Origin: Corynebacterium auriscanis
GTDB lineage: Bacteria > Actinomycetota > Actinomycetes > Mycobacteriales > Mycobacteriaceae
Length of the DNA stretch: 64,000 nucleotides
NCBI RefSeq assembly: GCF_030408435.1
Contig: NZ_CP047046.1
Coordinates: 2,152,572-2,216,571 of the forward strand
Reading direction: 5' to 3'
Under the pieces are notes generated by a model. That model made no database searches. It had not been told where the DNA came from and saw only the letters and a list, made by a program, of their open reading frames with translations. The translations under genes were made by a program, and so were the position numbers. Below, piece after piece: positions 1 to 64,000 of the stretch (the first letter of the stretch is position 1; every line of letters starts with the position of its first letter).

Positions 1-413
1 TTGTTCAGCGCACGGGCGATAGCCAGACGCATCGCACCAGCCTGACCGGAAGGGCCACCGCCCTGCAGGTTAGCCTGGATGTCGAACTGGCCTTCGCGCT
101 CCAGCAACACCAGTGGAGCCTTGATCAGCTGCTGGTGCAGCTTGTTGGGGAAGTACTCCTCGAGGGTGCGGCCGTTGCACTTGAACTCGCCGGAACCAGC
201 AACGAGGCGGACGCGAACGACTGCCTCCTTGCGGCGACCAACAGTCTGGATTGGGCCGTCGAATACTGGGGCCGGTGCGGCCTCTGCAGCCTCGTTCTCG
301 GATTCAGCTGCAACGGAGTCACCGATGGTGGCAACGAACTCTTCGTTAACCGCGTCGGTAGCTGCGTACTCGCCCTCGTAGTTCTCTACGTTGTTCTCGT
401 TGTACTCAGTCAT
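1..413 (-). CDS. rpsI: 30S ribosomal protein S9 (3' part cut by window start)
   Basis: Small-subunit ribosomal protein that binds 16S rRNA near the P site. The window shows the N-terminal ~137 residues; the basic C-terminal tail lies outside. An acidic N-terminal extension of about 55 residues (begins [15 protein letters not shown]) precedes the conserved core [13 protein letters not shown] and [10 protein letters not shown]. The ATG overlaps the rplM stop by one base (TAATG), so the two are translationally coupled in the usual rplM-rpsI pair. Confidence 0.97.
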
Positions 414-856
414 TACTGTGCCACCTGCTTGATCTCGTAGGTCTCAGGCTTCTTGTCCTCGAATGGGTGCTCGGAACCTGCGTAGACGCGAAGCTTCTTA
501 ACGGAAGCGTTGGACAGCTTGTTGGACGGCATCATGCCTCGAACAGCTTCCTCGATCACGCGCTCTGGGTGCAGCTCCAAGGAGCGACCCAGGGACATGG
601 TCTTCAAGCCACCGGGGTAACCGGAGTGGCGGTAACGCATCTCGCGCTCGCGCTTGTTGGAGGAGATGTGCACCTTGTCAGCGTTGATGATGATGACGTT
701 GTCGCCGCAGTCAACGTTGGGAGCGTAGTAAGGCTTCTTCTTGCCGCGCAGCAGGTCAGCTGCGGTAACAGCAAGACGGCCCAGGACCACGTCCGTGGCG
801 TCGATGACGTACCACTTACGGGTAATGTCACCGCTCTTTGGGTGGAAAGTCGTCAC
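413..856 (-). CDS. rplM: 50S ribosomal protein L13
   Basis: Early-assembly large-subunit protein, 147 residues, normal length. It shows the family motifs [15 protein letters not shown] and HSGYPGGLK. It is the first gene of the rplM-rpsI pair. In mycobacteria this pair lies directly beside the ESX-4 locus, and the same neighbour relation is seen here (WXG100 genes from 2473, with one extra gene between). Confidence 0.98.
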
Positions 857-940
857 GTTGGACTCCTTAAAAGTCTTGTCTTGGAACTGCCAGCCAGTGT
901 TGTCACGTGGTCTAGTGGGCCCTTTCGCTGCGGCTTGTCG

Positions 941-964
941 GTTTTTCTTTTTACCCGACGCCCC
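941..964 (+). repeat. Copy of recurrent element TTTTTCTTTATCCCGACGCC
   Basis: Reads GTTTTTCTTTTTACCCGACG then CCCC. Near-identical copies occur at 4176, 8591, 29211, 37524, 45499 and 62468, all in the same orientation. It lies within the rplM leader. Function unknown. Confidence 0.6.
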
Positions 965-1060
965 GCTGAGCCCGCCTACGGTGTGTAGCGGCGGCCGGTG
1001 GTGACCCGCTACAAGAATCTAGTTCACAACCTGCATAACTCTAGTTGATCGTCTCGGGAA

Positions 1061-1102
1061 TACCAAAATCCCCAACCTCGGGCAGAACCCAAGGTTGGGG
1101 AT
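1061..1102 (-). terminator. Rho-independent terminator of the PRC-barrel/DUF2382 gene
   Basis: An 11-bp perfect stem (1068-1078 with 1092-1102, arm ATCCCCAACCT) with a 13-base loop. On the minus strand it is followed by TTTTGG. It lies 64 bases past the stop at 1166. Confidence 0.8.
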
Positions 1103-1165
1103 GGTTTAACCGATGCCTTTACTATGCAACCCGCGTTCGGCGAGTTGAGGTAAGGGGCATGTTTT

Positions 1166-1987
1166 TTAGCGACGCTCGTCGCGAGGATCAACGCCCTCTA
1201 CACCGTCAACGTCGATGCGCTCCTTGCGCAGTTCCTCGGTGTGGCGCTCGGTCTCGGTAACCTGCTGCTTGCCCAGGTTAACCTTCTCCACTGGAACAGT
1301 GTTCTTGGAAACGTCTACGCGCTCCTCGTGAAGGGTGACGGAAGCCTCTTCCTCGCCGATGCGTGCGTTGTGGTTCGCAGCGTCGTCAGCGTTAATTGGG
1401 GTGCGCTCAACGCGAACCTCTTCGCGGGTTACTGGAACCTCAACGGTCTCGGAATCGGTAACGACGTACTTACGCAGGCGGGCCTCGCCCGTTGCAACGC
1501 GCTCCTTGCTAACGTCCAGCTGCTCCTCGGAACGGATCATCTCACCGTCGTTGGTGGCTACGCGATCGCGGTCGTTCAGGTCAGCGCGGTCGCGACCAGC
1601 GAACTCAGCACCCTCGGTGTGAACACCGCGGTCCTGCTCGGTCCGGGAGCCCTGAACACCCTCGTAACGGGTCTGATCCTCCAGGCCGTCAACACCGTAG
1701 TGGCGCAGAACCTCGTTCTGCTGATCTGGGGTCAGAGCCTGATCAGCGTCCAGGTCAGGAGCATCCTTGATGCGGTCCTTAGCGAAAGCCAGGTTCAAGT
1801 CCTTGCCATCAAACTTGTGTCCACGCAGTGGTACCAAGGAGGAGTTCATGCCGAACAGGCCGTGGTTAACCTCTACGAAGGTTGGCTGGCCGGAGTTGTC
1901 GTCGACGAAAACTTCCTTGACGGAGCCCAGCTTGTCGCCGGTGTTGTCGTATGCGATTGCGTTGAACAGATCTTTGATGTTGCTCAT
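1166..1987 (-). CDS. PRC-barrel and DUF2382 (YsnF/AvaK-type) stress protein
   Basis: Soluble 273-residue protein. The N-terminal ~75 residues form a PRC-barrel-like domain (MSNIKDLFNAIAYD, LGSVKEVFVDD, FVEVNHG). The C-terminal half is a DUF2382-like domain of repeated EER/VxxTREEVRVERTPI segments, rich in charged beta strands. Family members in actinobacteria are often stress-induced, but the biochemical role is unknown. I chose ATG 1987 over an upstream in-frame start because AAAGGAAG stands just before it. It is monocistronic, with a strong terminator at 1061-1102. Confidence 0.85.
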   Translation of the reverse strand: MSNIKDLFNAIAYDNTGDKLGSVKEVFVDDNSGQPTFVEVNHGLFGMNSSLVPLRGHKFDGKDLNLAFAKDRIKDAPDLDADQALTPDQQNEVLRHYGVDGLEDQTRYEGVQGSRTEQDRGVHTEGAEFAGRDRADLNDRDRVATNDGEMIRSEEQLDVSKERVATGEARLRKYVVTDSETVEVPVTREEVRVERTPINADDAANHNARIGEEEASVTLHEERVDVSKNTVPVEKVNLGKQQVTETERHTEELRKERIDVDGVEGVDPRDERR

Positions 1988-2306
1988 AGCTAACTTCCTT
2001 TCGTGCCCGCTCCTGAATGAATCAGCAGGCGCATTGTTGTGTCTGGTTATGCAAGGCGTACGACTCGTTGGTGATGGCAGCATCCCCCACTGGGTGGTTG
2101 GAACCTCAAATGATTCCAGTGGTGGGCGGGGAATACCGACTCAGTGCAATGGTGAGCTTGCCGAGCCGTTACGCCTTTGCCGTACAAGAAACGACGATAC
2201 GGACATTCCCAGCCCCCCGCAGTGGAATTTACCCCCTATGGCGAGCCCCCTGACGGTACGCTGTGCGACACCGCTGAATAATCAGACTGTCAGACTGGGA
2301 TTTTTA

Positions 2307-2321
2307 ATGCATATTATGCAT
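2307..2321. promoter_or_regulatory. Perfect palindrome in an AT-rich patch, possible operator
   Basis: ATGCATA-T-TATGCAT is a perfect dyad in an otherwise G+C-rich region, about 320 bases upstream of the DUF2382 start. A direct repeat AGACTG lies just before it. It could bind a dimeric regulator; no factor is identified. Confidence 0.3.
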
Positions 2322-2385
2322 GAAAATGTAAAACTTGGAGTTTCCTGTGTCTCGGGTCAGCTATGCGTAGCTCCCCCATTGGCAA

Positions 2386-2429
2386 GGAAAAACCCGCTTG
2401 CCAACCCCGGCGTGGGGCGCCAAGCGGGT
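2386..2429 (-). terminator. Terminator of the esxU-esxT-like pair
   Basis: Stem ACCCGCTTG (2392-2400) pairs with CAAGCGGGT (2421-2429). On the minus strand it ends in GGGTTTTTCC. It lies about 45 bases past the WXG100 stop at 2473. Confidence 0.85.
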
Positions 2430-2472
2430 GCATCCAAACTTCCGGCGAAACCTTCTCGCCACAATGGTCAGT

Positions 2473-2754
2473 CTAGGACCAGCTGTTGGCGGCGCTGCGG
2501 TTGATGTGGCGCATGCGGTCGTTGGATTGGGTGACCTTGCGGGAAACCTCTTCCAAGATACGGTTTAGCTCTGCAGCGCTGCGGTCCCAGCGCGCCTGTG
2601 CAGCCTTGTACGCATCTGCGGATTCACCTTCCCACTCCGCGACCATGGGCTGCAGGCCTTTCTTCAAGGTTTCCAGCGAACGGTTGATATTGGCGCTGGA
2701 GCGCTTGATGTCCATGGACGTTTGGTCGATCTGTGCAAAGTTGTAGTGGATCAC
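2473..2754 (-). CDS. esxT: WXG100 protein, EsxT-like (ESX-4)
   Basis: Small helical-hairpin protein of 93 residues, expected to dimerise with its neighbour and be exported by the EccC-driven ESX machine. The WXG turn is WEG in PMVAEWEGESADAY, between two helices. I chose GTG 2754 (protein begins MIHYNFAQID) because GGGGGAA precedes it; the longer frame starting at 2796 has no such site. I see no C-terminal YxxxD/E export motif. The name esxT rests on synteny with the mycobacterial order rplM-esxT-esxU. Confidence 0.88.
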   Translation of the reverse strand: MIHYNFAQIDQTSMDIKRSSANINRSLETLKKGLQPMVAEWEGESADAYKAAQARWDRSAAELNRILEEVSRKVTQSNDRMRHINRSAANSWS

Positions 2755-2796
2755 TGTTCCCCCAGTTGGTGATGTTAGAGATAAGACCCCATGCAA

Positions 2797-3081
2797 TTAG
2801 TGCATGGAGTCCGCGTTTTCGGAATCGGTGGTGCTGAACGAGCCAGCGTTGTGGCGAATGTTGTCGGCGATGCTGCGTAGAGCCTCGCTGAGGTCCCGGG
2901 CGCTGGTATCCCAACGCTCCATCATGTTGTGGAACGCACCTTGGGCATCGCCTTTCCATGAACCAGTCGTGCCCTGAACCACACCGCGCAGGCGCTTCAA
3001 TTCAATCTGTACTTCATTGTTCGTGTCGTCCACATTGGTCGCTGCCTTGTGCATTGTGGCAACGTCTGTCCGAAAGCTCAT
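2797..3081 (-). CDS. esxU: WXG100 protein, EsxU-like (ESX-4)
   Basis: 94-residue WXG100 protein starting MSFRTDVATMHKAATNV, with WKG in TTGSWKGDAQGAF as the hairpin turn. It is 42 bases upstream of the EsxT-like gene, so the two are probably co-transcribed and form a heterodimer. The C-terminus (SFSTTDSENADSMH) lacks the classical YxxxD/E signal. It is separated from the Rv3446c-like gene by about 550 bases of repeats. A helper role rather than export cannot be excluded. Confidence 0.88.
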   Translation of the reverse strand: MSFRTDVATMHKAATNVDDTNNEVQIELKRLRGVVQGTTGSWKGDAQGAFHNMMERWDTSARDLSEALRSIADNIRHNAGSFSTTDSENADSMH

Positions 3082-3115
3082 CGAGCTCCCCTCCCCTTTG
3101 TCTTGATGTTGCTGT

Positions 3116-3290
3116 CTCAGCCTTGCGGCCTTGGTCTCGCTAACTCAGCCTTGCGGCCCTGGTCTCGCTACCTCAGCCTTACGGCCCTGGTCTTAACACT
3201 GTGGTCTTAACACCGTGGTTTTGATGCCGCGGTTTTGATGCCGTGGTTTTGATGCCGTGGTCTTAACACCGTGGTCTTAGCGTCCAATGT
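3116..3290. repeat. Tandem array, 14-bp unit (28-bp higher order)
   Basis: The first part repeats CTCAGCCTTGCGGCCCTGGT about every 28 bases (3116, 3144, 3172). The second part is a 14-base unit of the type GGTCTTAACACCGT / GGTTTTGATGCCGT, about seven copies. It lies directly upstream of the esxU-like gene. Confidence 0.8.
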
Positions 3291-3360
3291 CGGCGGCTTT
3301 CCGACATCAACCTATTAGACCCACCATCCGCCCAAAAGGTTCAGCGGGCCGCAAAATCTT

Positions 3361-3610
3361 TTAACCTCTCGCCGCCTCCTCCACCCGCACCACCTCACTA
3401 ACACCTTCTGCCACCCCACACGCCAGCACTACCCCCCAACCCCACACGCCAACACCATCTGCCACCCCACACGCCAGCACTACCCCCCGCACCATCTCAC
3501 TAACACCTTCTGCCACCCCACTCACTGACACCTTCTGCCGCCCCACACGCCAGCACTACCCCCCAACCCCACTCGCCAACACCATCTGCCACCCCACACG
3601 CCAACACAGC
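3361..3610. repeat. Pyrimidine-strand minisatellite
   Basis: Degenerate C-rich array built from blocks such as CCACACGCCAGCACTACCCC and CCAACACCATCTGCCACCCC. Long blocks recur nearly unchanged, suggesting recent expansion. It lies downstream of the Rv3446c-like gene. Confidence 0.8.
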
Positions 3611-3629
3611 ATGCCCTACCACTTGTCTG

Positions 3630-4931
3630 TCACTCTGGATGCGCGGAACTAACGATGCGTTTGCACTGCTCACCCCTTGTACGCGAGCGCTCCTTCACCT
3701 GACATCCCACCGACATCTGGTGCCCCGCTCGCAACACCACATGCCACTGCGTGACCGACCCTGGATAGTGCTCCTCGTACACCACCGGGGATTGTTGCGC
3801 GACTCGCACACCCTCGACCTTTTCTAGCGCCTTCAGCACAGCCTGATCCAAGTCCGCCTGCCGCTGCAACGGCGTAGGTTTCGCCGCAATCAGAACGCGC
3901 ATCCCCGCGTCGTTCGAGCGGTATTCCTCCCGACCTTTTGTCGCACCCGCGCGTTTCCACCCTGGCACTCCAACGGCGATCGGCACGTCCGCGCGAGGGG
4001 CCCGGCGCTCCTCCCCGCTGCCCATTTTGTGCGGATCGGAAAACTGCCCCGCGCTTCGCCCCGGCCCCTTCTTTCCTGGTTCTTTACCTTCGCCAAAGGG
4101 CTGCCGTGGTGGGTCGGAGCTGGGCGTCGTACCAATAGAAGGGGGTGGGCCGGCTTCCTCGTTGTTACCTAATTGCTTTTCTTTATCCGACGCCCCGCTG
4201 TCCCCACCCGCATCCACCTTTGACGTGTCGCGCCCCGTGGCGAACACGGTTGCGACTGCCCCCACGCCGACGATCACGACCGCCAAAGCAACGGCAATAA
4301 CTGCTTTGAGCATCCCGGGCGATTCGGGCGCGTCGGATCCCTCAAGATCCTTGGAATGCCCCTGATCCGGCCGTCGGCTAGCCAGATGCTGGCGATTAAG
4401 ACCAACCGCATGAGGCGAAGCGGTGCGATCCGTCGCGACGCGCAGCGCCTCGTTTTCATTCACCATCCGCGCCCGATACCCCATGACCCGTAAGTACGCC
4501 GCGACAATCTGCGCGTGCACTCCTGCCACCAGGATGTCAACTGTATTCAGACCAATACCCCACGGAAAAGTCTCGCGGGGCGTTGCAGGATTCACGCTGG
4601 CAGCATCTGGGTTTGCCTCGCGCTGTTGGACAACCTCATCCAGCAGAACCGTCAGCTCCCCAAGTCGCGCCACACTAATGTTCGTACCCCACAGCGCTAC
4701 GTCCTCCCCAAGGGAGTGCTTTCCAGAGCCAGCGTTGCTGTTCGCAAGAAGGTAGTCCGGGGACATCGCTTCCGCCGGCCCCTCCACGCAAAACCCCGTG
4801 GATAGGTCAGTCACGCTCATGCCTTGGACGAGAATTCCGGATTCCTGGAGGGCCAAGGCCTGTGCGAGGATGCTCCACTCTCGGGACTGTGGCCGGTGAT
4901 TGGCAGATGCGGATTGGATTGTACCGGTCAC
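3630..4931 (-). CDS. Type VII secretion-associated protein, Rv3446c-like
   Basis: 433-residue protein in the position of Rv3446c of the mycobacterial ESX-4 locus. The N-terminal ~200 residues form a soluble domain without recognised catalytic motifs. One membrane helix follows at about 207-232 (VIAVALAVVIVGVGAVATVF), then a charged, Pro/Gly-rich linker, then a C-terminal domain from about 315 (VPGWKRAG to the end) resembling the TIGR03931-type domain. Start ATG 4931 overlaps the eccC stop by four bases (ATGA), implying coupled translation. It may scaffold or regulate the core complex; the function is not established. A copy of the recurrent TTTCTTTATCCGACGCC element lies inside the gene (4176-4193), encoding part of the linker. 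Confidence 0.75.
   Translation of the reverse strand: MTGTIQSASANHRPQSREWSILAQALALQESGILVQGMSVTDLSTGFCVEGPAEAMSPDYLLANSNAGSGKHSLGEDVALWGTNISVARLGELTVLLDEVVQQREANPDAASVNPATPRETFPWGIGLNTVDILVAGVHAQIVAAYLRVMGYRARMVNENEALRVATDRTASPHAVGLNRQHLASRRPDQGHSKDLEGSDAPESPGMLKAVIAVALAVVIVGVGAVATVFATGRDTSKVDAGGDSGASDKEKQLGNNEEAGPPPSIGTTPSSDPPRQPFGEGKEPGKKGPGRSAGQFSDPHKMGSGEERRAPRADVPIAVGVPGWKRAGATKGREEYRSNDAGMRVLIAAKPTPLQRQADLDQAVLKALEKVEGVRVAQQSPVVYEEHYPGSVTQWHVVLRAGHQMSVGCQVKERSRTRGEQCKRIVSSAHPE
4176..4200 (+). repeat. Copy of recurrent element inside a coding region
   Basis: CTTTTCTTTATCCGACGCCC, antisense to the linker of the Rv3446c-like protein (SGASDKEK). Same orientation as the other copies. Confidence 0.55.
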
Positions 4932-7900
4932 AATGGAACCTCCATGGCGTTGGGAATGGTGGCGGGCGCGTTGGGAATGGTGGCGGGTGCGTGGGGAAGG
5001 TCACTATTTTCAGGTGAATCCGCCACCTGGGCCACGTGGATCTCCCAAGTTTCGGAATGCACAAACATGGCTCTGCCCGGTAAGCGCTTGGTGGTTCGCA
5101 CTCCGGCGATAGGCCCGTCATCGCGCGGGGCCGAGAGCACGACCCATGCAGTCTGATCCCTCGTGGCCTCCATGACAGGGCTGAATGCCGCACGTTGAAT
5201 CTGCCCACTGCGGCGCCCCAGCACCAGATGCAGGCCAATATCAGCAGCGAAAGGCAACAAATCCACGAGCGCGTCCAAGCCGGGATCACTGTCTGCATCA
5301 TCGACAACTACGAACAATTCCGGGCCAGTCCACCACGAGCGATCGCGCAGTTGTTGGGGTGTGACATCAGCACTGGGGATGCGGGCCGTGAGTACGTCAA
5401 TCCACTCGCCCAATCTGGTGCGGAAGTGTTCCGGCACGGCATATCCCGGTGTGCCCAACAGGCCTCGGCGGGTATCTGTGATGAGGATCTCTACATCAGC
5501 TGATTCCAGTGTGCGAATAATGGTGCGCAGCGCAGTGGTCGTTCCGCTGCCAGCTTGCCCCACCACCACCAGGTGCGGGAATTCACGGTAATTCCACCGG
5601 ACTGGATCCAACCGCGGCCCGCCTTGGGCAAACGCGCGATCATCCCCGAGGGAGTGGTGGTCCAAAACCTGCGGCAGAACTCGCATGCGGAGCTCAGGTT
5701 CACCCCGTTCTGCGGTGACTTTCCGAATGTGCTCCACATCCTGGCCCGTGGTTAAGGCAATGTGGATGTGTTTGCCACGGTGACCTACGCCCCTGCCGGG
5801 AACGTCGGGGAGAGATTTTTGGGCGTCGCGAAATTCTGCATCAAGGGGTGTCATCCGCAGCTCCACATGCCCAGTAAGCACATCGCGCAAAGAGGGTCGC
5901 AGGTTCCACCGCAAAGAGGTGACTACCACGTGCAAGTCCCGTTCCAATCCGGTGGTGGCCAGTTGGATCAGGCGATACTCCTCGTCACCGAGAAGGTCCA
6001 CCCCATCGATAATCAACAACCGCGGGCCGGTGGTCTGTTCGAGTTCATCGAAGAGTCGCGCTACACCGTCGGTACCGACAACCGCTGCCACCTGCGGTAA
6101 TCGTTGCAAGTGCCGCAACCCACCGCCAGGATCGAAAACATACACCGCCAGTCCGGGGGTACTCCACACCGCACCCAAGACAATCGCTCGCACCGTATTG
6201 GTCTTTCCCGTACGTGGTTGCCCAACCACGGCCCAATGACGACGAGTGAGGTCAACGTCGTAGGTCAGCTGTTGCCCCTCAAAAGGCAGATCTTCCAACG
6301 CGATTCGGGCAACCAAGGGCTCCACCGGCGCCATAATGTCCGGGGCGGGGAGCTGCTCCGGCAGCGGCGGCAGCCACACGGGATTGTGGTTCGGCCCGGC
6401 TAGACGATCCACAACCAACTGCAGCGTTGTAGTTTCGGCTTCCACCGTGGTGCCCAACTTGCGCACCAACCGCTGATCGCGAGGGAGCTCGGGGCCCGAT
6501 ACATACGCGGATTGGAACCGGATTTGATCCTGCGCAGCCAAGATGGCCGCGCCCGGCTGACTGGGTAATTCATAGGCGGCAGTGGAGCCGATCAGCGACC
6601 GCGATTCCACGGCGGAAAACGTGCGCAGCGCGATGCGATAGCTGAGGTGCGATTCCAACCCCCGCAACCGTCCTTCCTCCAAGCGCTGGCTGGCTAAAAG
6701 CAAGTGCATACGCAAACTTCGTCCTAGGCGCCCGATGGCGGCAAACACTTCCGCGAATTCCGGGCGGGCATGCAGCAGCTCCGAGAATTCGTCCACAACG
6801 ATGAACAGTGCCGGCATTTTGCCGGGAAAGGCCCGGTTGAATTCCGCTGCGGTAGTCATGTTGGCCTGCCGCAAGCGCTCCTGGCGACGGTGCATCTCCC
6901 CCAACAAGCTGTCTTGCATGCGGTCGACCAACCCGGCCTCGTCCGCGAGGTTAGTGATCACCGCGCTGGTGTGGGGCAGGCGTTCCAACCCGAGGAAGGA
7001 CGCGCCACCTTTGAAGTCCACCAAAATGAAGTTTAACTCTTCGGCCGAATGTTGATGGGCGAAGCTGACTACTACTGATTTCAATAATTCAGATTTCCCG
7101 CTACCTGTGGCTCCGATGCACAACCCATGAGGTCCGATACCACCCAGCGCAGCTTCCTTGATGTCCAAGTACACCGGCGAGGACGAAAACCCGATCGGGG
7201 CCCGCAAATCGCCGCCGGGCAATTCCAGTAGTGACGTATTGCCCTTCACCGTTGCCCGCGCCCGACAAACCCGAGCTAGCTCCACATCCGAGAGCGCATC
7301 CGCCACACCGAAGGGCGCCCACCCATCAACCGTCCACGCATGCATCACCCGGTCTGGGTCCACCTTCAACAGCAGCCCTTGCGCTTTGGCGGCACTGACC
7401 CATTCCGTGGATGGCTCGATCACTACCGCTCCCATCGTCACCGGATGGCCACCAGTAACGAAATGAGTGCGCTTCGGGCCATCATGTGGCAACCATTCAT
7501 CGTGCGGTCCAGTAATCCCCACCTGGGTTGGGTCCTGCATCGCAAGTTGCGCTTGCATGGCGCGAGCTAACCCCGGCGCGCCGTCCCCCACGATGACCAC
7601 GCACTGAAAACTTGCCAGGTCCACCGCCACAGGCGCTTCGATAGTCGCGGAACGAATGGCCAGGTCGCGCAAGCTCATGGCACTGACAGGTTCCAGATCC
7701 TCCGGCGGGGCGGTCACCGGTATGTCCAGTGGATCCTCTGGTGCCTGGACGGCGACACCAAGCCGAACCACTCCCGGTGGTGCCTGCGAAACTTCGTCGT
7801 GAGCGAGAAACGTCCACAGTGCCGCCGGGTTCGGATGAACTGCTTCCATGGAACGCAGCTGGTCCCGGCGTTTGCGCTGAATCGTATCGCTGAGCGCATC

Positions 7901-8137
7901 GATGTGCCGGTGAAACGACCGCCGGATTTCATCCACATTCTGTCCCGGCTGAAACATCATGGCCATGCTGCCCAGCAGCATCAGCGGGAAGATGAACGTC
8001 ATCGGGCTGCGCCCTGCCCCACTCATCACCATGGCGGCGATCATTCCCGCCACGGCAATCAGCATGATTGCAGGCATCAAAAACTTAATAAACGGCTGCT
8101 TGTCCTTGGGCAGCGTAGGTGGCGATTGCGTCTGCAT
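4928..8137 (-). CDS. eccC: ESX/type VII secretion FtsK/SpoIIIE ATPase EccC
   Basis: Motor of the ESX membrane complex, 1069 residues, fused EccCa/EccCb form. Two N-terminal membrane helices (about 18-40 and 46-62) precede three FtsK-type ATPase modules. P-loops: GATGSGKS with K347, GQPRTGKT with K645, and GQAGSGTTT where T866 stands in the lysine position, so the third site looks degenerate. Acidic Walker B-like strands include LFIVVDEFSE in module 1 and LLIIDGVDLL in module 2. The C-terminal tail carries a duplicated APATIPN repeat. It translates directly into the Rv3446c-like gene (ATGA overlap) and is divergent from eccD across 680 bases. Confidence 0.95.
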   Translation of the reverse strand: MQTQSPPTLPKDKQPFIKFLMPAIMLIAVAGMIAAMVMSGAGRSPMTFIFPLMLLGSMAMMFQPGQNVDEIRRSFHRHIDALSDTIQRKRRDQLRSMEAVHPNPAALWTFLAHDEVSQAPPGVVRLGVAVQAPEDPLDIPVTAPPEDLEPVSAMSLRDLAIRSATIEAPVAVDLASFQCVVIVGDGAPGLARAMQAQLAMQDPTQVGITGPHDEWLPHDGPKRTHFVTGGHPVTMGAVVIEPSTEWVSAAKAQGLLLKVDPDRVMHAWTVDGWAPFGVADALSDVELARVCRARATVKGNTSLLELPGGDLRAPIGFSSSPVYLDIKEAALGGIGPHGLCIGATGSGKSELLKSVVVSFAHQHSAEELNFILVDFKGGASFLGLERLPHTSAVITNLADEAGLVDRMQDSLLGEMHRRQERLRQANMTTAAEFNRAFPGKMPALFIVVDEFSELLHARPEFAEVFAAIGRLGRSLRMHLLLASQRLEEGRLRGLESHLSYRIALRTFSAVESRSLIGSTAAYELPSQPGAAILAAQDQIRFQSAYVSGPELPRDQRLVRKLGTTVEAETTTLQLVVDRLAGPNHNPVWLPPLPEQLPAPDIMAPVEPLVARIALEDLPFEGQQLTYDVDLTRRHWAVVGQPRTGKTNTVRAIVLGAVWSTPGLAVYVFDPGGGLRHLQRLPQVAAVVGTDGVARLFDELEQTTGPRLLIIDGVDLLGDEEYRLIQLATTGLERDLHVVVTSLRWNLRPSLRDVLTGHVELRMTPLDAEFRDAQKSLPDVPGRGVGHRGKHIHIALTTGQDVEHIRKVTAERGEPELRMRVLPQVLDHHSLGDDRAFAQGGPRLDPVRWNYREFPHLVVVGQAGSGTTTALRTIIRTLESADVEILITDTRRGLLGTPGYAVPEHFRTRLGEWIDVLTARIPSADVTPQQLRDRSWWTGPELFVVVDDADSDPGLDALVDLLPFAADIGLHLVLGRRSGQIQRAAFSPVMEATRDQTAWVVLSAPRDDGPIAGVRTTKRLPGRAMFVHSETWEIHVAQVADSPENSDLPHAPATIPNAPATIPNAMEVPL

Positions 8138-8331
8138 GCGAAAATCCCCCGATTCCCCCTCTTTGAACCGATCTGTTCTCGATTTCTAGCACGCGTATGA
8201 GTTCTGTGCACCTTGAAGGGCGGACACGGTTTCTGTTCTACCCCGCTGCCCAGCCGCTCCACCGCGCATCGCCCAACTGCGCCACCCAGCTGCCCCGCCC
8301 AACCGCTCCACCCCAGCACAGCTGTGCCAAT

Positions 8332-8383
8332 GTGCAGCAGAACTCCGACAAATTGGCCCGTTTTTGTTGGACTTCTGCTGCAC
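8332..8383. repeat. Long imperfect hairpin sharing sequence with the 37-bp repeats
   Basis: The arm GTGCAGCAGAACTCCGACAA (8332-8351) pairs with the reverse complement ending at 8383 (TTGGACTTCTGCTGCAC), with two mismatches and a short loop. Its right arm is the first repeat unit, so the left arm is an inverted copy of the repeat. Confidence 0.7.
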
Positions 8384-8555
8384 ATTCGTTTCTCGGTCCG
8401 CGGTCGGACTCCTGCTGCACATTCATCTCTCGGCGCGCGATCGGACTCCTGCTGCACATTCATCTCTCGGCGCGCGATCAGACTCCTGCTGCACATTCAT
8501 CTCTCGGCGCGCGATCAGACTGCTGCAGCACATTCGTTTCTCGGTCCGCGACATG
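8375..8555. repeat. Five tandem 37-bp repeats
   Basis: Unit begins CTGCTGCACATTCATCTCTC and continues GGCGCGCGATCGGACTC. Copies start at 8375, 8412, 8449, 8486 and 8523, an exact 37-base period with no spacers. The outer copies differ most (TTCGTTTCTCGGTCCGCG) and the inner copies are nearly identical, consistent with central expansion. Confidence 0.9.
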
Positions 8556-8590
8556 AATAGCGTCACCTCTCTACCTGTCACGGCACCTGT

Positions 8591-8611
8591 CTTTTTCTTT
8601 ATCCCAACGCC
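8591..8611 (+). repeat. Copy of recurrent element
   Basis: CTTTTTCTTTATCCCAACGC then C, about 210 bases upstream of eccD. One mismatch to the consensus (CAACGCC for CGACGCC). Confidence 0.6.
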
Positions 8612-8819
8612 TTGCCGTCCCCCATCCCAATCCCTACGCCTCCCCGTCCCCCATCCCAATCCCAACACCTCCCCATCCCCCATCCCACCGACCTCCGCCG
8701 GTGATTCGAAAGCTGCCCCTGCGAGTGTCCGCGCCTACCGCTACAGTTAGTTTCACACGCGCCCAAAGATCCGACCATAAGGATCAACGGGGTGGGCGCA
8801 TAAAGAGGGGGGATTACTC

Positions 8820-9989
8820 ATGCTGGCTTTAAGTATTTCCGTGCCCAGCCAGGGCACCACAATAAAAGCCGCTATCGCGGATCATGTTCCGGTGGCGGAA
8901 CTCATTCCGCATCTAGTCACGCCCGAGCCCGGTCAACACTGGGTTTTAGGACGGGCAGTGGGCCGGATTCGCCCAGAGCACACCCTAGCGGAAGCCGGTG
9001 TTCGCCCAGGCGAAGTGCTCACCTTGGACATTGCATCCACGCCTGCGCCTCCGGCGGAGGCAGTGGAGGAACTCAGCGGCGACGTCGGGGATTCACCCGC
9101 GGTCTGGGTGATGGCGATCGTGGGTGCACTGTTTGCTCTCCGAGCTACTCCCCTGTGGCACCCACTGGAGTTCCATGGTGGGGAACAAGTGGGCGTCGGA
9201 AATGAAGGGAGCCCAAGCGATGTAACAGCAATCATCACGATCGTCGCCGCACTAGTAGCGGGTTTTGCGGCAGCAGGGGCATCCCTGCGCGATTCCCGTT
9301 TTACAGCCGTGGCTGCGATTATAGGTTTCGGGATTGGGCTTAACGTCAATGTTGCGGTGGGATGCGCGTTGGCGTGCGTGCTGGTGTGGAGAAGCGGGCC
9401 GGTGCGCATTGTGTGCCTGACGTGTTTGATGCTTTCCCTTATTAACTTCTGGCCGGGATTCACCCTCATTGTTGCCGCCATGGGGCTGGCCTATGCAGGG
9501 CAGTTGGCGATCCTCATTGCACGCATCCGCCTGCCGCGTGTACCCGCCACCGGCATGTTCCACCAACCGGTACACACCGCCGCAGGAAACGTTATTGAAG
9601 TGCACTCCGCGCTGGTGGTGGGCCTATGCATAGGGATCGCAGCCAGCGTGGTGCAACTAGCACCGTGGCACAGCACCCCGGATAAATGGACCTGCGCGCT
9701 ACTGGTGACGGTGGTGATCATCGGTGTGAGCAGCCGTGGCACTCGACCGGTCCATGCGACTGCCGTCACCACGTTAGCCGCACTCACTGCCCTGTGGCTG
9801 GCATTGCTGGTGCCGTGGGGTGTGCTGGTCTTCGCGCTCATTGGAATCCCCGCTTGGAAAGTGAATTCTCCAATGGTGGGGCGAATCATCGATTGGGTAG
9901 AGACTCTGGCGTTCGCGGTGATGGTTCCACTGGCTTTGCACACAACGGGCCTGTTCAACACAATTCGCCACCTCGGAATCGGCAGTTAA
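8820..9989 (+). CDS. eccD: ESX membrane channel protein EccD
   Basis: 389 residues. The N-terminal ~80 residues form a ubiquitin-like (YukD-type) cytosolic domain. About ten to eleven hydrophobic helices follow from residue ~97, the layout of EccD, which forms the membrane cavity of the ESX complex. It is shorter than most mycobacterial EccD proteins. ATG 8820 is preceded by AGAGGGGGGATT. mycP follows after 12 bases, so the two are one operon. Confidence 0.9.
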   Translation: MLALSISVPSQGTTIKAAIADHVPVAELIPHLVTPEPGQHWVLGRAVGRIRPEHTLAEAGVRPGEVLTLDIASTPAPPAEAVEELSGDVGDSPAVWVMAIVGALFALRATPLWHPLEFHGGEQVGVGNEGSPSDVTAIITIVAALVAGFAAAGASLRDSRFTAVAAIIGFGIGLNVNVAVGCALACVLVWRSGPVRIVCLTCLMLSLINFWPGFTLIVAAMGLAYAGQLAILIARIRLPRVPATGMFHQPVHTAAGNVIEVHSALVVGLCIGIAASVVQLAPWHSTPDKWTCALLVTVVIIGVSSRGTRPVHATAVTTLAALTALWLALLVPWGVLVFALIGIPAWKVNSPMVGRIIDWVETLAFAVMVPLALHTTGLFNTIRHLGIGS

Positions 9990-10001
9990 GGGGAAGCCAC
10001 C

Positions 10002-11336
10002 ATGGTCCAGATTCGCGACGATAAACCCCACAATCCCTGCGATCAACCCGTCAGCGGGCCGCGCCTGCCGCTGGACGTGGATATGGGAGCCGCCCCGGGG
10101 ATCGCCAACGGTAGTGGAACCACCATCGCCATTATCGACACGGGCTCTGCCACCCCTTCTGCCCGCGGCGACCGCGACCATTGCGTTTTGCACGGCACAG
10201 CGGTGGCAACGGTTGCTTCGACGATCGCACCCGGCGCGACTGTGCGGGCCTATCGCCATTCCGAACGCCCCGAGGATAACGATGGGACAGTCCAGACCCT
10301 TGTACGGGCGATCGATCGAGCCGTCGACGGGCATTCCAAGATCATCAATATTTCCATGGTGGCCTGCACGGACACTGTGGAACTCCGGCAGGCCATCGAT
10401 CGAGCGGTGAAATCGGGAGCGCTGGTAGTGGCTTCGGCCGGCAATCGTGATCAATGCGAACCGGGGCAGCTTGCCTATCCCGCAGCCCTGCCAGAAGTGT
10501 TGTCGGTTGGTGCAGTCGAGCAGCGGGCGGGTGCAGCCGCACATGCCGATTCGGCGCCACAGGCTCCACAGGCAGTACAGTCGCAGCAGGCGCCAACGCC
10601 CCCCTCTCCGGGCACACCACCTTCATCCAACCCAGATGCAGGCACCGTCCCCGCGGACTACTCCATGTCCGCAGAACACATTGACTTGTACGCCCCGGGC
10701 GGCCCCGTTTCCGCAGAGCTCCGCACCAAGGACGGCACAACCCACACGATCGTGGGCAGCCCCGCCCCTTTCCAAGGCACCAGCTTCGCCAGTCCCGTAG
10801 TCGCTGGCACTGCCGCACTCATTTGGCAACTTTGGCCCGACGCCACCTCCTCCCAAGTCCGGAGCATCATAGAAACGACAGCTATTCCCGGCGGCGCGGA
10901 TGGAGCCACCAGCCACCCCGTGCGCGTTGTTTCCCCAGCTAGCGCGGTCAGCGCGGCGCTGGAGCGCGTTTCGCCAGACGGGACAGCTCAACCCGGTGCA
11001 GCCGGCGCCGGCTCAGCTCAACCCGGCTCAGCTCAACCCGGTGCAGCCGGCTCACACGCGACCGCGCCCGAAACGCCGACCGCCGATGGAACCGGTCAAC
11101 CGGGCATGCCCACCACCGTAACCGCGCACGTACCGCAACCCGTTGCCACCGATTACCGCGTGGCCATCGGGCTCTCGGCCGTCTTAGCGCTCGCTGTGAT
11201 CGTTGCCGTGGTGGCGCGCGCATTGTCCTCGGACAACAATCCGCCATCCGGCAACCCAGCAATCACGCGCCATGGCACCTGGACCGGATCGCGGAATCCC
11301 AGAGCTGCCAAGTCTGCGTGGGATCCCACGCCGTAG
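10002..11336 (+). CDS. mycP: Mycosin, ESX subtilisin-like serine protease MycP
   Basis: 444 residues, S8 peptidase of ESX loci. Catalytic triad: D46 (IAIIDTGS), H64 (LHGTAVA), S261 (GTSFASPVVAG), with N148 (SAGNRDQ) for the oxyanion hole. A Pro/Gln-rich insert lies at about 180-210. The C-terminal membrane helix is about 385-407, preceded by an AQPG repeat linker. ATG 10002 has GGGGAAG before it. An in-frame TAA (9987-9989) blocks any extension, and no N-terminal signal peptide is visible, which is unusual for a mycosin. The last 184 bases overlap the end of eccB on the other strand. Confidence 0.9.
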   Translation: MVQIRDDKPHNPCDQPVSGPRLPLDVDMGAAPGIANGSGTTIAIIDTGSATPSARGDRDHCVLHGTAVATVASTIAPGATVRAYRHSERPEDNDGTVQTLVRAIDRAVDGHSKIINISMVACTDTVELRQAIDRAVKSGALVVASAGNRDQCEPGQLAYPAALPEVLSVGAVEQRAGAAAHADSAPQAPQAVQSQQAPTPPSPGTPPSSNPDAGTVPADYSMSAEHIDLYAPGGPVSAELRTKDGTTHTIVGSPAPFQGTSFASPVVAGTAALIWQLWPDATSSQVRSIIETTAIPGGADGATSHPVRVVSPASAVSAALERVSPDGTAQPGAAGAGSAQPGSAQPGAAGSHATAPETPTADGTGQPGMPTTVTAHVPQPVATDYRVAIGLSAVLALAVIVAVVARALSSDNNPPSGNPAITRHGTWTGSRNPRAAKSAWDPTP

Positions 11337-12388
11337 CGCACACCGGTTTCGCTGACCAACGCCAAACCGCGTTCAGTGCTGAGCACCGAGGTCCCGCGCG
11401 GACCGGAGAAACTGACCTCGGGGGCGTCGGGAATGGAAGAAAAGCTACCCACCGGCCGCGTTAAACCATCCTGTCCAGCACAGAGCCTCCCGGCGGGTGC
11501 GAAGGGAGCATCTGTGTCAGGAATAATTCCCAGGCTGCGAGGGCCTGGGCGCACGCTGGGCTGAGCCAACACCTCCGCCAAACTGACGCGGCGGGCAGGA
11601 ACACCGATGATCGCTTCCGCATACGTCCGCCGTGGCCCCTTAAGTTCCACTACACCCCCGCGTAAGGTGAGGAACACCCGATCATCTGCCTGCAGCAACC
11701 GACCCGTGCGATCAAACGGCTCCGGCAGCCCCGTCGGGATGTGTTTGCGCAGAACGCCCGCGGTGAGATCCGGCAGGCGATCAAATTGCTGAACCACCGG
11801 CCTGGTCACGTTATGTTCCGGCACGCCCAATAAGCGGGCGGTTTGGTCATCAACTTTGGCGCGTTGGGTGCCGTGCACAAGCCAAACCCCACTAGGCCCC
11901 CGCAACACACCGCTAGCGAACGTCTGCGCCTCGGGCGCTACCTCTACCCGCCCACCATCGCAGACCATCCATGCACCACCCGGGCTTTGCACCAGTTCAG
12001 GTGCAGCAGGCACACCGATCGCCGGCCCGTGCGGGAACTTCTGAATCTGCTGGAATGTGCTGTGGGTCGGCTCCACGGGCTGCCGCGCCACCAACCGAGC
12101 AGATGCCACGTTCGTCACCGGGTGGAAGGCCTCCCCCAGCCGGACATACAACCCGCCGGCCTCATCTTGTGCCAACACCGCTTCATCCACCGCGGGTTGT
12201 GGTCGCAGCAACGCTAGCATCACGGCACCACCGGCGACCAACATGCTCATCAGCACTCCCACCGCAATGGCACGGCGCTGACTGCGCAGCGGGTCATGCG
12301 CCATGCGCGGATCACCCATAACCAGCGCTAACTCCAACCGGCGGAGCAAAAAACCCACGCCTGAAACCTGCAAACCGGTAGTCCGCAT
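11153..12388 (-). CDS. eccB: ESX core membrane protein EccB
   Basis: 411 residues. The N-terminal signature LQVSGVGFLLRRLELALVMG is typical of EccB. One membrane helix follows at about 40-62 (AVGVLMSMLVAGGAVMLALL), then an extracytoplasmic domain ending near VPWRVIAGLPDGG. EccB belongs to the ESX core membrane complex. The gene is convergent with mycP and overlaps it by 184 bases. The overlap encodes its C-terminal tail (rich in T/A) opposite the mycosin membrane helix, so both reading frames are constrained. Confidence 0.92.
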   Translation of the reverse strand: MRTTGLQVSGVGFLLRRLELALVMGDPRMAHDPLRSQRRAIAVGVLMSMLVAGGAVMLALLRPQPAVDEAVLAQDEAGGLYVRLGEAFHPVTNVASARLVARQPVEPTHSTFQQIQKFPHGPAIGVPAAPELVQSPGGAWMVCDGGRVEVAPEAQTFASGVLRGPSGVWLVHGTQRAKVDDQTARLLGVPEHNVTRPVVQQFDRLPDLTAGVLRKHIPTGLPEPFDRTGRLLQADDRVFLTLRGGVVELKGPRRTYAEAIIGVPARRVSLAEVLAQPSVRPGPRSLGIIPDTDAPFAPAGRLCAGQDGLTRPVGSFSSIPDAPEVSFSGPRGTSVLSTERGLALVSETGVRYGVGSHADLAALGFRDPVQVPWRVIAGLPDGGLLSEDNARATTATITASAKTAESPMATR

Positions 12389-12553
12389 TGTGTCCCCCTA
12401 AAATTTTGTCTTCCCCGGTGCCAGGCGGATCTAAGGTCTTCGTAGTGTTCCACATTCCCCCAGCGCTCATCAGTGTCCCATGCTTGAATGGAAATCGCTT
12501 GGCAACGAAGGGGATCGAATCACGCTCCGGCAATTCAAGGGGGACCACGGACA

Positions 12554-13522
12554 GTGGATGCTTTAGCTTTAACCACAACAACTCTCAGCGGTGTGACGGC
12601 CGCGACAACGCTGGCAGCCGGCGGGTGGGCGCGGTGGCGCGCTCGTCAATCGGGTGAAACCAGTCGCGCGCACTTCTACCTCATCGCACCTGCGCAACAC
12701 CTGTGGCAACCCACCTCTGGGTGGTCGCTTGATGTGGCACGGTTGTGCGAGGGGGCCGGGCTTTCTTTACACGACGCCCACTTCTTCCACCACCCCACCT
12801 CCACCGGGGTCTCGCCTTACCCCGGTCGCGGGTCTATGGCGCGGTGTGTGGTGTCCATTCCCAGCACAGCACGGGACGGGTTCAAACACGCAGCGGCTGG
12901 GTGCGGGGTGATCGCGGTGGAAACACCGGAAGCGCGCACCAACCGCGGGCCGGCACAGCTTGGGCACAACCCGGTTGTTCCGCCAGCCCGCGCCCATCGC
13001 GCATCCTCACAGTCAGATCACACCGCAAGTGCTCCAACCGATGTGACCGTTCCTGTCGAAAGCGGGTGGCTGCTGGGGCTCAACGGGTACGGCCGCGCGG
13101 TAGAGATCTTCCCAGTACCGGGTTCTACCGTGTTGGTACTTGGTCCGGCCCCCTTAGTTCAGATCGCTTTGCGCAAACTACCGTGGTTGCCTGGATTGTT
13201 CACAGTAATCAGCGCGGAGAACCCAGCTAGCGCCCTACAAACCGCACGTCCTCACAATGCCTCTTCGGCCGACAGTTCCACTCAAAATGTGGAGACCCTG
13301 TGGCGCCGCGCGTGGGATCCTCATCAAACCCGAATTGTTGTGGCCGACCATGCGGCCATTGCCCCCACTTTGTGCAGTGCCGCCGATGCGATCATCGACC
13401 TCACTACTGACGTGGGGCGCTGCACCATTCGCTCGCCGTGGCCCACCACCGAAGAACGTCGGCCGGACCACACCGACGCACAGCGTTCAAACGCGATACT
13501 CCACTTCACTCTGAGTGCTTAG
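12554..13522 (+). CDS. ESX-4 locus protein of unknown function, possible EccE-like
   Basis: About 322 residues from GTG 12554, which has AAGGGGG 10 bases upstream; an ATG at 12488 would add 22 residues lacking any domain signal. One or two hydrophobic segments lie at the N-terminus (VDALALTTTTLSGVTAATTL), then a soluble mixed domain with LWQPTSGWSLDVARL and VVSIPSTARDG. It has no catalytic motif I recognise. Its place at the end of an ESX-4 cluster and the N-terminal membrane anchor fit EccE, but the sequence alone does not prove it. The stop overlaps the convergent 13519 gene by three bases. Confidence 0.6.
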   Translation: MDALALTTTTLSGVTAATTLAAGGWARWRARQSGETSRAHFYLIAPAQHLWQPTSGWSLDVARLCEGAGLSLHDAHFFHHPTSTGVSPYPGRGSMARCVVSIPSTARDGFKHAAAGCGVIAVETPEARTNRGPAQLGHNPVVPPARAHRASSQSDHTASAPTDVTVPVESGWLLGLNGYGRAVEIFPVPGSTVLVLGPAPLVQIALRKLPWLPGLFTVISAENPASALQTARPHNASSADSSTQNVETLWRRAWDPHQTRIVVADHAAIAPTLCSAADAIIDLTTDVGRCTIRSPWPTTEERRPDHTDAQRSNAILHFTLSA

Positions 13523-16347
13523 AATCCCCAACCCTGGTTAATCCCCGGCGCCCCCGCGCCCTGGGCAAGGGCCCCAACACCGGGAGCAGGAATGCCATTG
13601 TTTGGCGCAGGCACGCCGTAGCCATATCCCGGATTCGGAGCGTAGTAACCCTGCCCCGGTGCCTGATAGCCAGGCACTCCCTGCCCCGGTGGATACTGTG
13701 GTTCAGGTACGTACTGGGGCGGCGGTGCGTACGGCACAGCTGGCGCGGGCACTCCTGGTGCTCCTACGCCCGGTGCAGGAGCAGTACCCGATTGCGTTTC
13801 TGCACCATTACCTGGATTGGTTGGCGCGCCTGCCCTCGGTTTCTTCTCGGGTTGCTTCTCCGCTGCCGCTTTATCCGAACCTCCGCGCTCTTCTGGGTTT
13901 GCCCCTGGCGCTGCTGCGTCCTCCTTCGCGAGGTCGCGATCCCACTTCGTCGGGCGGTGGAACGCCTGTTCCTTGGCCTTGCCCTGGCGGGAATCCTCGC
14001 CAGAGTGCACCTTCGGCAATGGCGGCAATTCATCGGGTGATTCCGCCTCACCGTTCTCGCGGGCCTTCGCCAGTTCCTCATCGGTGAGCTGCGCATTGAC
14101 CGCAAAGATCGCGGTCGCGCCGTCCTTGTACACCGGCGTGAGGCCAGGGGCTTTCCACAACCCCTTGACCTGCGCCTCGATGTTTTTCTGGAAAGACCAA
14201 AACGACGGTGGCGAAATGATGTAGTACTTCACGTTCAGGTCCCGCGCCGCGAAGTCGGAGATATTCGCGTAGTCGCTGCGATCCCCCTTCATACCCGCGG
14301 TATTGGGGGTCCACTGCCGCATGGTGTCGGCTTCGCTGCCAGGTTCCGGGCTCAATCCCGCGCCGATCAGATCCGGGTGCCACAGCATGGCCTGGGTCGC
14401 GGAATCTTTGGGCGTCTTCGCCAAAAGGAAGTGGCGGTGCAGTGCCGGTAAACCATGCAGCGGATACATCCAGCCGGTGCCCTCGTGGGAATTGTTAGCG
14501 ATGATGCCGTCGTAAGCACCCGGTTGCCGCGTCAACCACTCGAAAGCCCCCTGTTCCTTATCCCCCACCATTCGACCGTCGCGGGAGGCCGCCACCGCCC
14601 ACGCGTACCTGTTGTCCAAAGGGGTTTGCGTCCACGGCACCAACCCAATAGCGATTCCAATGCACGTTGCAATTGCTAGGGCTCCGGAAATCCGCCCGGT
14701 CCAGCCACGGCCGGGTTTGACGCGGCACGCGGCGCGGCGTCGTTGTAAAGAAGGAATGAGCAAAAAACCACCCAGAACGAACCGCACTACCGCAGCTGCG
14801 GCCACGGCCGCCAAGGCAGTCGCGAACAGCGCCAACGGATTAAACAAACGGTGGGCAGAGTTGTAGTTCAACCCGGACAGGAACCCCGCGACCACACCGG
14901 CTGGTCCATCAAAGTTTTTTAAGCTGTAGGCTGCCACCGCTGCAAGCACACCGCTGGTGGCTGCAGCCCAAATATTTCGACGCCACAACAGCAATATGAC
15001 CGCACCTGCAATCGCACCCACGATCAACCACCATTGAGTTGCTGCGTAGTGGTTCGCACGGGATTGCAGTTCAAATACACGCTGCCATGCATCGCCGTAA
15101 TCGGGGACCTGCTGTTTGTTGAAGCCACTGACCTCGCTGGCCTGCCCACTGCCCACGGTCCACTGTGGCAGCATCAATGCGCCACCGAGAACCGTGGGAA
15201 GGCCCAGCAACAACACGTCTTTAACTCGAACCCACAGGCCGTGGAGGAACCCTTTCTTCGTGCCACGGCGTTGGTCGGTCTGACCCGTTGGCACAAACAG
15301 CTTCCACAACAACCACCACAAGCCAACGATCACCGCGGTTACCGGCACCGCCGATGGGTGGATGGCACCAATACCCGCAACCACGAGCGCCACGGCGGGA
15401 ATGGTGATGGGGCGAACCGGTGCCATACTCAGCGCTGCGGCCCCAATACCGACCATGGCCAACGCAGAGGAATTCGGCCACGCGCCGGTGTAGTACTCCA
15501 CGTAGAACACGGGGAACACTCCGGCGACCGCAACGGCAGCCAGCCCCGCAGCCAAGGACCCCACCAGTCCACGCCGCCCGACCAATAGCCACGCCAAAAA
15601 CGCTGCCGATAGTGTGGAACCCAACGCGGGCAAGACCACGGAGGTCACGTTCAGGGCCTGCACCGGCTGCATGTTCATGTATTCCTGCAGGGCTGCGCCC
15701 ATTGTGTGGAACCCCGTGGGATAGAACAGGGCGCTGTGGGTTTCGATGTTCTGCAGTTCCCCCATCCGGACAGAGCTTGCCACCCCAGTTTCCTGAATGA
15801 AGCGGAATACCGAGGCATGCCAGTGCGCATCCCATCCTTGGAACACATTGTTCAACCCGTCAGGCTTGCTCTCGATAACATCCATTGCGCGCTGAGTAAT
15901 CAAAGTGAACCCTGCAACCACACCAGCTAGCGGTGCGATCCACATGGGATCGAATACTCCCCCATGCCGCTGTGGGGACCTAAACCACTGCTTGAGCGAC
16001 CTGCCCCGCCACCATGGCTGATAGCCTTCCAACTCCGCCCGCGGCATCAGCTCGCGTTCTAATTGCCGGGCCCGCCGGCCTCGTCGCCACACAGTCGCCG
16101 TCCATGTCAAGCGCCACAGCAAACCCACGACTGCGAACACAGCGGTACCTTGGAGCAACGAATCGAAGGTCACCGCAATGTCGTGGCCGCCGTACCACCA
16201 GGCCAGGACGTTCCACACACCAGCAGTAATCACCACCCCCGTGGCTAGGGCCCACGGAATGCGCATACCAGCACACCATCCCACCACCGCACCGGGCAGA
16301 ATGAAAATCGCCAACGCCGTGACGACTGCAGAAAAGGCTGTTATCAA
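13519..16347 (-). CDS. Large polytopic membrane protein, DUF6541-like
   Basis: 942 residues. Residues 1 to ~590 hold roughly a dozen or more membrane helices. An extracytoplasmic domain follows (about 600-745, with NNSHEGTGWMYPLHGLPA), then a charged segment and a Pro/Gly/Tyr-rich tail (QGYYAPNPGYGYGVPAP). The layout resembles actinobacterial DUF6541 or arabinosyltransferase-like envelope proteins, often near ribosomal genes in Corynebacterium. It may act in cell-wall glycan assembly; this is inference. It is probably transcribed after truA, 42 bases downstream. Confidence 0.75.
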   Translation of the reverse strand: MITAFSAVVTALAIFILPGAVVGWCAGMRIPWALATGVVITAGVWNVLAWWYGGHDIAVTFDSLLQGTAVFAVVGLLWRLTWTATVWRRGRRARQLERELMPRAELEGYQPWWRGRSLKQWFRSPQRHGGVFDPMWIAPLAGVVAGFTLITQRAMDVIESKPDGLNNVFQGWDAHWHASVFRFIQETGVASSVRMGELQNIETHSALFYPTGFHTMGAALQEYMNMQPVQALNVTSVVLPALGSTLSAAFLAWLLVGRRGLVGSLAAGLAAVAVAGVFPVFYVEYYTGAWPNSSALAMVGIGAAALSMAPVRPITIPAVALVVAGIGAIHPSAVPVTAVIVGLWWLLWKLFVPTGQTDQRRGTKKGFLHGLWVRVKDVLLLGLPTVLGGALMLPQWTVGSGQASEVSGFNKQQVPDYGDAWQRVFELQSRANHYAATQWWLIVGAIAGAVILLLWRRNIWAAATSGVLAAVAAYSLKNFDGPAGVVAGFLSGLNYNSAHRLFNPLALFATALAAVAAAAVVRFVLGGFLLIPSLQRRRAACRVKPGRGWTGRISGALAIATCIGIAIGLVPWTQTPLDNRYAWAVAASRDGRMVGDKEQGAFEWLTRQPGAYDGIIANNSHEGTGWMYPLHGLPALHRHFLLAKTPKDSATQAMLWHPDLIGAGLSPEPGSEADTMRQWTPNTAGMKGDRSDYANISDFAARDLNVKYYIISPPSFWSFQKNIEAQVKGLWKAPGLTPVYKDGATAIFAVNAQLTDEELAKARENGEAESPDELPPLPKVHSGEDSRQGKAKEQAFHRPTKWDRDLAKEDAAAPGANPEERGGSDKAAAEKQPEKKPRAGAPTNPGNGAETQSGTAPAPGVGAPGVPAPAVPYAPPPQYVPEPQYPPGQGVPGYQAPGQGYYAPNPGYGYGVPAPNNGIPAPGVGALAQGAGAPGINQGWGF

Positions 16348-16389
16348 GTGCTCTCTTCTCCTCGGTCTTCGTACTCGATAACTTTAGCG

Positions 16390-17403
16390 CTACAATTCCG
16401 CCGTTGTACGCACCGCGCGGGTCACCTCTGCTCGGGCCGCCAGCTCCTCGTCCGCAGGGTAATCCACTTGCACCAAGTTCAACCCTTCCGCGGGGGCCAC
16501 GAGCACTTTCGAACTGCGCTCGTCTAGTTGTAACAACTCCGCGGTAAAGCCCTCATCACGTTTTCCCTCACCCACGGTCAACACGGCCCCCACCAGCGAG
16601 CGCACCATTGACCAGCAAAATGCATCCGCCGCCACGCGCGCCTCATACGTCTCCGGTTCGGCCGGTGTGGAGACGTCGAACCACTGGAATTGTTGTAATT
16701 CGCGGATCGTGGTTGCTCCTTCCCGCGCTTTACAGAACGCAGCGAAGTCGTTGAGCCCCACCAGCACCTCGCTGGCGGCTTTCACTTTGTCCAGGTCTAT
16801 GTGCCGACGCCACCTCGCCGTATCCCGAACCCGAACCGGCCGAGGGCCCGCAGTGGCAGTGGTGACGCGGTAAACGTAGTGGCGTCGAAGCGCAGAAAAG
16901 CGAGCGTCAAAACCAGCAGGGGCTACGCTTGCCCCATGAACCCGCACGTCGGCCGGCAACATCCGGGACAACCGGCGGACCAGATCACCGGGGTGTTGCA
17001 GGCTGCGCTGCGTGAATGTACTAGCGGGAACATCGAAGTGCGCGACTTGCCCATCGGCGTGCACCCCAGCATCGGTGCGGCCAGCGACGGTGAGTTGGAC
17101 GGGGTGACGCGTGACCAAGCTGAGCTTTTCCTCCAGCACCCCCTGGACCGTACGCAAGCCGAATTGGGAGGCCCACCCGTGAAAGTCCGTGCCGTCGTAG
17201 GACACGTCGAGGCGGACCCGCACTGTGTCTCGATGGGCTGGGTTGGGCGCTAAGGAGTCGGACGGGGGATTCACTGCGCCGGACTGAGGTTCTTCGGCAC
17301 CGACCTGCGGATCCGTAGCACCGACTGGGGAATCCGTGGCGCTGGTGTGGGCCTCCGCGGGTTCGGAGTGCGCGGAGCCATCGGCGGGTGTTGCTGAGGT
17401 CAT
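16390..17403 (-). CDS. truA: tRNA pseudouridine(38-40) synthase TruA
   Basis: Converts U38-U40 of tRNA anticodon arms to pseudouridine. The catalytic Asp lies in [18 protein letters not shown]; other family blocks are [13 protein letters not shown] and RRHYVYRV. The protein is about 337 residues from ATG 17403. The first ~45 residues are a low-complexity tail of repeated Gly-Ala/Glu-Pro units, so the true start is uncertain and could be further in. It lies downstream of rplQ, past a strong terminator. Confidence 0.93.
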
Positions 17404-17439
17404 ACGAACAATTGTTGCTGTTGAACGCGGACATAGCAA

Positions 17440-17482
17440 AAGGCCGGCCGGATGATCACGGGGATCACCCAGCCGGCCTGTG
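17440..17482 (-). terminator. Terminator after rplQ
   Basis: Long stem with arms AGGCCGGC and GCCGGCCT extended by GTGATC/GATCA pairs. On the minus strand it is followed by TTTTGCT. It ends the rpsM-rplQ transcript before truA. Confidence 0.85.
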
Positions 17483-17518
17483 GTGGCAGCAGCTAGCCGG
17501 CTGGTCTCAGCCGACTAG

Positions 17519-17548
17519 TGCACGCATGTGCACGCGTGTGCACGCATG
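17519..17548. repeat. Triple 10-base repeat GTGCACGCAT
   Basis: Three adjacent copies (GTGCACGCAT, GTGCACGCGT, GTGCACGCAT) directly after the rplQ stop. Each unit contains the palindrome GTGCAC. Confidence 0.7.
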
Positions 17549-17556
17549 GCGGGAGA

Positions 17557-18114
17557 CTACTTCTCCTCAGCCTCGGTAGCCTCAGCCTCGGTAGCTTCAG
17601 CTTCCTTGGCCTCTGCCTCAGCCTGAGCGTCGGTTGCGGTATCAGCCTCAACCTCTGGTGCCTCTTCAGCCTTGGTCTCCTCGGCCTTGGCCTCTTCAGC
17701 CTGAGCCTTCTTGGAGTTAGCGGCGCGGACGGCACGCTCTGCCTCGGTGGAAGCGGTCTGCTCCAGAACCAGGGAGATCTGGCTTACAGGAGCGTTGTCT
17801 CCCTTACGGTTCTCCAGCTTGATGATGCGGGTGTAACCGCCGTCACGGCCTTCGAACTTTGGAGCCAGCTCGTTGAACAGGTAAGCAACAACTTCCTTGT
17901 TCGTGATGAGCTTCAAAACGTTGCGACGATCAGCCACGGTGCCACGCTTGGCCTTGGTGATGATCTTCTCAACGTATGGACGCAGCAGCTTAGCCTTTGC
18001 GTCGGTGGTCTTGATGGCGCCGTGCTCAATCAGCTGAGCTGCGAGGTTGGCCAGGATCTTCTTCTGGTGGGAAGCAGAACCGCCAAGGCGGGCGCCCTTC
18101 TTTGGGGTAGGCAT
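17557..18114 (-). CDS. rplQ: 50S ribosomal protein L17
   Basis: 185 residues: conserved core of about 120 residues ([27 protein letters not shown]) plus an acidic Ala/Glu/Thr-rich tail of about 60 residues, typical of corynebacterial L17. Last gene of the alpha operon, 43 bases after rpoA. Confidence 0.97.
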
Positions 18115-18157
18115 TTGTTCTCCTCGTGTGGATTGTTAGTGAGCGCAGTACGTGCGA

Positions 18158-19171
18158 CTACTCCGCGATGTCTTCACCCTCGGTATCGATGAACTCGCCG
18201 GTTTCAGCGTCGTAGCCCTCGATGTCGTTGATGTCGAATCCCTCTGGGGCGTCCTTAAGGCCCAAGCCCAAGCCAGCAAGCTTTACCTTGACCTCGTTGA
18301 TGGACTTCTGACCGAAGTTACGGATATCCAGCAGGTCGGATTCCGTACGGGCGGCCAGCTCACCAACGGTGTGGATCTCTTCGCGCTTCAGGCAGTTGTA
18401 GGAGCGAACGGAGAAGTTCAGGTCCTCGATCGGCATGCTGTAGGCAGCGATGTGCTCGCTCTCCTGTGGCGATGGGCCGATCTCGATGCCCTCTGCTTCG
18501 TTGTTCAGTTCCTGAGCCAGTCCGAACAGTTCCACCAAGGTCTTACCCGCAGATGCCATGGCATCGCGAGCGCTGATGGAGTTCTTGGTCTCCACGTCGA
18601 GGATCAGCTTGTCGAAGTCCGTGCGCTGCTCCACACGGGTTGCCTCGACCTTGTAGCTGACCTTCAGCACTGGAGAGTAGATCTGGTCAACTGGGATACG
18701 ACCGATTTCGTTAGAAGCGGTGGCGGCGGGAACGTAGCCACGTCCGCGCTCCACAACCAGCTCGATATCCAGCTTGCCCTGCTCGTTAAGCGTGGCAATG
18801 TGCAGGTCAGGGTTGTGAACCTCAACGCCAGCTGGTGGCATGATGTCCGCACCGGTGACCGCGCCTGGTCCTTCCTTGTGCAGGTTCATCACCACGGGCT
18901 CGTCAGAGTCGCTCGACAAAACGAGGGACTTGATGTTCAGGATGATGTCGGAAACATCTTCCTTCACGCCTGGGATGGTGGTGAACTCGTGCAGTACACC
19001 TTCGATTCGTACAGAGGTCACAGCTGCACCTGGGATGGAGGACAACAGCGTGCGACGCAGGGAGTTGCCCAAGGTGTAGCCAAAGCCTGGCTCCAGTGGC
19101 TCGATAACGAACTTAGAGCGGGATTCGTCGATGAATTCCTCGGTCAAAACCGGGCGCTGGGAAATCAGCAT
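18158..19171 (-). CDS. rpoA: RNA polymerase alpha subunit
   Basis: 337 residues. The N-terminal dimerisation domain ([18 protein letters not shown]) assembles beta and beta-prime. The C-terminal domain ([19 protein letters not shown]) contacts upstream promoter DNA and activators. The end is acidic. There is a 200-base gap to rpsD, room for an internal promoter. Confidence 0.98.
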
Positions 19172-19371
19172 GGTCTTTCGTTTCTCCTTTTCGGCGACCG
19201 CTATTTGACGCCGCTAGGGGTGACCCGAATCTGCCAGCCTTCACGCAGGGCATCGCTTCCACTTTCGTGGTGGGACGACGCCCCGCTGGCCAGCAATAAC
19301 GAGTCGACATTGGGTAGTCGGTTTGTGCCCTGTTCTCGATATAAGGGACTTCGCTAGAAAGCTTAGCCGGA

Positions 19372-19977
19372 TTACTTCGAGTAGAGCTCGACGATGAGCT
19401 GCTCTTGCAGCGGAATGTCGATCTGAGCGCGCTCGGGCAGCTGGTGCACGAGGATGCGCAGGGTTGCTGGGACAACCTGCAGCCATGCAGGAACCACAGC
19501 GTCGACGAGGCGCTCTTGGGCCTCCTCGAACCACAGCATCGAACGGGACTTCTCGCGAACGTCGATGATGTCGTACTGGGTAACGCGGTAGGAAGGCACG
19601 TTGGTCTTCTTACCGTTCACGGTGAAGTGACCGTGGGAAACCAGCTGACGAGCCTGACGACGGGTGCGTGCCAGACCAGCGCGGTAAACCACATTGTCGA
19701 GGCGGGTCTCCAGCAGGATGACCAGGTTGTCACCGGTCTTACCTGGGCGACGGTTTGCCTCGGTGTAGTAGCGACGGAACTGACGCTCCAGAACACCGTA
19801 GGTGTACTTCGCCTTCTGCTTCTCCTGCAGCTGCAAGAGGTACTCGGATTCCTTGATGCGAGCGCGGCCAGCCTGTCCCGGAGGGTACGGACGGCGCTCG
19901 AAGGAGCTGTCACCACCGACGAGGTCGACGCGGAGGCGACGGGACTTGCGGGTAACTGGGCCAGTATAACGAGCCAT
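19372..19977 (-). CDS. rpsD: 30S ribosomal protein S4
   Basis: 201 residues, normal length. Starts MARYTGPVTRKSRRL and has the S4 RNA-binding domain (LDNVVYRAGLARTRRQARQL, SHGHFTVNGKK). Primary 16S binder. Lacks the zinc-binding cysteine cluster of some S4 forms. It follows rpsK after 25 bases. Confidence 0.98.
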   Translation of the reverse strand: MARYTGPVTRKSRRLRVDLVGGDSSFERRPYPPGQAGRARIKESEYLLQLQEKQKAKYTYGVLERQFRRYYTEANRRPGKTGDNLVILLETRLDNVVYRAGLARTRRQARQLVSHGHFTVNGKKTNVPSYRVTQYDIIDVREKSRSMLWFEEAQERLVDAVVPAWLQVVPATLRILVHQLPERAQIDIPLQEQLIVELYSK

Positions 19978-20002
19978 TATCTATTCCCTATCCTTTCTTC
20001 TC

Positions 20003-20407
20003 TTAAACGCGACGACGCTTGGGTGGGCGGCAGCCGTTGTGAGGCTGTGGCGTGACATCAGCGATGGAGCCGAGCTCGAGACCAGCGGTGGCCAGAGAAC
20101 GGATGGCGGTCTCGCGGCCGGAGCCGGGACCCTTGACGAAAACGTCAACCTTCTTCATGCCGTGCTCCATTGCCTTGCGAGCGGCGGACTCAGCAGCCAG
20201 CTGCGCAGCGAATGGGGTGGACTTGCGGGAACCCTTGAAGCCAACGTGGCCGGAGGATGCCCAAGAGATAACAGCACCCTTTGGATCCGTGATGGAAACG
20301 ATGGTGTTGTTGAAGGTGGACTTGATGTATGCGTGGCCGTTGGCCACATTCTTCTTAACGACGCGACGGCCGGTACGGCGTGCGCGGGTTGGAGTCTTAG
20401 GAGCCAT
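20003..20407 (-). CDS. rpsK: 30S ribosomal protein S11
   Basis: 134 residues, part of the platform around the mRNA exit. Conserved [18 protein letters not shown] and C-terminal [12 protein letters not shown]. Start overlaps the rpsM stop by one base. Confidence 0.98.
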
Positions 20408-20775
20408 TACTTCTTCTTTCCTGCGATGGTCTTCTTAGGACCCTTGCGGGTACGAGCGTTGGTCTTGGTGCGCTGGCCACGAACGGGCAGACCGCGACGG
20501 TGGCGCAGACCCTGGTAAGAACCGATTTCGATCTTGCGACGGATATCGGCCTGAACCTGGCGGCGGAGGTCACCCTCGACCTTCCAGGTGTTCTCGATAA
20601 CGTCACGCAGAGCGGACAGTTGCTCGTCGGTCAGATCCTTGGAGCGCAGGTCAGGAGAGATGCCGGTCTTTTCCAGCAGCTCCTTGGAACGGGCTGGGCC
20701 AATTCCGAAGATGTATGTGAGTGCAACCTCCATGCGCTTTTCGCGTGGGAGGTCAACACCAGCAAGGCGTGCCAT
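20407..20775 (-). CDS. rpsM: 30S ribosomal protein S13
   Basis: 122 residues. Start ATG 20775 ([14 protein letters not shown]) is chosen because GAAGGAA precedes it and the extra 15 upstream codons are not conserved. Motifs: [18 protein letters not shown] and [17 protein letters not shown]. First gene of the alpha operon here; rpmJ (L36), often found before it, is absent. Confidence 0.97.
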
Positions 20776-21095
20776 GTGGCTTATTCCTTCCGGATGAGCG
20801 GCGGTTTTCTCCACACTCATCCCTCGTCACCCATGTTGCGCACGGTGGGCTATTCCCTCGGGACCTACGCCACAGTTGCCATTTCCAATCGTGGAAGTGA
20901 AACTGCCTTGCTGGGAGGCCGTCTTCATCGAGTGAATGCGCTTTGTAACACGCAAAACCAACGCTGCATAACGCGCGCGTTGGGGGCTAAAGGGCTCCAG
21001 CCGCCGCGGCCGGAGGTATTGCTTGGAGCGAGCATGCCCCTCGGTAGCTACCGAGTAATAGTGCGCGCCCCAATGGATGTGCGGAGGCTTACGAT
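20776..21095. other. infA-rpsM intergenic region
   Basis: No gene; I searched it for L36 and found none. Contains the perfect palindrome CTCGGTAGCTACCGAG (21040-21055) soon after infA and probably the rpsM promoter. Confidence 0.55.
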
Positions 21096-21317
21096 TTACT
21101 TGTAGCGGTAAACGATGCGTCCACGGGTCAGATCGTATGGAGAAAGCTCCACAACAACCCGGTCCTCAGGGAGGATACGGATGTAGTGTTGGCGCATCTT
21201 GCCGGAAATGTGGGCCAAAACCTTGTGCCCGTTATCCAGCTCGACACGGAACATCGCGTTGGGCAAGGGCTCGACAATGCGGCCCTCAACCTCAATTGCG
21301 CCTTCCTTCTTTGCCAT
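21096..21317 (-). CDS. infA: Translation initiation factor IF-1
   Basis: 73 residues, single OB-fold that occupies the ribosomal A site during initiation. Starts [14 protein letters not shown] with [20 protein letters not shown] and the C-terminus [13 protein letters not shown]. The start at 21317 is set by family length; the open frame runs upstream without conservation. Confidence 0.98.
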
Positions 21318-21661
21318 ATCCTCCACGTTTCCCCGGCACCGTTTGTGCCGGTTGAATGCTGTTTTGCTACGTACTATGGTCTTCGGGCTAATCGGTTGTT
21401 GGGATTCTGCCCACTTGCTCGAAGTTGGCATAAGCGAGTTGCTACTACCCCGTGTGCGGGGGCCAGTGTTGACTCAAACACCGATTAACTTTCACACCAG
21501 CCCTTAACGATACACGCGACCTGCGCGAATCCAAAATCTCGCCTGAGAGTGCAACCAACCCCCGCCTATGGAAAAAAAGGGGCTCACTGCACCGTGAGAC
21601 CCCATCAGTGAGAGCCAGATGTCACCGCACCCCACGGGGAGCGGGCGATGCTACTGCTGGA
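21318..21661. other. Region between symporter gene and infA
   Basis: No gene. Carries the infA promoter region on the minus strand and the symporter terminator at 21571-21604. Confidence 0.5.
21571..21604 (-). terminator. Terminator of the symporter gene
   Basis: GGGGTCTCAC pairs with GTGAGCCCC around a short loop. On the minus strand a run of seven T follows. Classic intrinsic terminator. Confidence 0.92.
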
Positions 21662-22879
21662 CTACTGCGCTACAGCAGCCCCGTCAGTGGTCGCGCGCTC
21701 TTTACTCCCCAGCTCCCCCTTAGCGAAGCGGTTGATCATCATCGCGATGGCTCCATCGCCGGTGACGTTACAAGCGGTACCGAAAGAGTCGATGGCAACG
21801 TATGCCGCGATCATGAGGGCCACCTGCGACTCATCAAAGCCCAACTGAGATTCCAGCAAGCCAACTGCTGCCATGATGGCACCACCCGGAACACCGGGGG
21901 CAGCCACCATCATCACACCGAGCAGGAAGATGAAGCCGAGGGCGGCGCCGGGCGTCAAAGGATTATTTGTAAGGAACATGACAGAGAAAGCAAACAAGCC
22001 AATCTTCATCATGGACCCAGACAGGTGCACGGTCGCACACAAAGGAACAACGAAACCTGCAACGGATTCACTCACACCGTTTTTCCGGGTGGATTTGTAG
22101 GTGACGGGAATGGTGGCAGCCGACGATGCTGTCCCCAGAGCCGTGAAGTACGCCGGCAGCATGTTACGCAGCGCCTTAAACGGGTTCCCGCCAGCAACTG
22201 CGCCTGCGACGAGGTACTGCAAGATAAGCACAACCCACGTCATGATGGTGGCCAGAATCAGAACCTTGGCGAAGGCAACCAGCACGAATTTCAGGTTGCC
22301 GTTCATTCCCATCGTGAGGAACACACCAAAGATGTAGACCGGCAGCAGCGGAATCACGAAGGCTTCGATAACCTTCATAACCACATCGCGCAACTCGTTG
22401 GCACCGGCCTGCAGGGTTTTCGCACCGATGTTCGCCATAGCAATACCGACGGAGAATGCCAGCAGCAGGGCAGCCATCACTTCCATTGGCGCTGGCATCT
22501 CCACCGTGAAATACGGAGCCAGTGCCCCCTTATCGATATCGGGGGCTTGCACCATCGACTGCCCCTTCAGCAACCATGGGTAGACCGATTGAGAAACAGC
22601 CCATGCCAGCAACCCGGACAGGATCGTGGAAACATAGGCCAACCCGGCGGTTGCACCGAACCACTTGCCCGCACCTTGGCCCAAATTAGCGATCGCAGGG
22701 GTGATGAGCGCGAAAATCAGGACTGGGACGAAGAAGCCTAGGAAGTTACCGAATAGTCCGGTGAATGTTGCCGCGCCGCGACCGAACCAGTCTGGTGCGA
22801 AGAAACTCAATACGATGCCCAAGACGATGGCAATGAAGATCCAAGCCAGGAGGGGCAAGCGCCGTTGTTGTGCTTTCAT
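21662..22879 (-). CDS. Dicarboxylate/amino acid:cation symporter (DAACS family)
   Basis: 405 residues, eight membrane helices plus two re-entrant loops expected. The Ser-rich substrate loop reads ASSAATIPVT, and a later block is VPLCATVHLSGSMM, both typical of GltP/DctA-type carriers of glutamate, aspartate or C4-dicarboxylates with Na+ or H+. The exact substrate cannot be read from the sequence. Monocistronic, with its own terminator. Confidence 0.88.
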   Translation of the reverse strand: MKAQQRRLPLLAWIFIAIVLGIVLSFFAPDWFGRGAATFTGLFGNFLGFFVPVLIFALITPAIANLGQGAGKWFGATAGLAYVSTILSGLLAWAVSQSVYPWLLKGQSMVQAPDIDKGALAPYFTVEMPAPMEVMAALLLAFSVGIAMANIGAKTLQAGANELRDVVMKVIEAFVIPLLPVYIFGVFLTMGMNGNLKFVLVAFAKVLILATIMTWVVLILQYLVAGAVAGGNPFKALRNMLPAYFTALGTASSAATIPVTYKSTRKNGVSESVAGFVVPLCATVHLSGSMMKIGLFAFSVMFLTNNPLTPGAALGFIFLLGVMMVAAPGVPGGAIMAAVGLLESQLGFDESQVALMIAAYVAIDSFGTACNVTGDGAIAMMINRFAKGELGSKERATTDGAAVAQ

Positions 22880-22992
22880 AGCGCCAGATTAATAGAATGT
22901 GAAGCAATTACATAATATTCATAAATGCGTAAAGGGGTAGCCGGGCTACGGTGTGCGCCCCCGGTAATCTGCCTCCGGTGCTGCGGGCACTG

Positions 22993-23099
22993 CACTGCGC
23001 CCTGATGCTACGGTCGCGGCACTGCGCCTTGGTGTTACGGCCGCGGTACTGCGCCCCGTGTTACGAGTACCGCACTGCGCCCTGGTGCTACGGTCGCGG
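22993..23099. repeat. Four tandem ~27-bp repeats overlapping the map stop codon
   Basis: Unit CACTGCGCCCTGGTGCTACG then GTCGCGG, four copies (starts 22993, 23020, 23047, 23073; the third is 26 bases). The last copy contains the map stop codon (23088-23090). Confidence 0.85.
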
Positions 23100-23882
23100 C
23101 GTGAGGATACGCGGTCCTTCAGCGGTGGCCACCACGGTGTGCTCCCAGTGCGAGGAGAACGACCCATCGTCGGTGACCACTCCCCAGTCATCATCCAGCA
23201 CAAACGAATCACAGCTACCGTTGGTCAGCATAGGCTCGATTGCCAACACGCTGCCTTCTTGAATGATCGGCCCGCGACCGGGGCGCCCCTCGTTGGCTAG
23301 GTACGGCTCTTCGTGCATGGTCCGGCCAATGCCGTGGCCACCGTATCCGTCCACGATGAACAGCTTCAGCCCGAATTTCTCCTCCGCCTGCCGCGTCGCT
23401 TGTTCCAGAGCCCCGGACACATCTGTCAGGTGGTTGCCGGGCACCATCGCCTTCAGCCCCTCGTACAAAACCCATTCGGTAGCCTCGTTGAGCTTCCGGT
23501 TTTCCTCCGCCAGCTCCCCGATCCCGAACGTCCACGCCGAATCTCCCACCCAGCCGTCCAAGGTGGCGCCGCAGTCGATGGAAACCAGGTCCCCCTCCTT
23601 CAACACAACATCTGCCGAAGGAATGCCGTGGACGATCATGTCGTTGACCGACGAGCAAATGGAGCCCGGGAATCCCTCGTACCCTTTGAAGGTTGGCACC
23701 GCTCCAGCATCTCGGATGGTTTGCTCGGCGATCTGGTCCAGCTCTAGGGTACTGACGCCCGGCTTCGCAGCGTCTTTCACTGCCACTAGGGTCCTACCGA
23801 CGATTTCTCCGGCTGCCTGCATGGCGTCGAGCTCTAAAGAAGTTTTTGCAGCGATAACCTTGTTCTTCCGCCTGAAGCCCAT
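23088..23882 (-). CDS. map: Type I methionine aminopeptidase
   Basis: Removes N-terminal Met from nascent proteins. 264 residues. Metal ligands are visible in VSIDCGATLDGWVGDSAWTF (two Asp), GHGIG (His) and AIEPML (Glu). Start ATG 23882 (MGFRRKNK) has GGAAAGG before it. Its last codons and stop lie inside the 27-bp repeat array. Downstream of adk but separated by a terminator. Confidence 0.96.
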   Translation of the reverse strand: MGFRRKNKVIAAKTSLELDAMQAAGEIVGRTLVAVKDAAKPGVSTLELDQIAEQTIRDAGAVPTFKGYEGFPGSICSSVNDMIVHGIPSADVVLKEGDLVSIDCGATLDGWVGDSAWTFGIGELAEENRKLNEATEWVLYEGLKAMVPGNHLTDVSGALEQATRQAEEKFGLKLFIVDGYGGHGIGRTMHEEPYLANEGRPGRGPIIQEGSVLAIEPMLTNGSCDSFVLDDDWGVVTDDGSFSSHWEHTVVATAEGPRILTPRP

Positions 23883-23928
23883 GGTGCCTTTCCTTGAAAA
23901 CGGGGTGATTGACAACGAGATGTAAAGA

Positions 23929-23972
23929 GAAAAACCCCGGGCGGGGAAAAGTTGTGGTTCCCGCTCGGGTTC
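23929..23972 (-). terminator. Terminator between adk and map
   Basis: AACCCGAGCGGG pairs with CCCGCCCGGGGTT. On the minus strand it is followed by TTTCTCTTT. It would separate the secY-adk transcript from map, at least partly. Confidence 0.7.
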
Positions 23973-24030
23973 GTGTTACTGCGATGGGTGCGCTGGGATG
24001 ATGACCCCCGGCCCCTCGCGTGTCGTTGGA

Positions 24031-24576
24031 TTAGTTATCCAGCGCGTCCAGCGTGGTGGTGGAGATATCCTCTACGCTACCTTCGGCATCGATGTTCAGC
24101 AGTAGATCACCGTAGTGCTCGATTAGGGGCGCGGTCTCATCGCGATAGACCTGTAGGCGGGTACGGATGGTGTCCTCGTTGTCATCATTGCGACCACGGG
24201 CCAGCATGCGCTCTACCACCACGTCCTCAGAAACAACGTAGTTGATCACTGCGTCCAGGGACTGACCTTGTTCCTTGAGCATCTCTTCCAACAACTCAGC
24301 CTGCTCGATGGTGCGTGGGAAACCGTCCAAGAGGAATCCGTCGGCAGCATCGGACTGAGCCAAGCGATCGCGAACCATGTTTGCCGTCACGGACGTTGGC
24401 ACCAGCTTGCCGGCGTCCATGTACTCCTGCGCCTGCTTGCCCAGCTCGGTACCCTTGCTGATATTCGCGCGGAACAGATCTCCGGTGGAGATGTGGGGGA
24501 TCTTGAGGGAATCGGAAAGCAGGGAGGCCTGCGTACCCTTTCCTGCGCCGGGAGGGCCCAGCAGAACTAGTCTCAT
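24031..24576 (-). CDS. adk: Adenylate kinase
   Basis: Interconverts AMP, ADP and ATP. 181 residues, the short form without the extended LID, usual in corynebacteria and mycobacteria. P-loop [11 protein letters not shown] at the N-terminus, DGFPRT AMP-binding block. ATG overlaps the secY stop by four bases. Confidence 0.98.
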
Positions 24577-25901
24577 TTGAGGAATCCTTCGTAGTTGGCT
24601 TGCATAAGCTGCGACTCAATCTGCTTAACCGTAGTCAGTGCCACGGAGACCAGAATCAGGATAGCCGTGCCACCGAATGGCAAGGACTGGTTGCCGGTCG
24701 CAGAGGTCTGCACACCCATGTTAATCAGAATGTTGGGCAAGATGGCGATCAGGCCAAGGTAGACCGAACCGACTACCAGCAGTCGGTTCATGACGTAGCC
24801 CAAGTATTCCGCGGTGGGGCGTCCCGGACGGATGCCCGGGATAAAGCCACCGTACTTCTTCATGTTGTCCGCCTGATCATTGGGATCGTATTGCACGGAA
24901 ACGTAGAAGAAGGAGAAGAAGATGATCAGGAACAGGTACAGCAGGATGTACTGCCATGCGGCTGGATCCTGCAGAACCGACATGACGTTGCGGTTCCACC
25001 AGTTGTCCTGAGCTGCCTGTGGGTTGCCCGACTGAATGATCTGGGTGATCAAGATCGGAACGGTCAGCAGGGAGGAAGCGAAGATCACTGGGATAACGCC
25101 GGCCTGGTTGACCTTCAGCGGCAGGTACGTGGAGGTCTCACCGTACTGGCGGCGGCCTATCATGCGCTTGGCGTACTGCACGGGGATGCGGCGCTGCCCC
25201 TGCTCCATGAAGACCACGCCGATGACCAGGATCAGCACACCGACCACAACGGCCGTGAACACGGGGCCACCAGAGGTCTGCAAGATGGTGGCGCCTTCAC
25301 CCGGCAGCGAGGTGGCGATGCCCGCGAAGATCAGGAGGGACATACCGTTACCGATGCCACGGTCCGTGATGAGCTCGCCGAGCCACATCACCAACACGGC
25401 GCCGGAGGTCATAACCAACACCATGGTAACCAAGCCGAAGACATCCACGTTGTCCTTCAACACGGGAACGCCCTGGCCCAGCAGCTGCTTGCGGTCTGCC
25501 AGTGCAACAATGCCCGAAGACTGCAGCAATGCCAGCGCCACGGTCAGGTAACGGGTGTATTCCGTCATCTTGGCCTGGCCGGTCTGGCCTTCCTTCTTCA
25601 GCTGCTCAAACTTTGGGATCACCACGGTGAGCAACTGGATGATGATGGACGCCGTAATGTACGGCATGATGCCAACCGCAAACACGGACAGACGCAGCAA
25701 CGCGCCACCGGAGAAGAGGTTGATCAGAGAGTAGACCGCAGAGTTATTGGTCAGCGACTTGATCTGGTTTGTGATTGATGCGTAATCAACGCCTGGGGTC
25801 GGAATCTGGGATCCGACACGGAACAGGACGATCATCGCAAGAGTAAAGAGGATCTTCTTGCGGAGATCTGCGTTTTTGAACGCCGAGACGATGGCGGACA
25901 A
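24573..25901 (-). CDS. secY: Preprotein translocase subunit SecY
   Basis: Ten-helix Sec channel, 442 residues. The start is TTG 25901 (protein begins [20 protein letters not shown]), supported by GGGAGG upstream and by alignment to the family start; the open frame runs 25 codons further. Conserved PTPGVDY plug region and [13 protein letters not shown]. Coupled to adk by an ATGA overlap. Confidence 0.97.
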
Positions 25902-26130
25902 ATTAGCCTCCCGTGGGCAGGCACCGTGATGTGGGATACAAAGGGCGGAAAGTGCTGGTATCCGCAGCCTTAGCAACCACCATCGGCAACTTGCCTGGTA
26001 ATTTCAGTCCCTCTGCGAAAGCAAAAAGACACACTTGGACATAGAACTACCCAAGATTAGCAGCATTGGCCCCCGCATTAAACTCGAGCCGGTTTAATAA
26101 ACCATGCGTAATGGGTAAGAAAAGAAATAG

Positions 26131-26164
26131 AAGGGCGCTCAACCCCGAGGGATTGAGCGCCCTT
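26131..26164 (-). terminator. Terminator between rplO and secY
   Basis: Perfect 12-bp stem AAGGGCGCTCAA/TTGAGCGCCCTT, then CTATTTCTTTTC on the minus strand. secY-adk therefore probably has its own promoter in 25902-26130. Confidence 0.88.
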
Positions 26165-26186
26165 ACTTGGCTACCGAGAGACCTTA

Positions 26187-26633
26187 TTAAGCCTCGGTGA
26201 TGGAGCCACCTGCGGCTTCGATCTTCTCCTGTGCAGACTTGGAGAACTTCTGCGCGGTGACATTCAGCTTCACGCTGATATCGCCATTGCCCAAAACCTT
26301 GACCGGCTGCTTAGCGCGGACCAGGCCTGCAGCAACGATGTCTGCTACTGCAACATCGCCACCGTTGGGGAAAGCCTTTTCCAGGTCGGAAACGTTGACA
26401 ACCTGGAAGGTGACCTTCGCTGGGTTCTTGAAGCCCTTCAGCTTTGGCAGGCGCATGTGCAGTGGCATCTGGCCACCCTCGAATGCTGCCGATACCTGCT
26501 TACGAGCCTTGGTGCCCTTGGTACCACGACCAGCGGTCTTACCCTTGGATGCCTCACCACGACCAACACGGGTCTTGGCCTTGTTGGCACCCTTGGCGGG
26601 ACGGAGGTCGTGGAGCTTGATTGGATCGCTCAT
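26187..26633 (-). CDS. rplO: 50S ribosomal protein L15
   Basis: 148 residues. Gly/Lys-rich N-terminus with [17 protein letters not shown] and [18 protein letters not shown]. Late-assembly 23S binder. Five bases after rpmD; last gene before the terminator at 26131. Confidence 0.97.
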
Positions 26634-26638
26634 TTTTC

Positions 26639-26824
26639 CTACTCCCCTGCCACTTCTTCGACCTGAACCATGTGGCGCACGACGTTGACCTGGCCGCGGA
26701 CGGCTGGGCTGTCCTGCAGGACAACCGACTGGCCGATGCGCTTCAGGCCCAACGAACGGATGGCGTCACGCTGGTTCTTCTTAGTTCCGACGAGACCCTT
26801 GAGCTGGGTAATCTTCAGAGCCAT
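26639..26824 (-). CDS. rpmD: 50S ribosomal protein L30
   Basis: 61 residues, usual length. [20 protein letters not shown] and [16 protein letters not shown] are the family blocks. Two bases separate it from rpsE. Confidence 0.97.
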
Positions 26825-26826
26825 GT

Positions 26827-27453
26827 TTATGCCCCCTGTCCTGCTGCACGGGCGCGCAGCATAGCGGCGGGTGCAACCTCTTCCAGAGTCTTGCCACGAC
26901 GCGCGGCAACCTCTTCTGGTCGAACAAGCTGCTTCAGGCCGTCGACGGTAGCGTGCACAACGTTGATGGCGTTGTCAGTACCCAGGGACTTCGCGAGGAT
27001 GTCCTGAACACCTGCGCACTCCAGAACTGGACGTGCAGCGCCACCAGCGATAACACCGGTACCTGGGGCAGCTGGCTTCATCATCACAACGCCAGCGGCG
27101 GTTTCGCCCTGGACTGGGTGAGTGATGGTGCCGTTGATCATTGGGACGCGGAAGAAGTTCTTGCGAGCCTCTTCAGCACCCTTCTGGATTGCAGCGGGAA
27201 CTTCCTTGGCCTTGCCGTAGCCGACACCGACCATGCCCTGACCGTCGCCCACGATGACGAGAGCGGTGAAGCTGAAGCGACGACCACCCTTCACAACCTT
27301 GGACACACGGTTGATGGTTACGACGCGCTCGATGTACTGGTTGCGCTCGTCCTGCTGCTGGTTGTTGCGACGATCGTTGCGGTTACCGCGCTCGTTACGA
27401 TCGTTGCGGTTGTTATCGGCGGAGCGTCCGCCGTTACGTTCACGTTCCGACAT
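26827..27453 (-). CDS. rpsE: 30S ribosomal protein S5
   Basis: 208 residues. The Arg/Asn-rich N-terminal extension (repeated [12 protein letters not shown]) precedes the S5 core [20 protein letters not shown] and [14 protein letters not shown]5 contributes to decoding fidelity. ATG 27453 is preceded directly by an in-frame GTG (27456); either could initiate behind GGAAGGA. Confidence 0.97.
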
Positions 27454-27490
27454 CACGCGTTCCTTCCGTTGATGGTGTTGATGGTGATCA

Positions 27491-27901
27491 TTAGAACTTC
27501 AGACCACCTTCGCGAGCTGCGTCAGCCAGAGCGGCGACGCGGCCGTGGTACTTGTAGCCAGCGCGGTCGAAAACAACGTTCTCGATGCCTGCGGCCTTAG
27601 CACGCTCGGCAATCAGCTGGCCAACCTTAGCTCCGCGAGCTTTCTTGTCGCCCTCCAGTGCGCGCACGTCGGCTTCCAAGGTGGAAGCGGCTGCCAGGGT
27701 GTGACCGGCGACATCGTCGATCAGCTGGGCGTGCATGTGACGGGAGGAACGGTGCACGACGAGACGTGGGGTCTCGGCGGTACCGGCCAAGTTCTTGCGG
27801 ATACGGAAGTGACGACGTGCACGTGCGGTGCGACGGCGGGTGGAGATGTCCTTGCCCACCGGAAGTCGGTTTTCTGCCTTGTTGGATGCAGTATTGCTCA
27901 T
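27491..27901 (-). CDS. rplR: 50S ribosomal protein L18
   Basis: 136 residues; binds 5S r[21 protein letters not shown] and the C-terminus [17 protein letters not shown]. Start overlaps the rplF stop by one base. Confidence 0.97.
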
Positions 27902-28437
27902 TACTTACCCGTCTTTCCGACCTTGCGACGGACCTGCTCACCTTCGTAGCGGATGCCCTTACCCTTGTATGGGTCATCCTTCCGCAGACGGCGGATGTTG
28001 GCGGCGATCTGTCCAACCTGCTGCTTGTCGATACCAGTGATGGAGAACTTGGTGTTTCCATCCACCGCGAAGGTGATGCCTTCCGGTGCTTCAATCAACA
28101 CAGGGTGAGAGTAACCCAGAGCGAACTCCAGGTTCTTACCTTTAGCCTGAACACGGTAACCAACACCGAAGATCTCCATCTTGATGGTGTAACCCTCGGT
28201 CACGCCGATAACAGCGTTGTTGATCAGGGAACGGGACAGGCCGTGCAGGGAACGGTTCTTGCGGTGGTCATCTGGACGAGAAACAACGAGGTTGCTCTCC
28301 TCCTGAGCCACGGAAATTGGAGCCGGAATGTCGACGGTCAGGGTGCCCTTAGGGCCCTTAGCCTCGACAGTCTGGCCGTTGATGCTGATGGTGACGCCAG
28401 AGGGTACCGCCACCGGTGCCTTACCGACACGAGACAT
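27901..28437 (-). CDS. rplF: 50S ribosomal protein L6
   Basis: 178 residues, two related domains at the factor-binding region. [15 protein letters not shown] at the start, [18 protein letters not shown] in the middle. 14 bases after rpsH. Confidence 0.97.
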
Positions 28438-28451
28438 TGGCTAACCTCCTC

Positions 28452-28850
28452 TTACCAGACGTAGGCGAGAACTTCTCCGCCTACACCCTTGTTGGACGCC
28501 TCACGATCAGTCAGCAGCCCCTGGGACGTGGAGATGATAGCCACGCCCAGGCCGCCGAGGACCTTTGGCAAGTTGTTGGACTTTGCGTAAACGCGCAGAC
28601 CCGGCTTGGAAACACGGCGTACGCCAGCGATGGAACGCTCGCGGGATGGGCCGTACTTCAGCTGCAGGGTCAAGGACTTGCCAACCTTCTCGTCAGCGAC
28701 GGTGTAGTCAGCAATGTAACCTTCCTGCTTCAAGATCTCGGCGATGTTGGCCTTGATCTTGGAGGAAGGCATAGAGACAGAATCGTGGAATGCGTTGGAA
28801 GCATTCCGCACGCGGGACAGCATGTCCGCGATTGGATCAGTCATGGTCAT
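28452..28850 (-). CDS. rpsH: 30S ribosomal protein S8
   Basis: 132 residues; central 16S binder. ATG 28850 ([17 protein letters not shown]) is the family start, with AAAGG upstream; the open frame runs 25 codons further without support. C-terminal [20 protein letters not shown]. Usually follows rplE and rpsN; here the BVMO/ABC module lies between it and rplE and no rpsN is present. Confidence 0.96.
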
Positions 28851-29231
28851 AAGACGGTGACCTGTGCCTTTCTCGTTGCGGTTCCCGAACTCACCGGGTG
28901 CGTGTACCGCGCGATTGGGGGCCACTAGCGCTCCCCACGCTCAATAACCTGGGGTGCTCGCTGCCACATTTTCCGCACGGCCGCTTGTCGGCAAGGGGCC
29001 TACAACAAAGTGGATTAACATGTTTCAGGGAAAATTCCGCGCTACCAAAAGGGCGCAGAAGTCCAAGGGGAGACAGTACAGCACGCTGGCGTTTTCTCCA
29101 AAACGCTGCACTTTTAATTGACCTGTGACGCCCCTCTGGCCATTGTCCCGTCCCGTCGCCATCCACCCCTTTCCGCCGCACATTGGCTGTGGCGTGGCAT
29201 GGGGCTCAGGTTCTTTTTATCTCGACGCCAA
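28851..29231. other. rpsH leader, junction of accessory module and spc operon
   Basis: No credible gene. As rpsH is cut off from rplE, this stretch must carry its promoter on the minus strand. A small hairpin GCGTTTT/AAAACGC lies at about 29090-29107. A copy of the recurrent element ends at 29229. Confidence 0.5.
29211..29229 (+). repeat. Copy of recurrent element
   Basis: TTCTTTTTATCTCGACGCC, two bases beyond the stop codon of the BVMO-hydrolase gene. Confidence 0.55.
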
Positions 29232-31709
29232 CTAGGACGTTCCCAGCACAACTTCGTTGATTTCCGCAGCCACGGTCTTCGGAGCTTCCCAAATCGGGGT
29301 ATGCCCCGCGTTCGGTTCATCCACTACCCGAATGCCCGGTTGGCCGCGCCACGTGATGAATTCTGTGAAGGCCAAACGCCCATCTTGCTGACCCACAATC
29401 GCCGTCGTTGGGATGCCATGTTTTCCGTGCACTTCCCTGAGGCGATCCACCATAGGCGACTGCTTCAAATAGCGATCGATCGCCCCAGTTGCCGCCAAGA
29501 AGTCTGGGAGCGAGGTGTTGAGCAGATCGCGCACAAACTGCGGCGGAACTCCGTGATTGGGAGCAAAAGCTGTAGCTAGGTTCTTTTCAGCCATGGCGGG
29601 GGTCATCAACTTCCAGATGAGGTTGCCGATTACGGGCTTAGTTAGGACCACTTCGGCAGCCGAGCGGGCAGAAACCCGCGCGGTAGTGGTTGGGGTGGCG
29701 TTTACCAGCACGAGGTGCTCCACCAGTTCGGGCGCAATCTCCGCCACGGCCGTGGCCACCAAGCCGCCACGAGAGTGCCCAACTAGGACCGCTTTACGCC
29801 CGGCGCGCTGCACTTCCTCACGAATGGTTGGAATTACCGAGCGCGCATCGCTTTCTATCGTTCGCGGATCACCAAGTGCCAGCGCCACCGTGTTCACGCG
29901 GGGATCCAGTTGTTCCTTCAAACGGTCGAAGGCGGCAGGGCTGCCGCCAAGGCCGTGGAGCATCACCACAGGGGCAGTACTCCCGCCCGCAGCCGTTCCT
30001 GGCGCAAAACTGTTTCCGCCCCTAGCCAGTTGCATCCCGTCCAATTGCATCCCGTCCAATTGCACCCCATTTGCTACACCGGTAGCTTCCCCAGCCGCCG
30101 GGGTCACCGGGGCCGCCGGAGCCGCCGGGGCCGCCGCGCCCGGCGGCAACGCACCGTCCGCTGGGCCCGTCAACAATGGCACCACTTCGTGATCCTTCTG
30201 CGAGATTCGCCGTGTGCGCAAAATATACTCCAGGGTGGACCCCGGCCAAATGTTGCTATTGTGCCCCGTCTGGTCCAAGTACCACGAGTCACAGCCACCG
30301 GACGTCCACACCGTCCCATTGGTCAACCGGCCCACGAGGTGATCGAAGTTGCGCTGGGCGCGGGGCGTCGGTGCGATAGAGGCCTTCACCGGCACAGAGC
30401 CAGAGTTCACCGTGCGGGAAGAAGCTAGTTCCACGGCCTGGCGAATATACCTGGCCTGCGCCTCAAACATGAGGATGACCGAGGTGTGCCCCAATCCAAT
30501 GTTCGGTCCGTGCAGAAGGTAGCAATTGGGGTAGCCCGCAACGGACGTACCCAGGTAGGCGCGCGGGCTCGGACCCCACTTCTCGGCGAGGGAGAGTCCG
30601 GAGGCGTCGCGGACCTTATCCGTCAGGGGCAGGCCGTCGGTCTTGAAGCCGGTTGCGAAAATCACCACGTCAACGGGGTGTTCCTTACCGTCCTGATCGA
30701 CCACCCCGTGTGCGGTCAGGGCCTTCACCCCGCCGCAGACCACCGTCGTGTTCTCCGCATTCACCGCGGGGTAATAAGTGTTGGACAGCAATATTCGCTT
30801 ACAACCGATCCGGTAACTCGGAGTAAGCTTTCGACGTTTATCAGGATCCGTCACCTGCGATTCCAGGTGGCGCAGCGCGTGCTTTTGGGTGGGGCCCATC
30901 AGCACGGGGTGGCGGAAGCCCAACACAGTGACCTCGCGCTGTAGGTAGATCTTCCAGCGGCGCAACCGGTTCAGAATAGGCAGCTTACGCAATCGCTGCT
31001 GCTCCGCAGCGCTAATAGGCCGATCGTGGCGCGGCATCACCCAGGCCGGGGTGCGCTGGAACAGTGTGAGGCTTTCCACCTCCGGTTGGATCGCTGGGAC
31101 AATCTGGATTGCCGATGCCCCGGTCCCCACTACGGCTACTCGCTTACCGCGCAGGTCAACATCGTGATTCCATTCGGCGCTGTGGAAGTATTCGCCCTGG
31201 AATTCATCCAGCCCAGGCAACCGCGGAATCACCGGTTGCGCCAGCGCGCCCGTTGCCACCACGAGGTGATCCGCTTCTATGGATGTGGTGTGGGCCGGTG
31301 TGGTTGCTGTTACTTCTGGATTCGCTGCCTGCGCCGCCGCGGCCGCTGTTACTTCCATCCGCCAACTGGCACGCTCGGGTTGCCACTGCGCGGCGATCAC
31401 CTCCGTATTACAGCGCACGTGTGGCCGCAGCCCCTCCTTGTCCACTACACCCTGCAAGTACTCCCAAATCTGCCCCTGACGTGCGAACATATCCTCCCAT
31501 TCGGCGCTAACATTGTGGGAGAAGGAATACAGGTAGCTCTGCACATCACAGGCCGCACCTGGATAGTCGTTATCTCGCCACACTCCACCGATGTCCCCGG
31601 CCTTTTCATAGATGGTGAAATTGTGGAACCCCGCTCGTTTGAGCTCAATGGCCGTAGCCAACCCCCCGAAGCCACTGCCGATGATGGCGATGCTGGTGTT
31701 CTTATTCAT
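29232..31709 (-). CDS. Baeyer-Villiger-type flavin monooxygenase fused to an alpha/beta hydrolase
   Basis: 825 residues. Domain 1 (1 to ~510): FAD-binding IIGSGFGG at the N-terminus, the Baeyer-Villiger fingerprint FQGEYFHSAEW (about 172-182, FxGxxxHxxxW), and an NADPH-type VVGTGASAI after it. A Pro/Ala/Gly-rich linker with repeated QLDGM follows at about 515-575. Domain 2 (about 580-825): alpha/beta hydrolase with HGLGG, nucleophile GHSRGG (Ser ~645), Asp in GQQDGRL (~777) and His in NAGHTPIW (~802). The first domain would turn a ketone into an ester or lactone, and the second could hydrolyse it. Substrate unknown. Divergent from the ABC importer. Confidence 0.9.
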   Translation of the reverse strand: MNKNTSIAIIGSGFGGLATAIELKRAGFHNFTIYEKAGDIGGVWRDNDYPGAACDVQSYLYSFSHNVSAEWEDMFARQGQIWEYLQGVVDKEGLRPHVRCNTEVIAAQWQPERASWRMEVTAAAAAQAANPEVTATTPAHTTSIEADHLVVATGALAQPVIPRLPGLDEFQGEYFHSAEWNHDVDLRGKRVAVVGTGASAIQIVPAIQPEVESLTLFQRTPAWVMPRHDRPISAAEQQRLRKLPILNRLRRWKIYLQREVTVLGFRHPVLMGPTQKHALRHLESQVTDPDKRRKLTPSYRIGCKRILLSNTYYPAVNAENTTVVCGGVKALTAHGVVDQDGKEHPVDVVIFATGFKTDGLPLTDKVRDASGLSLAEKWGPSPRAYLGTSVAGYPNCYLLHGPNIGLGHTSVILMFEAQARYIRQAVELASSRTVNSGSVPVKASIAPTPRAQRNFDHLVGRLTNGTVWTSGGCDSWYLDQTGHNSNIWPGSTLEYILRTRRISQKDHEVVPLLTGPADGALPPGAAAPAAPAAPVTPAAGEATGVANGVQLDGMQLDGMQLARGGNSFAPGTAAGGSTAPVVMLHGLGGSPAAFDRLKEQLDPRVNTVALALGDPRTIESDARSVIPTIREEVQRAGRKAVLVGHSRGGLVATAVAEIAPELVEHLVLVNATPTTTARVSARSAAEVVLTKPVIGNLIWKLMTPAMAEKNLATAFAPNHGVPPQFVRDLLNTSLPDFLAATGAIDRYLKQSPMVDRLREVHGKHGIPTTAIVGQQDGRLAFTEFITWRGQPGIRVVDEPNAGHTPIWEAPKTVAAEINEVVLGTS

Positions 31710-31788
31710 GCGCTACCTCACCCTAGTTTTAAAGATAAAAATACATTTCAATTACAGGCTAGGGAGCTGGCCCGCGTTGAGAGGCAGA
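31710..31788. promoter_or_regulatory. Divergent promoter region of BVMO-hydrolase gene and ABC importer
   Basis: 79-base AT-rich gap (TTTTAAAGATAAAAATACAT). A CCCTAG/CTAGGG inverted pair flanks it about 30 bases apart. No DtxR-like box is seen, unlike the siderophore module further on. Confidence 0.4.
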
Positions 31789-32844
31789 ATGCTTAAAATA
31801 CTTTTCATGCGCGCTCAGCCCACCACCCCACGTCGCGATGGTTCCACACGTCGCAGGTCGGCTGTACTGCTTATTCTCCTTCTGGTCATCGCGCTACTCA
31901 GTGCTGCTTCACTGGCTTTTGGCACGAGGGCGGTGCCTCTTTCTACTCTTCCCGACGCCCTCCTGCACCCCTCCCCCGATAATCCCTGGGACCAGCGCAT
32001 CATTTCTGAGTTGCGCTTACCCCGAACGGTGCTCGCTCTCGTCGTGGGGGCAGCCTTGGGAGTGGCGGGCGCGTTGGTGCAGGGCCATACCCGCAACCCG
32101 CTCGCCGATCCCGGATTGCTGGGTGTCAATGCCGGCGCTGCTTTAGCGGTTGTCATTGGGTTCACATGGCTGGGTGCCACGACGGTGCTGGCTACGAGCG
32201 TCCTAGCCCTCATCGGCGCGTTGGTGGCGACCGTGCTCGTTTTCGCAGTGGCCCAGGTAGTGGGCAATCGCTCCGATCCGCTGACGTTGGTGCTGACCGG
32301 GGCTGCCTTGACCGCGGTGGTGAGTTCCGCCACCACCGCCATCGTGTTTTCCAGCAGCAACAACCTGGATCGCATGCGTATGTGGACGGTGGGGTCCCTG
32401 ATTGGCCGCGATGGGTCTTTCGTCTCAGCTATCACTCCGGCGCTGCTGGTCGTGATCCTGTTAGCGCTATGTAGCGCGCCGCAGTTGAATTCCCTAGCGC
32501 TGGGGGAAGACGTGGCGGAGAGTCTTGGTATCAGCGTGACCTTTGCTCGTGCGTCGGGCATTGGGCTCATCGCGATTCTGGCGGGTATCTCCACCGCCGC
32601 AGCCGGGCCCATCGGGTTTGTAGGGTTGTTGGTTCCACCCGTGATGCGCAGCACGATCGGGCCGGATTACCGCTGGCTTTTACCATCATCTGCTCTGGCC
32701 GGGGCCATATTGTTACTGGCGTCGGACATCGTGGGGCGCCTTATTGCCCACCCGGGCGAGATTCAGGTGGGAATCGTTTTGGCTTTCGTGGGCGCGCCCG
32801 TTTTCATCGCCATGATGGCCAGAAGGCGACTGGTGCGCCCGTGA
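31789..32844 (+). CDS. Siderophore-type ABC transporter permease (FecCD/BtuC family)
   Basis: About 351 residues, nine to ten membrane helices. Family blocks: LRLPRTVLALVVGAALGVAG, RNPLADPGLLGVNAGA, AGPIGFVGLLVP. ATG 31789 has GAGAGG upstream; ATG 31807 is an alternative. Ten helices of this type form half of the import channel. The second permease starts within its stop codon (GTGA overlap at 32841). Confidence 0.93.
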   Translation: MLKILFMRAQPTTPRRDGSTRRRSAVLLILLLVIALLSAASLAFGTRAVPLSTLPDALLHPSPDNPWDQRIISELRLPRTVLALVVGAALGVAGALVQGHTRNPLADPGLLGVNAGAALAVVIGFTWLGATTVLATSVLALIGALVATVLVFAVAQVVGNRSDPLTLVLTGAALTAVVSSATTAIVFSSSNNLDRMRMWTVGSLIGRDGSFVSAITPALLVVILLALCSAPQLNSLALGEDVAESLGISVTFARASGIGLIAILAGISTAAAGPIGFVGLLVPPVMRSTIGPDYRWLLPSSALAGAILLLASDIVGRLIAHPGEIQVGIVLAFVGAPVFIAMMARRRLVRP

Positions 32845-33941
32845 GTTCATCCCGCAGCAGTTCCTTGCACGACCAATCGCCGGCATTGGGGTCACAACCC
32901 CGATTCGCTGCTATCCAACGGCGGGGGCTACTGCGCTCGCGGCTGCTGCCGCAGACGCTCGGAATCCTCGTTTTCATTCTGCTGGCGTTGAGCGTAGCAA
33001 TCGGTGAATACACCCTCAGCCTTCCGCGCGTGTGCGCGATTCTCCTAGGCGATCGCTCCTCCCGCTTCGAGGCCACCGTGGTATTGAGCTGGCGCATGCC
33101 CCGCGCGATCACCGGCCTGGCCGTGGGTGCCACCCTGGGATTATCGGGCGCGATCACGCAATCCCTCACCAGAAACGGCCTGGCCAGCCCAGATATTTTA
33201 GGCGTGACCGCCGGGGCTTCAGCCGCCGCGGTCACCGTCATCATCGTGGGTCCCACTACGGGCGTGCTGGGGTGGCTCTCGGGTGCGGGAATCCCCGTCG
33301 TAGCATTCTGCGGCGCCACCGCGTCCGCAGCTGTCGTATGGTTCTTGTCATTTCGAGGTGGGCGCCCCGACCCCGCCCGGTTGGTCGTCATCGGCATTTT
33401 GCTCACGGCGATGCTGGGCGCGTACATCAATTTCCTCATGGTGCGCGCCAAACTGTTGGATGCCGCCGCCGCGCAATTCTGGCTGACCGGATCCCTGACG
33501 AACTCCACGTGGGCCCGCGCATGGCCCGCTGTCATCGTGGCCTTCGTCGCCATCCCGGTCGCATGGTGGTTGGCGTTCCAGTTTCGTGCATTGTTATTGG
33601 GCACCGAGCTAGCCCAGAGCCTGGGCCAACGGGCGCGCGTCACCCAGTTGGTCGCTTTGGGCGTCGCTATAATCCTTGCAGCCGTAGCCGTTGCGGCGGC
33701 GGGGCCGATAGGGTTCGTGGCGTTCGCAGCTCCTCATGTGGCGCGATTGTTGGCGGGCACGCCCGCCCCGCCACTGGTCACGAGCATGCTGACTGGCGCC
33801 GTATTGTTACTCGCGGCGGACCTTTTCGTGCGCACAGTCACGCCCACCGACATTCCCGTTGGTCTCATCACCAGTTCCGGCGGGGGTCTATTCCTCATGT
33901 TCCTGCTCATACAACGGCGGCGAAAGGAGGTCTTGGCATGA
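32841..33941 (+). CDS. Siderophore-type ABC transporter permease (FecCD/BtuC family), second subunit
   Basis: 366 residues. LSWRMPRAITGLAVGATLGL, RNGLASPDILGVTAGASAAA and AAGPIGFVAFAAPHVARLL are the family blocks. GTG start overlaps the preceding stop; its own stop overlaps the ATG of the first mini-ORF (ATGA). Forms the heterodimeric channel with the 31789 gene. Confidence 0.93.
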   Translation: MSSSRSSSLHDQSPALGSQPRFAAIQRRGLLRSRLLPQTLGILVFILLALSVAIGEYTLSLPRVCAILLGDRSSRFEATVVLSWRMPRAITGLAVGATLGLSGAITQSLTRNGLASPDILGVTAGASAAAVTVIIVGPTTGVLGWLSGAGIPVVAFCGATASAAVVWFLSFRGGRPDPARLVVIGILLTAMLGAYINFLMVRAKLLDAAAAQFWLTGSLTNSTWARAWPAVIVAFVAIPVAWWLAFQFRALLLGTELAQSLGQRARVTQLVALGVAIILAAVAVAAAGPIGFVAFAAPHVARLLAGTPAPPLVTSMLTGAVLLLAADLFVRTVTPTDIPVGLITSSGGGLFLMFLLIQRRRKEVLA

Positions 33942-34015
33942 GCGCCCTATCCGTGGCGATGCTGGCCCCTTCACGCACGTACTCGGTTACATGTAGGGAA
34001 GTGAGTGTGCTGTGA
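33938..34015 (+). CDS. 25-residue mini-ORF, first copy of a tandem duplication
   Basis: Encodes MSALSVAMLAPSRTYSVTCR then EVSVL. Preceded by the strong site AAAGGAGG, better than those of its neighbours. ATG overlaps the permease stop, and its own TGA overlaps a GTG (GTGA), so a ribosome could pass into the next mini-ORF. The peptide's end (TYSVTCREVSVL) resembles the first strand of an ABC ATPase, suggesting it is an ATPase start cut off by the duplication. A translated peptide is not proven. Confidence 0.5.
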   Translation: MSALSVAMLAPSRTYSVTCREVSVL

Positions 34016-34089
34016 CATCTTTACCCGTGGCGATGCTGGCCCCTTCACGCACGTACTCGGTTACATGTAGTGAAGTGAGTGTGCTGTGA
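33951..34089. repeat. 65-bp direct repeat with 74-bp period
   Basis: Copies at 33951-34015 and 34025-34089 with one visible mismatch (GTAGGGAAG versus GTAGTGAAG). The period of 74 is not a multiple of three, yet the coupled stop/start arrangement keeps each copy readable. Confidence 0.92.
34012..34089 (+). CDS. 25-residue mini-ORF, second copy
   Basis: Encodes MTSLPVAMLAPSRTYSVTCS then EVSVL from GTG 34012. Differs from copy one mainly in the first five residues. Its TGA again overlaps a GTG, which is the start of the ATPase at 34086. It has no separate good ribosome-binding site, so it would depend on coupling. Confidence 0.45.
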   Translation: MTSLPVAMLAPSRTYSVTCSEVSVL

Positions 34090-34964
34090 ATGTTACTTCT
34101 GGGCCGACGCCCCCTCTATCCACCCACGAACTCTCCGTAGGCTATGGCCATGCCGGGTTGGTGTTGCAAGACATCAACGTGCAGATTCCAGCCGGGAAAA
34201 CCACGGCCATCGTCGGGGCAAACGGCTGCGGAAAGTCCACGCTGTTGAAGACCCTCGCGGGGTTGATCAAACCTACAGGTGGCTGCGTACAGCTGAGTGG
34301 GACATCGATCTCACGGTACTCACGCCGGCAGGTCGCCCAAACATTGGCCTACCTGCCGCAATCTGCTGTCGTCCCTGATGGGGTAACGGTACGAGACCTT
34401 GTGGCCAGGGGTCGGCACCCCCACCAGTCGTGGCTGCGTCAGTGGTCTCCGACTGACGACGCAGTGGTAGAGCGCGCCATGCAACACGCGGGATGCGCGA
34501 GCTTGGCGGACCGGTTGGTGGCGAAGCTTTCCGGTGGTCAGCGACAACGCGCGTGGCTGGGGTTCGTCCTCGCACAGGGTGCGCAGACTTTGCTGTTGGA
34601 CGAACCGACAACATTTTTGGACCTTCCCGCCGCGCTTGAGGTGCTAAGGACGGTGAAGATGCTGACGGGCGCAGGGCAGGGTACTTTTCCTGATAGTCCG
34701 GTCCTCGGTGGCGATCCCACGGAGGCGTCCGCTACGGCCCGGACCGTTGTCATGGTGCTGCACGATATCAACCTAGCGGCGCGGTTTGCTGACCACATGA
34801 TCTGCCTTGGCAGCCACGTGCATTCCCCAGCTTCCCGCATCATCGCTGAAGGGGCGCCTGCACAGATCATCACCCCGGAGCTGTTGAATGATGTCTTTGG
34901 GCTGCGGGCCCGCGTGATTCCCGATCCTGTTACCGGTGGCCCACTGGTCGTTCCGGAGGAATAG
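34086..34964 (+). CDS. Siderophore-type ABC transporter ATPase (FecE/FhuC family)
   Basis: 292 residues from GTG 34086. Walker A GANGCGKST, signature LSGGQRQRA, Walker B TLLLDEPTT, H-loop VLHDINLA. An extra ~25-residue Gly/Ser/Thr loop lies between the D-loop helix and the H-loop strand (GQGTFPDSPVLGGD). Energises the two upstream permeases. No binding protein is encoded in this module, so one must be shared or distant. Start depends on coupling to the mini-ORF before it. Confidence 0.93.
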   Translation: MNVTSGPTPPLSTHELSVGYGHAGLVLQDINVQIPAGKTTAIVGANGCGKSTLLKTLAGLIKPTGGCVQLSGTSISRYSRRQVAQTLAYLPQSAVVPDGVTVRDLVARGRHPHQSWLRQWSPTDDAVVERAMQHAGCASLADRLVAKLSGGQRQRAWLGFVLAQGAQTLLLDEPTTFLDLPAALEVLRTVKMLTGAGQGTFPDSPVLGGDPTEASATARTVVMVLHDINLAARFADHMICLGSHVHSPASRIIAEGAPAQIITPELLNDVFGLRARVIPDPVTGGPLVVPEE

Positions 34965-35026
34965 GCAAATCTCCGCCTACGCCGCTCCTGCGCCGGCTCC
35001 CCTTCGCCGCACCTGGATACAGAAAT

Positions 35027-35068
35027 ACCCGCCACCTACCGACATGTTGTCGGCGGACGGCGGGTTTT
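35027..35068 (+). terminator. Terminator of the ABC importer operon
   Basis: ACCCGCC (35027) pairs with GGCGGGT (to 35065), with an inner CCGACA/TGTCGG stem, then TTTTCA on the plus strand. May also stop rplE transcripts coming from the other side. Confidence 0.85.
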
Positions 35069-35113
35069 CAATCCGGCGGGTTTACACCGGAGCCCAAAAG
35101 CTTCCGTGACTAA

Positions 35114-35683
35114 TTAGTCGTTGGAGCCCTGGGTCTTGAATGGGAAGCCCAGCTCACGCAGCAGTGCGCGGCCTTCGTCGTCGTTCGAAGCGGTCGTAAC
35201 AACCGTGATGTTCATACCACGTGGACGATCGATCTTATCCACGTCGATTTCGTAGAACATGGTCTGCTCAGACAGACCGAAGGTGTAGTTACCGTGGCCG
35301 TCGAACTGGCGATCGGACAGACCGCGGAAGTCGCGAATACGTGGCAGAGCAACGGTCAGCAGGCGATCCAAGAATTCCCACATACGGTCGCCACGCAGGG
35401 TAACGCGTGCACCGATTGGCATGCCTTCACGCAGCTTGAAGTTAGCGATGGCCTTCTTCGCGGTACGGATCTGTGGCTTCTGACCGGTGATGAGGGTCAG
35501 GTCATTGATGGCACCGTTGATCAGCTTGGAATCACGAGCAGCGTCGCCGACACCCATGTTGACCACAATCTTGGTCACACCGGGGATCTGCATAACGTTG
35601 TCGTAGTTGAACTCGGTGTTCAGCTTCTCGCGAATGTCCTCACGGTAGCGAGTCTTCAGGCGTGGGGTGTAGTTTTCGCTCAT
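35114..35683 (-). CDS. rplE: 50S ribosomal protein L5
   Basis: 189 residues; 5S rRNA binder in the central protuberance. [19 protein letters not shown] and [19 protein letters not shown]. Two bases after rplX. No rpsN or rpsH follows; transcription should end at the hairpin near 35030-35065. Confidence 0.97.
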
Positions 35684-35685
35684 CG

Positions 35686-36000
35686 TTAGATGTCCTTCCC
35701 GTTGCGCTTGGAGACGCGGATCTTCTTGCCGTTTTCGTCGAAACGGTAGCCGATACGGGTCGGATTACCATCGGAATCCACAACCATCACGTTGGATACG
35801 TGGATTGGGGCTTCCTGGGTGACAATGCCGCCGGATTCTGCGCCGCGCTCTGGAGCAGAGTTTGCAACGTGCTTCTTAATGGGATTTACGCCCTCAACGA
35901 GGACCTTGTCCTGCTTCGGGAAAGCCTGGATGACCTTGCCCGTAGCGCCCTTGTCTGGGCCCGAGATAACCAGTACGGTATCGCCCTTACGGATCTTCAT
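35686..36000 (-). CDS. rplX: 50S ribosomal protein L24
   Basis: 104 residues with an N-terminal KOW motif ([18 protein letters not shown]). Assembly initiator of the large subunit. Start codon directly abuts the rplN stop. Confidence 0.97.
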
Positions 36001-36372
36001 TTAGAGCACCTCCGGAGCGAGAGAAATGATCTTCATGAACTTCTTGTCACGAAGTTCACGAGCCACTGGGCCGAAGATACGGGTACCACGTGGATCGTTG
36101 TCGTTTGCCTTGATGATGACAGCTGCGTTCTCGTCGAATGCAATGTAGGAACCATCTGGACGACGAGTTTCCTTCTTGGCGCGAACGATGACGGCCTTGA
36201 CGATGTCGCCCGACTTTACGGTGCCACCTGGGGTAGCTTCCTTTACCGTGGCAACAACGATGTCACCGATACCAGCGGAGCGCCGAACAGAGCCTCCGAG
36301 CACGCGGATGACCAGGATTTCCCGGGCACCGGTGTTATCGGCAACTCGCAGGCGCGATTCTTGCTGAATCAC
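36001..36372 (-). CDS. rplN: 50S ribosomal protein L14
   Basis: 123 residues. [20 protein letters not shown] and [17 protein letters not shown] are family blocks. First gene of this spc-operon fragment; the next ribosomal gene upstream (rpsQ) is 13 kb away, so the promoter must lie in 36373 onward. Confidence 0.97.
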
Positions 36373-37037
36373 TATGAGTCTCCTTGTTTGACCTAGTTAA
36401 GTTTCACGTGCGTGGGATTACCGACCCTCGCGCACACGGTCCGTTGACCTGCAATTCCATCTACCCAGCGCACCTCAGTAAGAACACGTAAGCTGAAGCA
36501 GACGGTGGGAGCGCTCATTGAATTAACGGCGGTTCCACGCAGGCAACTTGGTAATTATTCCATGCCCTGGGGTGGCCTTCCAAATCCGGCATTCACCACC
36601 ACATGGCCACACCGCAGCAGGACAACACAGCGGCAGGACAACACACCAGCTTGGCGACAACGCAGTGACTCGGCGACAACGCGGTGGCTTGACGACACAG
36701 AGAAAGACACTCTCCAGCTGATGCAGCTGCGAGGCGCGCGGCACAACACCGGAGCGGTCGAGCCGCACGATCTGCTAGCGGGCCACCTTCTCGGATTCGC
36801 AATTCCGATGAATATATATATGACTTATGTCACACTTTTGCCAGATTGTCTTACAATTTGCTTTTTTACCCGCTAGATTAAAACACGTCCGAGGCACTAC
36901 CCCGCTTCGAACAACATGAAGCACATAGTGCTGGCATAGCCACTCTCTCGCGAACCCAATGATTAGGCTACGCCAGCATTCACATCAAGATCGATCTTCA
37001 TCGCTTCGATGTCGACACCCCTCCCGAAAGGATCACC
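36373..37037. other. rplN leader and region before the first FGWDE protein
   Basis: No credible gene; an open frame at 36505-36876 is low-complexity. A block near 36650-36700 repeats GGCGACAACGC. An AT-rich stretch (36810-36875) with TCTTACAATTTGC probably holds the promoter of the 37038 gene. Confidence 0.5.
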
Positions 37038-37397
37038 ATGGCTACTAAGAAGAACCTGGTTGCAGTTGCTGCAGCCACCGCTCTGGCACTGACCGCTACC
37101 CCTACCGCTTTCGCAGCAGACGCTGCTGAGGCCCCAGCTACCACCTCTTCTTCCGCTTCCTCCTCTTCCCAGGATGACGCAGCTACCACCGAAGAGGGCG
37201 CAACCGGCTCCTCCAACACCGAGGCACCTGCAGGTTCCTCCGAAGAGCAGAAGGCTGAGCTGAAGGGCTCCTCCGACAAGTTCTTCGGCTGGGACGAGAA
37301 CACCAGTGGCCTGGATAAGTTCAAGACCATCTTCAACACGATCGTGAGCATCGTCAAGACCATCTTGGGCATCCCTTCCCTGGGTTCCTCCAACTAA
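37038..37397 (+). CDS. Small secreted FGWDE-motif protein, unknown function
   Basis: 119 residues. Sec signal peptide with cleavage expected after AFA (~26). Then a Ser/Ala/Thr/Glu-rich segment (about 27-80), then FFGWDENTSG and a hydrophobic amphipathic end IFNTIVSIVKTILGIPSLG. No cysteines. Shares the architecture and the FGWDE motif with the 37918 gene. ATG preceded by AAAGGATCACC. Followed by two hairpins with T-runs. It could be an envelope, pore-forming or secreted peptide-like protein; no function can be assigned. Confidence 0.85.
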   Translation: MATKKNLVAVAAATALALTATPTAFAADAAEAPATTSSSASSSSQDDAATTEEGATGSSNTEAPAGSSEEQKAELKGSSDKFFGWDENTSGLDKFKTIFNTIVSIVKTILGIPSLGSSN

Positions 37398-37448
37398 TTT
37401 AAGGTTATTAGCTCACGCTGAGGAGCTAACTACTTTTGTTGAACACCA

Positions 37449-37488
37449 AACCGCCGTCGCAGGTTCGCAGCCCGCGCCGGCGGTTTTG
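37449..37488 (+). terminator. Terminator after the first FGWDE gene
   Basis: AACCGCCG (37449-37456) pairs with CGGCGGTT (37478-37485), then TTGCTTTCTT. A weaker hairpin TTAGCTC/GAGCTAA stands before it at 37410-37429. Confidence 0.75.
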
Positions 37489-37523
37489 CTTTCTTCCCAT
37501 ACGCCAGCACCACACCCACTCCC

Positions 37524-37541
37524 CCTTTTTTTCTCGACGCC
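37524..37541 (+). repeat. Copy of recurrent element
   Basis: CTTTTTTTCTCGACGCC in the same orientation as the other copies, about 130 bases after the first FGWDE gene. Confidence 0.5.
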
Positions 37542-37917
37542 ACCCCGCACCCCACCCCACAACGCTCCGATGGGGCGCTCAAGATCCCCGAGAACGCAAT
37601 CGGAGTATGAATCCCCTCCAGTAGGTCGGGAACGTTATTGACGGTTCCCCCAACCTACCCCACCACCGAATGGCACGCGGTAGCTCAACGGCAGACGCTG
37701 AAGACTTCGGTCAACGACCGGATTTTTAGTGTCCTATCATTATCTCGCCCCGATTACTCCTACTTAGTTTTTAGTGAATGTTAATTGAATTAGAAGCATG
37801 ATCTTCGTCACTGGGGGTGTGATCTGTTGATAATCGTGCTAGATTATCTTTCGTACCTAGGCCGTGGATGACTAAACGCCACGTGCCACCACGTTTCATT
37901 CACTTCAGAGGATTAAT

Positions 37918-38250
37918 ATGAAGAAGACTCTCCTGGCTCTGGCCACCGCTTCCACCGTTGCACTCGCAGGCACCTCCGTTGCCGTAGCTGAAGAAGAGAA
38001 TACAACCCCCGGATCCGTGTCTGCCGCTCTTTCCAGCAAGGAGGACAAGGCTCCAAACACCGAGGCTCCAAACACCGAGAGCTCCGACACCTCCAGCTCT
38101 GACGAGTTGTTCGGCTGGGATGAGACCGTTAAGCCCATGGAAAAGCTCAAGCAAATCGCGGAAGCGTTCGGCATCATCGTAACTGTCGTTGGTGGAATCG
38201 CCACGCTGGTCGCTAGCTTCCAGAAGATCGCAGATTCCTTCAAGAAGTAA
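37918..38250 (+). CDS. Small secreted FGWDE-motif protein, second member
   Basis: 110 residues. Sec signal peptide with cleavage expected after AVA (~24). Acidic Ser/Thr/Glu/Pro stretch with a duplicated APNTE, then SSDELFGWDE and a hydrophobic helix AFGIIVTVVGGIATLVASF ending in KKIADSFKK-like basic residues. Same plan as the 37038 gene but with little identity outside the motif, so an old duplication. Ribosome site AGAGGA precedes ATG. It has its own terminator. Confidence 0.85.
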   Translation: MKKTLLALATASTVALAGTSVAVAEEENTTPGSVSAALSSKEDKAPNTEAPNTESSDTSSSDELFGWDETVKPMEKLKQIAEAFGIIVTVVGGIATLVASFQKIADSFKK

Positions 38251-38304
38251 GCACTTCTGCGACCCACATCGTGGCCCCAGCACTCTTTAAAGCGCTGACA
38301 CCCG

Positions 38305-38343
38305 AAACTCGCTAGGCACACATGCTGCTCTAGCGAGTTTTTC
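38305..38343 (+). terminator. Terminator after the second FGWDE gene
   Basis: Perfect 11-bp stem AAACTCGCTAG/CTAGCGAGTTT followed by TTCATATTT. Confidence 0.9.
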
Positions 38344-38441
38344 ATATTTCTAAGCTCTCACCTCAGGGTTAAACGACCAATTAGGGGTTTTATCGTTGAA
38401 CCCTCACTTCATTCCAACGAAGGGTTTCATTCCAGGGTAGG

Positions 38442-38460
38442 TAAGGGTAAGCTAACCATC
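38442..38460 (+). promoter_or_regulatory. DtxR-like iron box before the siderophore-interacting protein
   Basis: TAAGGGTAAGCTAACCATC, close to the DtxR consensus TTAGGTTAGGCTAACCTAA. It lies directly against the ATG at 38464, where a bound repressor would block transcription. Confidence 0.75.
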
Positions 38461-38463
38461 GCT

Positions 38464-39393
38464 ATGAATGTTGCCACACCGCAGGTCAGCAAACTGACCG
38501 TCTCCCCCACCCGGCGGAACGCCTTCACCGACCACCAGCTGGTCGATCCCCCGCAAGCCGCGGGGCATGAGCTGTTCCGAGCCACCATTCACGAGATCAC
38601 GTCTCCATCACACCGGTTGCGCCGCATCACGCTCCACTCCCCCTCCTTCGCGACGTATCAACTCTCCGGTCCTGACGAGTTCTTCGGCCTCCTCATGCCA
38701 CAACCCGGCACCCCGCTACACCTCCCACAGCAAACTAAAGGCGAAAACCTTCGCGCCGCAGTGGCCGAGATGCCCGCAGAGATCCGGCCCAACCTGCGTT
38801 GGTACACAGTACGGCAGTTCGATCCCCTGAACTGCACACTGACCTTCGACATCGTGACGCACGGTGTCACCCTGGAAGACCTCGAGGTCGGGCACGACAT
38901 TGGCCCTGGGCTGCGCTGGTGCCTGACAGCCCAGGTGGGTTCAGAAGTTGGACTATGGACCGCGCACGGACTGTGGCATCGCGCTGCTCCGGCGCAGACT
39001 CTTATCGCCGACCCCTCAGCGCTGCCATCACTGCGTGCGATCTTGGAATACACCCAGACCTTTGCCCCGAAACAGCTGCGCGACATGCACGTTATCGCAG
39101 TTGCTGAAACCGCCGAAGATATTGAGCCACATCTGCTTTCGGAATGGCAGGAAAAACTAGGGAGCGTGGAACTGCTGTTTTGCCCGGTCGCCGAGTTCAC
39201 CTCGCAGACCGTGCGGTTACTGCAGCGCATCGATGCCGTCGAGCATCCCGCTCGGTTCTCCCAGTACGTCTGGGTTGCCGGTGAGGGTGACCTATGCAAG
39301 AACGTCCGCCGCCACTGTGTTTACACATGGAAGCTTGAGACCTCCGCCGTGCAGTGGTGCCCATACTGGTTCCTAGGGAAAGCGCGACCTTAG
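38464..39393 (+). CDS. Siderophore-interacting protein (ViuB/SIP-type ferric reductase)
   Basis: 309 residues, cytosolic flavoprotein family that releases iron from ferric siderophores with NAD(P)H. RWYTVRQFDP corresponds to the flavin-binding RxYT block; ADPSALPSL and VWVAGEGDLCKNVRRH fit the nucleotide-binding half; C-terminus WCPYWFLGKA. Preceded by a DtxR-like box, so likely made under iron limitation. Neighbour of the siderophore synthesis operon. Confidence 0.9.
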   Translation: MNVATPQVSKLTVSPTRRNAFTDHQLVDPPQAAGHELFRATIHEITSPSHRLRRITLHSPSFATYQLSGPDEFFGLLMPQPGTPLHLPQQTKGENLRAAVAEMPAEIRPNLRWYTVRQFDPLNCTLTFDIVTHGVTLEDLEVGHDIGPGLRWCLTAQVGSEVGLWTAHGLWHRAAPAQTLIADPSALPSLRAILEYTQTFAPKQLRDMHVIAVAETAEDIEPHLLSEWQEKLGSVELLFCPVAEFTSQTVRLLQRIDAVEHPARFSQYVWVAGEGDLCKNVRRHCVYTWKLETSAVQWCPYWFLGKARP

Positions 39394-39401
39394 CGACCAA
39401 C

Positions 39402-39427
39402 CACCCCCTGCATTGGGGGTGTTTTTA
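39402..39427 (+). terminator. Terminator after the siderophore-interacting protein gene
   Basis: CACCCCC/GGGGGTG with loop TGCATT, then TTTTTATAA. Confidence 0.88.
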
Positions 39428-39514
39428 TAACTAAATCATCCAAGCAACCGCCACATAACCGCAGGACACAGCCCCCTATAGGGATTCTTAGGATACCCTC
39501 GCCTTTCTTTTATA

Positions 39515-39533
39515 TTAGGTAAGCCTACCCTTG
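39515..39533 (+). promoter_or_regulatory. DtxR-like iron box before the siderophore operon
   Basis: TTAGGTAAGCCTACCCTTG, starting as a perfect half-site TTAGGT. It lies 15 bases before ATG 39548 and would control desA-desB-desCD. Confidence 0.75.
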
Positions 39534-39547
39534 CTACGCTGCGGGAC

Positions 39548-41116
39548 ATGCTCAATTCAACTCACGAGTCAACCCACGTCGGGTCACCCCAAGAAGGCCC
39601 ACCGGCCGACCCCGGGCATCCCCGTGGCACAGTCCCCGAACGCATCAGCTTCACCGATGACCTCGTCGGAATGTCACCCACGCGCCTTGGCGACGTGCTC
39701 GCTGCAGCCTCACACGTAGCCACGGACTACCTCACCGAGGAACACGGTCCCTGCAGTGCCACCCCGGTGGGGCAACTCGAGGCCGCAGTCCGCAACATTG
39801 ACCTCGCAAACCCGCTCGGCTCCTTCCGCGCAAGCATCGCGGAACTGCGCACACTCTGGCTCGACCACGCAGTCTGGTACCACCACCCGCGCTACATCGC
39901 CCACCTCAACTGCCCCATTTCTTCAACTGCTGTGGCCGGGGAAACGATCGCCAGCGCAGTCAATACAGCGGTGGAGTCGTGGGATCAGGCCTCATCCGCG
40001 GCGCTCATTGAGCAGAAAATCGTCCACTGGTTGTGTGAAAGCCTCCGCTGGCAGGTCACGGGCATCCACGGAGTGTTCACCTCCGGTGGAACTCAATCGA
40101 ATCTCCAAGCACTGCTCACAGCCCGTAACAAGGCGCTGGCAGCCCACGGGTATGACACGCTTTCCCGCCTGTGCATCCTGCACACGGCCGACACGCACTA
40201 TTCAGTGGCCAGGGCAGCCAACATCCTGGGGCTTCACCCCACCACCGGATCACGAGTGGTGGGCACAGATACCCACCATCGGATGTCACCCGCTGCACTA
40301 GAAGAAGCCATCGCTGAGTGTTCCCGCGACGGCTTAGTTCCCATGGCGGTGGTTGCCACCGCCGGCACAACGGACCTCGGTGCCATCGACCCTCTTGATG
40401 ACCTCGCCAGCATCACCCGTAAACATTCCCTGCACCTGCATGTGGATGCCGCGTACGGGGGTGCCATGCTGGTCTCCCCCACTCAAAGGCACCGCCTGAA
40501 GGGAATCGAATCTGCCGATAGCATCACCGTGGATTTCCACAAGACCTACTTCCAACCCGTGGCGTGTTCTGCCATGTTGCTGCGCACCCCGGAGGACTTC
40601 CGCCACATTTCGTGGCACGCGGACTACCTCAATCCGCAGGGCTCCGGCGAGCTCAACCTCGCCGACTTCTCCCTGCAGACAACCCGCCGCTTTGATGCGC
40701 TGAAGCTCTGGCTTACCTTGCGCACACACGGAGCCGAAGCGATCGGCACTGCCTTCGACACGTGCTGCAAGATCACCCGAGACTCAGCCGCACTGATCGA
40801 GAACAACCCCCACCTCGAACTACTGGAACACCCGCAGCTCACCACGCTCGTTTTCCGTCCGACACACCCCGATGCCCCCTCCCCGCAACACATCAAGCGA
40901 GTGCTGCACAACCGAGGAGAAGCCGTCATTGCCACCACGGTCATAGACGGCGACAGCTGGTTGAAGTTCACCATCTTGGACCCAACTCTTTCCACCAACG
41001 ACATCCAGCTCATCCTCGACCTCATCGTGGGTTGCGCCACCTCGGCTGCTGCCAACCCAACCGCTGGCACCCCAGCTGTCGACAACTCAACAATGGAGGC
41101 TCCAACTCATGCCTAA
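39548..41116 (+). CDS. desA: PLP-dependent decarboxylase, DesA-like (probably lysine to cadaverine)
   Basis: 522 residues, group II decarboxylase fold. PLP lysine K332 in VDFHKTYFQPVACSAMLL. SGGTQSNLQALL and HVDAAYGGAML are cofactor blocks; SLQTTRRFDALKLWLTLR is characteristic of DesA-type and diaminobutyrate decarboxylases. With a hydroxylase and an acyltransferase-synthetase next, cadaverine is the likeliest product, though ornithine or diaminobutyrate as substrate cannot be excluded. Overlaps the next gene by eight bases. First gene of a DtxR-type-controlled operon. Confidence 0.85.
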   Translation: MLNSTHESTHVGSPQEGPPADPGHPRGTVPERISFTDDLVGMSPTRLGDVLAAASHVATDYLTEEHGPCSATPVGQLEAAVRNIDLANPLGSFRASIAELRTLWLDHAVWYHHPRYIAHLNCPISSTAVAGETIASAVNTAVESWDQASSAALIEQKIVHWLCESLRWQVTGIHGVFTSGGTQSNLQALLTARNKALAAHGYDTLSRLCILHTADTHYSVARAANILGLHPTTGSRVVGTDTHHRMSPAALEEAIAECSRDGLVPMAVVATAGTTDLGAIDPLDDLASITRKHSLHLHVDAAYGGAMLVSPTQRHRLKGIESADSITVDFHKTYFQPVACSAMLLRTPEDFRHISWHADYLNPQGSGELNLADFSLQTTRRFDALKLWLTLRTHGAEAIGTAFDTCCKITRDSAALIENNPHLELLEHPQLTTLVFRPTHPDAPSPQHIKRVLHNRGEAVIATTVIDGDSWLKFTILDPTLSTNDIQLILDLIVGCATSAAANPTAGTPAVDNSTMEAPTHA

Positions 41117-42608
41117 TTCCCTTCCCCAAACGCAGTCTGTATCCCAACCGCAGTCTGTATCCCAACCACAACCTGCCACCCAGCCAGAGCCCAAGCCTCA
41201 ACCACAGCCTGCATCCCACGCACAGCCCAAGCCTCAACCACAGCCCACATCGCAGCCAGAACCTGCATCCCAACCCGACCCTCGCCCATCCCATCCCGCA
41301 CCCCAGCAGGTGGATGTCCTCGCAATCGGCGCGGGCCCTTTCAATCTGGGCTTCGCGGCCCTCGCCCAGCCCCTCGTGGAGTCCGGGGAGCTCAGCCTCG
41401 CCGTGTTCGATAAGCGGGACGGATTCTGCTGGCACCCAGGCATGATGCTGCCCACGGCAACCATCCAAGTGCCGTTCATGGCCGACCTCGTCACGATGGC
41501 CGATCCCACCAGCCCGTATAGCTTCTTGAATTACTGCAAGCAGCAGGGCCGTATACACCACTTCTTCATTAAGGAAGATTTCTATCCTCTCCGCGCGGAG
41601 TATTCTGACTACTGCGCGTGGGTCGCCAGGCAGCTGGGCACCCTGCACTGGAAACACTGCGTAGATCACGTGGATCAACTAGCAGATGGCACCTTCACCG
41701 TCACCTATTCTCACCCCGGCGGTACGGGCCAGATTCACGCGCGGCACCTCGTGATCGGTGTGGGCACGGAACCGTTCGTACCCGACGATCTCGCCGCCGC
41801 ACTCAACGCACCTAACGTCCTGCACTCCGCAGATTATCTGCATCGCAAGCAGCAGGTTCTTTCGGCCAACTCCATCACCATCATCGGCTCCGGCCAATCC
41901 GCTGCGGAAATCTACTTGGACCTTATCGAGGAGCGAGCCGAACAGGGCAAGCGCCTAGACTGGTTCACCCGCTCCCCGCGCTTCTTCCCCATGGAATACA
42001 CCAAGCTCACCCTGGAAATGACCAGCCCGGATTACGCCCGTTACTTCCACGCACTACCGGAGGCCACCCGCGATCGTACGAATCGCGAACAACGCAGCCT
42101 CTATAAGGGCATCTCGGGTGACACGGTCAACGAGATCTACGACACTCTCTATCGCCTCTCCCGCACGGGCAACCTGCCCTCGACTCTGCGCGCGGGATGC
42201 GCGGTGGCGTGGGCTCCCGGCGCGGAACCTACGGACGGGTCCACCGGGGTTCATCGGCTGCGAGTAGAACACACGGAGTCCGGCTCCACCGGGGTACACG
42301 CTTCCGATGCTCTCATTCTGGCCACCGGATACCGCGCTCCCACAATTCCCCCTTTCCTCTCCTCTGTGCACGGCTCACTCAATGTCGATGCAGCTGGTCG
42401 TTGTGCGGTGGGCACTGATTTTTCTATTAACGACGCCGGCACGGTTCACGTACAGAACGCGGAAGAACACACTCACTCGTTGATTTCTCCGGACCTCGGC
42501 ATGGGCCCGTGGCGTAACTCGATCATCTTGGCCAGCATCACCGGTCGTGAGGTTTATCCGATAGAAAAGGACATTGCGTTTCAAACGTTCGGAGGTGAGG
42601 GCCTGTGA
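41109..42608 (+). CDS. desB: Diamine/lysine N-hydroxylase, DesB-like
   Basis: 499 residues. FAD site VLAIGAGPFNLGFAALAQPL, the substrate block WHPGMMLPTATIQVPFMADL, NADPH site IIGSGQSAAEIYLDL, and a C-terminal ATGYR. Oxidises the terminal amine to a hydroxylamine with O2 and NADPH. Residues 1-65 are an odd repeat-built tail rich in Gln, Pro and Ser (QSVSQPQ, PKPQPQP), absent from standard members. The desCD-like gene begins inside its stop codon. Confidence 0.92.
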   Translation: MPNSLPQTQSVSQPQSVSQPQPATQPEPKPQPQPASHAQPKPQPQPTSQPEPASQPDPRPSHPAPQQVDVLAIGAGPFNLGFAALAQPLVESGELSLAVFDKRDGFCWHPGMMLPTATIQVPFMADLVTMADPTSPYSFLNYCKQQGRIHHFFIKEDFYPLRAEYSDYCAWVARQLGTLHWKHCVDHVDQLADGTFTVTYSHPGGTGQIHARHLVIGVGTEPFVPDDLAAALNAPNVLHSADYLHRKQQVLSANSITIIGSGQSAAEIYLDLIEERAEQGKRLDWFTRSPRFFPMEYTKLTLEMTSPDYARYFHALPEATRDRTNREQRSLYKGISGDTVNEIYDTLYRLSRTGNLPSTLRAGCAVAWAPGAEPTDGSTGVHRLRVEHTESGSTGVHASDALILATGYRAPTIPPFLSSVHGSLNVDAAGRCAVGTDFSINDAGTVHVQNAEEHTHSLISPDLGMGPWRNSIILASITGREVYPIEKDIAFQTFGGEGL

Positions 42609-45040
42609 TGCGGGGAATCCTCACACCTCACGGTCGCATTACGATCACGCCTGTGCGGATACCGCGTGATGTGGCGCTGTTGCACAGCTGGCTTACATCA
42701 CCACACGCTGCTTACTGGGGTTCGCTGAATGCGAATGTTGACGAGGTAGGACGGGAGTACCGGCGCATCGCAGACGCAGCACACGAGGCAGCATGGTTGC
42801 TGCACCTCAATGACGAACCCGTGGCGCTGGTTGAGACGTATGATCCCGCCGAGGTCGTTGTGAATGATGTTCCGGGTGTTGGCCATGCGGCCGGAGACAT
42901 GGGTATGCACATTCTCGTGGCGCCGCCAGGCACAGAGCCCCGCCCCGGTTTCACGAACTCGATCTTTGCAGCAACGATGCGTTGGTTATTCGATGAGCGC
43001 GGTGCTCAACGGGTTGTGGTTGAACCGGATGCGGGCAACCACAAGATCCTGGCCAAAAATGCCCTGGCTGGTTTTGTGGACATCCCTGGGTTAGAACGCA
43101 CGCCGTTGACCCTCGGGGGCGAGGAAAAGATTGCCCGCATTCAGCACTGCCACGCTCTGCGATTTCGGGCGTCGGAACTGGCCAGTCATGCAGTGACCGA
43201 GCGCGCAGTGGCGGCGACGCCCGCCGAGCACCTCACCTCCGCAGCCATGGAGGAAGCCAACCGCCAGCTCCTCGCCAAGGCCATCCGCGAGTTTGTCCAC
43301 GAGCGCCTGCTCACCGCCACCTGCATGGACAGTACGTCGGACGATCCCGGTGCGCCAACCCATGAGGTCCGATTCGGCTCCCGTGTGATTGCATTCCGTG
43401 CCACCCCGCACCGGTTGGAGCACCTCAGTATCGATCCATCCAGCCTCCGCTGCGCGGATTCCTCCGCCCTTCCGATGCTGCCCGACCTTCTGGCCGAGGC
43501 CAGCGAGGAACTGCGCATCGCCCCGGAGTTCTTACATACTTACCTCGAAGAAGTGCAGGCCACCTTGGCCGCCCGCGGCCGGGTGTTGCACCGTGAACGC
43601 CCCACGGCCCGCCAGCTCAGTGGCCGTGATCTTCCGGAGCACATGAACCCGCAGACCCAAGCCGACCATCTGCAGTTCGTGGAAGCATCCATGGTGGACG
43701 GGCACCCCAGTTTCATCGCCAACTCCGGCCGAGGCGGAATGAGCGAGGGCGATCTCAACTCCTGGGCCCCGGAGCTCTCAACCGCGGGGCCTCTGGTGTG
43801 GCTGGCGGCCCACAAGTCCTCCTGTGTCCACGCTCTCAGCCACGACCTACCCCAGGAAGACTGGCGGTTCTGGGAGCAACAGTTGGGCGCTAACATGTGG
43901 GAACGCTTCCGCACCACAGTGGGAAAGGCGGGCGGCGACCCCGCGGACTACCTACCGATCCCCATCCACCCGTGGCAATGGAATCACCGCATGACCACAA
44001 CCTTTGCCAGCGATATCGCCAGCGGAAGGCTTCTCTTTGTGGGCACCAGCGATGATCTCTACCGCCCGCAGCAGTCCCTGCGCACGTTCTTTAATCACTC
44101 CCGCCCCTTGCAGCCCTATGTGAAAACTGCGGTTGCGGTGCGGAACATGGGTTTCCTGCGTGGCCTGTCCTCCACCTACATGGAATCCACACCGGCGATC
44201 AATGACTGGCTGCAACACACGATCGGCACCAGTTCCGAGTTTGTGGACCACGGCGTGCTGCTGCTCCGCGAAATCGCCACCGTGGGATACGTGGCCGACG
44301 TCTACCACCGCAGTCAACCCCTAACGGGTTCGAAGCCCAGCGAGCACATGAAGATGGCGGCGGGGTTGTGGCGCGAATCGCCCATCGGTTCATTGGAATC
44401 GACGGAGCTGGCTGTCACATTGGCATCGGTCCTTCACGTCGACGCGGAAGGAAATACCCTCGTCGGCGAATGGATCCACCAAGCGGGCACGGACGCCCGC
44501 ACGTGGCTGCGCCACCTACTCGATGTCTATCTCTGGCCGGCCATTCACGCCCTAGCCAGCCACAATATTGTGTTCATGCCCCACGGGGAGAACATCATTC
44601 TCCGTCTGCGACAGGGCCTGCCGGTGGGGTCATTCTTCAAGGACCTCGGCGAAGAAGTGGCGGTGGTGCATCGGGAACAAGACTTGCCCGACGAGATCTC
44701 CCGGATCCAGGCCGACCACGGTGATATCGATGACGCACAACGCGCCCTCTCGATCCACACGGACATCCTCGATGGCGTGCTGCGCCACCTCGCCGCCCTC
44801 ATGGCGGACCACAACTTACTGACGGACGCCGAGTTCTGGGAAGCCGTGCGTACCTGTGTTGAAGACTACGAGACCAGTCACCCGGGTACTCTCGATCGGC
44901 TGCCCCTGCTCAGCGAGACATTCCGCCACTCTTGCCTAAACCGACTGCAGTTGCGCAATCCCCTGACAATGGTGGATCTGGGCGACCAAAACTCTTCACT
45001 GATCTACGCGGGAGATATAGCAAACCCCCTGTCCGAGTAG
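42605..45040 (+). CDS. Fused N-acyltransferase / IucA-IucC siderophore synthetase (DesC-DesD, BibC-like)
   Basis: About 811 residues. Residues 1-200: GNAT-type acyltransferase of the RhbD/AlcB/DesC kind (AAYWGSLNANVDEV, FAATMRWLFDERGAQRVVVE). Residues ~215-800: NIS synthetase with SFIANSGRGGMSEGDLNSWA, IPIHPWQW, RNMGFLRGLS and MPHGENIILRL. The first part would succinylate N-hydroxycadaverine and the second would adenylate and join the units. The same fusion is known in BibC of bisucaberin synthesis, hinting at a dimeric macrocycle. GTG 42605 or ATG 42608 start. Confidence 0.92.
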   Translation: MMRGILTPHGRITITPVRIPRDVALLHSWLTSPHAAYWGSLNANVDEVGREYRRIADAAHEAAWLLHLNDEPVALVETYDPAEVVVNDVPGVGHAAGDMGMHILVAPPGTEPRPGFTNSIFAATMRWLFDERGAQRVVVEPDAGNHKILAKNALAGFVDIPGLERTPLTLGGEEKIARIQHCHALRFRASELASHAVTERAVAATPAEHLTSAAMEEANRQLLAKAIREFVHERLLTATCMDSTSDDPGAPTHEVRFGSRVIAFRATPHRLEHLSIDPSSLRCADSSALPMLPDLLAEASEELRIAPEFLHTYLEEVQATLAARGRVLHRERPTARQLSGRDLPEHMNPQTQADHLQFVEASMVDGHPSFIANSGRGGMSEGDLNSWAPELSTAGPLVWLAAHKSSCVHALSHDLPQEDWRFWEQQLGANMWERFRTTVGKAGGDPADYLPIPIHPWQWNHRMTTTFASDIASGRLLFVGTSDDLYRPQQSLRTFFNHSRPLQPYVKTAVAVRNMGFLRGLSSTYMESTPAINDWLQHTIGTSSEFVDHGVLLLREIATVGYVADVYHRSQPLTGSKPSEHMKMAAGLWRESPIGSLESTELAVTLASVLHVDAEGNTLVGEWIHQAGTDARTWLRHLLDVYLWPAIHALASHNIVFMPHGENIILRLRQGLPVGSFFKDLGEEVAVVHREQDLPDEISRIQADHGDIDDAQRALSIHTDILDGVLRHLAALMADHNLLTDAEFWEAVRTCVEDYETSHPGTLDRLPLLSETFRHSCLNRLQLRNPLTMVDLGDQNSSLIYAGDIANPLSE

Positions 45041-45058
45041 CGGGGCACAACCCGCTAC
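45037..45058. terminator. Possible hairpin between convergent siderophore operons
   Basis: GTAGCGGG/CCCGCTAC, 8-bp stem with loop GCACAA, but no clear T-run on either side. It overlaps the desCD-like stop. Confidence 0.4.
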
Positions 45059-45073
45059 CGGCCCCAGCCCCAG

Positions 45074-45856
45074 CTACACCACCGACCGTGGCACGATGAT
45101 CGGTGCTGCCCCTTGCGGGTCTTCCCACACCTCGGCCCGTAAACCGTAGGCCTCGGCCAAGACCTGCTCCGTCAGAGCCTGTCGCGGTGTACCTTCCGCT
45201 ATGAGTTGCCCATCTTTCATCACGGCCACTTGGTCGCTAAACATTCCGGCGAGCGTGAGGTCATGCAGCACCATCACCACGGTCTTTCCCTGCTCCGCTA
45301 ACTGGCGCACCAGCGTGAGCACCTCAATCGCATGCGCGGGGTCCAAAAACGTGGTTGGTTCATCCAACAACACCGCCGGAGTATCTTGTGCCAGCACCAT
45401 CGCCAACCACACGCGTTGACGTTGACCACCGGAGAGTTCCGCCACGTCGCGGTCTACCAGCGCCGCCGTATCCGTCTGTTCCAAGGCCTTCCGAATGATT
45501 TCTTTATCCGACGCCAACGTGGCCCCCCACATTCGGCTTCGATAAGGGTGGCGCCCTCTTTCCACTAGCTCCCCAACAGTCAACCCGGGAGGACTAACTG
45601 GATGCTGTGGCAACAGTGCCACAGTCTGCGCTGCTTCGCGTGCCCTCAGAGTGTGAATGTCGATCTCACCATAGAGAACACGACCAGACGTGGGAGTGAG
45701 CAATCGCGACATGGCCTTGAGAAGCGTGGATTTTCCGCAGCCATTGGGGCCCAGCAACGTGGTAACGCGCCCCTGTGGTGCAGTGAGGGACACATCCTTC
45801 ACAATCGTGGGACCATCGCCGTAACCGGCGGTGATGTGTTCAATCGAGACGTTCAT
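45074..45856 (-). CDS. Siderophore ABC transporter ATPase (FecE/FhuC family), second importer
   Basis: 260 residues. Walker A GPNGCGKST, signature LSGGQRQRV, Walker B VLLDEPTT, H-loop VLHDLTLA. Last gene of binding protein-permease-permease-ATPase. ATG abuts the permease stop directly. Contains a recurrent-element copy (45499-45515) in antisense. Likely imports the siderophore made by the convergent operon. Confidence 0.95.
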   Translation of the reverse strand: MNVSIEHITAGYGDGPTIVKDVSLTAPQGRVTTLLGPNGCGKSTLLKAMSRLLTPTSGRVLYGEIDIHTLRAREAAQTVALLPQHPVSPPGLTVGELVERGRHPYRSRMWGATLASDKEIIRKALEQTDTAALVDRDVAELSGGQRQRVWLAMVLAQDTPAVLLDEPTTFLDPAHAIEVLTLVRQLAEQGKTVVMVLHDLTLAGMFSDQVAVMKDGQLIAEGTPRQALTEQVLAEAYGLRAEVWEDPQGAAPIIVPRSVV

Positions 45857-47053
45857 TTAACGAACTCCTTTCAGGCCACTACGGCGGGCAGCATTCCAGA
45901 CAAGCCAGACCAGCGCGGGCCCACCGACAATGGCAGTGACCAAGCCCACCGGGGCGGTAATCGGCAACAAACCCGCGATGATCGCGCAGATCGTCATGAG
46001 TGCAGCTCCTGCTGTGGCAGATACCAGCGGAGAGGGTGTCGGGGTGCTGGCGGCGATTCTGGCCATCTGCGGCGCAAGAAGGGCGACGAATCCGATGGGA
46101 CCTACGACCGAAACCACGACCGCGACCATCCCCGTTGATGCGATAAGAATCAACATTCGCGTCCTACGGACATTGATCCCCAGGCTGGTCGAGGTGGCGT
46201 CGCCATGAGCCAGCAAGGGAAGATCGCGGGCGAACAACACGCCGAGAATAAGGCTGGGGACCAGTCCCAGGAACAAGGGAGGGAGAGCTTCCGTTCGAAC
46301 GAAACCTGTTGATCCGGCCAGCCATGTCTGGGCATCGGCAGCGCGGGTGATGTCGGCTTTCAGAAGTAGATAATGCACGATGGACTGGGTGAGGAAGGAT
46401 AGAGCCAGACCCACAATAATAACGCGCTGGGAGGTCCCGAAACCGCCGAGTATCAGCAACAACACCACGATCACCCCGGCCCCGACCAGTGCCAGTGCCG
46501 CACGCCACCACATCGTCGGGATGGCCTCGCTCCACTGTGGACGGGCCAAGACCGTGCCGGCCACGACGAAGACCGCCGCACCCCCAGAAACACCGAGGAT
46601 GTCGGGACTGGCCAAGGGATTGCGGGACATGGTTTGTGTCCATGCGCCAGCGAATCCCAACGCCGCGCCGACCACGACCGTGGCAACCGCCACAGGTAGG
46701 CGCAAGTCCCACACGACGTTCACCGCTTGTCGCTCCCCACCACCAGTGAGAATCTCCACGACCTGCATGGGAGTCAGCGATAGTTCACCGATACCCAGGA
46801 GGACGAAGAAGCTCAGCAATGCGAGGAGTGCGAAGCCCGCGGCGGTGAGCCACACGCGCCGGATGCGCCGCCACCGCTGCACCTGCAAGGGGTCGGCGGG
46901 ATTATGGCTAGTTGGGTTAGTGGGGTCCGCGGGATTGGTCGGGTAAGTGGGGTCCGCAGGGTCCGCGAGATTGGCCGGGTAAGTGGGGTCAGCAGGGTTC
47001 TTCGGCTCTGTCGAGCCCATGGCCTCTGTGGGGTTTGTATTTGCGGAACTCAT
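45857..47053 (-). CDS. Siderophore ABC transporter permease (FecCD family) with repetitive N-terminus
   Basis: 398 residues. The first ~55 residues are a repeat-built hydrophilic tail (PADPTYPTNPADPTNPTS). The permease core follows (WDLRLPVAVATVVVGAALGF, RNPLASPDILGVSGGAAVF, VGPIGFVALLAPQMAR). ATG lies within the stop region of the preceding permease (4-base overlap). The tail is an unusual addition and varies in length with the DNA repeat. Confidence 0.94.
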   Translation of the reverse strand: MSSANTNPTEAMGSTEPKNPADPTYPANLADPADPTYPTNPADPTNPTSHNPADPLQVQRWRRIRRVWLTAAGFALLALLSFFVLLGIGELSLTPMQVVEILTGGGERQAVNVVWDLRLPVAVATVVVGAALGFAGAWTQTMSRNPLASPDILGVSGGAAVFVVAGTVLARPQWSEAIPTMWWRAALALVGAGVIVVLLLILGGFGTSQRVIIVGLALSFLTQSIVHYLLLKADITRAADAQTWLAGSTGFVRTEALPPLFLGLVPSLILGVLFARDLPLLAHGDATSTSLGINVRRTRMLILIASTGMVAVVVSVVGPIGFVALLAPQMARIAASTPTPSPLVSATAGAALMTICAIIAGLLPITAPVGLVTAIVGGPALVWLVWNAARRSGLKGVR

Positions 47054-48093
47054 ACGGTCACACCCTCCTGCAGCAGTGCCTTGGAGCGACGTGGCGAACG
47101 CACCGCGGCGATCATCAACGGTGCTCCGACGATCGCTAAGACAATCGCCATCTCCAGTTCATTTGGTTGCAGGACGAACCGACCCACGATATCAGCAAAT
47201 AGCACCGTCGCAGCTCCTGCTAGCGCTGTCGGCGCCAACATACGACTCAGCGCAGGGCCCGTGAAACGTCTAACGATATGAGGCACCGCGAATCCCACAA
47301 ACGTCACCAACCCCACAGTGGCCGTTGCCGTACCTGCCAGGACAATGATCGCCAGCGCCGCGAGGCTGCGCGCGCGTTCTGGAGATGTTCCCAGGCTCTG
47401 CGCGGTCTCTTCACCCATCGCCAACACGTCCAAGGAGCGAGCCACGATCACTGCGATCACGCACCCCGTGGCGCAACCCACCGTGGCCAAGGCAACATCC
47501 TGCATCCCTCGACCTGCGGTAGAACCCACAGTCCAGCGGCGTAGCCCTTCCAACGTGTCCGAGGAATACAAACTCAGCAAGTGTGTGGCAGCTTGCAGCG
47601 CGAACGTCACGCCAACTCCCACGAGCACCAAGGTCAGCGGATCGCGCGAAACGCGGGACACGATCAGCACAATCGCCGACGCGAGCGCCGCCCCGACGAT
47701 GCCCCACACCGCGCGTTCTCCTATGGAATTCGCTACGCCCGCCGTCAGCGCTACCGCCACAGCGAAACCTGCGCCCGCATTCACACCTATGATGCCGGGA
47801 TCGGCCAGTGGGTTCCGGGTCCAGCTCTGAGCCACTGCGCCAGCAACTGACAGCGACGCGCCAACTACGAGCGCCAAGAGAGTTCGGGGCACGCGTAAAT
47901 CCCAAATGATGCCATGATCTTGTTGGTTCACAACGGAGTTGCTCCCCGATGCATTGGGCCCCTCAAGGAGTATCGCGGTGGTCTGGGAAAGAGAAAAAGA
48001 ACGGGCGCCCAAGTACACGGAGGCCAAGGCGCACAACACCACGCACACACCGGCACAGAGCGTGAACACTTTGGTGCGGGTTAATGAGGACAT
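47050..48093 (-). CDS. Siderophore ABC transporter permease (FecCD family)
   Basis: 347 residues from ATG 48093 (MSSLTRTKVFTLCAG), chosen for its GAGAG site and hydrophobic start. Core blocks: WDLRVPRTLLALVVGASLSV, RNPLADPGIIGVNAGAGFA, VGLVTFVGFAVPHIVRR. Partners the 45857 permease. It follows the binding-protein gene after 48 bases. Confidence 0.94.
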   Translation of the reverse strand: MSSLTRTKVFTLCAGVCVVLCALASVYLGARSFSLSQTTAILLEGPNASGSNSVVNQQDHGIIWDLRVPRTLLALVVGASLSVAGAVAQSWTRNPLADPGIIGVNAGAGFAVAVALTAGVANSIGERAVWGIVGAALASAIVLIVSRVSRDPLTLVLVGVGVTFALQAATHLLSLYSSDTLEGLRRWTVGSTAGRGMQDVALATVGCATGCVIAVIVARSLDVLAMGEETAQSLGTSPERARSLAALAIIVLAGTATATVGLVTFVGFAVPHIVRRFTGPALSRMLAPTALAGAATVLFADIVGRFVLQPNELEMAIVLAIVGAPLMIAAVRSPRRSKALLQEGVTV

Positions 48094-48141
48094 GAGACTC
48101 TCTACAGGGATGGTAGGGGCACACTGCAAGTGTCTTTGCAG

Positions 48142-49095
48142 TTAGAGGGCAGAGTTGAATTCCTTCACTGCCCACGGGATAGTCACTGGGTTAGGCATGC
48201 TCATAGCGTTACCCACATCCTCGGACAGCCAGCGCACCTTGTTTTCCCGCACTACGTCCAGGGCGCTAAAGGTCGGATCTTTTCGCAAGGCATCCGCTGC
48301 GCCCTTGTAATCCAAGACAAAGAGGTAATCAACGGCGTTGAGCTGGTCGTAGTTTTCGGGAGCAATATCACGATAGAACTCGCCCTTGTTGCCTTCGAGA
48401 TCTGCCGGGATTTCAAACCCCAAGTTTTTTATGAACTGACCACGTCCATCGCCAGAGGTGTAAAGACCAATTTTGCCCTGGTAAGGCATGACGATTGCAG
48501 CTTTCTTGCCCTTGAGCTCCGGATGCTCAGCTACGAAATCATCAAAGGACTTTTGAGTGTCTTTGATGAGCTTGTCACCCTCGCCCTCCTTGTCCACGGC
48601 ATCGGCGATCTGCTCGACCTGATCCTGCCACGGAATTTGCCAATCCTTAGCCCCCTCGGGCTTCACGGTGGTGGGCGCGATGTCCTCAAGGGACTTCTTT
48701 GCCTGCGCATCCACGGCTTGGTTCACCGCGATGATCTTGTCGGGATCAGCAGCACTAATCTTCTCTAGAACCTCCGAGGTGAAACCGGAGGCAGTGTTGA
48801 ATACCTTGGCTGGCTTTTCTCCCTTGAGCAGGTCTTCAGCCCATGGACCCACGCCCGAGTCCGCTACATCTCCCTCTGCACCCCACGGCGCGAGGAGTAC
48901 TGGCTGAATGCCTAGAGCCAGCAGTGTATCCGAGTCGCCTAGACCGACACTGGCGATGCGTTCTTGACTCTTGCCACCAGCCTCGGTGGAGGCATTGTCC
49001 TCAGCACGAGAGCAGCCAGCCAACAGTAGCGCCGACGTAGTTAACAGCGCGCCGGTGATGCGGGCCCAGCGGCGGGGGGTGGATCGGTGGGTCAT
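48142..49095 (-). CDS. Iron-siderophore binding lipoprotein of the ABC importer
   Basis: 317 residues. Lipoprotein signal with lipobox LLAGC (Cys28), then a FecB/FepB-type domain (IASVGLGDSDTLLALGIQPV, FTSEVLEKISAADPDKIIAV, ALDVVRENKVRWL). Captures the ferric siderophore outside the membrane. ATG 49095 follows AAGGAGAT. Two DtxR-like boxes lie about 115 bases upstream, so the importer operon is probably iron-repressed together with siderophore synthesis. Confidence 0.94.
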   Translation of the reverse strand: MTHRSTPRRWARITGALLTTSALLLAGCSRAEDNASTEAGGKSQERIASVGLGDSDTLLALGIQPVLLAPWGAEGDVADSGVGPWAEDLLKGEKPAKVFNTASGFTSEVLEKISAADPDKIIAVNQAVDAQAKKSLEDIAPTTVKPEGAKDWQIPWQDQVEQIADAVDKEGEGDKLIKDTQKSFDDFVAEHPELKGKKAAIVMPYQGKIGLYTSGDGRGQFIKNLGFEIPADLEGNKGEFYRDIAPENYDQLNAVDYLFVLDYKGAADALRKDPTFSALDVVRENKVRWLSEDVGNAMSMPNPVTIPWAVKEFNSAL

Positions 49096-49211
49096 ATGTG
49101 AATCTCCTTGAAATATGGCGGTCTGAATAGACGCACGGACTGCAGGCGTCGATAAAAAAGCCGGAGAACGACAGCAGACGCCCACAAAAGGGGTACGACC
49201 GCACACACTAC

Positions 49212-49250
49212 CAAGGTAAGGCTACGCTTACAATAGTTAGGGTGACCTCA
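49212..49250 (-). promoter_or_regulatory. Two adjacent DtxR-like boxes before the importer operon
   Basis: CAAGGTAAGGCTACGCTTA (49212-49230) and AATAGTTAGGGTGACCTCA (49232-49250) each match about 13 of 19 consensus positions of the DtxR box. The spacing suggests tandem dimers. Confidence 0.6.
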
Positions 49251-49298
49251 AAAAGAAAACCCCACCCACTCGGCGGAAACGCCAAGTAGATGGGGGGT
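49250..49298 (-). terminator. Terminator of the S10 operon fragment after rpsQ
   Basis: CCCCAT..ACTTGGCG pairs with CGCCGAGTGGGTGGGG around TTTC; on the minus strand it is followed by TTTTCTTTTT. Confirms that rpsQ ends its transcript and rplN is separately transcribed. Confidence 0.85.
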
Positions 49299-49337
49299 CA
49301 ATCTGGTCACAAGGTCTCCCTCGCGAACCAGAGGAAT

Positions 49338-49616
49338 CTAGCGAGCCTTCTCCAGAATCTCGACGAGGCGGAAGTGCTTCGTCTTGGACAATGGACGGGT
49401 TTCTTCGATCAGAACGCGGTCGCCAACACCGGCGGTGTCGTTCTCGTCGTGAACCTTCACGCGAGAGTTGGTGCGCATGATCTTGCCATACAGGGCATGC
49501 TGCTTGCGGTCCTCGAGTTCGACGACGATCGTCTTGCTCATCTTGACGGACACGACATAGCCCACGCGATTCTTACGTGCGCCCTTTTCCTTCTTAGTCA
49601 AGGTTGCCTCACTCAT
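49338..49616 (-). CDS. rpsQ: 30S ribosomal protein S17
   Basis: 92 residues, OB fold. [20 protein letters not shown]. Start overlaps the rpmC stop by four bases. Last ribosomal gene before the 13-kb iron module. Confidence 0.97.
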
Positions 49617-49846
49617 GCTGCGTCACCACCTGGGTTGGTAGACAGCCCGAGCTCGCGCTCGCGCAAAACGGTGTAGATGCGGGCGATGTCACGCTTTACT
49701 ACACCCAAACGACGGTTGTTGGACAGCTGGCCGGTCGCAGCCTGGAAGCGAAGGTTGAACAGCTCTTCCTTCGACTCACGCAGACGGGTGGTCAGCTCTT
49801 CATTCGTGAGCTCACGGAGCTCAGATGCCGGAATTCCGGTAGCCAT
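49613..49846 (-). CDS. rpmC: 50S ribosomal protein L29
   Basis: 77 residues from ATG 49846 ([18 protein letters not shown]); the open frame extends 13 codons upstream into rplP. Helical [20 protein letters not shown]. Sits at the peptide exit. One-base overlap with rplP. Confidence 0.96.
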
Positions 49847-50262
49847 TAGAACTGATCCTCCTTCTTTACGATACGAACCTTGCAAGGCAGCTTGTTGCCA
49901 GCGCGGCGCAGAGCTTCGAGAGCGATCTCCTCATTGGGGTAGGACATCTCGAACAGGATGCGACCTGGCTTGACGTTAGCAACCCACTTCTCGACTGGAC
50001 CCTTACCGGAACCCATACGAACACCAAGTGGCTTCTGAGTCAGTGGGCGGTCAGGGAAGATGTTGATCCATACCTTGCCACCACGCTTAACGTGACGGTT
50101 AATGGCAATACGAGCGGACTCGATCTGACGGTTGGTGATGTACGTCGGCTCCAGGGCCTGCAGGCCGTAGTCACCGAACGTCACGCGGTTGCCGCCCTTG
50201 GACACGCCGCTGCGGTGCGGACGGTGCTGGCGACGGAACTTAACGCGCTTAGGGATAAGCAT
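49846..50262 (-). CDS. rplP: 50S ribosomal protein L16
   Basis: 138 residues. [14 protein letters not shown] and [20 protein letters not shown]. Near the A-site tRNA elbow. Five bases after rpsC. Confidence 0.98.
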
Positions 50263-50267
50263 TAGCT

Positions 50268-51011
50268 TTAGCCCTCCTGCTTCTTCTCGGCGCGCTGGCG
50301 ACGTGCACCACCGCGGCGTGGACGCTCACGGCGACCGCCACGTGGGCGATCGTCGCGTGCGTTCATCAGGGACTCACGACGGCCACCGACAACGTCACCC
50401 TTGTAGATCCACACCTTGACGCCAATGCGTCCGAAGGTGGTGTGGGCCTCGTAGGTGCCGTAATCGATCTCGGCGCGCAGGGTGTGCAGTGGAACGCGAC
50501 CCTCGTGGTAACGCTCGGTGCGACCCATTTCTGCGCCGCCGAGGCGGCCGGAACATACGACCTTGATGCCCTTGACCTGTGGCTGGCGCATTGCACCCTG
50601 GATAGCCTTGCGCATAGCACGACGGAAGGCTACACGGTTGGTCAGCTGCTCAGCGATGGACTGTGCCACCAGCTGTGCATTGGCGTCGATGTTCTTAACT
50701 TCAAGAATGTTCAGCTGAACCTGCTTACCGGTGAGCTTCTCGAGCTGACCGCGGATGCGGTCGGCCTCGGAACCACGACGACCGATTACGATGCCCGGAC
50801 GGGCGGTGTGGATGTCCACGCGGACACGGTCGTGGGTGCGCTCGATGACAACGTCGGCAATGCCGGCGCGGTCAAGACCCTTGGACAGGAAGTCGCGGAT
50901 CTTGATGTCCTCGGCGAGGTAGTCAGCGTACTGCTTGTCGGCGTACCAGCGGGAGCGCCACTCGGAAGTGATACCCAGCCGGAGGCCGTGGGGGTGGATT
51001 TTCTGGCCCAC
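50268..51011 (-). CDS. rpsC: 30S ribosomal protein S3
   Basis: 247 residues. [20 protein letters not shown] and a KH domain [18 protein letters not shown]. The Arg/Gly-rich basic C-terminus ([15 protein letters not shown]) is longer than in enterobacteria. One-base overlap with rplV. Confidence 0.98.
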
Positions 51012-51373
51012 TACTGAGCACTTCCCTTCTGGCTCTCGACGACCACGGTGATGTGGCTGGTGCGCTTGCGGACGTGGAAAGCACGACCCTGAGCGCGCGG
51101 ACGGAAACGACGCATAGTTGGTCCCTCGTCGGCGTAAGCCTCGGAGATAACCAGGGAGCGACGGTCCAGGCCGTAGTTGTTCTCTGCGTTAGCTGCTGCG
51201 GATGCAACAACCTTGTAAACCGGCTCAGAAGCAGCCTGCGGAGCGTACTTCAGGATAGCCAGCGCGTCGTCAACGGACTTGCCGCGGACCAAGTCGATCA
51301 CGCGACGTGCCTTCATTGGGGTGACGCGCACGAAACGCGCGGTTGCGCGTGCGGAATTCACGGTGTCAGTCAT
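51011..51373 (-). CDS. rplV: 50S ribosomal protein L22
   Basis: 120 residues. [20 protein letters not shown]; the C-terminal beta hairpin reaching the exit tunnel is [14 protein letters not shown]. No insertions in the hairpin. Two bases after rpsS. Confidence 0.98.
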
Positions 51374-51375
51374 GA

Positions 51376-51654
51376 TTATCGACGACCCTTCTTGTCGTCC
51401 TTCACGTGACCCTTAAAGGTCTTCGTGGGGGCGAACTCGCCTAGCTTGTGTCCGACCATGGAATCATCGATGAACACTGGCACGTGCTTGCGACCGTCGT
51501 GGACGGCGAAAGTGTGGCCAATGAAATCAGGCAGAATGGTCGAGCGACGGGACCAGGTCTTGATGACCTGCTTGGTGCCCTTCTCGTTCTGAGCGTCCAC
51601 CTTCGCGAGGAGGTGTTCGTCGACGAATGGGCCCTTCTTGAGGCTACGTGGCAT
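51376..51654 (-). CDS. rpsS: 30S ribosomal protein S19
   Basis: 92 residues. [20 protein letters not shown] and [20 protein letters not shown]. Pairs with S13 in the head. 16 bases after rplB. Confidence 0.98.
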
Positions 51655-51670
51655 TCTCTACTACCTCCTC

Positions 51671-52513
51671 TTAGCGCTTCTTGTTCTTGTTGGTGCGACG
51701 ACGGCGAACGATCATCTTGTCGCTTGGACGGTTGGGCTTACGGGTGCGGCCTTCCTTCTGGCCCCATGGGGACACAGGGTGACGACCACCAGAGGTACGA
51801 CCCTCACCACCACCGTGTGGGTGATCAACAGGGTTCATCACGACACCACGGACGGTTGGGCGAACACCCTTCCAGCGCATACGGCCGGCCTTGCCCCAGC
51901 GGATGTTGATCTGATCCTGGTTGCCAACTTCACCAACGGTGGCGCGGCAACGGATGTCAACACGGCGGATTTCGGAAGACGGCATACGCAGAACTGCGTA
52001 CTTACCTTCCTTACCCAGCAGCTGGATGGAGGCACCAGCGGAACGGGCCATCTTAGCGCCGCCGCCTGGCTTCAGCTCCACAGCGTGGATAACGGTACCG
52101 GCTGGGATGTTACGCAGAGGCAGGTTGTTACCCACCTTGATGTCCGCGTTTGGACCGGACTCAACAACGGTGCCCTGCGTCAAACCACGAGGTGCGATGA
52201 TGTAGCGCTTCTCACCGTCGAAGTAGTGCAGCAAGGCGATGTTTGCGGTGCGGTTCGGGTCGTACTCGATGTGAGCAACCTTTGCCAGGACGCCGTCCTT
52301 GTCGCTACGACGGAAGTCGATAACGCGGTAACGACGCTTGTGACCGCCACCCTTGTGGCGGGTGGTGATGTGGCCGTGAACGTTACGGCCGCCGGTCTTC
52401 GACAGCGGGCGCAGCAGAGACTTCTCAGGAGTCGAACGGGTGATCTCGTTGAACTCGGAGACAGAACTCTGGCGGCGACCCGGCGTAGTCGGCTTGTACT
52501 TACGAATAGCCAT
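51671..52513 (-). CDS. rplB: 50S ribosomal protein L2
   Basis: 280 residues, close to the peptidyl transferase centre. [20 protein letters not shown] contains the essential conserved His. 38 bases after rplW. Confidence 0.98.
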
Positions 52514-52551
52514 ACTTTTGCTTCCTCTTTACCTTTCGGTCTCTTCTGCCC

Positions 52552-52857
52552 TTAGGCAGCAGAACCACCGAAGATGTCGATCGGATCGCTGCCGGCGACC
52601 AGGGTCACCATGGCGCGCTTGGTTGCCTTGCGACGGCCGTAGCCGGTGCGGGTGCGCTTGCGCTTGCCCTCGCGATTGAGGGTGTTCACGCTTGCAACCT
52701 TGACGCCAAAGATCTGCTCGACGGCAATCTTGATTTGGGTCTTGTTGGATGCTGGGTTAACCAGGAACGTGTAAACGTTCTGCTCCATCAGGCCGTAGGA
52801 CTTCTCAGACACTACTGGGGCCAGGATGATGTCACGTGGATCTGCGACGGTGCTCAC
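52552..52857 (-). CDS. rplW: 50S ribosomal protein L23
   Basis: 101 residues. [40 protein letters not shown]. Docking site for trigger factor and SRP at the exit. Overlaps rplD by four bases. Confidence 0.98.
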
Positions 52858-53507
52858 TTTGCCTCCTCCTTGGTGTTCTGAGCGGCGGTGATGAACGCGT
52901 TCAATGCCTCCACGGAGAACACAACATCGTCTGCATTGAGAACGTCGTAAGTGTTCAGCTGGTCGGTAACCAGGGTGTGGACATTTGGCAGGTTGCGCAC
53001 GGACTTGCGGGAGTTAATATCCTCGCGACCGAGAACCACAAGCACAGACTTGCGGCCGGTCAGACGCTCCAAAAATCCGCGTGCAGCCTTGGTGGATGGG
53101 GTCTGGCCTGGAACCAGATCCTCAACCACGTGAATGCGAGCGTGACGTGCGCGGTCAGATAGCGCGCCACGCAGTGCAGCAGCCTTCATCTTCTTAGGGG
53201 TGCGCTGGGAGTAGTCGCGTGGCTGAGGTCCGTGAACCGTGCCACCACCGGTGAAGTGTGGTGCACGAATGGAACCCTGACGAGCACGACCAGTGCCCTT
53301 CTGGCGGTAAGGCTTACGGCCACCGCCGCGAACCTCGCCGCGGGTCTTGGTGGCATGGGTGCCCTGACGCTTGGCTGCGAGCTGAGCGGTAACCACCTGG
53401 TGCATCAGTGCGACGCTAACCTCGGCGTCGAAGATGGCAGCAGGCAGCTCTACAGAGCCGTTGGTCTTACCGTCAGCGGTGTGGACATCAAGCTTTAGAT
53501 TGCTCAT
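52854..53507 (-). CDS. rplD: 50S ribosomal protein L4
   Basis: 217 residues. Tunnel loop [20 protein letters not shown] is intact, with no sign of the changes known from macrolide-resistant strains. Overlaps rplC by four bases. Confidence 0.98.
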
Positions 53508-54160
53508 GCGTGTGCACCGCCCTTCACTGCGGTCTTCACAACGACGATGCCGCCGTTGTTACCTGGTACTGCGCCCTTAACGAGCAGCAGGTTGGATTCT
53601 GCATCTACCTTGGCAACCTTCAGGTTCTGCAGGGTAACGCGTGCGTTGCCCATACGGCCTGCCATGCGCTTGCCCTTAAAGATACGACCTGGGGTGGCAC
53701 ATGCACCGATACCACCGACGCGGCGGTGTGCAGCCTGGTTACCGTGGGAAGCACCCTGGCCAGCGAAGCCGTGGCGCTTCATAGCGCCGGCATAGCCGTG
53801 GCCCTTGGTGATGCCGGTTACGTCAACGAACTTCACGTCGTTGAAGATCTCGACGGTGACGTCCTGGCCTACCTCGTAAGCGGAGGAATCCTCAACGCGG
53901 ATCTCCGTAACGTGGCGACGAGGGGTCACGCCAGCCTTCTTGAAGTGACCAGCAGCAGGCTTGTTTACCTTGCGTGGGTCGATCTCGCCGAAAGCGATCT
54001 GGACGGCGTCGTAGCCGTCGGTTTCCTTGGTGCGCACCTGGGTGACGACACATGGCCCAGCCTCGACGACGGTGACCGGGACAACCCGGTTCTCGTCGTC
54101 GAAGATCTGGGTCATGCCGAGCTTCTTGCCCAGGATGCCCTTGATCTCAATATCACTCAT
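53504..54160 (-). CDS. rplC: 50S ribosomal protein L3
   Basis: 218 residues. [20 protein letters not shown] and [13 protein letters not shown]. 42 bases after rpsJ. Confidence 0.98.
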
Positions 54161-54202
54161 AATTTTTCTCCGCTGCCTTCAGTATCAGACTCTTGTCCTG
54201 GC

Positions 54203-54508
54203 CTACTGAATGTTGACGTCGACGCTGGCCGGAAGGTCGATGCGCATGAGGGCATCAACGGTCTTCGGGGTTGGGTCGAGAATGTCGATCAGACGCTTAT
54301 GCGTACGCATCTCGAAGTGCTCGCGCGAGTCCTTGTACTTGTGCGGCGAACGGATGACGCAGTAAACGTTCTTTTCAGTTGGCAAAGGCACCGGGCCAAC
54401 GACACGAGCGCCGGTACGGGTGACCGTTTCAACGATCTTCTTGGCAGAAGCGTCGATTGCCTCGTGATCATAGGCCTTCAGCCTGATGCGGATCTTTTGT
54501 CCCGCCAC
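54203..54508 (-). CDS. rpsJ: 30S ribosomal protein S10 (NusE)
   Basis: 101 residues from GTG 54508 ([20 protein letters not shown]); the frame stays open much further upstream but without conservation, and GGAAGAGGA stands before the GTG. Also works as NusE in antitermination. First gene of the S10 operon, with a leader of several hundred bases. Confidence 0.96.
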
Positions 54509-55365
54509 GCTTGTCCTCTTCCTAGCGCGCCCGCGGCCCTTCCTTTCGGAAGCTCCGTCGTTCGGGCTCACACGCCTTATATCTTGTCTTAACGCTGTCC
54601 GGCCGTGGGGCCTGGTCCAGTCGCCAGTTCGCTTATGGTGTCTTACATTCTCTTGTTCACGTGCCGTTGTGAAAGACACGGCTTCGTGAACAATTGAAAA
54701 ATGCAGGTTCCACCTGGTGCCCACCTCCCCCTTGGTTGGGTAAGGCGTGTACCTCGCTTCGGAAGGGGCCTATTGAGCCACGGGTTAAATTGTCGCGAGG
54801 TTTTCCCTGCGTTTTCCTGTGCAACCCACCCGGATCATAACTAATCCGCTGTAAGCTCACCGGACCCGTGGAGGTCCTTCGTTTACTGCCGCTGTTCATT
54901 TACCATGTCCCACTCCGGCACCCGCGGTGAGGCGTGTTGGCCTTTTCCGCGCAAAGTACCGCACAGCAAAGCTGCCTCGCTTCTTGAATCCGCGAGGTGT
55001 TCACTGACGATGGATCATGCTCACTTCACCAGCGATGCCTTCTTGACTCACATAACGTCTAGTTGGGTTGCAGACTTCGAGAATCTGTCCAATCTAGAAC
55101 GAGGTTAAGCCTCATTCATCGTGTTAAAGCAACGTCAAGTATCTAACCACAGGATCCACGGGTCTCCAAATCTACGATCTTCTACCTGCAGGCCCCATCG
55201 ACACACCCCACAGTTAGCCACTGTTCGCGGGGGCTGCACATTAGAATCACCCTCTAAACTGCCAGAAGGCGCAGGAGAAGCTTAAGTTAGGCCCCATTGC
55301 AGTCAGAAATGGCGCAGGGCCGGTTGGAGCTGGCGTCGGCAAACAGAAAAAAAGAAGGTGCAACC
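54509..55365. other. S10 operon leader and sortase upstream region
   Basis: 857 bases without a gene I can support. The rpsJ side (54509 to ~54900) has the length of an S10-type leader and stays open in the rpsJ frame to 54724. The plus-strand frame at 54905-55108 lacks codon bias and a ribosome site. The sortase promoter should lie around 55100-55350. Confidence 0.5.
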
Positions 55366-56379
55366 ATGAAAGACCAGCGCTCCCGCCCCGACGTGCGAGA
55401 CGCCCGGCGCCCCGTGATTCAATGGCGCCCATTACCTTCGCCTGACCGCCCTCACCCTGAAGCAATTGGCAACAGCCAGAATTCAGTTCGACACACGCAC
55501 CAGCGACATCCGTTGCCCGCGCCAACTCGGCCAGTAGCGAACACACCGGGGAGCCTGAGTGCGCGGAAGCAAAGAGTCGGGGTGGGCCCTCGGCAAGAAG
55601 CGAGGACTACGAAAAGAAGTGGCGCGCAGGGACCTAGGGGCAGGACCGATGTCCGGCGACCCGCAAAGACCACGCCAGCTACACCACTACAAGACCGATT
55701 TAAGTCGGCATGGAAGAATTCGATCGCGTTTCGCGTTGTGCTCGCTGCCCTCGTGGCGCTTGTGGCCTTCTCTTTATGGCCCAACTCAGATGAAGCCGAT
55801 ATTCCCGCCGGACTAGAGAGCAACGAGGTGATGGCGGAGAATTCCCCTGTGATCGCACCGGCAGCGGCCAAGGAGATCGTTGTGCCGCGGATTGGATTGC
55901 GGGCAGAATTCGAGGATGGTTCATGCCGCGTCAAGGACAACGCAATCAACCCCGCCACATTAGATAGAGCCTGCACGTACACGTCTGATGACCGTCCATA
56001 TTCCCTGCCTGGCACGGACGCTTCAGACATCGTGGTAGTGGCTGGACACACCGGGGCGGGCGTACACGCCGTTTTCGACAAACTGTATGACGGGCGAGCG
56101 AACCGCCACACCATTTCCGTTGGCGACAAGATGTATCTACGCACCGCGAATTCCGGTGACAACTGGTTGGTATATTCCGCGACCGATTTACATGAACCGA
56201 AGAAGGAAGGACTTGCCGAAGACTCGGCGATTTGGGGCGACGGGCCTCGCCCAGGCCGGTTGTTAACCATCAGCTGCATTCAGCCAGCTAACCCCTTGGC
56301 CTCCTCGGCTCGTAACGCGGTTATTGGATGGCAGTTCCAAGGAGTGTCGCATTCAACCAAGACATCAGGGTCGCCTTAG
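55366..56379 (+). CDS. Sortase-family transpeptidase with long basic N-terminus
   Basis: 337 residues from ATG 55366 (GAAGGTG upstream). Residues 1-~117 are a cytosolic Arg/Pro/Gln-rich tail. The membrane anchor is about 118-140 (VVLAALVALVAFSLWP). The catalytic domain faces outward: His ~227 in VVAGHTG, Cys ~304 in LLTISCIQP, Arg ~315 in SARNAVIGW. The TISC motif departs from the usual TLxTC. Class is uncertain, closest in layout to E/F types. Next gene is a sorting-signal protein, its likely substrate. Confidence 0.88.
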   Translation: MKDQRSRPDVRDARRPVIQWRPLPSPDRPHPEAIGNSQNSVRHTHQRHPLPAPTRPVANTPGSLSARKQRVGVGPRQEARTTKRSGAQGPRGRTDVRRPAKTTPATPLQDRFKSAWKNSIAFRVVLAALVALVAFSLWPNSDEADIPAGLESNEVMAENSPVIAPAAAKEIVVPRIGLRAEFEDGSCRVKDNAINPATLDRACTYTSDDRPYSLPGTDASDIVVVAGHTGAGVHAVFDKLYDGRANRHTISVGDKMYLRTANSGDNWLVYSATDLHEPKKEGLAEDSAIWGDGPRPGRLLTISCIQPANPLASSARNAVIGWQFQGVSHSTKTSGSP

Positions 56380-56546
56380 ATATTAATAAAGCACTTTGTC
56401 TTTCAAAACCACACTATTTTGGGGGTAAATTTGTTCGCTTTGCTGCAAATGTGACAGTTGTGACTGACGTGAAGAATGAAACGCATGTTAACGTCTGCTG
56501 AAGTAAGCCGTTCAAACGGCGCACCGACTCACTCAGAGGAGACAAT

Positions 56547-57545
56547 ATGAAGCGTTTTCACCAAACCCTAACTGCGGCCGCAGTAGCCACCGCTCTCGCA
56601 TTCGGCGGCATCTCCGTCGCCAACGCTCAGGATCTGCCAGCAACCATCGAACTCGATGGCACTGTCTACACCAAGCAGGAAGACGGCAGCTACGTCTACA
56701 CACCAGAATTCGGCGGCAATTCTGTAACCCTCCCGGCCGAAAAAGTTGACGAAATTATCAAAAAGCAGGCTCCAGCTGAGCAGCCAAACATGAACAATCC
56801 TGCAACGAAGACGGACACCACGGGCCACGTGTGGTACCAACACATGCAGGACAAGTCCTTCTACGTCAAGGATGCTGCTTTGGTGAACGTGGACATCACC
56901 GATGAGATGCGCGATGCATACAAGAAGGCATTTGAAAACGCTCCCGCCCCAGAGACAACACCTGAAAAGTCTCCGGAGCAGGACAGCCCTGCGCTCCCCG
57001 CAACCAAGAAGGATTCCAGCGGACACGAGTGGTACCAACACATGCAGGACAAGTCCCTCTACGTCAAGGATGCCGCCCTGGTGAACGAGGACATCACCGA
57101 TGAGATGCGCACTGCATATGCCCAGGCTTTCCCTGAAAAAACACAGGAAGAAGCGCAGAAGCCCGGATTTGACAAGAAGCAACTGGCTTGGCTGGCGCTC
57201 CCTGCTGTACTCACCATTGGTGGCGTACTGTGGTACCTCAGCCAAGACGGCAAGACCTACGTTAAGGACAAGAACCGCGCTAACCAGGCGCCAACTGCTG
57301 AGGAGAAGGCCGCGTCCGAGAAAATGCTGGCCGAACACAAGGACGAGGTCATCGCTCAGGGTGGCAAGCTCGATGAGAACGCGGCCGCCAATGGTGGTGC
57401 TACTGATACCGCAACCAAGGAGACCGGCCGTGGCATGCTGGCACAAACCGGTTCCAACACCGCCGCTCGCGGTCTCGCAGCTTTGGCTATCACTGTGATG
57501 ATTGCAGCTGCAGCAGTGGTGTCCCGCCGCAAGCTGTTCGCTTAG
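56547..57545 (+). CDS. Cell-wall sorted protein (LAQTG) with duplicated WYQHMQDK module
   Basis: 332 residues. Sec signal peptide with cleavage after ANA (~27). Two copies of a ~37-residue module at 93-129 and 159-195, each GHxWYQHMQDKS(F/L)YVKDA then ALVNxDITDEMR. A hydrophobic segment lies at about 211-230 (LAWLALPAVLTIGGVLWYL). Sorting signal LAQTG (298-302), hydrophobic helix and RRKLFA tail. LAxTG suits class E-type sortases. Partner of the sortase upstream. The internal hydrophobic segment is odd for a wall-anchored protein. Confidence 0.88.
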   Translation: MKRFHQTLTAAAVATALAFGGISVANAQDLPATIELDGTVYTKQEDGSYVYTPEFGGNSVTLPAEKVDEIIKKQAPAEQPNMNNPATKTDTTGHVWYQHMQDKSFYVKDAALVNVDITDEMRDAYKKAFENAPAPETTPEKSPEQDSPALPATKKDSSGHEWYQHMQDKSLYVKDAALVNEDITDEMRTAYAQAFPEKTQEEAQKPGFDKKQLAWLALPAVLTIGGVLWYLSQDGKTYVKDKNRANQAPTAEEKAASEKMLAEHKDEVIAQGGKLDENAAANGGATDTATKETGRGMLAQTGSNTAARGLAALAITVMIAAAAVVSRRKLFA

Positions 57546-57576
57546 ATCGTTCCCGCAGGACAGCTGCTGCACCCAG

Positions 57577-57615
57577 CCCCTTCCCTACCGTGAAGCGGTA
57601 CCGGGAGGGGTTTTC
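57577..57615 (+). terminator. Terminator after the LAQTG protein gene
   Basis: CCCCTTCCC..TACCG pairs with CGGTA..GGGAGGGG, loop TGAAG, then TTTTCTC. Confidence 0.9.
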
Positions 57616-57625
57616 TCAGTTATCA

Positions 57626-57745
57626 GTGCCGCGGTGCCAGCCCGGTGCAGCGGTGGTGCCGAATTCTGCGGTGCTAGCCCGAGGGCAGCGGTGGCGCCGA
57701 GTACAGCGGTGCCAGCCCAAGTGCCGCGGTGACGCCGAGGGCAGC
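57626..57745. repeat. Tandem array, ~38-bp dimeric unit (GCGGTGCCAGCC / GCGGTGGCGCCGA)
   Basis: Six alternating 18-20-base subunits all starting GCGGTG, forming three dimers. GC content and style recall the array near map (22993-23099), though the sequences differ. Confidence 0.8.
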
Positions 57746-57878
57746 TCGCCACTTCCAAGTATCACATGTGGGGTCTCGGGGGACCGCTCGGGGGTTTTCC
57801 GTCATAAAGTAGACTCGCGGAGTAGTAGAACGCATCGCATCCTGCCCAGATTGGTAGAGCTGCCCTTAAGGAAACAAG

Positions 57879-58241
57879 TTGACCGACTACCGCCATGACC
57901 CCGAGTACCTGCGACAACGACGAGCCATCATTAGAGCGCACCACCCCGATGCCGGAGGCTCTGATGCGGACCTTATCGCCGCGTTGAATGCATTGGACGA
58001 TCAATGGGACAGACGCGCGCGCATTCGCCGACAGGTGGAAGAATACCGCCCTGACTTCATTCCCGAGCACGCTACGGAACAAGCCCTGGCCGTAGCGGAA
58101 CATGCCGTCAACCTTGTTGGATCACTCGCCAATCGCGCAGGCAAGGTCGCGGGGAGCGTAGGGCAAACGATCTACGGGCGCCTACCCCGTGAGTTTTTGC
58201 GTGGCTATCGTCAAAACAATAGCGACAAGAAAGAAAACTAA
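57879..58241 (+). CDS. Small HPD-motif protein, J-domain-like fragment
   Basis: 120 residues, TTG start after AAGGAAACAAG. The N-terminal 45 residues read like helix II-HPD-helix III of a J domain: LRQRRAIIRAHHPDAGGSDA then DLIAALNALDD. Helix I and the Gly/Phe region are missing. The rest is a charged helix and a Gly/Ala amphipathic stretch (NLVGSLANRAGKVAGSVG) that might touch a membrane, then a basic end. It may modulate DnaK; not proven. Stands alone before the convergent tuf gene. Confidence 0.75.
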   Translation: MTDYRHDPEYLRQRRAIIRAHHPDAGGSDADLIAALNALDDQWDRRARIRRQVEEYRPDFIPEHATEQALAVAEHAVNLVGSLANRAGKVAGSVGQTIYGRLPREFLRGYRQNNSDKKEN

Positions 58242-58580
58242 AACGCAGTCTGAAATACCGCATCGAGCATTGTCGGGGCAGTTCCGTAGCCGGCAACTCA
58301 GCGGGCCTACGCGCACCCCGATCTTTCCGCTTTACTTGTCTGGCGATAGTGCGCGCTCTCGCCCTCGGTTGTTACCGGTTGGCTCTCGCCCTCGGTTGTT
58401 TCCAGTTGGCTCTCTCGTAGCGTAAAGAACTCGTAGCACGATGGCATCACCTGAAACAGCAAAAACCCGGACGCTCCCTGACGGGAACCTCCGGGTTTAT
58501 TCGGCTCTCGCTTTAACTTTAGAAAAGCTCAGCGAATGAAACCGAATTCCATCTACTCGGCAAGGGCCGAGCACATGAAT
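58242..58580. other. Convergent region between HPD-motif gene and tuf
   Basis: Two 27-bp repeats CTCTCGCCCTCGGTTGTTAC (58356-58409) and the tuf terminator at 58461-58500. No gene. Confidence 0.6.
58461..58500 (-). terminator. Terminator of tuf
   Basis: AACCCGGA (58464-58471) pairs with TCCGGGTT (58490-58497) with an inner GTTCCCG/CGGGAGC-like part. On the minus strand TTTTTGC follows. Could also work for the plus-strand gene. Confidence 0.85.
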
Positions 58581-59771
58581 TTACTTGGTGATCTTGGTAA
58601 CGCGACCAGCGCCAACGGTGCGGCCACCCTCACGGATAGCGAAGCGCAGGCCCTCGTCCATAGCCACTGGCTGGATCAGGGTAACGCTCATGTCAACGTT
58701 GTCGCCGGGCATAACCATGTCGGTGCCCTCTGGCAGCTTCACAACACCGGTAACGTCGGTGGTGCGGAAGTAGAACTGAGGACGGTAGTTGTCGAAGAAT
58801 GGGGTGTGGCGGCCACCCTCGTCCTTGGACAGAACGTAGACAGAGCCCTCGAACTCGGTGTGAGGGGTGTACTCGCCTGGCTTAGCAACGATCTGGCCAC
58901 GCTCAACGTCCTCACGCTTCAGACCACGCAGCAGCAGTGCAGCGTTGTCGCCGGCCTCTGCGGTGTCCAGCAGCTTGTTGAACATCTCGATGGAGGTAAC
59001 GGTGGTCTTCTGGGACTTCTCGCGGATACCCAGGATCTCAACCTCGTCGTTCAGGTTCAGAACGCCACGCTCAACACGGCCGGTAACAACGGTACCGCGG
59101 CCGGTAATGGTGAAGATGTCCTCGATTGGCATCAGGAATGGACGATCGGTCTCACGGACTGGATCTGGGATGGAGTCGTCACAAGCCTGCATGAGCTCAA
59201 CGATCTTCTCAGCCCACTCTGCGTCGCCCTCGAGAGCCTTCAGTGCGGAGATGTGAACGACAGGAGCTTCCTCATCGTAGTCCTGCTCGCCCAGCAGCTC
59301 GCGGACCTCCATCTCAACGAGCTCCAGCAGCTCCTCATCGTCAACCATGTCGCACTTGTTCAGTGCAACGAGGATGTAAGGAACGCCAACCTGACGAGCC
59401 AGCAGAACGTGCTCGCGGGTCTGAGGCATTGGGCCGTCGGTAGCAGCCACAACCAGGATCGCGCCGTCCATCTGGGCAGCACCGGTGATCATGTTCTTGA
59501 TGTAGTCAGCGTGGCCTGGAGCGTCGACGTGAGCGTAGTGACGCTTCTCGGTCTCGTACTCAACGTGGGAGATGTTAATCGTAATACCACGCTCCCGCTC
59601 CTCCGGCGCCTTGTCGATGGCGTCGAAAGCGAAGGACTTGTTAGCCTCTGGGAACTTGTCAGCCAGTACCTTGGTGATGGCGGCAGTGGTGGTGGTCTTG
59701 CCGTGGTCGACGTGACCAATGGTGCCGATGTTTACGTGCGGCTTGGAACGCTCGAACTTAGCCTTCGCCAC
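58581..59771 (-). CDS. tuf: Translation elongation factor EF-Tu
   Basis: 396 residues. GTPase motifs [26 protein letters not shown] and SALKAL. Delivers aminoacyl-tRNA. Follows fusA after 423 bases, so probably with its own strong promoter. Confidence 0.99.
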
Positions 59772-60194
59772 TTTGTGTCCTCCTGGACTGCTCGGTGGCT
59801 ACGACTTTCGCAGCCACATATCTTTTTGTTTCTAACCGAGTCACGCTCCCACTTCTGTTGTGGAGCATGGGTTCCGGTCAGTTTTCTTTCTTGCCGGTTA
59901 CAGTCTTTTCGCGCGCCCAGCGATCCTCTAATCGAGAGGAGTAAAGCCGACTAAGGCGCAAACTGGGTAACGGCCAGCACACCGCATCCTACGCGATCTG
60001 GCTCTAATCAGAAAATTAACGATTACCCATATTCGGGTGCATTTTCCAATTTGGCCGATCTGCGTGCTCTTTTGAGTTTGGATACGCCGTGCTGACCCCT
60101 ACCCGGCCGCACATATGCGCGACGGGAAGGGAGGCTAGATCGAGCTGTTTCAATAACTGCCCGATTTAGCTTGGGGAGCTAGCAGACCGAGGGT
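59772..60194. other. fusA-tuf intergenic region
   Basis: No gene. Presumed site of the tuf promoter and leader. A small hairpin TCCTCT/AGAGGA lies near 59923-59940; the AT-rich part is 60005-60055. I see no obvious intrinsic terminator for fusA. Confidence 0.5.
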
Positions 60195-62312
60195 TTACTT
60201 AACCTCGCCACCGGTACGCTCAGCGATGATCTCAGCGGAAACGTTCGAAGGAACTTCACCGTAAGAATCGAAGATCATGGAGAAGTTCGCACGGCCTGCG
60301 GTACGGGAACGCAGGTCACCGATGTAGCCGAACATCTCAGACAGAGGAACCTTTGCCTTGACCAGCTTGGCGCCGGCGCGGTCGTCCATGGACTGGATCT
60401 GACCACGGCGAGAGTTGATGTCGCCGATGACGTCGCCCATGTACTCCTCTGGGGTGATGACCTCAACGGCCATCAGTGGCTCCAGCAGAACTGGCTTAGC
60501 CTTTGCAACGGCTTCCTTCAGTGCCTGAGAACCGGCGAGCTTGAAGGCCATTTCCGAGGAGTCAACCTCGTGGTATGCACCGTCAAGCAGGGTTGCCTTG
60601 ATGTTCACCAGTGGGAAGCCGGCTAGGTAACCGTACTGCATTGCGTCCTGGATACCCGCATCAACGGATGGGATGTACTCCTTAGGAACGCGGCCACCGG
60701 TGACCTCGTTAACGAACTCGTAGGTCTCGTCGGAGCCCTCTTCTGGCTCGTAAGGCTCCAGAGCGATGATCACGCGCGCGAACTGACCGGAACCACCGGT
60801 CTGCTTCTTGTGGGTGTATTCCAGCTTCTCAACTGGCTTACGGATGGTCTCGCGGTAGGCAACCTGTGGCGCACCAACGTTTGCCTCGACCTTGAACTCA
60901 CGGCGCATGCGGTCAACCAGCACGTCCAGGTGAAGCTCGCCCATGCCGCCAATAACGGTCTGGCCGGTCTCGTCATCCAGCTTCACGGTGAAGGTTGGGT
61001 CCTCTTCCGCGAGCTTCTGGATAGCCGTACCCAGCTTCTCCTGGTCAGACTTGGTCTTAGGCTCGATGGCCACCTCGATCACCGGGTCTGGGAAGTCCAT
61101 GGACTCCAAGATCACTGGGTTCTGGGTGTCACACAGAGTGTCACCGGTGGTGGTGTCCTTCAGACCAATGAAGGCGTAGATGTGACCAGCGGAAGCCTTA
61201 TCCACTGGCTGCTCCTTGTTGGAGTGCATCTGGAACAGCTTACCGACGCGCTCCTTCTTGTCCTTGGTGGAGTTGGTGACCTGGGCACCAGACTCAACAG
61301 AACCGGAGTACACGCGTACGTAGGTCAGCTTGCCGAAGAATGGGTGTACGGCAACCTTGAAGGCCAGAGCGGAGAATGGCTCATCCTTGGATGGCTTACG
61401 CAGCATCTCCTTTTCTGCGTCCTTTGGATCGTGGCCCTTGATGGAACCAACGTCCATTGGGTTAGGCAGGAAGGAAATAACTGCGTCCAGCATTGGCTGG
61501 ATACCCTTGTTCTTGTAAGCGGAGCCACAGTACACTGGGTAAACTTCGGAGTTCACAACCAGCTTGCGGATCTGAGCCTTCAGCTCGTCAACGGTGATTT
61601 CCTCACCAGCGAAGTAACGCTCCATGAGCTCTTCATCGGACTCTGCAACGGTCTCGATGAGCTTCTCGCGGTACTCCTCAGCCTTTTCCTGCAGGTCAGC
61701 TGGGATCTCCTCGACGGTAGCCTCGGTTCCGATCTCAGTGACACCGCGCCAGGTCAGTGCCTTCATTTCCAGCAGGTCAACAACGCCGTCGAAGTTGTCC
61801 TCTGCACCGATTGGCAGCTGCATAACCAATGGCTTTGCACCCAGACGATCGATGATGGTGTCTACGGTGAAGAAGAAATCAGCACCGAGCTTGTCCATCT
61901 TGTTGACGAAGCAGATGCGTGGGACGTCGTACTTCGTTGCCTGGCGCCAAACCTGCTCGGACTGCGGTTCCACGCCTTCTTTGGCGTCGAATACGGCAAC
62001 AGCACCGTCCAGAACACGCAGGGAGCGCTCCACCTCAACGGTGAAGTCCACGTGGCCTGGGGTATCGATGATGTTGATCTGGTTTTCTTTCCAGAAACAG
62101 GTGGTGGCCGCGGAGGTAATGGTGATACCGCGTTCTTTCTCCTGCTCCATCCAGTCCATGGTCGACGCACCATCGTGGGTCTCACCGATCTTGCGGTTAA
62201 TACCGGTGTAGAACAGGATGCGTTCGGTGGTAGTCGTCTTACCGGCATCGATGTGTGCCATGATGCCGATATTGCGAACCTTTTTCAGGTCAGTTAGCGC
62301 TTCAAGTGCCAC
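60195..62312 (-). CDS. fusA: Translation elongation factor EF-G
   Basis: 705 residues, five domains. [33 protein letters not shown]. Catalyses translocation and, with RRF, recycling. Start ATG 62312 ([20 protein letters not shown]). 316 bases after rpsG. Confidence 0.99.
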
Positions 62313-62628
62313 TGGGGAATCCGCTCATTTCGTTTGCTTGAGCAACCCGGGCTTCGTCTCGAAACTCCGAAACGATGCCGCAAAGGTCGCGGGCTTTTAC
62401 GTACTTTTTCTATTGTGCCAGCAAGTCGGCTATTTGTCGTTGCAAGATAGCTCACTTTTTTACGTGGTTTTTTATTTCTTGACGCCACGCTGGCCCGGGC
62501 GCAACCCACCAACGGAATTTGTTGTTTCATTCAACTATTGGTCAGGCTGCAGTTTTTACCCAAAAAGGGCAATAGCCCCACTACTTTACGCCGCGAGGGA
62601 ACGTGAAGCAGTAGGGCACATCCGCGTT
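62313..62628. other. rpsG-fusA intergenic region
   Basis: No gene. AT-rich for the genome, and holds a recurrent-element copy at 62468-62486. Probably includes a fusA promoter. Confidence 0.5.
62468..62486 (+). repeat. Copy of recurrent element
   Basis: TTTTTTATTTCTTGACGCC in the fusA leader, same orientation as other copies; variant in the middle (TTCTTG for TATCCCG). Confidence 0.5.
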
Positions 62629-63099
62629 TTACCAGCGGTAGTGAGCGAAGGCGCGGTTGGCCTCGGCCATCTTGTGAACGTCCTCACGGCGCTTCACGGA
62701 AGCGCCGAGGCCGTTGGATGCATCGAGGATCTCGTTTGCGAGACGCTCAATCATGGTGTTCTCACGACGCTGTCGGGTGAAGGTCACCAACCAGCGCAGA
62801 GCCAGGGTGGTGGAGCGGCCTGGACGAACATCAACAGGAACCTGGTAGGTAGCGCCACCGACACGACGGGAGCGAACCTCGAGTGCAGGCTTGATGTTGT
62901 CGAGAGCCTTCTTCAGGGTGAGTACCGGATCGGTACCGGTCTTCTCGCGGCACTGCTCCAAGGCACCGTAAACGATGCGCTCGGCGGTGGACTTCTTACC
63001 ATCGAGCAGAACCTTGTTCACCAGCTGAGAGACGATCACATCGCCGTATACTGGATCATTTTCGAGGGGGCGGGAAGGTGCTGGACCCTTACGAGGCAT
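62629..63099 (-). CDS. rpsG: 30S ribosomal protein S7
   Basis: 156 residues. [39 protein letters not shown]-terminal [10 protein letters not shown]. Head assembly initiator. Three bases after rpsL. Confidence 0.98.
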
Positions 63100-63102
63100 G
63101 TT

Positions 63103-63474
63103 TTACTTCTCCTTCTTCGCGCCGTAGCGGGAACGAGCCTGCTTACGATCCTTAACGCCCTGAGTATCCAGGGTTCCACGGACAATCTTGTAACGCACAC
63201 CAGGGAGGTCCTTCACACGACCACCACGCACGAGCACCATGGAGTGCTCCTGGAGGTTGTGGCCCTCACCTGGAATGTAAGCAGAAACCTCGATACCGGA
63301 GGTCAGACGAACACGGGCAACCTTACGGAGCGCGGAGTTCGGCTTCTTTGGGGTGGTGGTGTACACACGGGTGCACACGCCACGACGCTGTGGGGAACCC
63401 TTCAGCGCAGCGGTAGCCACCTTCTGAGACTTATCATGACGGCCCTTACGGACCAGCTGCTGAATAGTTGGCAT
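63103..63474 (-). CDS. rpsL: 30S ribosomal protein S12
   Basis: 123 residues. [20 protein letters not shown] and [16 protein letters not shown] keep the lysines at the two sites (K43 and K88 region) whose change gives streptomycin resistance, so a wild-type decoding centre. First gene of the str operon. Confidence 0.98.
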
Positions 63475-63858
63475 TTATGAACTTTCCTGTTGTTCGTTTC
63501 GGTGCAGACTCCAGCGGGTTGCGCCTCGTGACGACAACGAGGCATTTCCCTCGAGCTCCGCCGATCCTTTGCAGTGCTCCATCATGAATACCCACGATGA
63601 GGGATCCATGTTTTGGAGACAACAAAAAATAGGGGCTCTTTCCCGGGGCCTCTTCCGCTTCGTATCACCCTGCGCACTCAACACAAGGATCTTTGCGTTA
63701 TCCATCACTGTGTTGGAACGTTTGCCACAGCAAGTGACTTACATCCTTAGAAGCACTCAGTGATAGAAATGCAATCTACAAGAGCAGATATTAGCGCCTA
63801 GCGCGTTCACATCCAAATCGCTACTGACGCACAACCGAGCACCGCCAACTATCGGGGA
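63475..63858. other. rpsL upstream region
   Basis: No gene. Contains the str operon promoter and leader. The imperfect direct repeat GGGGCTCTTTCCC / GGGGCCTCTTCC near 63635-63655 and an A-rich stretch are seen. Confidence 0.5.
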
Positions 63859-64000
63859 CTAGCGCTTCTTTTTACCAAACAGTCCACCCAAAGACTTGGT
63901 GTAGCTCAACCCACTGCCATTCCGAAAGGAGATCGTGTGGCTACCATTAGCGCGGCGCGTGATGCGAGCCGGCCCGATCTTGATAGAACCGCCCACACCA
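63859..64000 (-). CDS. 3' end of an unidentified gene (DUF4236-like tail)
   Basis: Only the last 46 codons are in the window, ending in TAG 63859-63861. Readable tail: GGSIKIGPARITRRANGSHT, then ISFRNGSGLSYTKSLGGLFG and KKKR. The NGSGLSY string recalls the GTGLSY ending of DUF4236 proteins. Too little is visible for more. Confidence 0.55.
   Translation of the reverse strand, partial: GVGGSIKIGPARITRRANGSHTISFRNGSGLSYTKSLGGLFGKKKR

Follow-up and report, generated by a model that had tools for sequence, protein, structure and literature searches.

The window, the whole 64,000-nucleotide stretch of Corynebacterium auriscanis DNA analyzed here, contains two neighbouring genes, A and B, which encode small proteins predicted to be exported (Table 1). 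A preliminary description of this DNA had given the two genes a shared plan, and both open reading frames (ORFs) are present with every part described: each product has a Sec-type N-terminus, an acidic spacer rich in Ser, Thr and Glu, the motif SSD-x-(F/L)-FGWDE and a hydrophobic segment at the C-terminus. The two products follow the plan of what is defined here as the FGW family: a signal peptide, a spacer, the block G-S-x-D-x-F-F-G-W-D-E and a C-terminal helix. The signal peptides and helices are predicted, and the A-x-A cleavage sites of the former were placed by an untrained crude rule of our own making. The spacer of A has a net charge of -8 and is modelled by AF2 with low confidence. For the C-terminal block the pLDDT is 73-74 in A, with a hydrophobic moment of 0.41 for the helix, and 63-66 in B, with a mean hydrophobicity of 0.79. 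The hydrophobic amphipathic end ascribed to both proteins holds for A, whereas the end of B is more hydrophobic and has a cationic tail. The AF2 models have a mean pLDDT of 52-53 and show no pore, since they are of single chains. The hairpin downstream of gene A is weak because the scan found 4 such sites where 1.9 are expected by chance.

Table 1. Positions of genes A and B, their parts and their neighbours in the window
Feature	Position	Strand	Basis
Gene A, 119 aa, small predicted exported protein, amphipathic-helix (A) class	37038..37397	+	ORF, translation, relatives
GAAAGGA, ribosome-binding-like, 5' of gene A	37026..37032	+	read from sequence, putative
Gene A predicted Sec signal peptide, residues 1-26 (..AFA/AD..)	37038..37115	+	crude rule
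Gene A acidic Ser/Thr/Glu-rich spacer, residues 27-76, with two earlier GSS copies	37116..37265	+	sequence
Gene A motif GSSDKFFGWDE, residues 77-87; S78 is the -5 serine	37266..37298	+	
Gene A predicted C-terminal amphipathic helix, residues 91-109	37308..37364	+	AF2, hydrophobic moment
Gene A C-terminal GSSN, candidate acyl-acceptor serines	37383..37394	+	Ser pattern of the class; acylation putative
Terminator-like hairpin 3' of gene A	37408..37429	+	hairpin scan, weak
Gene B, 110 aa, small predicted exported protein, hydrophobic-helix (B) class	37918..38250	+	ORF, translation
AGAGGA, ribosome-binding-like, 5' of gene B	37907..37912	+	read from sequence, putative
Gene B predicted Sec signal peptide, residues 1-24 (..AVA/EE..)	37918..37989	+	crude rule
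Gene B motif SSSDELFGWDE, residues 59-69; S60 is the -5 serine	38092..38124	+	
Gene B predicted C-terminal helix, residues 73-109, VGGI core and cationic tail	38134..38244	+	AF2
Hairpin CTCGCTAG..CTAGCGAG followed by T5, 3' of gene B	38308..38342	+	sequence read; missed by hairpin scan
rplN, divergent conserved neighbour	36001..36372	-	near FGW genes in 17 of 21 genomes
rplX	35686..36000		listed with rplN
rplE	35114..35683		listed with rplN

The two proteins are identical at 39 of 106 aligned positions (37%, E 4e-11 in a single comparison that includes the signal peptide). A degenerate DNA pattern for FGW[DN]E, searched with 0 mismatches, has 2 sites in the entire genome (one contig of 2.6 Mb), only those in genes A and B, and the reversed control pattern has 0. 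In a protein database of 5.8 billion sequences, B retrieves 12 proteins and A retrieves 2 (E <= 10), and a mixed-profile search of the same database yields 44 proteins (E <= 0.001) among the 7991 candidates sharing most words. The relatives carry the name Corynebacterium in every case where an organism is given. Those of gene A are P0015 and P0016 from the protein database together with the A genes of other Corynebacterium genomes.

The family set comprises 69 distinct sequences from the database and from genome loci, the window's two included; P0047 and P0048 have no real FGW block and were dropped from these counts. The FGW triplet is exact in 58/69 relatives and xGW is found in 66/69, a constancy of the Trp that is partly circular since the genome-derived rows were picked by the motif itself; the database sequences were chosen independently of it. 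A serine at position -5 occurs in 55 of the 69, well above the 12.3% Ser found in the spacers of 71 rows, and a glycine at -6 occurs in 32. When near-copies are removed, 49 sequences are left, with FGW in 42 and the -5 serine in 39. The consensus across relatives is G-S-x-[DN]-K-F-F-G-W-[DN]-[ED]-x-T-[ST]-G-L-x-K, and its core is (F)GW with the upstream Gly-Ser. The constraint earlier ascribed to FGWDE thus stands for the FGW block, but the DE is loose (the full FGWDE is found in 24/69). The C-terminal helix is also conserved inside each orthologue group in the alignments; therefore, the motif is not the sole constrained part. No cysteine is present in any of the 69 relatives, signal peptide included, so the FGW proteins are not lipoproteins, which would need a lipobox cysteine.

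The relatives fall into two classes by their ends. A-class proteins finish in a short amphipathic helix (moment about 0.4-0.6), and 16 of 24 have a serine among their three final residues, compared with 0 of 45 in the B class. The helix of B-class proteins is more hydrophobic, and most of these proteins (40/45) have a lysine at or adjoining the end. On the tree the two classes are strongly clustered, with two changes each against a shuffled mean of about 10; neither class forms one side of a branch, and a single origin is not given by it. The spacer has one or two extra GSIDDEKKEKLK-like units before the GW motif in A genes from the C. jeikeium group (L069-L074, L168-L172).

Searches against known families agree with the earlier statement that no named family has this motif, since no Pfam or NCBIfam cut-off was reached by A, B or the relatives scanned. 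Neither A nor B matched a Pfam or NCBIfam model at its curated cut-off. The best result for 22 members against Pfam is New_glue (E 0.0017, 18.5 bits against a cut-off of 31), and for 20 further members against NCBIfam it is acid_shock_Asr (25.5 bits against a cut-off of 50). Family-library matches of FGW members mostly begin in the signal peptide or sit in the low-complexity spacer. The relative P0035 has the precomputed accession PF26373, which is outside the Pfam set searched; therefore, a newer Pfam family is possible. A PHROGs search of the family gave nothing convincing. Against solved structures nothing was found for B, and A has one chance-level match (E 0.45). No description of the FGW family, by its motif or as secreted proteins beside rplN, was found in the literature open without subscription.

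The motif recurs in other Corynebacterium genomes, as the motif search proposed in the preliminary description had called for. Whole-protein profile searches of the genus gave matches in 111 and 82 of 242 genomes (E <= 0.01). Because many of the weaker matches covered little beyond the signal peptide, the C-terminal block was used as the query instead. The block search finds 26 of the 242 Corynebacterium genomes at E <= 0.01 and 21 below 1e-6, scores that are partly circular for these 21 since many of them supplied profile rows. The five weaker genomes (G012, G039, G050, G094 and G140; E 1.9e-4 to 0.0056) were left uncounted. Among 298 genomes of the order, a strong match is found in the host genome alone. 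The carriers with a name comprise C. suicordis, two strains of C. jeikeium and three entries given as Corynebacterium sp., and the protein names add C. auriscanis. The B alignment gave no match in an early scan of named genomes, and of 62 stretches in viral contigs that fit a pattern 0 were confirmed. Two other candidates were rejected by reading: the ORF matched in the order set (G258, E 0.009) looks like a peptidyl-prolyl isomerase, and the one matched in a Lachnospiraceae MAG (L174) is 457 aa long and begins like a metallopeptidase. In the sets searched there is no believable match outside Corynebacterium.

The genomic place is conserved as well. An FGW gene lies near rplN in 17 of the 21 strong-match genomes, within about 3 kb in 16 of them and at about 6 kb in G007. 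In the C. jeikeium group B is upstream of rplN and A is beyond the far side of rplN-rplX-rplE. The four exceptions are G025, by coordinates, and G017, G147 and G218, in which the 12-16 kb around the FGW gene contain no rplN. Two FGW genes are present in 10/21 genomes and a single one in 11/21, including G142, whose rplN is closest to that of the host and which has B and no A in the rplN region examined. Since 11 genomes have one such gene, the two-component secreted factor suggested earlier is unsupported as an obligate pair.

The location beside an iron module had been mentioned as possibly relevant. Two DtxR-like boxes occur in the window, at 38437-38455 and 39515-39533, each with 3 mismatches where 0.01 matches are expected, and they precede the downstream genes at 38464 and 39548. 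No such box was found before A or B in the window scan. The boxes lie before the downstream genes and the conserved neighbour is rplN, so on this evidence the iron module has no bearing on A and B, and iron regulation of the two genes is not supported.

Ten other Corynebacterium genomes (L115, L117, L124-L130, L132) have small FGW-less proteins encoded upstream of rplN, one to several per place, with signal-like N-termini and GS-rich acidic spacers. They resemble A and B in place, signal-peptide style, spacer and a hydrophobic C-terminal stretch, but FGW is absent. Profile comparison of the FGW family with two subgroups of these proteins gave probabilities of 8% and 11% and no relation.

The case for A and B being abundant is made most strongly by their codon usage. 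The index takes as its reference 13 ribosomal-protein ORFs in the window: rplN, rplX, rplE and ten others, which we take to be ribosomal from operon order and size. When each is left out in turn, the reference ORFs score 0.50-0.81. Gene A has an index of 0.824 and gene B of 0.607. For the 40 ORFs in the window that reach 200 aa, two of them reference genes and some probably not genes, the median is 0.37. A exceeds all 40 of these ORFs and B exceeds 36. In 500 random synonymous recodings with the window background, the mean is 0.36 for A (largest 0.48) and 0.38 for B (largest 0.535). Seven other loci with both genes give 0.69-0.83 for A and 0.74-0.83 for B, and one B-only locus gives 0.74, with an index that draws on only 2-3 ribosomal genes per locus. 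Other long ORFs in those loci score 0.25-0.65, and up to 0.76 in one locus (L066). In the porin controls PorB has 0.65 and PorC 0.58, against 0.31-0.45 for six other ORFs of the same genome; the PorB control is 126 residues long and ends in NFSS, as given for C. glutamicum in part of a published account (PMC5310785). High codon adaptation shows selection for expression and is uninformative on location.

The codon usage speaks against a toxin or bacteriocin. An alternative in which A and B are surface-active peptides cut from a Sec precursor and secreted, as modulin-like surfactants or bacteriocin-like peptides, is quite improbable. The short amphipathic C-termini of the A class would suit such peptides and the spacer could serve as a pro-region. 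However, the codon usage and the conserved place by rplN look like housekeeping, neither A nor B shows a double-glycine leader, and the listed ORFs include, by reading rather than by family scan, no obvious immunity or dedicated export gene. The C-terminus of gene B is conserved through its last residue among close relatives, which also argues against this alternative, as does the sole bacteriocin-like NCBIfam model listed, JUQZ_fam_ocin, at 9.3 bits under a cut-off of 40.

The host has genes for mycolate synthesis and mycoloyltransferase-like genes. A FadD32 exceeds its curated cut-off, and a second esterase adjoins an esterase-LGFP protein; the esterase-LGFP build is presumably a mark of mycoloyltransferases. 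Mapped O-mycoloylation sites, in the portion of PMC11066868 that treats them, are mostly serines among Gly, Ala and Ser in flexible stretches, are often clustered and follow no strict consensus. In ProtX the acylated residue is the penultimate serine, and the PorH acylation site lies within a C-terminal NFSS common to PorB, as stated in sections of PMC5310785. The serine pattern of the FGW proteins appears compatible with O-mycoloylation. Since mycoloylation has no strict consensus in those passages of PMC11066868, a Gly-Ser near FGW proves little, and the argument is weakened by the spacer being serine-rich anyway.

It is somewhat probable that A and B are abundant mycomembrane proteins. Export via Sec is predicted for their products, mycolate is probably added to serines adjoining the FGW block and in A also near the C-terminus, and the C-terminal helix would hold the proteins in the mycomembrane. 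Exported proteins that are cysteine-free, hydrophobic-ended and serine-decorated in a mycolate bacterium would argue for fixation there by O-mycoloylation together with the helix. Such proteins are known to form pores, and A and B could be likely abundant subunits that oligomerize into a small helical pore. That they form a channel is a tentative suggestion and on balance unlikely; a fixed A plus B pore would not be general, because only one such gene is present in 11/21 genomes. From sequence we infer export, abundance, acylation, membrane insertion, oligomerization and channel activity. The mycomembrane role put forward in the preliminary description fits the codon usage, the composition and the mycolate genes of the host, and the lower index of gene B in the window (0.61) was counted against it. 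If A and B are abundant, they would be major surface proteins of C. jeikeium and of other Corynebacterium species without a PF11565 PorB and would bear on permeability and phage entry.

An inner-membrane location of the exported proteins is unlikely. The plasma membrane would then contain the helix of B and carry the amphipathic helix of A on its surface, with the acidic spacer spanning the wall, giving an abundant wall-spacing or scaffold protein without mycolate. The helix of B is as hydrophobic as a membrane-spanning one and has a cationic tail, and the spacer is long, acidic and poorly conserved, as this alternative would have it. A-class helices, however, are amphipathic and not plainly membrane-spanning, the serines near the motif and at the C-terminus would be left without a role, and the known small helical proteins for which high codon adaptation was seen in this analysis are porins of the mycomembrane or the PorA-like ORF.

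The mycomembrane reading can be compared with known systems. PorB and PorC (PF11565) resemble A and B in being small and Sec-signal-bearing, with Ser-rich ends, adjacent genes and high codon adaptation. They are mycomembrane proteins according to the literature, whereas for A and B this location is proposed here. PorB has cysteines and, in a section of PMC5310785, a compact fold; the FGW proteins in contrast have no cysteine and a predicted disordered spacer plus helix. Comparison of the FGW C-terminal block with four PorB/PorC rows by hhalign gave a probability of 0.2%. PF11565 has 0 matches in the host genome and matches in the C. glutamicum control genome. It is found in 108/242 genomes and, among the 21, only in the four rplN exceptions; a profile search did not find it in the 17 genomes with rplN-linked FGW genes. 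The split is suggestive, but the absence of PorB from these 17 is confounded by common descent, and shared descent explains it equally well as replacement does.

The preliminary description had also stated that the small helical porins of corynebacteria lack signal peptides. This is right for PorA and PorH, but PorB and PorC have putative Sec signals according to part of PMC5310785. PorA/PorH and PorACj are like A and B in being tiny helical proteins at a conserved chromosomal place; theirs is between groEL2 and ppk2 in an excerpt of PMC3792995. They differ in length (45, 57 and 40 aa against 119 and 110 aa), and PorA/PorH are without a signal sequence in the relevant passage of PMC5310785, whereas A and B have predicted ones. 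With these signals, lengths of 119 and 110 aa and a place beside rplN instead of groEL2-ppk2, A and B are not PorA/PorH proteins. The host genome has a distinct 38-aa ORF without a signal peptide (L225:2662-2778, plus strand, at about 432.2 kb) between groEL (PF00118) and ppk2 (PF03976). Its index of 0.81 shows that it is codon-adapted, as are A and B, and from place, size and codon usage it is a probable PorA-type porin.

ProtX (cg2875) is small like A, and its mycoloylated penultimate C-terminal serine resembles what the C-terminal serines of A might be. It differs from A and B in having 38 residues, no classical signal sequence and no known homologues, as reported in a portion of PMC5310785; the FGW proteins are set apart from ProtX and PorA/PorH by description only. 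A ProtX-like role, in which the main effect of A and B is that of a surface coat or phage receptor and not of transport, is decidedly improbable. It draws on ProtX being small, predicted helical, mycoloylated and needed for Cog phage adsorption in the part of PMC9671496 concerned, and on the variable spacer beside a fixed anchor block in the alignments, which is typical of surface-exposed loops. The spacer variation may, however, be mere drift of disordered sequence.

Within the mycomembrane reading, the G-S-x-[DN]-K-F-F-G-W block might be a mycomembrane sorting signal read by a mycoloyltransferase or a sorting partner, which we consider quite unlikely. If true, it would be the first sequence motif read in this way. 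Mycolate on the Gly-Ser serine would lead to insertion of the following helix, whatever its sequence, into the mycomembrane, and A and B would form a second porin system, specific to the lineage and with an addressing tag of its own. A conserved compact block beside an acyl-acceptor-like serine, in apparently highly expressed genes, is a testable candidate for an addressing signal.

Three other small secreted genes of the host genome have indices of 0.81, 0.68 and 0.485. The first two values belong to small genes that adjoin each other at about 292 kb on the minus strand (L216:4063-4476 and 4531-4887). Both encode a Sec-like signal and a hydrophobic C-terminus, and the first has a GSDLLWRIGN block with look-alikes in P0047 and P0048. 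This pair is likely another abundant envelope pair.
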